Positions 1-35,062 of a stretch of DNA of 35,062 bases are shown here, piece by piece (position 1 is the first letter of the stretch; every line of letters starts with the position of its first letter). Both the position numbers and the translations under genes were made by a program. The DNA is from an uncultured Clostridia bacterium (GTDB lineage Bacteria > Bacillota > Clostridia > Peptostreptococcales > Anaerovoracaceae), in contig CALZOZ010000013.1 in assembly GCA_945828095.1 (NCBI GenBank), positions 1 to 35,062 of the forward strand, in the 5' to 3' direction. The notes beneath the pieces are model-generated. The model saw nothing but the letters and a program-made list of their open reading frames with translations, was not told where the DNA came from and did no database searches.

Positions 1-16
1 AATAAAAGTACCGCAC

Positions 17-44
17 TTGCAAATTTTATATAATGTGGTACAAT
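17..44 (+). promoter_or_regulatory. Predicted sigma-A promoter of the trk operon
   Basis: A TTGCAA -35 (17-22) and TACAAT -10 (39-44) are separated by 16 bp, placing the start near 51, about 33 nt before trkA. Inverted arms GTACCGCA (8-15) and TGTGGTAC (34-41), with one mismatch, bracket the core and could be an operator. Motif match only. Confidence 0.5.
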
Positions 45-83
45 GGAATATACATTTAAAAATATTACGAGGTACGTGAAATT

Positions 84-1442
84 ATGAAGATTGCAATCGT
101 TGGGGCCGGCAAACTCGGTCTCAAGGTAGTTAATGCTCTAGTAGGCGGCGACCATGCCATAACTGTATTCGATGTCAACGAGGCTGTTCTTAACAAAATC
201 GGGCAGCAGTACGACGTTATGACCGTAGCGGGAAATGCCAAGCAGATAAGCCTTTTGAAGGATCGAGGCATCGAAAACTTTGACTTTCTCATTGCCTGCA
301 CAGACAGCGACGAGCAGAACATCGTCATTGCATCCTTTGCCAAAAATCTTGGATGTTCCAAGGTTATCGCCAGAGTCCGTGACCCTGAGCACATGAACCA
401 GATGGACTTCATCATGGAGACAATGAACATTGACCATATTGTCAATCCTGACCTTTCCATCACCAAGGAAATCTACAAGTATCTCGTGGAAAAGTACACC
501 CTCACCAACGGAATTTTTTCCAGCGGCAAGGTTTCCCTGGTTCAGTTCAAGGTGCAGAAGTACAAAAAACTCATCGGTCTTTCAATGATAGATGTAAGCA
601 AGGTTCTGCCAAACATGCTGGTTGTTGCTATTTCCAGAAACGGCAAGATAATAATCCCTCACGGCAAAACCGTAATCGATGATCACGATACTCTCTATCT
701 TATAGGCGAAAAGTCTGAAATCGTAGAGCTTCATAAGAAGGTTCACGAAAAAGGTAAATATACCAACCTGCAGAAGGTTATGATTATAGGAGGAGGAAAG
801 ACAGGCTATTACCTTGCAGGCAAACTGTCTGAGTTTGGTATCGCCGTAAAGCTTATAGAAAAGAGCAAGGAACGCTGCTACTACCTTTCCACCCATCTGG
901 ATGACGTAATGGTTCTTCACGGAGATGCTACGGATACTTCCCTTCTTGAGGAGGAAAATCTTGACGAAATGGATGCCTTCGTTGCGGCAACAGGTTTCGA
1001 TGAAGAAAACCTGCTTCTGGCACTCATAGCCAAACAGCGCGGCGTAGAGGATGTTATCTCCAAAGTAAGTCATCAAAGCTACAAGGATCTCATCGAAAAG
1101 ATGGGTGTCGACATGGCTTTAAACCCTTTGGACATTGTAGCCAGCACAATTCTGCGCTACATCCAGGGCTCCAAGAAGATTATCGCTTCCCTGCTTATTC
1201 AGGGCCAGGCAGAGATTATGGAAATTATAGCTTCAAACGAAATGAAGCTTGCAAATGTACCTCTTAAAGATGTAAACCTTCCTGACGGTGTTCTCATCGC
1301 TGCAATACACAGGGGTCAGCAGGTTATCATTCCAAACGGCGATACCAGAATACTTGAAGATGACAAGGTTACCATCTTCTGTCTTCTCACAGATATCGGT
1401 GAACTCGAAAAGCTTTTTACAGCCAAGAAGGCATTTTTATAA
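84..1442 (+). CDS. trkA: Trk-type potassium uptake regulatory subunit TrkA
   Basis: Cytoplasmic NAD-binding gating subunit of the Trk/Ktr K+ uptake system. The 452-residue protein has two RCK halves: a first Rossmann fold with GAGKLG at residues 7-12, then a TrkA-C domain, then a second nucleotide-binding motif GGGKTG near residue 236 followed by a second TrkA-C domain. This duplicated layout and length are normal for TrkA (single-RCK KtrA is about half this). The start is supported by an ACGAGG ribosome site 11 nt upstream and by the nucleotide-binding motif beginning within ten residues. It is first in an operon with two trkH genes, which encode the membrane pore it gates. Identification is secure; which of the two TrkH proteins it serves cannot be told. 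Confidence 0.95.
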   Translation: MKIAIVGAGKLGLKVVNALVGGDHAITVFDVNEAVLNKIGQQYDVMTVAGNAKQISLLKDRGIENFDFLIACTDSDEQNIVIASFAKNLGCSKVIARVRDPEHMNQMDFIMETMNIDHIVNPDLSITKEIYKYLVEKYTLTNGIFSSGKVSLVQFKVQKYKKLIGLSMIDVSKVLPNMLVVAISRNGKIIIPHGKTVIDDHDTLYLIGEKSEIVELHKKVHEKGKYTNLQKVMIIGGGKTGYYLAGKLSEFGIAVKLIEKSKERCYYLSTHLDDVMVLHGDATDTSLLEEENLDEMDAFVAATGFDEENLLLALIAKQRGVEDVISKVSHQSYKDLIEKMGVDMALNPLDIVASTILRYIQGSKKIIASLLIQGQAEIMEIIASNEMKLANVPLKDVNLPDGVLIAAIHRGQQVIIPNGDTRILEDDKVTIFCLLTDIGELEKLFTAKKAFL

Positions 1443-1478
1443 TATTCCCGCGTCATGCGGATCAGAAAGGAGCTTGCA

Positions 1479-2951
1479 ATGCGCGGCAAGCACAGAGATT
1501 TTGTCAGAATCGAAGGCGCAGCCCTTCTCGTTCTGGCAGCAGCTATGATTATACCCTTCATACTGGCACTGTTCTACATGGAAAAGTCATCCGTCATAGG
1601 ATTCGGTACGGTTATAGGCTTTTGTATTCTTGCGGGAGTGCTTATACGTATTACCATTAAACCTTCTCCGGAAAAGTTTAAATCCAGAGACGGGTTTTTT
1701 GTTGTGTCTCTGACATGGCTTGTATGTTCACTGGTCGGCGCTGCACCGTTTATGATTTCAGGATCTATACCTGATCTTGCAGATGCAGTGTTTGAGTCCT
1801 GCTCCGGCTTCAGTACTACCGGTGCTTCTATCCTTACCGATATAGAATCTATGCCGAAATCAATTCTTTTCTGGCGTTCTTTCACCCACTGGCTGGGCGG
1901 TATGGGCATCATCGTTTTTGTAATGGCCATCCTTCCTGCTCTCGGCATCAGCGGTCAGATGGTAGCTTATGCCGAGACTCCGGGTCCTATTAAGGATAAG
2001 GTTACAGCCCGATTCTCCGATACGGCCAAAGGGCTTTACAGGATGTATATAGGACTTACGGCTGCTGAGGTTATACTCCTGAAGCTTGGAGGTATGAACT
2101 GGTATGACGCTTTTGTACACACCTTCGGAACTGTAGGAACCGGCGGCTTTTCCACCTATAATTCCAGTATTGCCCACTTTACCAGCCCCTACATCCAGAT
2201 AGTTATAATTGTCTTCATGGTGCTGGCAGGAATGAATTTCAATCTTTACTATGTGGGAATAATTCAGAAGCACGGTCTCAAGACAATATTCCGTGACGAT
2301 GAAACTAAATTCTACCTTTCGGCAATGGGTATCGCTACTTTGGCGATTTTCATATATAACAATGTTATGGATGGCTTCCGCGATGCCGGACATACGCTTC
2401 TCAGCGCTGCATTTCAGGTCGCTTCCATCACGACAACTACAGGTTATGCCACGGATGACTTTGACCTTTGGCCAACATTTTCCAAAATGGTCATATTTGC
2501 CATGTTTTTCTTCGGCGGCTGTTCAGGCTCTACAGGCGGCGGAATCAAATGCGTGCGTATGCTCGTCTGCATGAAGCTTCTGCGCAGGAGCTTTTCCCTT
2601 AAAGTTCATCCTAACAGAGTGGTTCCTCTGTCTCTCAACGGAAAGGATCTTCCGTCTGATGTAATCATAAAGATAACCAACTTCGCATTCACATACGTTG
2701 CTGTGCTCTTTGCAGGAACTCTGCTGCTGTCCGTTGACAATATGGATTTTATTTCCACTCTTTCAGCGGCAGCCAGCTGTTTGGGCAATATCGGCCCGGG
2801 ATTTAATCTGGTGGGTCCTACAATGAACTACGCATCACTTACTGATTTTTCAAAATACGTCTGCTCCTTCCTTATGATCGCCGGCAGACTGGAACTTTTC
2901 ACCGTGTTTACACTGTTTTCACGGCATTACTGGAATTCAAATCGTGTTTAG
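1479..2951 (+). CDS. trkH: Trk potassium uptake protein TrkH (first copy)
   Basis: Membrane K+-translocating subunit of the SKT superfamily, about 490 residues. Four pore-loop selectivity motifs built round a conserved glycine are visible: STTGAS, GTGGFS, TTTGYA and GNIGPG. The membrane-spanning segments are hydrophobic as expected. The start was set at the ATG at 1479 because AAAGGAG (1466-1472) lies 6 nt upstream; an in-frame ATG at 1455 would put that site inside the gene. It begins 37 nt after trkA and is followed 17 nt later by a second trkH, so all three should be co-transcribed. Family assignment is secure; K+ versus Na+ preference is inferred from the family. Confidence 0.93.
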   Translation: MRGKHRDFVRIEGAALLVLAAAMIIPFILALFYMEKSSVIGFGTVIGFCILAGVLIRITIKPSPEKFKSRDGFFVVSLTWLVCSLVGAAPFMISGSIPDLADAVFESCSGFSTTGASILTDIESMPKSILFWRSFTHWLGGMGIIVFVMAILPALGISGQMVAYAETPGPIKDKVTARFSDTAKGLYRMYIGLTAAEVILLKLGGMNWYDAFVHTFGTVGTGGFSTYNSSIAHFTSPYIQIVIIVFMVLAGMNFNLYYVGIIQKHGLKTIFRDDETKFYLSAMGIATLAIFIYNNVMDGFRDAGHTLLSAAFQVASITTTTGYATDDFDLWPTFSKMVIFAMFFFGGCSGSTGGGIKCVRMLVCMKLLRRSFSLKVHPNRVVPLSLNGKDLPSDVIIKITNFAFTYVAVLFAGTLLLSVDNMDFISTLSAAASCLGNIGPGFNLVGPTMNYASLTDFSKYVCSFLMIAGRLELFTVFTLFSRHYWNSNRV

Positions 2952-2968
2952 AGAGGTTAAAGCTTAAG

Positions 2969-4441
2969 ATGCATATAAACTATAAGGTTTACATTAAAAT
3001 ACTCGGTTTTCTGACGGCTATCGTAGGTCTGGGCATGCTCATGTGCTCGGCTGTAGGCATGTTTTTCGGAGAGTGGACTGCCTCCGGTACACTGCTCATC
3101 ACTTCGCTGGTGTGTATCGCCATAGGTTTTGTCATACTTACTCAGCTCAGATTCCGCAAAATAAACCTGCGATTTCACGAGGGGTGGCTTATCGCCTGTA
3201 TGAGCTGGGTGTACTGCTCTCTTCTCGGTGCTGTTCCTTTTTATTTCGGAGGCATGGATTATACCATAATAGGTTCGTTTTTTGAAGCGGTGGCAGGCTT
3301 CACTACCACCGGATGTTCTGTATTCGATATCAACCAGATGCCAAAATGTCTGGCACTGTGGAAAGCCGTTGCAAGCTGGTTCGGCGGCATGGGTATCCTG
3401 GTGTTTGTAGTTTCTGTATTTCCTGCCTTAGGAATCAGTGGTCAGTCTATTGCATCAGCAGAAACTACCGGTCCTACCATTGCCAAACTAGATGCTAAAT
3501 ATGCAGATACCGGTAAATTCCTCTATCTGGTATATCTTGCCTTCACTGTAGTTGAGTTTATACTGCTGATCATAGGACCCCTGGACTGGTATGATGCACT
3601 CATAACCACCTTCAGCAGCGTAAGCACCGGCGGCCTTGTCATAACTTCCGAAAACGAAGCCCTCTTTACCTCCACCTATGTACGTATGGTGGTGCTGGTA
3701 TTCACGGTGCTCTCATCCCTTAACTTCTGTTCCTACTTTCTTATCAGGCAGAAGAGATTCAAGGAAGCTTTGCTGAATATAGAAACTCGTATTTTCTTTA
3801 TAATTATAGGTATAGCAACCACTATGATAGCCCTGTGTCTTAAGTTTACCGGTACCTATTCCAGCCTGTGGCAGGCTGTCAAGGACAGCTTGTGTCAGGT
3901 GACGGCCTTTATTGCAACATCCGGATACTATGTCTGTGACTATACAAAATGGCCTACTTTTGCAGTAGTTATCCTTTTTACCCTACTGTTCATCGGAGGC
4001 TGTTCCATGTCGACCTCAGGCTCCATGAAAGTAATCCGTTTCGTTGTTTTCCTGAAGCTGATCAAGAGAGGCATATTCAGGCAGATCCATCCAAGAGCGG
4101 TAAAAGCAGTAGTGGTAGACGGAGAAGCCGTTCCCGCAGACAAGGTTTCTGCTATAACTACTCACATACTGCTGTACTTCGGAGTATTCTTCTTCTCCTG
4201 CATTATGCTTTCTTTCAATAATTTTGATATGGAAACTACTATCACCACAGCCATAGGCTTTTTCTCCAACACCGGAATGGCTATGGGTGAAGCCGGCTGT
4301 ACGGGATATTTCGGTATGTTCAGCCAGTTCTCCCAGTTCTTCCTTTCACTGCTGATGATTATGGGAAGACTTGAGATGTACGCGGTTCTTCTGCTCTTCT
4401 CCAAATCATTCTGGAGACTGGATAGTGCTAAATCGGTATAG
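2969..4441 (+). CDS. trkH: Trk potassium uptake protein TrkH (second copy)
   Basis: Second SKT-superfamily pore subunit, 490 residues. Pore motifs are TTTGCS, STGGLV, ATSGYY and SNTGMA, each retaining the key glycine but differing from the first copy, notably in the fourth loop where GNIGPG becomes SNTGMA. The two copies are paralogues in tandem and clearly diverged, not a recent duplication. A GAGAGG ribosome site (2951-2956) overlaps the stop region of the upstream copy. Both copies share the single trkA upstream, suggesting either alternative pores for one gating ring or a mixed-subunit pore. The gene is followed by an overlapping terminator-like hairpin and a CBS-domain gene. Confidence 0.92.
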   Translation: MHINYKVYIKILGFLTAIVGLGMLMCSAVGMFFGEWTASGTLLITSLVCIAIGFVILTQLRFRKINLRFHEGWLIACMSWVYCSLLGAVPFYFGGMDYTIIGSFFEAVAGFTTTGCSVFDINQMPKCLALWKAVASWFGGMGILVFVVSVFPALGISGQSIASAETTGPTIAKLDAKYADTGKFLYLVYLAFTVVEFILLIIGPLDWYDALITTFSSVSTGGLVITSENEALFTSTYVRMVVLVFTVLSSLNFCSYFLIRQKRFKEALLNIETRIFFIIIGIATTMIALCLKFTGTYSSLWQAVKDSLCQVTAFIATSGYYVCDYTKWPTFAVVILFTLLFIGGCSMSTSGSMKVIRFVVFLKLIKRGIFRQIHPRAVKAVVVDGEAVPADKVSAITTHILLYFGVFFFSCIMLSFNNFDMETTITTAIGFFSNTGMAMGEAGCTGYFGMFSQFSQFFLSLLMIMGRLEMYAVLLLFSKSFWRLDSAKSV

Positions 4442-4452
4442 ATATTTTAAGG

Positions 4453-4492
4453 AAAAACGGTCACTCTATCTAATAGAAGGAGGACCGTTTTT
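4453..4492 (+). promoter_or_regulatory. Terminator-like hairpin containing the RBS of the CBS gene
   Basis: Perfect 10-bp arms AAAAACGGTC (4453-4462) and GACCGTTTTT (4483-4492) enclose a 20-nt loop holding the GAAGGAGG ribosome site. The T5 tract at the end of the 3' arm runs straight into the ATG at 4493. The element resembles an intrinsic terminator of trkH overlapping the translation start of the next gene, so it could attenuate transcription or mask initiation. Confidence 0.6.
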
Positions 4493-4906
4493 ATGCTTGT
4501 AAAGGATTTAATGACCACCGCCGTGACATCAGTGCCACCGGGAAGTCCTGCCGCAGCGGTGATAAAAATCATGCGTTCTGAGGATGTGGGCATAGTACCT
4601 GTCTGTGATATTCAGGGACACCTGCTGGGCGTTATCACCGACCGTGACATTCTGATTCGTGATGGCCTTGATAAAAATGTTGATGAAATAATGAGCCGCA
4701 ATGTGGTCTGCGCCGCGCCTAAAGATGACATTCACGATGCGGCATTAAAAATGTCCAAGTTCGGTGTTCGCCGTCTGCCTGTTGTTGAAAACGAAAAGCT
4801 TACGGGCATGCTGTCCCTGAAAGACCTGGCCGGTAAGAGGATTTTCACTGCGGAAATCGGCCATATCATATATAATATCTGCAACAAAAAACCGCAGCAC
4901 TATTAA
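4493..4906 (+). CDS. Two-CBS-domain protein
   Basis: A 137-residue soluble protein made almost entirely of two CBS domains (about residues 1-56 and 66-125), each starting with a DLM/EIM-type motif and containing GVITDRD or a similar adenosine-ligand loop (GMLSLKDL in the second). Stand-alone CBS pairs bind adenine nucleotides and sense energy state. Its position 51 nt after two K+ channel genes suggests, by inference only, a regulatory link to K+ uptake. It starts directly after a T5-ended hairpin and overlaps the convergent RNase R gene by four bases at its stop. The true partner is unknown. Confidence 0.85.
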   Translation: MLVKDLMTTAVTSVPPGSPAAAVIKIMRSEDVGIVPVCDIQGHLLGVITDRDILIRDGLDKNVDEIMSRNVVCAAPKDDIHDAALKMSKFGVRRLPVVENEKLTGMLSLKDLAGKRIFTAEIGHIIYNICNKKPQHY

Positions 4907-4916
4907 ATGCCGCGGC
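4886..4916 (-). terminator. Intrinsic terminator of rnr
   Basis: On the minus strand GCCGCGGC (4909-4916) pairs with GCTGCGGT (4891-4898) using two G-U wobbles, loop of 10 nt, then a T6 run. The rnr stop codon lies in the loop. On the plus strand the wobbles become A-C mismatches, so termination should favour the minus strand. Confidence 0.75.
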
Positions 4917-6795
4917 TTTTCTCTATAATCTTAAAATCTATCTGTTTCTCTTGCGGACGTGCATCCATAACACGGATTCTCACCCTTTCACCAAGCTGAT
5001 AAGGTTTGGCAAGCTCTGATGCAAAAGCCATACCCCCAATGGTATTAGGCAGTTCCACATATACGCCGAAATCGGTAACACCGCTGACAACACCGTCATA
5101 TTCCTCCCCGATGTGTGCCTGCATAAACTGAGCTTTCTTCATCTTGTCAACCTCACGCTCCAGCTCCTGGGCCTTTCTCTCAGTCTGTGATGAAATGTCA
5201 GCTGCCTTTTCAGCATCTATCCTGTACTTTTCCAGTTTTTCCTCGGTCATGCGCCCTGTAATTGCTTCCTTGATTATCCTGTGAATAATAAGGTCCGGAT
5301 ACCTCCTGATAGGTGAAGTAAAGTGGCAGTAATATCTGAAAGCCAGACCAAAATGCCCCTCGCACTCCGTGCTGTAGCGAGCTTTTTTCATAGTCCTGAG
5401 CATTACCCTGTTTACCACGCTTTCGTACGGCTTGTCCTCAATATCAGCAATGATGTCTGCCAGTGTCTTAGGATAAATATTGTCTGCACTTCCCTTTAAC
5501 TTAATGCCGAAGTTCATGAGGTAGGTCTTGAGATCCATGATTTTTTCAGGATCGGGTTTTTCGTGAATTCGGTACACGAAAGGATAGTTAAGCCAGAAAA
5601 AGTGTTCTGCCACCGTTTCGTTAGCCGCAAGCATGAATTCCTCAATAAGCCGGTTTGCGGTTCTGCGTTCCTCAAGCTCCACTGCAATGGGATTTTCCTC
5701 TTCGTCTAAAGTTATGACAGCCTCTGAGATGTCAAAATCCAGGCTGCCCCTCTGCTTCCTTCTGTGGCGAAGTATTGCCGCCAGTTCCCCCATAAGCTTT
5801 ATATCTTCACATATGCTGCTGTATTTTGCCATCAATTGAGGATCTTCCTTTTCCAGAATATCCGATACATCATCGTAGACCATTCTGGCCACAGATCTGA
5901 TGACAGATTCTCTGATGGAGTGGTCCACAACCTTTCCCTCACCGTCAATCTCCATAAAGCACGAAAGAGTGAGCCTGTCCTGTCCTTCATTAAGACTGCA
6001 GCTGCCGTTGGAAAGTGCCTTTGGAAGCATTGGAATCACTCGATTAATCAGATAGACGCTGGTACCTCTTTTTAAGGCCTCCTTGTCCAAGTATCCGTCT
6101 TCGGCCACAAAGTGGCTTACATCTGCAATGTGAACCCCCAAAAGGTAATTTCCATTTGGTAATATCTCTATGGAAACTGCATCATCCAGATCTTTGGCTG
6201 TGGGCCCATCTATAGTAAAAATTGTTTTATCCCTCAGATCAAGTCTGTACTTGAGGGTTTCATCCGTTATGGTTTCCTTTGAGCGTGCTTTTGCCTCTGC
6301 ATTTGCCCTGCTTGGAAAGGTTTCATACAGTCCGTAAGACCTTATCAGACTCAGCACATCACTTCCCGGCTGTCCTTCCCGTGCTATAATCTCCGTGATT
6401 TTTCCTTCCAGGCTGCGCGCGGCATCAGGATAGGCAGTGATTTTAGCCACTACCTTGTCTCCGGTCTGAGCATTCCTGAAAAAGTCCTTTTTTATAAAAA
6501 CATCTTCTCCTATTTTCTTATCATCGGGCACCACAAAACCGTAGTGCTTATGCCGTTCAAAGGTACCAACCACCTCTGCAGTCTTTCTTTCCAGAACCTT
6601 GACTACTGCAGCCTCTCTGTTCCTTCTTGTCATATGAGGCGGAACTATTTCTGCCTCTACTTTATCACCATTCATGGCTCCCGCCATCCTGTCGGGCGCA
6701 ACAAAAACGTCGACCCCCTCCTCTTGGCGGATGAAGCCGAAACCCTTCTGGTGTTTCTCTATTATTCCTGTAATTCTCTCTATTTCTCTTTTCAT
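4903..6795 (-). CDS. rnr: Ribonuclease R (RNB-family 3'-5' exoribonuclease)
   Basis: Processive hydrolytic 3'-5' exoribonuclease of structured RNA. The 630-residue order is cold-shock-like RNA-binding domains (about 5-140), the RNB catalytic domain with the metal-binding DGPTAKDLDDA at about 196-206, and a C-terminal S1 domain (about 560-628). Compared with the Bacillus enzyme (near 780 residues) it lacks the N-terminal winged-helix segment and the lysine-rich tail, so it is a compact form. The ATG at 6795 is the only plausible start: an in-frame stop lies just upstream and no other start codon intervenes. There is no Shine-Dalgarno sequence, and the promoter -10 ends 7 nt before the ATG, pointing to a leaderless message. 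Confidence 0.92.
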   Translation of the reverse strand: MKREIERITGIIEKHQKGFGFIRQEEGVDVFVAPDRMAGAMNGDKVEAEIVPPHMTRRNREAAVVKVLERKTAEVVGTFERHKHYGFVVPDDKKIGEDVFIKKDFFRNAQTGDKVVAKITAYPDAARSLEGKITEIIAREGQPGSDVLSLIRSYGLYETFPSRANAEAKARSKETITDETLKYRLDLRDKTIFTIDGPTAKDLDDAVSIEILPNGNYLLGVHIADVSHFVAEDGYLDKEALKRGTSVYLINRVIPMLPKALSNGSCSLNEGQDRLTLSCFMEIDGEGKVVDHSIRESVIRSVARMVYDDVSDILEKEDPQLMAKYSSICEDIKLMGELAAILRHRRKQRGSLDFDISEAVITLDEEENPIAVELEERRTANRLIEEFMLAANETVAEHFFWLNYPFVYRIHEKPDPEKIMDLKTYLMNFGIKLKGSADNIYPKTLADIIADIEDKPYESVVNRVMLRTMKKARYSTECEGHFGLAFRYYCHFTSPIRRYPDLIIHRIIKEAITGRMTEEKLEKYRIDAEKAADISSQTERKAQELEREVDKMKKAQFMQAHIGEEYDGVVSGVTDFGVYVELPNTIGGMAFASELAKPYQLGERVRIRVMDARPQEKQIDFKIIEKSRGI

Positions 6796-6802
6796 AAGTA
6801 AA

Positions 6803-6831
6803 AGTATATTCTGCCAGCTGTCCTAAGTCAA
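6803..6831 (-). promoter_or_regulatory. rnr promoter, near-consensus, abutting the start codon
   Basis: On the minus strand TTGACT (6826-6831), a 17-bp spacer and TATACT (6803-6808) form a strong sigma-A promoter. Only 7 nt separate the -10 from the ATG of rnr, so transcription should start at or within 1-2 nt of the start codon. Confidence 0.65.
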
Positions 6832-6840
6832 GCCCCGTTA

Positions 6841-6875
6841 AAAAAGTCAAGGTCTCCCCGTGTGACAAGGAGACC
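6841..6875 (-). terminator. Terminator after the Asn/Asp-rich lipoprotein gene
   Basis: On the minus strand GGTCTCC (6869-6875) and GGAGACC (6851-6857) form a 7-bp stem with an 11-nt loop, followed by TTGAC and a T6 tract. It lies 60 nt past the lipoprotein stop. Confidence 0.55.
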
Positions 6876-6935
6876 CGCTTTAATGATTTAATGCTTTTAT
6901 GTGGTTTTCTTTTGAAGCCGTCGGCACTTGCACCG

Positions 6936-7247
6936 TTAGGCTGCTCCATTTACTTTATTATTATCTCTGTTGTCAATGCCATTGTCATTCACATCATTAT
7001 TTGTTCTGCCTTCATTATCATTTCCGCCGAGCATATTGTCAACATCGTCTCTAAGGTTATCGCCTGCTCTTCCGATATCATCTCCCAGGTCGTTGCGTGT
7101 ATCGTTGTTGTTTACTCCGTCGTTTACTCCGTCGTTTACTCCCGGTGTATTGTCATTGACATCGTTGTTGTTGCGTCCGCAGCCTGCCATAACACAGGAT
7201 AAAGCAAGTAATAAAATCATTAAGATAATGGTAGTCTTCTTTTTCAT
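6936..7247 (-). CDS. Small Asn/Asp/Gly-rich putative lipoprotein
   Basis: A 103-residue protein with an N-terminal KKK, a hydrophobic stretch and a lipobox-like MAGC near residue 22, so it is probably exported and lipidated. The mature part is low-complexity, dominated by Asn, Asp and Gly, and contains a GVND unit repeated through a 12-bp tandem repeat (about 7116-7143). The start is set at the ATG at 7247, which has AAAGGAG 7 nt upstream; an in-frame ATG at 7271 would place this site inside the gene. The ribosome site sits in a hairpin. I do not recognise the family; function unknown. Confidence 0.7.
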   Translation of the reverse strand: MKKKTTIILMILLLALSCVMAGCGRNNNDVNDNTPGVNDGVNDGVNNNDTRNDLGDDIGRAGDNLRDDVDNMLGGNDNEGRTNNDVNDNGIDNRDNNKVNGAA

Positions 7248-7291
7248 AAAAACACTCCTTTCTTCATTCACACTTAGTTTGGAGTGTTTTT
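7248..7291 (-). promoter_or_regulatory. Hairpin sequestering the RBS of the lipoprotein gene, ending in T5-ATG
   Basis: In the minus-strand transcript the 11-nt arms AAAAACACTCC and GGAGTGTTTTT (plus coordinates 7281-7291 and 7248-7258) pair around a 22-nt loop. The 3' arm includes most of the AGGAG ribosome site and its T5 directly precedes the ATG at 7247. The geometry matches the hairpin before the CBS gene at 4453-4492. Confidence 0.6.
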
Positions 7292-7326
7292 TTGAAAATA
7301 TGCGATGAAAAATTTAAAAATTTTTT

Positions 7327-7370
7327 AAAGCCTCCCTACACACTGCCTGAGCAATGCCTGAGGAGGCTTT
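7327..7370 (-). terminator. Possible terminator after the yjdF remnant
   Basis: A 9-bp stem AAAGCCTCC (7327-7335) / GGAGGCTTT (7362-7370) encloses two direct TGCCTGAG copies. The downstream minus-strand tract is A6 then T5 and not a clean T run, so termination efficiency is doubtful. Confidence 0.4.
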
Positions 7371-7382
7371 CCGGTCACAGAC

Positions 7383-7646
7383 TCAATGGCCTTTATGTTT
7401 TTCCTTGCGCTTCTGCTGCTTCTGCTCAAAACGTCGCTGCTTTTCGGCTTCCTTCATCTCACGGCTGATAACCTTTCGCTCGACTTTCATCTGCTCGTGC
7501 TGCAGCTTCAATGCCTGCTGAGACCTGGTACCGATTCCGGTCTGCTCCATCTGGCGTCTCGCTTCGCGCTGCATCCTTTTGGGATTCACCTTCGTTTCCT
7601 TAAAGTCAATTGCATAAGGCTCTGAGCTGAACCATAAAATTTCTTT
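7383..7646 (-). pseudogene. 5'-truncated remnant of yjdF (DUF2992 family)
   Basis: The 68 residues from a GTG at 7589 match the C-terminal part of YjdF/DUF2992 proteins: an NPKRMQRE segment, a central GIGTRSQQALKL and a highly basic KRKEKHKG tail, typical of this RNA-associated family. Family members are roughly twice this length. The frame stays open for 19 codons upstream, including AIDFKET before NPKRM, but contains no ATG and ends at a stop at 7647-7649. The N-terminal half is therefore missing, and inverted-box array A begins about 13 bp further on. A short functional C-terminal protein from the GTG is possible but no good ribosome site precedes it. Confidence 0.7.
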
Positions 7647-7655
7647 TTAAATGAA

Positions 7656-7911
7656 AAGTAAACCTTTGTCGACGAAATTTCAATGCCTTCAGGGAATTAG
7701 TGGTTTATAAATTTTAAGGCAACGAAAAACTCGATTCAATGGAATATACATTTTTCTGAAAAAAATAAACCAATTTCTGTGTAGCGTGCCGAAAAAGGTT
7801 TATAATATGTATTTAAATTTAAGTTTCCCCTTTCATCAAAATGGGCAACAAGCAAAATAGTAAACCAGCTAAACCCGAAAACCGTTGAAAATTAAAAATT
7901 TAGGTTTATTT
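7656..7911. repeat. Array A: mirror-symmetric inverted TAAACC boxes
   Basis: This fills the gene-free stretch 7647-7960. TAAACC occurs on the plus strand at 7659, 7766, 7861 and 7870, and on the minus strand (as GGTTTA) at 7702, 7797 and 7903. Six of them alternate in orientation with centre spacings 43, 64, 31, 64 and 42 bp, which is symmetric about 7784. Mirror-paired boxes resemble each other beyond the hexamer (the inner pair both continue to TTTC; the second pair both continue A..CTAA). No ORF or clear promoter is seen inside. Nature unknown. Confidence 0.5.
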
Positions 7912-7960
7912 GGGCACAATATTATACGTTTGAGCTCGCTGTCATAGAGAAAGGAACTGC

Positions 7961-8854
7961 CTACCGGCCCTTTTTAAGCCCGTTCAGCAAAACATAAACT
8001 CCTATCAGAACCACTACCGTTACTCCGAGAATAATGTACATGGTACCAACCTCAACTTTATCATCGAAAAAGTAAATATTGCAGTCGATGGAATCTTTGA
8101 TAGCCTCCACCACCTCGTCAGGAAATCCCACATTTCCCATTTCCTCAAACACGCCGCGTAGTGCATGATTTCTCAGAAGTGAAGTCCCATAGGTTCCCGG
8201 AAGGAAGGAAAGAACTTTCTGCAGGCCTTCGGAAAACTGTGAAATAGGCATGTATGCACCGCATATGAAACCATAGCCTGCGCTGACCACAGTTCCCACT
8301 GCCGAAATCTGTCCCTGTGTGGACAGGAACAGGTTTATAATAGATGAAAGCGCCGTACCAAACAATGACAGCAGGAAAATATCCAGCATAATCATCAGCA
8401 CATCAGATGCCGTCATGTACCATCCGGTAATTTTTATGTAGATAAAGCACACGCCCATGGCCACATAGCATATAATCAGCGTCGCAATCAGCGTGGAAAG
8501 ATAATATCCCATGGCCAAAGACCAGCTCTTTACCGGCGTTATAGTCAAGTCGTTTCTGGTGCCGTTTACCTTGTCCTGAACCATCAGCATATTGGAACAA
8601 AAAGCTACAGTAACACAGCACACCGCCAAAAGCGATGAAAACAGCTGTCCACCGACACAGCCGTCTATAAGGTCCCCGTCTACCGGAAATGCCGCCGGAA
8701 TGGCACTTGTAAATGAATCCTTGTATACATTTGCCAGGAAGGTAGCATATAGAACCAGCAAAATCACCGGTGTAATCAGGGATGTGAAAAACATACCTTT
8801 GTCCTTGAAAAACAGCTTTGTATCTCGTTTTACCAGTGCCTTAAGCTCTTTCAC
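7961..8854 (-). CDS. ABC-2 type exporter permease
   Basis: A 297-residue integral membrane protein of the DrrB/ABC-2 permease type: cytoplasmic N-terminus, first membrane segment near residues 20-40, a long external loop, then a cluster of five hydrophobic segments and a C-terminal helix ending in a basic KKGR. The start is taken as the GTG at 8854, with AGGAGG 8 nt upstream; the GTG at 8863 overlaps that site. It overlaps the ATPase gene by 14 bases, implying translational coupling into one transporter. Substrate cannot be inferred. Confidence 0.85.
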   Translation of the reverse strand: MKELKALVKRDTKLFFKDKGMFFTSLITPVILLVLYATFLANVYKDSFTSAIPAAFPVDGDLIDGCVGGQLFSSLLAVCCVTVAFCSNMLMVQDKVNGTRNDLTITPVKSWSLAMGYYLSTLIATLIICYVAMGVCFIYIKITGWYMTASDVLMIMLDIFLLSLFGTALSSIINLFLSTQGQISAVGTVVSAGYGFICGAYMPISQFSEGLQKVLSFLPGTYGTSLLRNHALRGVFEEMGNVGFPDEVVEAIKDSIDCNIYFFDDKVEVGTMYIILGVTVVVLIGVYVLLNGLKKGR

Positions 8855-9773
8855 CGGTCTCACCTCCTGTCAGAACCTTGCCTGTTGCGGCAAGGAAAAT
8901 ATCGTCCATTTTTCCCTTTGTAATCTCATAATCTCTGAAAATTTCCGGATGCTGCAGGATAAGTTCCGTCGCATGGGCCGTATCTGCAACCTCTATGCGA
9001 TAGGCCCCCGGAATTTTTTCGGGTGCAGCACCCAGTACCCTGGCTTCATCCTCTGTTACCCCATAAAGAGTGATGAAGTCTCCGGTATATTTATTCTTAA
9101 GCTCCAGAGGCGTACCCTCCGCAACAATTCTGCCGCTGTCCAGAATAATCACATAATCCGCATCAGCAGCCTCCTCCATATAATGAGTTGTAAGAAAAAC
9201 CGTCATGTTCTGCTCTTTTCTCAGTCTGGAAATGGCACTCCATAGCAGCTTCCTCGTCTGCGGGTCAAGTCCCGTAGTAGGCTCATCCAGAATCAAAATC
9301 TTCGGGCTGTGAAGAAGGGCCCTGGCGATGTCGATTCTCCTCCGCTGACCTCCCGAAAGCTTGCCCACTGTTCTCTTCATCAGGTCAGCAAAGTCCAGAA
9401 GTTCGGCAAGCTCCGTCAGTCGCTTGTTAAATGCCGCCCCGGTAATTCCATACAAGGCTGCCCTGCTTTCAAGATTTTCCTTTACGGAAAGGGCTTTGTC
9501 CAGCACGGAATTCTGGAAAACAACTCCCAGCTCTCTTTTTATTCTGTCCACGCTCTCATCAAGGTCCGTGCCGCTTATGATAACTTTACCGCTGTCCTTG
9601 GACTGCTGACCGCACATTATGGAAATGGTGGTGCTTTTGCCGGCGCCGTTTACACCCAGAAAGGCAAACAGTTCCCCTTCCTTTACGCGAAAACTCAGGT
9701 CGCGTACCGCATTCACTTCTCCGAAGGTTTTGTTCAGATGCTCTATTTCAATTATTGTTTTTCTCTCACTCAT
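8841..9773 (-). CDS. ABC exporter ATP-binding protein (DrrA-like)
   Basis: A 310-residue nucleotide-binding subunit. Walker A is GVNGAGKST (about residues 39-47), the signature is LSGGQRRR, and Walker B is ILILDEPTTGLD, followed by the H-loop LTTHYMEEA. The C-terminal extension of about 80 residues after the ABC core is typical of DrrA-type exporters of drugs or lipids. AGGAGAG lies about 8 nt before the ATG. It overlaps its permease downstream and follows another ABC pair after a 38-nt gap, so one four-gene operon driven from the MerR-type promoter at 12159-12189 is likely. Confidence 0.9.
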   Translation of the reverse strand: MSERKTIIEIEHLNKTFGEVNAVRDLSFRVKEGELFAFLGVNGAGKSTTISIMCGQQSKDSGKVIISGTDLDESVDRIKRELGVVFQNSVLDKALSVKENLESRAALYGITGAAFNKRLTELAELLDFADLMKRTVGKLSGGQRRRIDIARALLHSPKILILDEPTTGLDPQTRKLLWSAISRLRKEQNMTVFLTTHYMEEAADADYVIILDSGRIVAEGTPLELKNKYTGDFITLYGVTEDEARVLGAAPEKIPGAYRIEVADTAHATELILQHPEIFRDYEITKGKMDDIFLAATGKVLTGGETGERA

Positions 9774-9810
9774 ATATAATCTCTCCTATGTCAGGTACTA
9801 AATCTGAATA

Positions 9811-11421
9811 TTATAGTTCTGCAAAAATCTTTGTTCCCCTTTTTCTGAGCCACATCAGAAGAAGGCATGCCACTGAGGCTATAATGACTATCGCCAGCGC
9901 AAGATAGGCCATAGGCGTCATCAGGTTTCTGAGAAGGAAATATAAGCCTCCCAGAGCCAATACCTCCAGCCAGCTTCCGAACATGGCTATCATCACAGCC
10001 ATGCTTTGCTTGATTACCACCGTCTCGTTGACCCAGTTAAGGTTAGGCATTTTCAGATTCACCGCCAGACCCACAGCTGCTCCCAGAGCGATAAAAATCA
10101 GTTCAAACAGACCGACAAGAACTGCCTCCACAGGACTGATTCCGAGCACAACAGAAATGCTGACAATGCATATAACAGCAGGAACTGATGTCACAAGCAC
10201 GTGCAGCATCAGCTTTGCCTTGAGTACCGTCCATGGGGATATGGGCATGGACTGAAGAATCCATATATTCTTTCCTTCCAGGGAAACAGACGGGGCCGTA
10301 ATATCGTTCATGGCAGTCACCAGACCCAACATTCCCGCCAAAGCCAGCGGTATCAGACTGTCTGCACCCGGCATCATCTGATTGAGCATCTCCATAAGCT
10401 GATGCAGATAATCGGATTTGACCACAGCCATGACTGCTCCTGCCAGAAAAGCAACCGTACCCAAACCGCAGTTGATAAGATATACAGTGCTTCCAGTAAA
10501 ACGCTTTGCTTCTTTCTTAAGGAGGGCGCCCAGCTGGGAGCCTGCTTTCATTGTTTTTTGTTCGTATCTGGCCTTAACCACAGTGTCCTTTGCAATGGCA
10601 ATCTTGATAAAGCTTACCGACAGCAGTAAGTACACCAGCGCAAACAGTGCGATAACTATACCTGCAAAAATCGCCAGCGAACCTGCTTTACCCTCACAGG
10701 CCAGACCCATATGATAAACAGGAAAAAGCGCCTTTCTCACGGTACTTCCGATTTTGTCTCCATTTATAAGTATCAGCTGCAGGTAATTATAAACCTTTGT
10801 ATATACATAGAAATATCCGCCCAGAAGACTCAAAGTCACAACTATGCTGATAAGTCTTTTAACGCTGCCTTTAAGGTGAGCAGAGATCAGGCCCATGAGC
10901 CATCCCAGCACGCATGAAAGCACCAGTGCAAACAGAGAAACCAGAAGTGTCACCATAATCTGCGAAGCCACGCTTGCGGCTCCGCCGAACCCTTTCATAT
11001 GATAAACCAGCATTGACGGTACCATAACCACCAAGGTAAAGTCAAAGCTCATAACAAAAATACTTGTCATTCGTGCCAGCAAAAGCGCCGAAGGCTTAAC
11101 CGGCATGGAAAGCAGAAGCTCATTATCCTTGGCCCGGTAAAGTCCCGAGTATGCAGTAAAAATACTGCCGAAAACGCCTGCCACAATGGCCATCAATCCT
11201 ACAATGGCAAAGTACAGCCAGCCAAGACCTGCATTTACCAACGGCTCACAGAGAGTATCCGCTAGAAGATAAAACATCCAGCCCATGGCAACCACCACAT
11301 ATACCATAAGCAGAGCATACATAATCAGCGAGCCCTTGGAACGTCGTTTCCCCTTCTTTGCACTTTGGTAGAAAAATGCGCCCAGCTCCATAAGCTGCTT
11401 TTTAACGAGAACCTTAACCAT
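9811..11421 (-). CDS. Large ABC-2 family permease
   Basis: A 536-residue polytopic membrane protein with about a dozen hydrophobic segments in two halves, a basic KKGKRRSKG stretch near residue 20, and the DNELLLSMPVKP motif characteristic of large putative ABC exporter permeases in Firmicutes. The start is the ATG at 11421, 6 nt after GGAGG, overlapping the upstream ATPase stop by 8 bases (an upstream in-frame ATG at 11439 lacks a site). Together with the ATPase it should form a complete exporter. Substrate unknown. Confidence 0.8.
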   Translation of the reverse strand: MVKVLVKKQLMELGAFFYQSAKKGKRRSKGSLIMYALLMVYVVVAMGWMFYLLADTLCEPLVNAGLGWLYFAIVGLMAIVAGVFGSIFTAYSGLYRAKDNELLLSMPVKPSALLLARMTSIFVMSFDFTLVVMVPSMLVYHMKGFGGAASVASQIMVTLLVSLFALVLSCVLGWLMGLISAHLKGSVKRLISIVVTLSLLGGYFYVYTKVYNYLQLILINGDKIGSTVRKALFPVYHMGLACEGKAGSLAIFAGIVIALFALVYLLLSVSFIKIAIAKDTVVKARYEQKTMKAGSQLGALLKKEAKRFTGSTVYLINCGLGTVAFLAGAVMAVVKSDYLHQLMEMLNQMMPGADSLIPLALAGMLGLVTAMNDITAPSVSLEGKNIWILQSMPISPWTVLKAKLMLHVLVTSVPAVICIVSISVVLGISPVEAVLVGLFELIFIALGAAVGLAVNLKMPNLNWVNETVVIKQSMAVMIAMFGSWLEVLALGGLYFLLRNLMTPMAYLALAIVIIASVACLLLMWLRKRGTKIFAEL

Positions 11422-12127
11422 GATTTTCCTCCAGCTCAAGGAATACGGACTCCAGGGATTCGTCTCCCCTGACTTCCTCCATAGTTCCGGATTTAATCAA
11501 CCTGCCTCCCTTGATGATGGCGATTCTGTCGCAAAGCTTTTCGGCCACCTCCAGGACGTGAGTTGAGAAGAAAATCGCTCCGCCCTCATCGCATATTTTA
11601 CGCATAATCTCCTTGAGTTGATGTGATGCCTTAGGATCCAGCCCCACGAAAGGCTCATCCATTATAATCAGCTTCGGCTCGTGTATAAGGGCAGAAATCA
11701 GCGCCAGCTTCTGCTTCATTCCGTGGGAATATGCACTGATTGGCTGCGCCAGGTCTGCCGTAAGTTCAAAGGTATCCGCATAAAGGTGAATCAGTTCTTC
11801 TCTCCTGTCTGCGCTCACACCGAAGATATCCGCCACAAAATTCAGGTACTGAATTCCCGTCATAAAGTCGTATAAATCCGGATTGTCCGGTATATATGCC
11901 ATCATGGATTTGCACTCCAAGGGGCTTTCCTTAATCGATTTTCCTCCGATGTAAATCTCTCCGCTGTCAAAAGGCAAAATCCCGCAGCATGCCTTTATGG
12001 TCGTTGTCTTGCCGGCTCCGTTATGGCCGATAAAACCATATATCTCTCCCGGCTTTATATGCAGTGACAAATCATCCACTGCCTTTTTCTCTCCATACTG
12101 CTTAGTAAGATGTTCTATTTTGAGCAT
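11414..12127 (-). CDS. ABC transporter ATP-binding protein
   Basis: Compact 237-residue ATPase of an ABC-2 exporter: Walker A GHNGAGKTT, signature-region AYSHGMKQKLAL, Walker B LIIMDEPFVGLDP, H-loop STHVLE. The signature reads YSHGM in place of LSGGQ, a substitution common in this exporter subfamily. The start is set at the ATG at 12127 (AGGAGG 10 nt upstream); an ATG at 12136 is too close to that site. It is the first gene after the MerR-type promoter and overlaps its permease partner by 8 bases. Confidence 0.88.
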   Translation of the reverse strand: MLKIEHLTKQYGEKKAVDDLSLHIKPGEIYGFIGHNGAGKTTTIKACCGILPFDSGEIYIGGKSIKESPLECKSMMAYIPDNPDLYDFMTGIQYLNFVADIFGVSADRREELIHLYADTFELTADLAQPISAYSHGMKQKLALISALIHEPKLIIMDEPFVGLDPKASHQLKEIMRKICDEGGAIFFSTHVLEVAEKLCDRIAIIKGGRLIKSGTMEEVRGDESLESVFLELEENHG

Positions 12128-12158
12128 GGTTCTCATACCTCCTATACTGTTTTGCCCG

Positions 12159-12189
12159 ATTATATACCTTCCAGTCGGTGTAAGGTCAA
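12159..12189 (-). promoter_or_regulatory. MerR-family-type promoter/operator of the ABC exporter operon
   Basis: On the minus strand TTGACC (12184-12189) and TATAAT (12159-12164) are separated by an over-long 19-bp spacer containing a palindrome ACCTT-N11-AAGGT (12166-12186). A long spacer with a central dyad is the hallmark of promoters activated by MerR-family regulators through DNA untwisting. No MerR gene lies in the window, so the regulator would act from elsewhere. Confidence 0.7.
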
Positions 12190-12205
12190 GATAAACTTTT
12201 TGATT

Positions 12206-12994
12206 TTATCCTGCAATATCTTTTTTAGTGTATTTTATGTAAGCAGCAATAATTCCGATTACTCCAAGCGCCATGCCTACGGACACCATTGCCGCATCTA
12301 ATTCGCCGCTTGTGATTATATCAGCACCGTCGGAAAATCCGAAAGGTGTAATGTACTTTACAAATTCAGCTTTGTCCGAAATGTTGGCCACGATGTTAAG
12401 GAAATACATCATCACTGCAAGCCCCAGACCTATTCCGATTCCGCCTCTTCTTACGAATGCCGAAATCCCGAAACAGATGCCTCCTATTTCAAGCTGCAGG
12501 AGAAAATATGCCATGTGCATAAGCAAAATATTTTCCCATGGGATTTCTTCTCCCACTATGTACATGGAGCCTACGGAAATTGCCAGAGTGAGAACATTCA
12601 TAATAACGATCTGCGCCAAAACAGCCGCCAGCTTTTCCGTAATTATGCGCGCCCTGCTCACCGGGTGAGTCAGTAGAAATTCCGCCGTGTGGTCCTTTTC
12701 CTCCTTGGCAAGAGCCGTAACCGCACAGAAAGCCGCGAAGAAAGCACCGCCAAGACCCAGAATATTTCCGCATTCTATTGCGTAAAAGCCGTCAAGACTG
12801 CCGAAACTTATTCTGTCCATACCGAAAGCCGCTGAAAAGCTGCCCATTGATGCAAACATATCGCTTACGCTGTCCATCTCGCCCTTCATTTCAGGGAACA
12901 TCAGAATGCATATAGCCATGAGGAACCCTATAGAAGCCGTCCAGATTATAATGGAAAGTCTCGCTTGTCTCATTTCGTGTTTAAAGAGTGTCAT
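12206..12994 (-). CDS. ABC-2 family transporter permease
   Basis: A 262-residue membrane protein beginning TLFKHEMR with six predicted membrane segments and the cytoplasmic motif EEKDHTAEFLLTHPVSR after the second, typical of ABC-2 permeases with gliding-type architecture. The start is the ATG at 12994 with GGGAGG 8 nt upstream; a GTG at 13003 overlaps the site. It overlaps the upstream ATPase gene by 14 bases and is last in the TetR-ATPase-permease operon. No terminator is evident before the next operon's promoter. Confidence 0.82.
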   Translation of the reverse strand: MTLFKHEMRQARLSIIIWTASIGFLMAICILMFPEMKGEMDSVSDMFASMGSFSAAFGMDRISFGSLDGFYAIECGNILGLGGAFFAAFCAVTALAKEEKDHTAEFLLTHPVSRARIITEKLAAVLAQIVIMNVLTLAISVGSMYIVGEEIPWENILLMHMAYFLLQLEIGGICFGISAFVRRGGIGIGLGLAVMMYFLNIVANISDKAEFVKYITPFGFSDGADIITSGELDAAMVSVGMALGVIGIIAAYIKYTKKDIAG

Positions 12995-13910
12995 TCTGCT
13001 CACCTCCCTTTAATGCTGCCGTATCCTGCGGTTCGTCTTGGTAGTAGTGCATAAAGATTTCTTCAAGGTCAGGTTCTGCTATGGAAAGGTCCGTTACCCG
13101 GCCTGCTGCCAGCACCCTCAGCAGTTCCTTCATGCCGCCGCCGTAAAGAAAATTCACGCCTCCGTCAAATTGCTGAACATCTCTTACATCCTTAAATCCA
13201 CCAAGGAAAACATCTCCGTGAACATTTACCCTTTTTGCACTGGTCTTTGCCAGTTCCTCCACACTGCCCTCGGCAATCAATCTGCCTTCTCTGATTATGG
13301 CTGCACGAGTGCAGTTTCTCTGTATCTCCGATAACACGTGTGATGACAGAAACACGGTCATTCCATTCCTGTTCTTTTCCCTGAGTATGTCAAAAAACTC
13401 TCTCTGCATCAGCGGGTCCAGTCCGCTTGTAGGCTCATCCAGAATACAGAGTTTCGGATTATGCTGAAGGGCACATACTATTCCTACTTTCTTTCTGTTG
13501 CCGAAGGAAAGCTCCTCCACCTTCTTCTCGGTGTCAAGCTGCAGTCTGTCGCAAAGTATTGTCGCCTCTGCACTGCAGTCTCTCTTCCTGAGATCAGCCG
13601 ACAGCCTTATTACATCCTTCACCTTCATACCGTTATAGAAAACAGCCTCTGAAGGCAGATAGCCCACATCTGCCAGTATCTCGTCTTTTTTTCCGGATAC
13701 GTCCTTTCCGAATATACTTGCGCTGCCTCCGCTGCTCTTAATAAGCCCCGTAAGGATTCTTATTGTGGTCGATTTGCCTGCCCCGTTAGGTCCGATAAAA
13801 CCGAAGAATTCACCTTCTTCTACAGCAAGGTCCAGGCCCGTTATTCCCCTTGCCTTGCCATAGAACTTGGTCAGTCCCATTGTCTCTATTGCTTTCATTT
13901 TACTCACCAT
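12981..13910 (-). CDS. ABC transporter ATP-binding protein
   Basis: A 309-residue ATPase: Walker A GPNGAGKST, a degenerate signature LSFGNRKKV, Walker B LCILDEPTSGLDP and H-loop SSHVLSE. The GKARGI near the N-terminus and the C-terminal domain after residue 215 match exporters partnered with ABC-2 permeases. It starts at the ATG at 13910 (GGAAGG 8 nt upstream), overlapping the TetR stop by 11 bases; an internal ATG at 13898 is an alternative start giving the common MKAIE N-terminus. Gene order makes the TetR protein its likely regulator. Confidence 0.87.
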   Translation of the reverse strand: MVSKMKAIETMGLTKFYGKARGITGLDLAVEEGEFFGFIGPNGAGKSTTIRILTGLIKSSGGSASIFGKDVSGKKDEILADVGYLPSEAVFYNGMKVKDVIRLSADLRKRDCSAEATILCDRLQLDTEKKVEELSFGNRKKVGIVCALQHNPKLCILDEPTSGLDPLMQREFFDILREKNRNGMTVFLSSHVLSEIQRNCTRAAIIREGRLIAEGSVEELAKTSAKRVNVHGDVFLGGFKDVRDVQQFDGGVNFLYGGGMKELLRVLAAGRVTDLSIAEPDLEEIFMHYYQDEPQDTAALKGGEQNDTL

Positions 13911-14541
13911 CTGCAGAGCCTTCCGACACCTGCCCTTTTCTTAAAAAAATGCTTTTCCAGAACCCGATTATCTCGGTAAATTCCTTTTCCATCTTATCAG
14001 CATCGATTTTTCCGCTGCTGACCATTTCCCAGACATAGCCCTCCGATGCCAGATACATTTCCCTGTACATCATCCTCAGGTCAAGCCCCTCCGCAAACTG
14101 CCCGGGATCGAGTCCGGCCAGTGTTGCCGATGCACTCAGTCCTTTCAGCTGCTGATAGCTCTTCTGTATTTCTCCGCAGACCTCAGGATCTTTCTCATAA
14201 AAAGCTTTAATCACGAAAACGCCCATATCTGGATACTGCTTCATAATCCTTATCTTCACCTGCATACCGCTGTACATCATCTCGAAGAGATCTTTTTTAT
14301 CGTAACAGCCGTACTCTCTCATATACTCGATGGTGACCTGTGCACACTTTTCCCACAGGAACAGATAAAGCTCCTTCTTATTGCGAAAATAGTAGAAAAG
14401 CAGTGATTTGCTGATGCCCGCCTCTTTCGCTATCTCGCTTACCGGGCTCTTTTTATATGTGTTCTGTGAAAACACTCTGAGGCCCGCATTGATGATTGCC
14501 TGTTGTTTTTCCTCAGGCAGTGAAAAGAATTTTTCGTTCAT
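13900..14541 (-). CDS. TetR/AcrR-family regulator of the ABC operon
   Basis: A 213-residue repressor with an N-terminal helix-turn-helix at about residues 13-50 (KQQAIINAGLRVF, then VSEIAKEAGISKSLLFYYF and the conserved NKKELY) and an all-helical ligand-binding C-terminal domain. GGAGG precedes the ATG. It is first in an operon with an ABC ATPase and permease, and inverted arms flank the -10 of its own promoter, so autorepression with derepression of the exporter by a ligand is the natural model. Confidence 0.9.
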   Translation of the reverse strand: MNEKFFSLPEEKQQAIINAGLRVFSQNTYKKSPVSEIAKEAGISKSLLFYYFRNKKELYLFLWEKCAQVTIEYMREYGCYDKKDLFEMMYSGMQVKIRIMKQYPDMGVFVIKAFYEKDPEVCGEIQKSYQQLKGLSASATLAGLDPGQFAEGLDLRMMYREMYLASEGYVWEMVSSGKIDADKMEKEFTEIIGFWKSIFLRKGQVSEGSADGE

Positions 14542-14563
14542 GGAAAACCTCCGCTGAGCGTAT

Positions 14564-14593
14564 CGGTCAATTCTAATTATACACTATTGACCG
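14564..14593 (-). promoter_or_regulatory. Promoter and TetR-type operator before the TetR-ABC operon
   Basis: Perfect 8-bp inverted arms CGGTCAAT (14564-14571) and ATTGACCG (14586-14593) lie 14 bp apart, and the minus-strand TATAAT -10 lies centrally between them. A repressor bound here would directly cover the -10. Confidence 0.7.
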
Positions 14594-14622
14594 TTTCACG
14601 GAAGACCCTTTTCTTAAGGAAA

Positions 14623-15446
14623 TCAGGCTTTTTTGATTCTGAGATCACCTGACGTGGTGTCCACTGTAAATATGTCGCTGCCTTTACCGGCCACATATTT
14701 GCTGCCTTTTTGAGCCATCTCTATGTCACTGTCAAAATCTCCGCTGGTGGTGTCGTAGTTTATGGTGAAATTTCCTGTCTTAGGAAGGAAAAGGGTAACT
14801 TTACCCGACACTGTGCTTATTTCACAGTCGCCTGCTGATTTTTTAAGGTTCATCTGCACGCTGCCGCTGGTGGTTTCGATGTCTGCATTTTTAGGTCCAT
14901 CAGGTGCTGTTATATCTATATCCCCCGATACAGAATCAGCATCTACGCTCCTTACACCATAAAGTTTCGCTTCAACGCTTCCTGAAACCGTTTCAAAATC
15001 AACATCCTTTACATACAGTTCCGAAGCTTTTACATCGGCCGAAACAGTCTCAATTTCTGCCTCCCTCAGCTTAAGGCCCTTTGGCAGTGTCAGCTTCAAT
15101 GTTTTGTCACAGTTGTTTACGTTTATTTTTCCTGCCTTGCAGAACTTGATATGAAGAGTGCCGTCTTCCACCAGCCATCTCATGGCAAGCTCATCCTTAA
15201 TCTCGTCCTTGGACGTTTCCTCAAAAACAACTTCGTCTCCCTTGCCGTATGAGATATCCACATTTCCTGAAATCCAGTCGATTTCAATGTTTCTGATACT
15301 TCCGGATGTACGGCCGCTTCCTATGGTATAGCTATCCGCGTTGTCATATTTTTCCTTCTTTCTTACTTGCTTTGATGTTGTTTCTGGTCTTCTAGCAGTC
15401 CATTGGGATATTATTCCATACTCTGGTTTTCCAAAAATGCCGATTT
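14623..15446 (-). pseudogene. DUF4097 beta-strand repeat protein lacking its N-terminus
   Basis: From a GTG at 15261 the frame encodes 212 residues of repeated beta-strand units (ETVSADVKAS, FETVSGSVEA, DSVSGDIDIT, ETTSGSVQMN, STVSGKVTLF, DTTSGDFDSD), the DUF4097 pattern of putative cell-surface adhesin-like proteins. Family-like sequence continues upstream without a start codon (NADSYTIGSG, then IRNIEIDWISG just before the GTG) as far as a stop at about 15455. The usual N-terminal membrane segment is absent, and array B starts at 15425 within this open stretch. The gene looks cut off at its 5' end. Translation from the GTG is not excluded but lacks a good ribosome site. Confidence 0.65.
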
Positions 15447-15651
15447 GTTTTCCTTAAGAAAACCAAATGGCCTATATGGAAAACTTTGCACTGTAAAAAT
15501 GTTAAAACACATCAGATATGTTAAAATCAGGAGCAATATATGCATCTTTGATATTCCATATAATGTCGTTAATTCAATTAACTGTGAAATCGTTTTCCAA
15601 ACAGCCATTTTTGTTTTCCCAAAGAAAACAAAACAGGCAAACTGGAAAACC
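15425..15651. repeat. Array B: two 59-bp palindromes of GTTTTCC boxes with 9-bp terminal inverted repeats
   Basis: GTTTTCC starts at 15426, 15447, 15592 and 15613; inverted GAAAAC starts at 15458 and 15624, and GGAAAAC at 15478 and 15644. The two four-box groups have identical offsets (0, 21, 32, 52) and each folds into a hairpin with about 27-nt arms sharing GCC/GGC between boxes. The outer ends are perfect 9-bp inverted repeats GGTTTTCCA / TGGAAAACC. Between the groups lies a palindrome GTTAATTCAATTAAC (15568-15582). Size and ends suggest a MITE-like element; no flanking duplication was recognised. Confidence 0.6.
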
Positions 15652-15663
15652 CGCATATCTTCC

Positions 15664-16113
15664 CTATATGATTTCCATCTTCATGGGAGTATATCTTATC
15701 CCGTTGGTAATGCATTCGTCGTCTGTAAGCTCGAAGCCCAGCTTTCGATACACTTACACGGCATAAGGGGAAGAATTAACCGTAAATACCCCGATTCCCT
15801 GCAGCTGATAGTCGCTGAGCATTTTTTCAAACAGCTGTCTGCCTATGCCCTGTCTGTGATATTCAGCCTTCACGAAGAAAAGGCTGATGTGAGATGGTTT
15901 TCTCATAGCCAGCACACCTACAATATCCGAAGCTTTATCGAAAGCCCCGTAAAAATCAAGCTTTCCTATTTCCTCTTTATTATTGAGAAAGTTTCTGAAT
16001 TCTGCAATTCCTTCTTGGGAGTACTCAGGTGCTTCGAAGCGGCAGAATACCTCCCACACCAATGAAAGTGCCTCTGTCAGCTGCTCAGCCTGCAATGATT
16101 TCACCTTGTACAT
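15664..16113 (-). pseudogene. GNAT-family N-acetyltransferase interrupted by a stop codon
   Basis: GNAT fold with the acetyl-CoA loop HRQGIGRQL and the C-terminal VNSSPYAV-VYRKLGF signature. An in-frame TAA at 15754-15756 falls inside that signature; the reading frame continues with VYRKLGFELTDDE and GIRYTPMKMEII to a natural stop at 15664, as in intact relatives. Ignoring the stop, the protein would be about 150 residues, normal for the family. The start is the ATG at 16113 with GAGG upstream, overlapping the end of the VOC gene. It is last in the TetR-VOC-GNAT operon. A sequencing error would have to be excluded. Confidence 0.8.
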
Positions 16114-16118
16114 TGCCT

Positions 16119-16583
16119 TTACCTCATACATCCCTTCACAAACTTCAGCGGCACATCCATGCGCTCCGCTACCTGTTCCGGGCTCATTCCGCTATCAAGA
16201 AAGCGTCTGCACACAGTCTTTATGTTTTCACCCACCTCTATGATATGTCCGTCAGGGTCGAAAAAGCGAACTACACGCTGGCCCCAGGCATGCTCCTTTA
16301 TCGGGTGTACGTAGTGTATGTCAAGACCGCTCAGCTTTTCTGCGAAAGCATCGAAGTCATCTTCCTCAAAATATATCTCGCTGACTTTGCCGCACCAGCC
16401 CAGCTCCCCGCATTCCCTATCTATAAATTCAGCCCAGCTTTCCGCAGTCTGAAGGCTCAGTCCGCCTGTAAGAGTAACATTTGCACCGAAATCTACAGTC
16501 TTGCGCAGTCCCAGCACACTTTTATAAAAGTTTACAGACCGTTCCATGTCGGTCACAACTAATAGCGGGTTCTTAAATTTCAT
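16119..16583 (-). CDS. VOC (glyoxalase/bleomycin-resistance fold) family protein
   Basis: A 154-residue single VOC-domain protein: N-terminal LLVVTDMERSVNFYKSVLGL and C-terminal WGQRVVRFFDPDGHIIEVGE, the paired beta-alpha-beta motifs of the family, followed by a helical tail of about 35 residues (SPEQVAERMDVP) seen in related proteins. Members bind a metal or small ligand, and act as lyases, dioxygenases or drug-binding proteins; the substrate here is unknown. It overlaps the TetR stop by an ATGA and is translationally coupled to it, so it is probably controlled by that regulator. Confidence 0.85.
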   Translation of the reverse strand: MKFKNPLLVVTDMERSVNFYKSVLGLRKTVDFGANVTLTGGLSLQTAESWAEFIDRECGELGWCGKVSEIYFEEDDFDAFAEKLSGLDIHYVHPIKEHAWGQRVVRFFDPDGHIIEVGENIKTVCRRFLDSGMSPEQVAERMDVPLKFVKGCMR

Positions 16584-17221
16584 ATCGGCAGGTCACCTAC
16601 TTCCATTTCAGATTCTTCTTTTTTCACAGGTGTTACTGTTTCCCTTTCCAGTCCGCCTGACTTGATAAACATCATCATTCCCATAAAGGTCTGTCCCAGC
16701 AGCTCATTTATCTCCGCTTCAGTGAATTTATATACCCCCGCAGCACACAGTGTTCCGATGCCGAATGTAAAAATCCAGCTTTGTTTGAACAGTGCCATGG
16801 CCTCTTTCTCCGAAAGGCTGTAGTCTCTCATTATTACATCTATGCATCTGCTGGACATGATTCCCAGGTTATCTAAGATCTGCTCGAAGCTCAGAGGCTC
16901 TTTAGTCTCGGTCATAAACAGCATCTGGAAAAGCTTCGGTTCCTCTATGGAAAAAAGAATCATCTGCATACCGAACTGTTTGAATGCAGGTGTGTATTCT
17001 TCTGCCCTGAGTGCAAAATCGTTAAAACGATTGATGGCCGCCTTGCGAACTTCCTGCTGAACTTCTTCCATGTTTTTAAACAGGGTAAAAATCGGTCTTG
17101 CCGAACTGCCAAGTCTTTCTCCCAGATCTCTTGCTGTAAGTGCTGACATTCCCCGCTCGCTTACCAGCTGCAGAGCTGTCTCAATTATTTCTTCTCTGGT
17201 AAATTTAGGTTTCGGAGGCAT
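16580..17221 (-). CDS. TetR-family transcriptional regulator
   Basis: A 213-residue regulator with a helix-turn-helix at about residues 8-50 (FTREEIIETALQLV, then SALTARDLGERLGSSARPIF) and a helical C-terminal domain with a WHG/TetR_C-type pattern. The start is set at the ATG at 17221, 7 nt after AAAGGAG; an upstream in-frame ATG at 17260 would bury that site. It heads the TetR-VOC-GNAT operon and follows a consensus promoter with repeated motifs just downstream of the -10, suggesting autoregulation. Confidence 0.88.
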   Translation of the reverse strand: MPPKPKFTREEIIETALQLVSERGMSALTARDLGERLGSSARPIFTLFKNMEEVQQEVRKAAINRFNDFALRAEEYTPAFKQFGMQMILFSIEEPKLFQMLFMTETKEPLSFEQILDNLGIMSSRCIDVIMRDYSLSEKEAMALFKQSWIFTFGIGTLCAAGVYKFTEAEINELLGQTFMGMMMFIKSGGLERETVTPVKKEESEMEVGDLPI

Positions 17222-17270
17222 TGCAATTCTCCTTTCGTATCTCTTCCCCTTCTTCTTCAATGCAATTTAC

Positions 17271-17332
17271 GTTTTAAAACATTTGATTTAAAACATCCGT
17301 TTTATTATAAGGCGACAAAACACTTTTGTCAA
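17271..17332 (-). promoter_or_regulatory. Consensus promoter with downstream TTTAAAACAT repeats
   Basis: On the minus strand TTGACA (17327-17332), a 17-bp spacer and TATAAT (17304-17309) are perfect sigma-A hexamers. Immediately downstream, TTTAAAACAT (plus strand) occurs at 17273-17282 and 17287-17296, 14 bp apart, a likely TetR operator near the transcription start. Confidence 0.75.
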
Positions 17333-17405
17333 TATATGTTCATGTATCTTCTAAAAAATCAACCCCTGCTTTTTTAAGGCTAAGGGCTGAATACTTACTT
17401 ACTAT

Positions 17406-18422
17406 TTACGAATTCTTTCTGTTGACAACCGCTGCGGCGATTCCTCTCCATGCTGCAAATATAAGTGCGGCTACAGGCCAGATAATCCATGTTTCATCCC
17501 AGTTGTCATTCGGCAGGCTGACTGCCAGATATACAGCAGTTGTTAAAATCCAGTATGCCCCGGACAGTGCTCCGAGAATTCCCTTCTTTCCCGCTTTGTT
17601 TCTGCGGGTATACTCACCCTCTTCGAGAAGTTTCTCGTAGCTGGTCCACCTGATTCCGCCGTTGATAAAGAAAACCACACCGATTCCCACCATTATGAGC
17701 AGCAAACATACTCCCACGATTGCTGCAAAACCGCTTTCCGATATAAGAAATGCTCCGAACAGAGGAACAACCGAAAGAATAGCAAAGCATGTTCCTATTA
17801 CATTGTTTCTGATATAGGTTTCTTTGTAGGTCGCCTTGCGTTCCTTTACCATTCCGGTCACACCGTACTCTGTTTCTATATTTTCCGTTTCCAGAAAATC
17901 AAACTGTTTTGTCATGCCGCCACATGAAATGAATATGGCTACTGCAAAAGCTACCATGATAAACATTATAATCAGTCCAGCTATTCCGGCTTTGTCCTCA
18001 TTAAAGGGAAGTATTCCTGCTTCAGCTCCTCCTGCCATAAATATCACCAGAACAGGCGATACTATACAAAGGAAAGTTGCAAGCGCGACTTTTCCGGCTG
18101 TCCTTTCTTTCGCTGCGAGGAATTCGTTTGCTTCCTCCATAGAAACCTTTCTGACCGGTTCCGCCGGCTCGTCATTGTACCCTGCTGAGTTCGAAGCAGC
18201 CCCGACAGCAGACTGCATCGCCTCTATCTCGTCCTTAAGTAGATAATCTGTAGTAACTCCGAAAATCTGAGCCAGAAGCAGTATCTTATCCAGATCCGGT
18301 ATTGACTGGGCGCTTTCCCACTTGGATACGGACTGGCGGGTTACGTTAATCTTTTCTGCCAGTTCCTCCTGTGACCATCCGTTTTTCTTTCTCAATTCTA
18401 TAAGCTTATCTGCAAAAATCAT
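17406..18422 (-). CDS. Membrane-anchored XRE-family transcriptional regulator
   Basis: A 338-residue protein with an N-terminal lambda-repressor-like helix-turn-helix (about residues 5-60: LRKKNGWSQEELAEKINVTRQSVSKWES) followed by a linker and a C-terminal part with about six hydrophobic membrane segments (near 110-130, 145-170, 208-228, 230-255, 285-305, 312-330). HTH proteins with multi-pass C-termini are common in Clostridia; they may sense membrane state, but no ligand is known. GGAGG lies about 6 nt before the ATG. It stands alone, flanked by a terminator upstream; no convincing terminator follows. Target genes unknown. Confidence 0.85.
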   Translation of the reverse strand: MIFADKLIELRKKNGWSQEELAEKINVTRQSVSKWESAQSIPDLDKILLLAQIFGVTTDYLLKDEIEAMQSAVGAASNSAGYNDEPAEPVRKVSMEEANEFLAAKERTAGKVALATFLCIVSPVLVIFMAGGAEAGILPFNEDKAGIAGLIIMFIMVAFAVAIFISCGGMTKQFDFLETENIETEYGVTGMVKERKATYKETYIRNNVIGTCFAILSVVPLFGAFLISESGFAAIVGVCLLLIMVGIGVVFFINGGIRWTSYEKLLEEGEYTRRNKAGKKGILGALSGAYWILTTAVYLAVSLPNDNWDETWIIWPVAALIFAAWRGIAAAVVNRKNS

Positions 18423-18574
18423 TTTTTACCTCCGATTCCATCCGGCTGTTTGCCGTGTGCTTTTGATGGACTAAAATTACCATTTTTAACCGGCTCAATC
18501 TACCAAGCGAGCCCGTCAATTTGTCAACTGCCGGTTGCATTTCAATAATATATGGTTTTTTCGGTTCTGTAAAG

Positions 18575-18604
18575 CAAAAAACAGCACCTACAATATGCAG
18601 GTGC
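18575..18604 (-). terminator. Intrinsic terminator of the glycosyltransferase operon
   Basis: On the minus strand GCACCT (18599-18604) and AGGTGC (18584-18589) form a stem with a 9-nt loop, followed by a T-rich TGTTTTTTG tract, immediately after the glycosyltransferase stop. Confidence 0.8.
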
Positions 18605-18608
18605 ACCT

Positions 18609-19556
18609 TTATCCCCTTTCCCTGATGATATAAACAGGCCTTTTCTTACTTTCCAGACAATCTTTATAAATATAAAGTCCCATTATGTAAATGCTTATAA
18701 GCTGAACTCCGGCCAAAAGCATCACAACACAGATAATCAGTTCTGTTCCGCTCATCTGCCCTGTTCCTGAAATGAGCTGAATAGCCTTTACCATAGCAAA
18801 GACGAGTCCGGCAATGATGGATGTCAAACCAAGTAAGCCGGGCAGCCTCAGCGGAGCAGAAGAAAAAGATATTATTCCTTCAGCAGCATATTTGAACAGG
18901 CTTTTAAATGACCATTTGGTGCTTCCGCAGGTTCTTTCAACATTGTCAAACTCAAGCCATTTGGTTCGAAATCCCACGAAGCAGAAGATACCCTTCATAT
19001 AACGGTTGTACTCGCCCGTGTTAATGATAGCATCCGTCATTTTTCGGCACATCATCCTAAAATCTCCCTGGCCGTCTCTCATATCCATGTGTGTCAGCCT
19101 GCTGCTTACACGATAAAAAGCTCTGGAGAGGAATGCTCTTAAACCGCCGTCACCTTCGCGACCTTTGCGTTTTCCGCCGCAGCAGTCCCATCCCTCTATG
19201 CTTACGGCTCTATACATATAAGGAAGGAGAGTCGGAGGATGCTGCAGGTCCGCATCCATTATGACACAGTAATCACCCTTTGCCTCTTTGAGTCCGGCGA
19301 ACATGGCGGCTTCCTTTCCAAAATTTCTCGAAAATGAAATGTACCTGCATCTTTCATCTTGTCTTTTCAATTTTTTTAAATATTCAGCCGTTTTGTCGGT
19401 ACTGCCGTCATCTACAAATATAAACTCATAATCTGCATTTTCAATACTGCAAAGTACCTCTGAGGTTTTTTCATAAAACATAGGCAGGCTTTCTTCCTCG
19501 TTGAAACATGGCACTATGACGCTTATCAGATCTGTTGTCAGATTACTAGGCTTCAT
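18609..19556 (-). CDS. Family 2 glycosyltransferase, CsbB/GtrB-like (undecaprenyl-phosphate sugar transferase)
   Basis: A 315-residue protein with an N-terminal GT-A catalytic domain (ISVIVPCFNEEESLP, then FVDDGSTDKT and the metal-binding DADLQHPP) and two C-terminal membrane helices (about 235-258 and 268-292), the architecture of enzymes that load a sugar from a UDP donor onto undecaprenyl phosphate. AGGAGG sits 8 nt before the ATG. It overlaps GtrA by 11 bases and is last in the YfhO-GtrA-GT2 operon. In Bacillus and Listeria relatives, CsbB-type transferase, GtcA-type flippase and YfhO-type GT-C enzyme cooperate to glycosylate lipoteichoic acid; the same division of labour is inferred here. 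Confidence 0.88.
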   Translation of the reverse strand: MKPSNLTTDLISVIVPCFNEEESLPMFYEKTSEVLCSIENADYEFIFVDDGSTDKTAEYLKKLKRQDERCRYISFSRNFGKEAAMFAGLKEAKGDYCVIMDADLQHPPTLLPYMYRAVSIEGWDCCGGKRKGREGDGGLRAFLSRAFYRVSSRLTHMDMRDGQGDFRMMCRKMTDAIINTGEYNRYMKGIFCFVGFRTKWLEFDNVERTCGSTKWSFKSLFKYAAEGIISFSSAPLRLPGLLGLTSIIAGLVFAMVKAIQLISGTGQMSGTELIICVVMLLAGVQLISIYIMGLYIYKDCLESKKRPVYIIRERG

Positions 19557-19980
19557 GTCTAAGACCTCCTTTCCTGAAAATACCGTATTTGCAGGCTGTA
19601 TAGTTTGCGATAACAGTTACGATGCTTACCACCAGTTTAGATATGATCTCATCTGCTCCCATAATGCTTATTAGCAGGTAAAGCAGCATATTTTCTGCAA
19701 TCAGTGTGGCAAAGCGCAGCCCGGCAAAACGAAAGAATTCTCCGACAGGATTGCCCACGGATTTAAAAACTACTCTTCGATTCATGAAAAAGGCGAAGGC
19801 TACTGCTCCGCACCATGCCAGCGTGTTGGCCAGAATATACCTCACGGATACGGATGTGAGTCCAAAATATATTACATAATTTACTGCTGTAGTCATACCT
19901 CCTGTCAATATGTAGCGCAGCAACTCCATCTGTAGCAGTTTGCTAAGCTTTGCTTCCCATTCGGTTGATAGTTTTTTCAT
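19546..19980 (-). CDS. GtrA/GtcA-family membrane protein (putative lipid-linked sugar flippase)
   Basis: A 144-residue protein with four membrane segments, the GtrA signature at the N-terminus (RYILTGGMTTAVNYVIYF) and FFMNRRVVFKS between helices two and three. GtrA/GtcA proteins are thought to move undecaprenyl-phosphate-linked sugars across the membrane. The start is the ATG at 19980 with GAAGGAG just upstream; an ATG at 20007 lies before the site. It overlaps the end of YfhO by 38 bases and the start of the GT2 gene by 11, so the three proteins are tightly coupled. Confidence 0.87.
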   Translation of the reverse strand: MKKLSTEWEAKLSKLLQMELLRYILTGGMTTAVNYVIYFGLTSVSVRYILANTLAWCGAVAFAFFMNRRVVFKSVGNPVGEFFRFAGLRFATLIAENMLLYLLISIMGADEIISKLVVSIVTVIANYTACKYGIFRKGGLRHEA

Positions 19981-22336
19981 TTTTTCTCCTTCTTTCTGTA
20001 ATCTCATATATCCAAATCAGTACGAATACTGCCGCAGCCGTCAGGCTTGCAATTTTTCCTTCAATGTATCCCGGAGCGGTGAAAGTCAGTTTTATGTGAT
20101 GATTTCCGCCCTCAAGAGGAAAGCCCATAAAGGACATGTTTATCTTCTCTATTTTTGTTTCTTTACCGTCTACATAAGCTTTATATCCATTTCTGAAAGG
20201 GTAGGATGATGCGAAAAAGCCTTTCTTCGGCATGCTGACAGTACCTTCAAAGACCATCTCTTCGTTTTCGTTTCCCGCAGTGTGCTCATAATCAGTCTGA
20301 GGAACAATTATGCTTTTAAGATTCTCATCGCCTGTCAGTCTTTCTGAATTCATAACCCATAAACGAATATCCCTGATGCTGTATTCTCCTTTTGAAAAAG
20401 TGAGGTCCAATGTACCCTCCTGTTCTGAAAGTGCCGGCAGTATAAATATGAAGTCATTGTTGTTGTTCGGGTACGGTGCTGTCGCCCCGGAAAGCTTGTT
20501 GGTTACCCCATTGATTGTCACGACAAGTTCATGCCCGCTCGGTGCCTCCACATGAAACGCTATTATCAGAATTTTATCTTTGATACTCTTGTCTAATGGC
20601 AATGAGATTTCTTTCTTCTTTTGTAGAGCAAAATCATATTGTTTTTTTCCATCCCGGTCCAAAGAAGCGCTATCACTTAAAAGCTGTTCGGGCAAAAGTT
20701 CCTCAATGGCCGTCTCAAAATCATCTGCAGATACAAAATCTCCTTGGTCTACAGATACCGCTGCCCCATCACTTATTACAGTTCTAAAGCAAAGTGCCTC
20801 AATGTTATATGGAAAATCCAGGTTTTTGAATTCACTTTCTTTCATAAAACTTGTGGTGCCATAGCATACGGGAAGCACTTTTTTGTTTTCCTTCATTATC
20901 TGCTGCGCGCCTCCCAGTCCGTACCTTACTCCCATAAAGTAATTGAAGAAAACGTTTCTGCCCGGTACCAGAGCCACTCTGTTTCTTATAGGTATGGCAT
21001 TTTTCATAGTGTCGTAAAAGAAACTGCTGTAGCAGTCATTGGTGACTGATGAATACATTCCTGTGCTTCCTGCCCCTTCTGCCTCAATCAGGTTGCAGCA
21101 GGTAAAGCTTTCGTCAAGGAGTTCGTACCTGTAAAGCTTATTAAGGTCAAGGTCAGCATCAGGCAGCAGCGATTTATCCCCTGCAATGTATTTTTCCGTG
21201 CAATTGGCTGTTAAACTTACACACACCGGCAGCACAAGCATTGCCGCTGCCAGGTGTCTGCTTCTGAAGATGTCCATACATGTTTCTCTGCACACAAGGC
21301 ATACCAGCGGAAGCATCGGTATTAAAATCTTAGCTCTGGCATAAAGAAAGCCGTTAAGTACCAGGCTAAAAACAGGAAACAAGAAAAACACCGCAAGGCA
21401 TGCGGATAATAATCTGGTTTTTTTCTTGGCAACTCCTGCTGCCAGACAAAGAGCACCGACAATGTCCATACCACAGCCATATGGGCTGAAAAGCAGCCCT
21501 TCCAAAGTGAAATCAAATACTTTAAGATTTTCTGCTGCAAATGCGCCTCCGTCCTTGCTGGTGGAAAGGATATCAAGGCCTGTAGGAAGCAGCAGCACAG
21601 CTGCCATGCCTGTAGCCAAAATCACAGCTGCTGCCGCTCTTACTAATAGCGTACCCCTATTCTTAAAGCCGCTGCCATCCTCTGCAAGTCTGCTTAAGAA
21701 ATAAATGAAGCACGCAACAAGACATGAAAAAGCATAAAAAAAGCTATGAATATATATCAAGAAAATCCCTGCCGTAAGCATACAAATCTTATTTTTTTCT
21801 ATGAGCCTGTCTACACCTAGCAATGCTGTTATCAAAAACGGCATATAGTTTACGAAAATTATCTGATGATGGCTGTGATAAAAGCACGTCGCACATGCAA
21901 ACAGCACCGATGCAAAAAAGGAAGTAAATATACTGTGAGAAGTCGCTCCTTCTGATCCTTTCGGATGAGGTTTTCTAAGCCAATAAAAACACAGATTCAC
22001 GGAAGCCACGTAGCCGAGCAGTGCGTATCCGGCGATAATATATTTCATGTTCACAGATGGCATCAGGCATGAAATCAGCACGTCAGGCCTGAGAAGCCCG
22101 TAATATGCGAAATCGTAAATGCTGCTGCCGCCTCCCAGAGGCACGAACTGCGGTATGAGCTTTCCTGTGTCCAGCATTAAACGCCGCAGGCTTTCAGCGA
22201 TGGTCAGGTGCTGAGTATACCAGTCCCCTTCTGAACCGTAAAACGAACCTGCCGGTACCGGCAGCAGCGCCAGTGCAAGTACAAGCGCTGTCAATGCCAT
22301 ATGACACAGAAGTATTTTTTGTTTATCTCCTGCCAT
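19943..22336 (-). CDS. YfhO-family membrane protein (GT-C-type glycosyltransferase)
   Basis: A 797-residue protein with about 12 hydrophobic segments in the N-terminal half, a large extracytoplasmic domain (about residues 390-760) and one terminal helix. The first loop carries DWYTQH and PLGGGSSIYDFAYY, typical of the YfhO family, which uses polyprenyl-phosphate sugars outside the cell. Length is close to the family's usual 800-900. An overlapping six-codon ORF (ATG at 22343) sits between a GGGGG purine run and the YfhO start. It is first in the YfhO-GtrA-GT2 operon, whose promoter carries the same boxes as the adjacent two-component system. Confidence 0.87.
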   Translation of the reverse strand: MAGDKQKILLCHMALTALVLALALLPVPAGSFYGSEGDWYTQHLTIAESLRRLMLDTGKLIPQFVPLGGGSSIYDFAYYGLLRPDVLISCLMPSVNMKYIIAGYALLGYVASVNLCFYWLRKPHPKGSEGATSHSIFTSFFASVLFACATCFYHSHHQIIFVNYMPFLITALLGVDRLIEKNKICMLTAGIFLIYIHSFFYAFSCLVACFIYFLSRLAEDGSGFKNRGTLLVRAAAAVILATGMAAVLLLPTGLDILSTSKDGGAFAAENLKVFDFTLEGLLFSPYGCGMDIVGALCLAAGVAKKKTRLLSACLAVFFLFPVFSLVLNGFLYARAKILIPMLPLVCLVCRETCMDIFRSRHLAAAMLVLPVCVSLTANCTEKYIAGDKSLLPDADLDLNKLYRYELLDESFTCCNLIEAEGAGSTGMYSSVTNDCYSSFFYDTMKNAIPIRNRVALVPGRNVFFNYFMGVRYGLGGAQQIMKENKKVLPVCYGTTSFMKESEFKNLDFPYNIEALCFRTVISDGAAVSVDQGDFVSADDFETAIEELLPEQLLSDSASLDRDGKKQYDFALQKKKEISLPLDKSIKDKILIIAFHVEAPSGHELVVTINGVTNKLSGATAPYPNNNNDFIFILPALSEQEGTLDLTFSKGEYSIRDIRLWVMNSERLTGDENLKSIIVPQTDYEHTAGNENEEMVFEGTVSMPKKGFFASSYPFRNGYKAYVDGKETKIEKINMSFMGFPLEGGNHHIKLTFTAPGYIEGKIASLTAAAVFVLIWIYEITERRRKNEKTINRMGSKA

Positions 22337-22379
22337 TTTCCATCGGTCCCCCTTCTTTCCCTTTCTCTTTTATGCTCTT

Positions 22380-22443
22380 ATCATAATGCCTGAAGCTTAA
22401 ATCATTTGGAATTTAATCTTAATCTTTCTTAAATAAATCTTAA
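22380..22443 (-). promoter_or_regulatory. YfhO-operon promoter with phased TTAAGA boxes
   Basis: Minus-strand TTAAGA boxes (TCTTAA on plus) start at 22417, 22427 and 22438, and a TTAAGC variant at 22395, giving 10, 11 and 22 bp steps. A TATGAT -10 (22380-22385) lies 9 bp downstream of the last box. Direct repeats at helical spacing are typical of OmpR/PhoB-family sites. Confidence 0.7.
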
Positions 22444-22486
22444 TTTCATTTCCGGCGGCATAAATGTCCGACGGCGAAAACCGAGT

Positions 22487-22519
22487 AAAAAAAAGAGCCT
22501 GCACCACTCATCCAAGCTC
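22487..22519 (-). terminator. Intrinsic terminator of the two-component operon
   Basis: On the minus strand GAGCTTG (22513-22519) pairs with CAGGCTC (22495-22501) with one wobble, followed by a T8 run (22487-22494), just after the kinase stop. Confidence 0.78.
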
Positions 22520-22530
22520 CTTAGTTCAGT

Positions 22531-23844
22531 TTATTTAATCAAGTTCTCTTGATTCGCAATTTCATCCATACCATCGGGAAATGCCAGGCGCACTTTGAAC
22601 TGGTCACAGTCGATAAATATATCGAAAAGACCTCCAAGTGCTCCTGTGTAAGTGCTTACTATTGCAAGTCCGAGGCCGTTCCCTTCACTGCTTCTTGACT
22701 TATCGCCTCTGGCAAAGCGCTCTATGATATCTTCTTTCTCGAAGTCCATCATGTAACCGGCAGTGTTGGTTATCTCCAGGCATATCTTTCTGCCCTCAAG
22801 GAGACTTTTTTCTTCCGGCTCAACGAAAGTCTTGACAAATACCCTCGTGCCTTTTGCCGAATACTTCAGAGCATTTTCTATGAGATTCTGGCAGATGCGG
22901 TACATATGGGCATTATCCGTAACAAGGCGGGTATCCTCTCCGGACAGCTGTTTGACAAAGGTCAGGCCGCTTTTATATATTTTGTCCTCCATATCGGCAA
23001 AAATCTGCTCGATAAGCCTGTTCATGTCAATGACCTCCTTATGCAGCTCAATGTTGCCACTGCTAGCCTTTGCCAACGAAAAGAGACTTTCTATCATTTC
23101 CTTGAGTTTTTCCGCTCTGCTGCTGATAACGTTCACATAATCTTGACACACAGGGCTCAGTTCCTCTTTCTTCAGCAGCTCTATGTAGCCCACCATGGAT
23201 GTGAGGGGTGTCTTCAGGTCATGAGATACATTGGAAATAAGGTCTACCTTGAGTTGTTCGCTCTTAGCAGCCTTTTCCATACTCTGCCTTTCCATTTCCA
23301 CCGCCTCAGCCATCTTTTTACGATTGATCTCAGCCGCCAAAGAAACAAACTGACTGAGTTTTTCCTTAAGATATCCAACTACCGTTACTTCAGCTCCAGT
23401 CCATTGAACTCCCACAGATATGATTAGAAGATATCCGAAGGCATAATTGTAGTAAAACCTGCTCCTGCCAAACATAATGTTCAGGAAAAACATAATCGCA
23501 CCAAGCATCAGGGCGGAAAATACAATTATAATCATCTTCTGCTGCCGCTTCCACTCTTCATTCCATTCATCATAAGGAGACTGGCTTAAAGGTGAGGGCT
23601 GCCATGCTCCATATCTCTTTTCCAGACTCTCCTTCAGAATATTATGTATACCGTAAAGCACCAGAATATTTATTATTATTCCTGCGAGAAGAACTATCCT
23701 TGTAGGCGTGCTCGGTGCTTCCCGGAATAGTTTCAGGAACAATACAAGTGCTGCCGTCAATGAAGTCCAGCCTGCGATTATCCTGCGGTTTCTCTTCACA
23801 ATGTCCGATGCCCTACTTGCTATACTTTTCCATTTTGTATCCAA
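22531..23844 (-). CDS. Membrane sensor histidine kinase
   Basis: A 437-residue kinase with four hydrophobic segments in the first 165 residues (about 22-40, 48-66, 104-126, 132-150) and little extracytoplasmic sequence, suggesting it senses membrane state or a partner. A coiled-coil-like stretch leads to the HisKA motif VSHDLKTPLTSM (phospho-acceptor His near 210) and the HATPase boxes NLIENALKYS and GNGLGLAI. The gene overlaps the response regulator by 32 bases. Shared promoter boxes link this pair to the downstream YfhO glycosylation operon. Confidence 0.92.
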   Translation of the reverse strand: MDTKWKSIASRASDIVKRNRRIIAGWTSLTAALVLFLKLFREAPSTPTRIVLLAGIIINILVLYGIHNILKESLEKRYGAWQPSPLSQSPYDEWNEEWKRQQKMIIIVFSALMLGAIMFFLNIMFGRSRFYYNYAFGYLLIISVGVQWTGAEVTVVGYLKEKLSQFVSLAAEINRKKMAEAVEMERQSMEKAAKSEQLKVDLISNVSHDLKTPLTSMVGYIELLKKEELSPVCQDYVNVISSRAEKLKEMIESLFSLAKASSGNIELHKEVIDMNRLIEQIFADMEDKIYKSGLTFVKQLSGEDTRLVTDNAHMYRICQNLIENALKYSAKGTRVFVKTFVEPEEKSLLEGRKICLEITNTAGYMMDFEKEDIIERFARGDKSRSSEGNGLGLAIVSTYTGALGGLFDIFIDCDQFKVRLAFPDGMDEIANQENLIK

Positions 23845-24523
23845 TTCCCCACACCACCTTTACATATCTAGGATTTTTTGCGTCTATCTCTATTTTTTCT
23901 CTGATGTGCCTGATATGCACCATAACAGTGTTTTCTACCGCAAAGTCCGCCTGTTCGTTCCACACTTTTTCGTATATCTGCTCTGCTGAAAACACCTGTC
24001 CCGGATGCTCCATGAGAAGCGAGAGTATCTTATACTCGGTGGCAGTAAGTTTAACAGGCATCCCCTCTGCCAGCACAATTTTCTGTTTAAGATCCAGCAC
24101 TAACCCGCCGTTGGCTATTGTATCTCCGCCGGATTCCGGTTTGCTCCCGCCGTATGCCTTGTAGCGTCTCAGCTGTGCCTTGACCCTTGCAATGAGTTCG
24201 GCAGGATTGTATGGCTTGCTTATGTAATCATCTGCACCCAGTACCAGTCCGGAAACCTTGTCGCTTTCCTCGGTTTTGGCAGAAAGTATAATGGCAGGTA
24301 TATTGCAGTTTTCACGTATTTTCATCAATGTGGAAAGCCCGTTGAGCCGAGGCATCATCACATCCAGAAGTATCAGGTCAACCCGTGTTTTTTCCAGCAC
24401 ATTCAGTGCTTCCATACCGTCATATGCCTCCAACACATCATATCCTTCAAAGCTCAGAAGTTTACCCAGCGAGTCCACTATTTCTCTGTTGTCATCTACT
24501 ATTAAAATTCTTTCCTTATCCAT
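23813..24523 (-). CDS. OmpR/PhoB-family response regulator
   Basis: A 236-residue regulator: receiver domain (residues 1-115) with acidic pair D10-D11, phospho-acceptor D54 in LILLDVMMP and the conserved KP near 104, then a winged-helix DNA-binding domain (about 135-232) ending VWGIGYKME. No strong Shine-Dalgarno sequence is seen before the ATG. Four TTAAGA-like boxes precede its promoter, so it probably binds its own promoter, and the same architecture precedes yfhO. The signal is unknown. Confidence 0.93.
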   Translation of the reverse strand: MDKERILIVDDNREIVDSLGKLLSFEGYDVLEAYDGMEALNVLEKTRVDLILLDVMMPRLNGLSTLMKIRENCNIPAIILSAKTEESDKVSGLVLGADDYISKPYNPAELIARVKAQLRRYKAYGGSKPESGGDTIANGGLVLDLKQKIVLAEGMPVKLTATEYKILSLLMEHPGQVFSAEQIYEKVWNEQADFAVENTVMVHIRHIREKIEIDAKNPRYVKVVWGIGYKMEKYSK

Positions 24524-24571
24524 TGATGCGTTTTTCTATCCTTCCCCATTTAGTTTTCTCTTTCTTTCTCC

Positions 24572-24626
24572 ATGATAATGCATGAGTCTTAACAATCTTC
24601 TTATGTAAATCTTAAAAATCTCTTAA
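24572..24626 (-). promoter_or_regulatory. Two-component operon promoter with phased TTAAGA boxes
   Basis: Minus-strand TTAAGA boxes start (plus coordinates) at 24587, 24610 and 24621, with an ATAAGA variant at 24599: steps of 12, 11 and 11 bp. A TATCAT -10 (24572-24577) follows the last box by exactly 9 bp, as in the YfhO promoter. Confidence 0.72.
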
Positions 24627-24641
24627 TCCGGTTCTTCTCAG

Positions 24642-24668
24642 AAAAATACCCGCAGCGCAAACCGCGGG
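24642..24668 (-). terminator. Intrinsic terminator of fhs
   Basis: On the minus strand CCCGC (24664-24668) and GCGGG (24649-24653) form a GC-rich stem extended by weaker pairs, followed by TATTTTT. A second perfect 8-bp hairpin, GAAAACAG/CTGTTTTC (24688-24708), lies between it and the fhs stop. Confidence 0.75.
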
Positions 24669-24718
24669 CATTACAAATACATTTTCAGAAAACAGCTATG
24701 CTGTTTTCGCTGGATTTG

Positions 24719-26395
24719 CTAGAACAATCCGGTAATCACGCCGTTTTCGTCGATGTCGATCTTTTCGGCTGACGGAACCTTAGGAAGTCCAGGCATAGTC
24801 ATAATGTCGCCTGTCTTGGCAACGATGAAGCCTGCACCTGCACAAGCCTTGACATCCTTGATGGTGATTTCAAATCCGCGAGGAGCACCGAGAAGTGAAG
24901 GATCATCGGAGAAGCTGAATTGAGTCTTTGCCATGCATACAGGAAGATTTCCAAGACCCAGTCCCTCGATGGTGGCCAGCTGCTTCTTTGCATTAGCAGT
25001 AAATACAACACCGTCGGCTCTGTAAACCTTTGTTGCCACAGCTTTGATCTTTTCTTCGATTGAAAGCTCGTCTTCATATACAAAGTGGAAATTGTTTTCC
25101 CCTTCTACAAGTCTTAATACTTCCTCTGCAAGCTCAAGACCGCCTTCGCCGCCTTTACCCCATACTTCGGACAGAGCAACATTAACGCCGAGCTCCTTGC
25201 ATTTTTCTCTTACCATCTCAAGCTCAGCTTCGGTATCTGTCGGGAATCTGTTGATTGCAACCACGCAAGGAAGTCCGTAGTGCTGAGTAACGTTTTCTAC
25301 ATGCTGAAGCAGGTTTGGAATACCCTTTTCCAGAGCCTCAAGGTTTTCATTGTTAAGGTCTGCCTTAGGAACTCCGCCGTGGTATTTAAGAGCTCTTACT
25401 GTAGCAACTACAACTGCTGCAGATGGATGGAGACCTGCCTTTCTGCACTTGATGTCAACGAATTTTTCTGCGCCCAGGTCAGCAGCAAATCCGGCTTCAG
25501 TTACAACTATATCTGCCAGTTTAAGAGCCATTCTGGTAGCCATAATGGAGTTGCAGCCGTGAGCGATATTTGCAAAAGGTCCGCCGTGTATGAATGCCGG
25601 AGTATGTTCAAGAGTCTGAACAAGGTTAGGCTTGAGAGCATCCTTGAGCACTGCAGCCACAGCGCCCTGAATCTTAAGGTCTCTTACTGTAACCGGCTTG
25701 TCGTCATATGTATAGCCTACGATAATGCTTGCAACCTTTTCCTTAAGATCTGTAATGTCCTTTGACAGGCAGAGAATAGCCATAATTTCGGAAGCAACGG
25801 TGATTTCAAAACCGTCCTCTCTTGGAACGCCCTGCATTCTGCCTCCCAGACCGTCCACAACATTTCTAAGCTGACGGTCGTTCATGTCAACTACTCTCTT
25901 CCATGTAATCTTCTTTACATCGATTCCCAGCTGGTTGCCCTGCTGAATGTGGTTGTCAAGACACGCAGCGATAAGGTTGTTTGCGATGCCGATTGCGTGC
26001 ATATCTCCTGTAAAATGAAGGTTAATGTCTTCCATAGGAACAACCTGTGCATAGCCGCCGCCTGCAGCTCCGCCCTTTACTCCGAAAACAGGTCCAAGGG
26101 ATGGTTCTCTTAAGGCTGCAAATACGTTCTTTCCCATCTTGTGGAGCGCATCTGCCAAACCAACTGTAGTTGTAGTTTTGCCTTCGCCTGCCGGTGTAGG
26201 TGAAATAGCAGTAACCAGAACCAGCTTGCCGTCAGGTTCATTCTGTTTTTCCTTTAACAGATTATAGTCGATTTTGGCCTTGTACTTGCCGTACTGCTCG
26301 ATGTACTTATCATCGATACCTGCCTTTTCAGCGATTTCACTGATGTTTGTCATCACTGTTTCCTGTGCAATCTGAATGTCGGTTTTAAATTCCAT
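24719..26395 (-). CDS. fhs: Formate--tetrahydrofolate ligase
   Basis: ATP-dependent ligation of formate to tetrahydrofolate giving 10-formyl-THF, an entry step of the methyl branch of one-carbon metabolism. At 558 residues it has the family's normal length, with the P-loop-like [14 protein letters not shown] near residue 66, the substrate-site region [25 protein letters not shown] in broken form, and the conserved C-terminal [11 protein letters not shown]. The start is the ATG at 26395, 9 nt after AGGAG; a GTG at 26401 is too near the site. It follows rnhB after about 40 bp without a terminator, so it may be co-transcribed with ylqF-rnhB. Confidence 0.95.
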
Positions 26396-26439
26396 TGTCA
26401 CATTCTCCTTCTCTTTTTCAAATTTTCCTGATTTACAAT

Positions 26440-27102
26440 TTACAAAATGTTTTTCAGAAATGATTTTCTGTGAATCGGCGTTATGCCGTATTTATCAATA
26501 CCTTCATAGTGAGCTTTGGTTCCATAACCTTTGTTGCTGTCAAAGCCGTAGAAAGGATATTGTCTGTGATATTCTGCCATGAGCCTGTCACGAGTTACCT
26601 TGGCAATTATAGACGCTGCTGCTATGGAAAGGCTGTTTGCATCGCCCTTTATTATAGAGGTCTGGGGAATATTCACATCCTTAAGTGAAACAGCATCTAT
26701 GAGAAGATGCTGGACACCCGCGAGCCCCTTTTCCTTCAACTGTCTGTCTGCCTCGTCAATGGCCTCAGCCATGGCTTTTTTTGTAGCTTCCAGTATATTT
26801 ATTTCATCGATAACCTCATTATCGCACATTCCGATTCCGCAGGCCAGCGCCTTTTCTTTGATTTTGTCATAAAGCTCTTCCCGCTTTTTTTCGGAAAGCT
26901 TTTTGGAGTCGTCTACGCCCAGAACATCGAAGTCCGGCGTAAGCACAACGCAGGCTGCAGTCACAGGCCCGGCCAGTGGACCTCTTCCAACCTCGTCTAC
27001 TCCTCCGATATATGTGATGCCCTTTTCTCTGATGTCACGCTCGTAGGTCTGCATTGTTATGATCTTTTCCTCAAGAAGCTTCTGTCTTTCTGCCTTAGTC
27101 AT
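26440..27102 (-). CDS. rnhB: Ribonuclease HII
   Basis: Endonuclease that cleaves the RNA strand of RNA-DNA hybrids and single ribonucleotides in DNA. The 220-residue protein carries the catalytic [14 protein letters not shown] (D36, E37), IDEINIL, LIDA near residue 165 and the C-terminal [11 protein letters not shown] typical of bacterial RNase HII. It overlaps ylqF by 8 bases, the standard Firmicutes ylqF-rnhB pairing. Confidence 0.95.
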
Positions 27103-27979
27103 CTTCTGTTACCGCCTGTCCATCATCGGTTGCATGTTCTGACTGGACCTTTTCCAAGGTAATACGCCCGATTTTGCCGCCTCTGAACTCGTCCAGCACC
27201 GTCTTGGCGCATCTTTCGTAATCTATTCTCTTGCCCGGCAGGATAAATCCCCGCTTCAAGGCTATAGCCTCCATATTTTCCAGACCGTCATCGCTGATAC
27301 CGTCCAGCTTGTATCTTTCTATGAGCAAATCCGGATAGTCTGCCGCCAGAACCTTTATGAGTTCCAGTGCCAGAGTCGCCATATCAAGAATCTCATCCTT
27401 TATGGACCCGCAGAAAGCAAGGTTAAGTCCCACCTCCGGGTCCTCGAATTTAGGCCAGAGGATTCCCGGTGTGTCCAGAAGCTGCATTCCGTTTTCCAGA
27501 GCCAGCCACTGCTTTCCTCTGGTAACGCCGGGCTTGTCCCCTGTCTTTGCACTCTTTTTGCCGGTCATCCGGTTGATAAGTGATGACTTGCCTACGTTAG
27601 GCACGCCTACTATCATCATACGAAGGGGTTTCTTTCTGATCTGATCCTTATTCTTTTCATCCTGAAGTCTGCTGAGGGTTTTGAAAAGCTGGCTGACGCC
27701 CTGACCGCTCATACAGTTCATCTGAATGACAATGCTGCCGTCCTTGCGGAGTTCCTCTGCCCACGCCTCGTTGGCTGCGCTGTCGGAAAGGTCGCTCTTG
27801 TTTAGTGCAATTATGCGCTTCTTGCTCTTTACCAAATCATCTATAATCGGGTTGCGGCTTGAAACCGGGATTCTGGCATCAATAACCTCAATTACCAGGT
27901 CAACCATTTTGAGATTTTCCTGTATGAGCTCCCTGGTTTTTTTCATATGTCCCGGATACCAGTTTATGTTTTCTATCAC
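27095..27979 (-). CDS. ylqF: Ribosome biogenesis GTPase YlqF/RbgA
   Basis: Circularly permuted GTPase needed for late assembly of the 50S subunit. The 294-residue protein shows the permuted motif order: NKSD (G4, near 58) before GVPNVGKSS (G1, near 129) and DTPGIL (G3), with the N-terminal [10 protein letters not shown] signature. The start is a GTG at 27979 with AGGAGG 9 nt upstream. Translation is coupled to rnhB by an 8-base overlap. Confidence 0.95.
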
Positions 27980-28065
27980 TTCTTGCCACCTCCTTTATTT
28001 TTTATGCGTCTGCTGATTTAACGCTATACGGCTACAGAATGCTGTAAATTTTTCTTTTGTTCGTC

Positions 28066-28300
28066 TTATTTTACAACATTGCACCGTTCACGGCCAGATT
28101 GCCGTCGCGTATATGGTCGAAATGTTGTATAAAATCAAAGGTTACATCTGATTTTACAACCTATTTTCTTGGTACGTTGTAAAATCGGCTGAGCACAGGT
28201 ATTTTTTACAACATTGCCGTCCTGTTTAGCATCTCTGCCTCGCTCCCACATGTGCTATGTTGTAATAATCTGCGGTTCCCCAGATTTTTTACAACATAGC
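28066..28300. repeat. Array C: mirror-symmetric inverted TTTTACAAC boxes
   Basis: Part of the gene-poor 27980-28691 stretch. TTTTACAAC boxes lie at about 28069, 28152, 28204 and 28287 in plus orientation, and GTTGTA boxes at about 28125, 28176 and 28259 in minus orientation. The first six alternate, with centre spacings near 52, 30, 22, 31 and 51 bp: symmetric about 28168. The central pair is a perfect 11-bp hairpin GATTTTACAAC/GTTGTAAAATC (28150-28186), and the last two form a near-perfect 19-20 bp hairpin (28254-28300). Spacers between boxes are not conserved. Confidence 0.6.
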
Positions 28301-28382
28301 TATGGAATTTCACACGAGAAATCTTAAAACTTGTTTTTCTTTGAATGATCTGCAATACAAATCGTCTCTACCGCTTTAGTAT

Positions 28383-28409
28383 AAAAAAGGGGAATCAGCA
28401 CGATTCCCC
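28383..28409 (-). terminator. Intrinsic terminator of the micro-ORF transcription unit
   Basis: Perfect 8-bp stem GGGGAATC/GATTCCCC (28389-28396 and 28402-28409), 5-nt loop, followed on the minus strand by T6 (28383-28388). No conventional minus-strand gene lies immediately upstream, which is the clue to the small unit described next to it. Confidence 0.8.
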
Positions 28410-28478
28410 GTCAAAAGCTGTTATTAAGCAATTACCACTCTTTTTATACAGTGTTTTAATTACTTTAGTTCTTGTCAT
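28395..28478 (-). CDS. Putative 27-residue cationic peptide
   Basis: Short ORF starting at an ATG that overlaps the stop of a 12-codon ORF by ATGA. It begins MTRTKVIKTLYKK, is strongly basic in its first half, and ends DGESC, with two cysteines (positions 18 and 27). Its stop codon lies in the loop of the terminator at 28383-28409. A promoter and ribosome site lie upstream of the pair. No homologue is recognised. It could be a secreted signal or leader peptide, a translated fragment of a regulatory RNA, or chance. Confidence 0.35.
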   Translation of the reverse strand: MTRTKVIKTLYKKSGNCLITAFDGESC

Positions 28479-28513
28479 CGCAATGTTTCCGTTTCTACAC
28501 CGAAATGTTTCAT
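28475..28513 (-). CDS. Putative 12-residue micro-ORF, coupled to the next
   Basis: ATG at 28513 opens a 12-codon ORF (MKHFGVETETLR) ending in TGA that overlaps the ATG of the 27-codon ORF. A CGAGG sits a few bases upstream, and an inverted pair CACCGA/TCGGTG in the transcript places this site and the ATG in a hairpin loop. May be a leader ORF. Confidence 0.3.
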   Translation of the reverse strand: MKHFGVETETLR

Positions 28514-28535
28514 AGTCCTCGGTGAATCTCTCCTT

Positions 28536-28565
28536 ATTTTACAAAAAAATGGTGGTGCTTGTCAA
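28536..28565 (-). promoter_or_regulatory. Strong predicted promoter of the micro-ORF unit
   Basis: On the minus strand TTGACA (28560-28565), 18-bp spacer, TAAAAT (28536-28541), directly followed by AAGGAG. It drives away from the ECF sigma gene and towards the terminator at 28383-28409, predicting a transcript of about 145 nt. Confidence 0.65.
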
Positions 28566-28598
28566 CATAAAAATTGCTAAAAAACTTTTCCCCTTCCT

Positions 28599-28645
28599 GT
28601 GACATTTCCCCCATCTCAGATGTATAATAGGTGAAATGCATTTCA
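28599..28645 (+). promoter_or_regulatory. ECF sigma promoter with a perfect palindrome after the -10
   Basis: GTGACA (28599-28604), 18-bp spacer and TATAAT (28623-28628) form a plausible promoter. A perfect 14-bp palindrome TGAAATGCATTTCA (28632-28645) covers the expected transcription start, a good candidate operator. Downstream, GAGCATAA is repeated twice (about 28662-28680). Confidence 0.55.
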
Positions 28646-28691
28646 GTTTCATGCGAACGGGAGCATAATAAGAGCATAACAGGAGCAGCAC

Positions 28692-29180
28692 ATGATCATA
28701 GACATGAACAGTCTGGAACCGGTCTACGAAAAGTATAAAGACAATATTTTCGCAATTGGTTTCAACTACTTCAAAAACTCCATAGAGGCAGATGATGTGG
28801 TACAGGAGACCTTTCTCAAGCTGGCACGCTCAGGCAAAGAGTTCGAAAACGAAGAACACCTTCGAAACTGGCTCATCCGCGTAGCGGTCAACGAATGCAA
28901 GAGAGTAAGTCTTTCATCCTGGGTGAAGAAAAAGGTCAGCCTGGAGGAATACACCGGCCAGATAGATTTTGAAACAAACGAGGAAAGCCGGCTTTTCACC
29001 GCCGTCATGAGCCTGCCAAAAAAATACCGGCAGGTAATTCACCTCTACTACTATGAAGACTGCTGCACGGCGGAAATCGCAGATTATCTCGGTATAAGCC
29101 AAACTGCCGTCACCACCCGCCTGCTCCGCGGACGCAAAAAATTAAAAGAAGATTTGCTGGAGGTATGGAAAGATGAGTAA
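28692..29180 (+). CDS. ECF-type RNA polymerase sigma factor
   Basis: A 162-residue sigma-70-family protein with region 2 (about residues 10-75: NYFKNSIEADDVVQETFLKL) and region 4 (about 100-155: LPKKYRQVIHLYYYEDCCTAEIADYLGISQTAVTTRLLRGRKKL). Size and domain content define an extracytoplasmic-function sigma factor. AGGAG lies 6 nt before the ATG. It overlaps the next gene by 8 bases; that gene encodes a single-pass membrane protein in the position of an anti-sigma factor. The regulon is unknown. Confidence 0.92.
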   Translation: MIIDMNSLEPVYEKYKDNIFAIGFNYFKNSIEADDVVQETFLKLARSGKEFENEEHLRNWLIRVAVNECKRVSLSSWVKKKVSLEEYTGQIDFETNEESRLFTAVMSLPKKYRQVIHLYYYEDCCTAEIADYLGISQTAVTTRLLRGRKKLKEDLLEVWKDE

Positions 29181-29637
29181 CAGGGAACTTTATAAGCAGA
29201 CTTTTTCCCACCTTCACACGGACCATACCCTGGATCCGGAAGGAGTGAAAATGAAAATGCAAAAGAACACAAATATGACAGGACTGCGCTGTACCCGTCG
29301 CATTCTGGTAACCGCCATCATTATGACGTTAATGCTGGCCATGGCCGGTATAAGCTATGCAGCTACTGACGGGGCAGTACTGGACAGCATCATGGTATGG
29401 ATAAACGGTCATCCTGCCGGAGAAGGTAAGGTTACCGTGGAGGAAAACGGTGCTTATACTGTGCAGGTACAGGAAGGGGATAAAATTAAAATACAAGGCG
29501 ACGGATGGACTTCTGAAGCACAGGTCGGTGACATGGAAGGTTCCATATCCGTTTCGAATTCCGAATCGGAGGATGGTCTCAGCGTGGAAACCACTATAAA
29601 TATAAACGACACATCGGACGAAGAAAAAGAAGATTAA
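29173..29637 (+). CDS. Single-pass membrane protein, putative anti-sigma factor
   Basis: A 154-residue protein with a cytoplasmic N-terminus of about 42 residues, one membrane helix (about 43-64, ILVTAIIMTLMLAMAGISYA) and an extracytoplasmic domain of about 90 residues that is acidic and ends in a run of Asp/Glu/Lys. It overlaps the ECF sigma gene by 8 bases. Position and topology fit an anti-sigma factor. The N-terminal segment is short and lacks a recognisable zinc-binding anti-sigma motif, so the role is inferred from context only. The end of the helix resembles a signal-peptidase site (SYAA), so a secreted form is an alternative. Confidence 0.65.
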   Translation: MSNRELYKQTFSHLHTDHTLDPEGVKMKMQKNTNMTGLRCTRRILVTAIIMTLMLAMAGISYAATDGAVLDSIMVWINGHPAGEGKVTVEENGAYTVQVQEGDKIKIQGDGWTSEAQVGDMEGSISVSNSESEDGLSVETTININDTSDEEKED

Positions 29638-29646
29638 GATTAAGAA

Positions 29647-29695
29647 AAAAGCCCTTGGAACTTCACACATCAGAGAAGCCCAAGGGTTTTGTTTT
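29647..29695 (+). terminator. Bidirectional terminator between the sigma operon and the MATE remnant
   Basis: CCCTTGG (29652-29658) pairs with CCAAGGG (29680-29686), with an inner CTTC/GAAG; T-rich TTTTGTTTT follows on the plus strand and T6 on the minus strand. It serves both convergent units. Confidence 0.78.
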
Positions 29696-29697
29696 GA

Positions 29698-30649
29698 CTA
29701 TTTTTCAACTTTCTTCTCAATATCACCATTTCCCAGCATGTTGGCTGACGCAATCCGTTTCATGGATTTAACGGAGAAGACACAAATAAGAAGTGTTAGA
29801 ATGTCCGCTGCAGGCTGCGCGAAGTAAATGCCTGTCACGCCCAGAAGCTTTGGCAGAATCAGAATCAAAGGCTCGGAGAGCAGTATATACACAGCTGCAA
29901 CCAGAACGGTCAGCAAAATAGAGCCCTTAAGTGCAAATCGCACAGACTGGTGAAAACGCTCTTCATCCTTTGCTCCAAAGGCGTAGGATGCCACCGGTCT
30001 GAACCACACCATAGGCCGCGATTATTTCGTCTGCATTCGGTAATGGCGCCGCAACAGTTTTAATAAGGTCCCAGCTGAGATGGAAGGACTTCACTTTAAT
30101 CTTGATGACGGAACGGCCGCTTAAGTAGAACCAGGTCAAAATTCCAAAGGTGACAAACTGTGATACCGTAGTTGCCATAGAAGCCCCTTCTACACCCATA
30201 CCAAGGCCCCACTCAAACATGAAGACAGGGTCGAGAACCACATTCAGAAGTGCACCTGTGATGACCGCAACAGATGAAATTTTAACCGAAGACTCTGCAC
30301 GAGCAGCACAGTTCATGCTCTGTGCAGGCAGATTTGCCAGAGCTGCAACGAACATCCAGAATGCATAGTCCTTGGCAAGGGGCAGGGATGCGTCGGAAGC
30401 TCCAAAAGAACGCAGAAGAGGTTCAATAAAGATAATGCCTCCCACGCATAAAGCCACACCTATGGCAATGGAAAGCCCTATGATGGTTGTGACAATGCGG
30501 CTGGCACCCTCGCTATCCTTTGCACCAAGCTGACGTCCTGCCAGAACAGCAGCACCGGCAGCAAAAATGTTTTCAATAGATACCATTATGAGCAGCAAAG
30601 GTATGGTCACACCTACTGCTGTAAGGGCTATATGCGAATGGAGCATTCC
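29698..30649 (-). pseudogene. Decayed MATE-family efflux transporter
   Basis: Recognisable MATE sequence runs in two frames. The first (to 29963) has IALTAVGVTIPLLLIMVS, RQLGAKDSEGAS and VVLDPVFMFEWGLG; the second (29698-30012) has FRPVASYAFGAKDEERF and LPKLLGVTGIYFAQP. About 45 N-terminal residues, about 25 before NADEIIAAYGVV, about 20 at the frameshift and roughly 80 in the C-terminal half are missing compared with a typical 450-residue MATE protein. Several independent deletions plus a frameshift make this a clear pseudogene. The remaining N-terminus is fused to a TetR remnant. Confidence 0.85.
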
Positions 30650-30918
30650 AATTTCTATGACACCATAAAGTAAAATATTCAGTGCTTTGCGACAGCTCTC
30701 ATCGCGTTTTTCAAACTCCTCACTGTTAATTCCGGCTATTTGATACTTGGCATTGATGAAATCCTGATACTGCCTGAAGGCATCTACCACTTCGTCCTTT
30801 GTAAGGTCGGCACATATGGAATTTACCGAACTGCTCCGTATCCCTGTTTAGCAAATTCCGCCAAAGCACTGTCCATGATACGGCGTCGCGTCTGCTGATT
30901 TTTTTCTTCACTCTTCAT
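30650..30918 (-). pseudogene. Decayed TetR-family regulator fused to the MATE remnant
   Basis: From the ATG at 30918 the frame reads MKSEEKNQQTRRRIMDSALAEF-like sequence, then stops after 31 codons. In another frame SSVNSICAD continues the TetR helix-turn-helix, but the recognition helix is deleted before LTKDEVVDAFRQYQDF. This second frame runs on through the C-terminal TetR part and, near 30650, into MATE sequence. So the regulator has lost part of its helix-turn-helix and is joined to the transporter by deletion. A GAGGTG ribosome site and an operator-like dyad remain upstream. Confidence 0.8.
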
Positions 30919-30941
30919 AGTGTCACCTCAATAAAAAAATC

Positions 30942-30953
30942 GACCTGTTGGTC
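30942..30953. promoter_or_regulatory. Operator-like dyad upstream of the TetR remnant
   Basis: GACC-TGTT-GGTC (30942-30953) is a short dyad upstream of the decayed regulator, plausibly its former operator. Relic; no regulator in this locus is intact. Confidence 0.4.
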
Positions 30954-30995
30954 AATATTATCACATCATTTATCATCAAAACTTCATAATAGCAC

Positions 30996-31020
30996 AAAAA
31001 AACCCTTGAATTATCAAGGG
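30996..31020 (-). terminator. Intrinsic terminator of rplS
   Basis: Perfect stem CCCTTGA/TCAAGGG (31003-31009 and 31014-31020), 4-nt loop and a T7 run on the minus strand (30996-31002), just after the rplS stop. Confidence 0.88.
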
Positions 31021-31033
31021 CTTCATTGTTGTC

Positions 31034-31381
31034 TTATTTGTCTTCTTTAGTCTTGATCTTAGCAGCCTTACCTGTTCTCTCTCTCATGTAGTTCAACTTA
31101 GCTCTTCTTACAGCACCGCGTCTTACTACTTCGATCTTCTCAATCTTAGGTGAGTGAAGCGGGAAAGTCTTTTCAACGCCAACACCGGATGAGATCTTTC
31201 TAACAGTGAAAGTTTCGCCAACTCCGCCGTTCTGTCTCTTTAAAACAAAACCTTCGAAAACCTGAATTCTTTCTCTGTTACCTTCTTTAATTTTGATGTG
31301 TACCTTTACTGTGTCGCCCACACCAAACGCAGGGATATCGTTCTTTTCGTACTCCTGAGTAATTGATTTGATTAAATCCAT
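31034..31381 (-). CDS. rplS: Large ribosomal subunit protein bL19
   Basis: Ribosomal protein at the 30S-50S interface, 115 residues, with the conserved [26 protein letters not shown] and the C-terminal [23 protein letters not shown]. The start is the ATG at 31381 preceded by AAGGAGG; an upstream in-frame start at 31426 would lie inside the leader. It is a single-gene unit with its own promoter and terminator, separated from the rimM/trmD genes it often follows. Confidence 0.96.
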
Positions 31382-31447
31382 TATATGTTCCTCCTTCCCT
31401 CCAAGACGTTCATGGCACAGCAACACCAGAGGACCGCCCGTAATAAC
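31382..31447 (-). ncRNA. Possible bL19 autoregulatory mRNA leader
   Basis: The transcribed leader between the predicted start (near 31447) and the rplS ATG is about 65 nt and contains GGTCCTCTGGTGTTG and TGCCATGAACGTC segments that recall the known L19 leader of Firmicutes, in which bL19 represses its own mRNA. Judged from memory of the motif; a covariance search would decide. Confidence 0.4.
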
Positions 31448-31453
31448 CTCTAT

Positions 31454-31482
31454 ATTTTAGCACGTCCTACTCTCATTTGCAA
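31454..31482 (-). promoter_or_regulatory. rplS promoter
   Basis: On the minus strand TTGCAA (31477-31482), 17-bp spacer and TAAAAT (31454-31459). Confidence 0.65.
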
Positions 31483-31541
31483 GCAGTTTTTTTGCAGTTT
31501 TTAAAGTTTTTTCAATATCTTAAAGACCCATCCGCTGAAGT

Positions 31542-32420
31542 TTATGCACGCGGATGCGCCTTATCATATACATCCTTGATTCTGTTCTTCGTCACGGCTA
31601 GATATGCCTGTGTTGCGGCAATATCTTCGTGGCCCATAAGTTCCTGCAGGGATTTTACATCGGCACCGTTCTGGAGCATATGTACAGCAAAGGAATTTCT
31701 GATAATCTGCGGCGTCAGACTGATTTTAAGCCCCGCAAGCTCGCCGTACTCCTTCATTATCTTCCAAAGCCCCTGTCTTGTCATAGCTTCGCCCATATAG
31801 TTGACAAACAGAGCTTCAGTCTCTTTGCCGCGCAGCATCTTATCACGGACATCCAGTATATAGTCCTCCATAGCCTTTCGGCAAAGTCTGCCCATTGGAA
31901 TAATTCTGGCCTTGCTATGCTCTCCATCGCATTTGATAAATCCCATTCTCAGATTGACATCGCCGGCTTTCATCTGGATCAGCTCACTGGCTCTGATTCC
32001 TGTGGCGTAGAGAAGTTCAAGAATGGCTCTGTCCCGCTGGCCCTTCTGTGTCTGGTCCGGAAGGGACATGAGCCGTTCTATCTCCTCTATGGAAAGGAAT
32101 TCTATTTCTTTTTTTTCAATCTTCGGGGATTTTATCTCATCAGCAGGGTTGGTGTTTACCAGTCCATCCCTCTGCAAAAATTCAAAGAAAATCCTTATAG
32201 ACGCAAGCTTCCTGTTTACGGTAGACTGGGAGCGGCCTGCAGTTTTTAAGTTCATCAGGTATGCAACAACCTCTGCATTGGACGCATCTGACACATCAGC
32301 CACACCGCGGCCACTGACAAACTCGGCAAAATGCCTGATGTCCCTTATATACGCCTGCACCGTGTTGGCAGACATTTTTCTTTCATTCTTAAGATACGCC
32401 TCATACCTGTCAATACTCAC
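31542..32420 (-). CDS. xerD: XerD-like tyrosine recombinase with an altered active site
   Basis: A 292-residue site-specific recombinase with an N-terminal SAM-like core-binding domain (1-88) and a catalytic domain (about 105-285) ending in the XerD-type KAHPRA. Catalytic positions: R143, K170, R241, H264 and the nucleophile Y273 are present, but the His of the HxxR motif is Gln (TPQIIR, Q238; codon CAG). The usual role is resolving chromosome dimers at dif. The start is a GTG at 32420 with GAGGAG 8 nt upstream. Location beside spoIIM and nudF matches the housekeeping xerD locus of other Firmicutes, so it is not a phage integrase. Confidence 0.88.
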   Translation of the reverse strand: MSIDRYEAYLKNERKMSANTVQAYIRDIRHFAEFVSGRGVADVSDASNAEVVAYLMNLKTAGRSQSTVNRKLASIRIFFEFLQRDGLVNTNPADEIKSPKIEKKEIEFLSIEEIERLMSLPDQTQKGQRDRAILELLYATGIRASELIQMKAGDVNLRMGFIKCDGEHSKARIIPMGRLCRKAMEDYILDVRDKMLRGKETEALFVNYMGEAMTRQGLWKIMKEYGELAGLKISLTPQIIRNSFAVHMLQNGADVKSLQELMGHEDIAATQAYLAVTKNRIKDVYDKAHPRA

Positions 32421-32461
32421 GCCACACTCTCCTCTTTTCCAATAAAAACTGTAGTGCCTTA

Positions 32462-32490
32462 AGTATAGTCTCTTTTTACAAAATAATCAA
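32462..32490 (-). promoter_or_regulatory. xerD promoter
   Basis: On the minus strand TTGATT (32485-32490), 17-bp spacer, TATACT (32462-32467), about 42 bp before the GTG start. No equally clear promoter was seen for the divergent SpoIIM-like gene in the same interval. Confidence 0.6.
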
Positions 32491-32604
32491 TCGAAAAATG
32501 TCGATATTGCTAGAATTATGTAAACTTTTTTCTAATATCACTGTCCTCTTAATCAAGTATATTATTCTGTGGATCTTTTTGTATCGCACCAGGAGGAAAA
32601 CATC

Positions 32605-33192
32605 ATGAAGTTAAATTACAAGCCAATTGTCGTTCTGCTATTTGCTCTGGCAGTCAGTATCTGTGCCGGTTCATTTTTCGAGGTGTCCATGACCGGCGAT
32701 GGAAAGCAGCAGCTTGAGAATATGCTGTCAGGGCTTCTCAACGCTGAAAACGGCGGCAGTGAAAATGTACAAAGTACAGCCTCGTTTGCCGGCTGCTTTT
32801 TTAGAATTCTTGCAAAGAACCTGGTTGTTATCGCCCTGGCTTATATTTCTCCTGTAGTCTTGATAACATTGCCTGTTCTTCCGACCTTCATGCTTCTTCG
32901 GGGCCTTTCTTTCGGCTTCTCTGCAGCCATGACCCTGGAGGTTACAGGAATCAGAGGTATACTATACATAATTACAACCCTTCTGCCGCAAAATCTGATT
33001 CAGCTTCCCGTGTACTGCGCTCTGACAGCCTTGTCCCTGCAGGCAGGTGCAGTGCGAATCAAGCGGGCTGCCGGCAGAAAAAGAAACGCCATGCAGCTGG
33101 ATGCAAAGCGTTATTCTCTGATATTTTTAACAGGGCTGGGGGTTATCACCCTTTCCTGCCTGCTTGAAGCTTTTCTGGTGACATCTGTCTAG
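32605..33192 (+). CDS. Stage II sporulation protein M (SpoIIM)-like membrane protein
   Basis: A 195-residue protein with about five hydrophobic segments and the SpoIIM-family core: an N-terminal helix, the loop QQLENMLSGLL, then the run through PVLPTFMLLRGLSFGFSAA (split around the membrane) and LLPQNLIQLPVY. In sporulating Bacilli SpoIIM works with SpoIID and SpoIIP in engulfment. The start is the ATG at 32605, 8 nt after AGGAGG (an ATG at 32569 lies upstream of that site). Linkage to xerD and nudF resembles Bacillus, but fur is absent here. Presence does not prove that this organism sporulates. Confidence 0.8.
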   Translation: MKLNYKPIVVLLFALAVSICAGSFFEVSMTGDGKQQLENMLSGLLNAENGGSENVQSTASFAGCFFRILAKNLVVIALAYISPVVLITLPVLPTFMLLRGLSFGFSAAMTLEVTGIRGILYIITTLLPQNLIQLPVYCALTALSLQAGAVRIKRAAGRKRNAMQLDAKRYSLIFLTGLGVITLSCLLEAFLVTSV

Positions 33193-33719
33193 CCTGCCAT
33201 GGCTTTCACCATAAGTATTGCTATTATGGTCTTGGCATCGTCAATTTCTCCTGACATGGCCATCTTAAACAGTTTATCAAGTTCCATCTCTTCAATGTCT
33301 ATGGCTTCGTTCTCGTCGAAGCAGGTTTCTCCGGGAGTAAGTCCTGTGCAAAGGTAGAGATACAGTCTTTCCTCAGAATAACCTACTGACGGGTAGAGCG
33401 CCGTCAGAAATTCCACTTTTGAAGCGGTATATCCCGTCTCCTCTTTCAGTTCTCGGACAGCAGCCTCAAGAGGCTTTTCACCCGGATCAATTTTACCTGC
33501 CGGAACCTCCAGCATTACCTTTCCAGCCGGTTTCCTGTACTGGCGCACCATCACCAGCTTTTTATCATCTGTCATCGCCGCTATAACTGCACCGCCGTTA
33601 TGCTCGATGATTTCTCTGTATGACGTGCCTCCCTGCACGGTAACCTTGTCACGGCGCAGGTTGATAATAGCTCCATCATAGATTTTTTCGCTTTTCAATG
33701 TTTTTTCTTCAAATGTCAT
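33189..33719 (-). CDS. nudF: ADP-ribose pyrophosphatase (Nudix hydrolase)
   Basis: Hydrolyses ADP-ribose to AMP and ribose-5-phosphate. The 176-residue protein carries a complete Nudix box from G75 to about residue 97 (GKIDPGE, then REL, EETGY) and the N-terminal beta domain of this subfamily. It overlaps the convergent SpoIIM-like gene by four bases and follows the MFS gene after 33 bp, so it is probably co-transcribed with it. Confidence 0.9.
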   Translation of the reverse strand: MTFEEKTLKSEKIYDGAIINLRRDKVTVQGGTSYREIIEHNGGAVIAAMTDDKKLVMVRQYRKPAGKVMLEVPAGKIDPGEKPLEAAVRELKEETGYTASKVEFLTALYPSVGYSEERLYLYLCTGLTPGETCFDENEAIDIEEMELDKLFKMAMSGEIDDAKTIIAILMVKAMAG

Positions 33720-33752
33720 GTTTCTTTTCTTCCCTTTCCCAAGAGGTTTTCT

Positions 33753-34970
33753 CTATCCTATAACTTTCTCAATATCCTTAAGATGCATACTATAGTCTTT
33801 ACCCTCTCTGCGGAGTCTTAAAACAGTCTGAAGCGCTGCGAATGATTCTTTGTTTATAGGGAAAATCTTCAACGCCAGTGCTCCTATGAGAAAGCATACA
33901 CCTGGTACCAGTATGTACATGCAGTCAAGTACCGCTATTACACCCTCAGACTGTACGGGCAGTGCAGAATCAAAGCCTGCTAAATCAAGAGCAATCCCAA
34001 AAACTTGTACCATTACAGCCGTTATCAGAGTTCCCAGCACTGAAACCAGAGACATTATATCCCCTTCCCTGCGCTGATTGTTCACATACTCATCTACCTC
34101 TACCACATCGTAAAAGATTGAGCTGCTCAACTGCCAGAAGCTGGTCTGGACTATAGAGAATAAACCGATATAAATTATTCCGCCTGCCGTGCTGTTAGGG
34201 GATATCAGAAAAACAGCTATGCCGCCAATTCCTCCTGTCAGCATCACCGCCATCTGCTGCCGTGCTTTTCCCATGAAAAGAGCCATTTTATTAATTAAAG
34301 GGGTAACCAGAACGAAGATGGTAATCTGGAAAGCGTACATATATGATGAATATTTATTTCCCAGGCCGAGGCAATTCTGCAGGTAATAAAGCGTACCTAC
34401 ATTATACAGCGCAAAAGCACAGGAAAAAGCGGCCTTGTATATTATCAGTATGCGCATTGCTTTGAGTTTACAAAGCTCTATATAGTTCAAAGCGATGTTT
34501 TTAAGAATATTTTTCTTTTTTACCACCTGGCTTTTATCTAAAACAATACTTTTTCCTCTGGTCATATAGATTGATATAAGCCAGGTTAAACCACAGGCAA
34601 AGGCAGTCACATATCCGGTAGCTTTCCATCCCATAATCTGATTATCCTTATAGATTTCAAGCATTATGAGTGGAGAAATATATCCTATAGCATTGCCGAC
34701 TATAGCGAAGGCTCTTGTCACCGTTCTCAGCCTGGTTCTCTCATCATATCCTGAGGCTATCTCTGCTCCGAAGGCGTTGTTGGGAATCTCAAAGCATGAA
34801 AAGAAAACTCTGAAAAGTATGGCAAGAACCAGATACGCCGACATAAAGTTATAAGAGCTTCCCTGACCAATATGACCTATTCCATAGCCGAACATTAAAA
34901 AATACACCTTCCTTTTCGGATGAACATTTTTGTCCGAATCCTTCCGGAAATTAGCATACCATTTTGCCAT
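33753..34970 (-). CDS. GPH/MFS-type sugar-cation symporter with an internal deletion
   Basis: A 405-residue transporter of the glycoside-pentoside-hexuronide:cation branch. It keeps the N-terminal FGYGIGHIGQG, then FEIPNNAFGAEIA and DERTRLRTVTRAF, and the second-half motif YDVVEVDEYVNNQRREG. Typical members run to about 460-500 residues. Here FMSAYLV passes directly to LAILFRVFFS, so about 80 residues covering helices 2-3 and the conserved loop between them appear to be missing in frame. The ribosome site before the ATG is weak. It may be non-functional. Substrate unknown. Confidence 0.75.
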   Translation of the reverse strand: MAKWYANFRKDSDKNVHPKRKVYFLMFGYGIGHIGQGSSYNFMSAYLVLAILFRVFFSCFEIPNNAFGAEIASGYDERTRLRTVTRAFAIVGNAIGYISPLIMLEIYKDNQIMGWKATGYVTAFACGLTWLISIYMTRGKSIVLDKSQVVKKKNILKNIALNYIELCKLKAMRILIIYKAAFSCAFALYNVGTLYYLQNCLGLGNKYSSYMYAFQITIFVLVTPLINKMALFMGKARQQMAVMLTGGIGGIAVFLISPNSTAGGIIYIGLFSIVQTSFWQLSSSIFYDVVEVDEYVNNQRREGDIMSLVSVLGTLITAVMVQVFGIALDLAGFDSALPVQSEGVIAVLDCMYILVPGVCFLIGALALKIFPINKESFAALQTVLRLRREGKDYSMHLKDIEKVIG

Positions 34971-34990
34971 GTCTCAGTCAACACGAAATA

Positions 34991-35010
34991 AAGCGGCGTT
35001 TCCGCCGCTT
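34991..35010 (-). terminator. GC-rich hairpin upstream of the MFS gene
   Basis: Perfect 8-bp stem AAGCGGCG/CGCCGCTT with a TTTC loop; on the minus strand it is followed by TATTT. Probably ends a minus-strand gene to the right of the window. Confidence 0.5.
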
Positions 35011-35022
35011 CAGACTGTAGAC

Positions 35023-35059
35023 AAAGGCCATGAATGTCATATGATGTTCGTGGCTTTTT
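35023..35059 (+). terminator. Long wobble-paired hairpin with T5, plus-strand
   Basis: AAAGGCCATGAATGTCAT pairs with the following half through 18 positions including four G-U pairs, then T5 (35055-35059). The wobbles become mismatches on the other strand, so it should act on plus-strand transcripts, yet no plus-strand gene lies within 1.8 kb upstream. Confidence 0.4.
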
Positions 35060-35062
35060 CTA

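Follow-up and report, generated by a model that had tools for sequence, protein, structure and literature searches.

TTAAG box arrays suggest control of a YfhO-type glycosylation operon by a VanR-like two-component system in gut Clostridia

The window analysed here is a stretch of 35,062 nucleotides from an uncultured bacterium of the Anaerovoracaceae, in which genes for a two-component system lie next to a putative glycosylation operon. Repeated TTAAG boxes precede both, which raises the question of whether the regulator controls its own gene and the glycosylation operon together, as a first-pass annotation had proposed. The genes concerned are the following.

23813..24523, minus strand: VanR-like OmpR/PhoB response regulator, 236 aa (Pfam Response_reg and Trans_reg_C)
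22531..23844, minus strand: sensor histidine kinase, 437 aa (HisKA and HATPase_c; three N-terminal hydrophobic segments by hydropathy)
19943..22336, minus strand: YfhO-family polytopic (GT-C type) glycosyltransferase, 797 aa (Pfam YfhO, 140.6 bits)
19546..20007 (start uncertain), minus strand: GtrA-family membrane protein, probable lipid-sugar flippase (Pfam GtrA_DPMS_TM)
18609..19556, minus strand: GT2 polyprenyl-phosphate glycosyltransferase, nearest to PgfS (Pfam GT2; NCBIfam PgfS 302 bits, cut-off 500)

The regulator consists of a receiver and a winged helix, both Pfam models scoring far above cut-off, which places it in the OmpR/PhoB family. Its best NCBIfam model is the VanR family, at 261 bits against a curated cut-off of 350. 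The kinase reading frame overlaps the regulator gene and has an uncertain TTG start; on the sole basis of its three N-terminal hydrophobic segments the protein may be described as membrane-sensing. The GT2, GtrA and YfhO genes form consecutive overlapping frames on the same strand and, with their Pfam assignments, make up a three-component operon. The nearest named models at the locus (VanR, VanS, PgfM and PgfS) all score under their curated cut-offs. The pair thus resembles VanRS in its closest regulator and kinase models, but differs in these low scores and in that no van resistance enzyme occurs among the seven neighbourhood proteins scanned with Pfam (regulator, kinase, YfhO, GtrA, GT2, HTH and FTHFS). 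Elsewhere in the window, the frame of a sigma-factor-like protein (28692-29180, plus strand) overlaps that of a single-pass membrane protein downstream of it (29173-29637); by eye this looks like an ECF sigma/anti-sigma pair.

The promoter of the YfhO operon (P1) and that of the regulator (P2) contain the following elements.

22380..22385, minus strand: P1 -10 hexamer TATGAT, read from the sequence, 10 bp after the last TTAAG
22396..22443, minus strand: P1 box array, with TTAAG starting at 22443, 22432, 22422 and 22400
about 22484..22522, minus strand: terminator-like hairpin and U tract between the kinase gene and P1 (fold z = -2.7)
24572..24577, minus strand: P2 -10 hexamer TATCAT, read from the sequence, 10 bp after the last TTAAG
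24588..24626, minus strand: P2 box array, with TTAAG at 24626, 24615 and 24592 and the one-mismatch ATAAG at 24604
about 24640..24672, minus strand: terminator-like hairpin and U tract between the FTHFS gene and P2 (fold z = -4.3)

Read along the minus strand, the boxes of P1 follow one another at steps of 11, 10 and 22 bp, the last step holding just one very degenerate box, and those of P2 at 11, 11 and 12 bp when the degenerate ATAAG is counted. Phased boxes are therefore present at both promoters as first annotated, but the steps of 10–12 bp do not run throughout, and the two architectures are alike rather than identical, as P1 has its 22-bp step and P2 needs a degenerate box. Exactly 10 bp lie between the last TTAAG and the -10 hexamer at each promoter, in agreement with the 9 bp originally reported, which was counted from a six-base box. 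A promoter scan detected no -35 match at P1 or P2, and a sigma-70 reading with a -35 element was rejected on this ground. Each promoter lies downstream of a terminator-like hairpin, both revealed by folding and neither detected by a consensus terminator scan, so that each looks like the start of an independent transcription unit.

Within the window, TTAAG pairs at 10–12 bp occur at P1 and P2 only, and the joint feature of the two promoters was found in none of 20,000 dinucleotide shuffles of each. The genome assembly to which the window (contig C13) belongs comprises 2.14 Mb in 127 contigs and is 94% complete; its search was confined to patterns. Exactly two matches, P1 and P2, were obtained with the full pattern TTAAGN{5,6}TTAAGN{16,30}TTAAGN10TANNNT, against none in the reversed control. 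The box set was thus not seen before many unrelated genes of this genome, the outcome that was to count against the first-pass annotation; a third full-pattern site could be missing because the assembly is incomplete. Simpler patterns perform differently. Genome-wide, TTAAG pairs by themselves lack specificity (35 matches against 26 in the reversed control), and so does the last box with its -10 (7 against 8). The shorter pattern TAAGNNNWWTTTAAGA also matches only P1 and P2 in this genome, but summed over 20 genomes it gives 45 matches against 45 in the control by tally. Only the full array and the gene context are therefore informative. Nothing was matched by a pattern that fixed the gap at 6 bp and required a -10 at 8–30 bp past the second box, because it omits the further boxes. 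A third TTAAG array of the same genome (L021 1501-1535; G000:C49:7808-7843) has four boxes at steps of 11, 10 and 10 bp and precedes a gene whose 179-aa product matches no Pfam family; a TATTAT lies about 22 bp past its last box, and there is no -10 at 10 bp.

Conservation of the boxes was followed in relatives of the regulator, for which 80 loci were obtained by searching genome contigs; 49 of these encode a regulator of 71–83% identity with a kinase adjacent. Over the 703 kb of these 49 close-orthologue loci there are 25 sites of TTAAG-N6-TTAAG, against one in the reversed control; 24 of the sites lie before the regulator and the remaining one before the linked YfhO gene of L061. With at most one mismatch the pair is present in 46 of the 47 usable close-orthologue regulator promoters, from Lachnospiraceae and Anaerovoracaceae, as against 1.2% of random 240-bp pieces. 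Downstream of the pair, TTAA(N)-N10-TANNNT is found in 30 of the 46 (about 1 in shuffles), and in 31 orthologue promoters box 2 is separated from box 4, in a slightly looser form, by 23 bp, as in P2. The recognition helix ENTVMVHIRHIREKIE is nearly constant among the close orthologues sampled. More distant relatives (group B, 59–66% identity; L108, L111, L125, L132 and L139) often have GTAAG instead of TTAAG boxes upstream, which suggests a one-base drift of the box; the code is thus not uniform across the wider family.

The same arrays precede the YfhO operons of relatives. The linked YfhO genes of L061 and L062 bear an array, in L079 an array precedes a GtrA-YfhO unit, and in L084 and L088 YfhO lies directly 3' of the kinase gene, as if cotranscribed. 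In two MAGs, of Eubacterium (L177) and Emergencia (L178), an unlinked YfhO gene has the array followed by N10 and TATCAT or TATGAT; the Emergencia MAG and genome G352 of the window's family have the same site. A scoring matrix trained on regulator promoters only, with 538 upstream regions as controls, placed the P1 promoter of the window above 99.8% of the controls and 12 of 14 other YfhO-operon promoters, unlinked operons included, above at least 99.2%; the other two reached about 95.5% (L180) and 96.7% (L183). Two of the 538 controls scored above 15.

The scan with the full pattern was extended to the window's family (351 genomes) and to that of Sporofaciens musculi (397 genomes). The former gave 29 among the sites listed against about 4 control sites by tally, and the latter was also enriched, less strongly. 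In the 5.8 Mb of S. musculi itself the pattern matches twice, at the regulator promoter and at the promoter of an unlinked GT2-YfhO operon. Where flanks were fetched, the genes downstream of full-pattern sites encode YfhO (10), GtrA (2), GT2 (2), response regulators (6) and DltA-like ligases (3, two of which were checked as proteins). A GtrA or GT2 array lies about 1–1.5 kb upstream of the YfhO match in G517, G623 and G759. Arrays before YfhO operons also occur in genomes without a close regulator orthologue (G013, G301, G759, G623 and G517), so related regulators can serve such operons.

Beyond YfhO, other Clostridia have the box array with a 10-bp -10 before DltA-like D-alanine ligase genes (L202, L216, L236; from about 1501), and in L201 the gene that follows it is diglucosyl-diacylglycerol-synthase-like. 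These cases hint at a box code of wider use in envelope modification. A TTAAGG-type variant, typically TTAAGGTTAATTAAGG...TTAAGGTTG and then TATCAT, stands before FtsX-like permease genes in Lachnospiraceae-type genomes (L235, L242, L243, L244, L249, L250, L251, L257 and L258) and probably represents another regulon. This variant and the arrays before other genes indicate that the general layout is common to other clostridial regulons.

Presence and absence of the components provide a further comparison. In the sister genus g99, an orthologue of the regulator (77–83% identity), YfhO (47–55%) and an array match occur together in 7 of 13 genomes, and the other six are without all three. In G359, one of the seven, array and YfhO fall on separate contigs, near an end of the first and at the start of the second, so that their joining is inferred. 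The independence of this 7-versus-6 pattern is limited by shared ancestry, and it may reflect few events of gain or loss. The five congeners of the window have no YfhO match, and their best regulator matches reach only 44–56%, which suggests that regulator and YfhO are acquired or lost as a module.

The co-occurrence bears on which protein acts at P1. A related regulator, for example the paralogue of 58% identity encoded on contig C32, might mainly control the YfhO operon while the adjacent regulator autoregulates or shares the sites. The recognition helix of the paralogue, ENTVAVHIRRIREKIE, is similar, and within its clade some regulator genes are themselves preceded by TTAAG pairs; moreover, a regulator of about 45% identity is divergent from an arrayed YfhO or GT2-YfhO unit in L260 (5512-6391), L261 (1157-2070) and L266 (3620-4451), and a divergent regulator-like reading frame was seen by eye in L180, L181 and L185, and confirmed in L180. 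The box code is therefore probably common to the regulator subfamily. Main control of the YfhO operon by a relative is nevertheless unlikely here: there is no divergent regulator beside YfhO in the window, and sister-genus genomes without YfhO keep the regulator clade of about 55% identity, while the close orthologue tracks YfhO exactly. The adjacent regulator is for this reason the best candidate in this genome.

It is also conceivable that the adjacent regulator represses P1, P2 or both from the same boxes. OmpR-family regulators can repress by covering the core promoter, and box position alone is no proof of sign. Activation is favoured by the lack of a -35 match at either promoter and by the 10-bp spacing, which is that of CiaR-activated promoters (PMC3091779), so that repression is a still less probable reading. 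A chance likeness of AT-rich spacers, which would fit the partial patterns, little or no commoner than in reversed controls, is scarcely credible in view of the full array (two genome-wide against none), the shuffles and the conservation in linked and unlinked relatives.

The reading that the VanR-like OmpR/PhoB regulator activates both its own operon and the YfhO-GtrA-GT2 operon is thus considered highly probable, and the regulatory link originally proposed is supported by box conservation at linked and unlinked operons and by the sister-genus co-occurrence. On a presumed signal, the adjacent kinase would phosphorylate the 236-aa regulator, and dimers of the regulator are predicted to occupy, in tandem, the TTAAG(A) boxes, which run head to tail with a spacing of about one helical turn. 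Direct repeats with a period of about 10–11 bp are the usual binding sites of OmpR/PhoB regulators, and such repeats are present and conserved here. At 10 bp from the -10, the last box would take the place of the -35 element, and there the bound regulator would most likely recruit RNA polymerase, activating the regulator-kinase operon from P2 and the separate YfhO-GtrA-GT2 operon from P1. The GT2 protein would then charge undecaprenyl phosphate with a sugar, the loaded lipid would be flipped by GtrA, and YfhO would transfer the sugar to an acceptor on the outer surface, for example lipoteichoic acid. Two Sulfatase-domain proteins that may be LtaS-like are also encoded in the genome, in frames of 690 and 632 aa.

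The protein set is that of the CsbB-GtcA-YfhO and GtlA-GtcA-GtlB systems of lipoteichoic acid glycosylation, with GT2, GtrA-family and YfhO-family members (PMC5836110, PMC7389260). PgfS and PgfM of S. mutans are of the same types, and their models match here below cut-off. In B. subtilis transcription of csbB-yfhO depends on sigma X and sigma B, ykcBC belongs to the YclJ and YrkP regulons, and ykoST is under YkoGH (PMC5836110). Operons of GT2 and YfhO type under two-component control therefore have a precedent in ykcBC and ykoST, although the regulators differ.

In promoter layout the closest parallel is CiaRH of streptococci, whose CiaR box is NTTAAG-N5-TTTAAG; the prediction rule is TTTAAG-N5-TTTAAG with the -10 ten bases later (PMC3091779). 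The upper box pair of P1 and P2 reads ATTAAG-N5-TTTAAG, with N10 between the last box and the -10, and so follows the CiaR layout, although this last box is not part of a perfect pair. Both systems combine an OmpR-family regulator, a TTAAG direct repeat with an 11-bp period and a -10 lying 10 bp after the last box, and CiaRH controls the envelope-modification locus dlt (PMC6581856). The window differs in having three to four boxes in place of two, a VanR-like regulator and YfhO glycosylation as the target; it would work like CiaR without being its orthologue. Orthology was rejected on the recognition helix, ENTVMVHIRHIREKIE here and VVEVYVSKVRKKL in CiaR (PMC3091779). A clostridial parallel is RR_1586 of C. 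difficile, an OmpR-type regulator for which an 11-bp TTAAG direct repeat, DRTTAAGNWWWDRTTAAGNWWW, is supported by experiment and which binds upstream of its own operon (PMC6222199), but whose proposed targets are sporulation and germination genes. The shared-box regulator and YfhO operon form, as a well supported prediction, a further case beside control by CiaR, RR_1586, YclJ/YrkP and YkoGH.

None of the papers searched was found to describe a link from a sensor kinase to surface sugars in gut Lachnospiraceae or Anaerovoracaceae. More broadly, and more tentatively, gut Clostridia may devote a VanR-like two-component regulon to envelope glycosylation, one that is gained and lost as a module, keeps its box code when regulator and sugar operon are unlinked and has its box type also at DltA and glycolipid-anchor genes of relatives, as a clostridial counterpart of CiaRH. 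A promoter pattern noticed by eye can in this way be converted into a prediction of a regulon for which phylogeny offers independent support, and the result is a concrete, testable box code by which, in gut Lachnospiraceae and Anaerovoracaceae, the decoration of the surface with sugars would be connected to a membrane sensor kinase.
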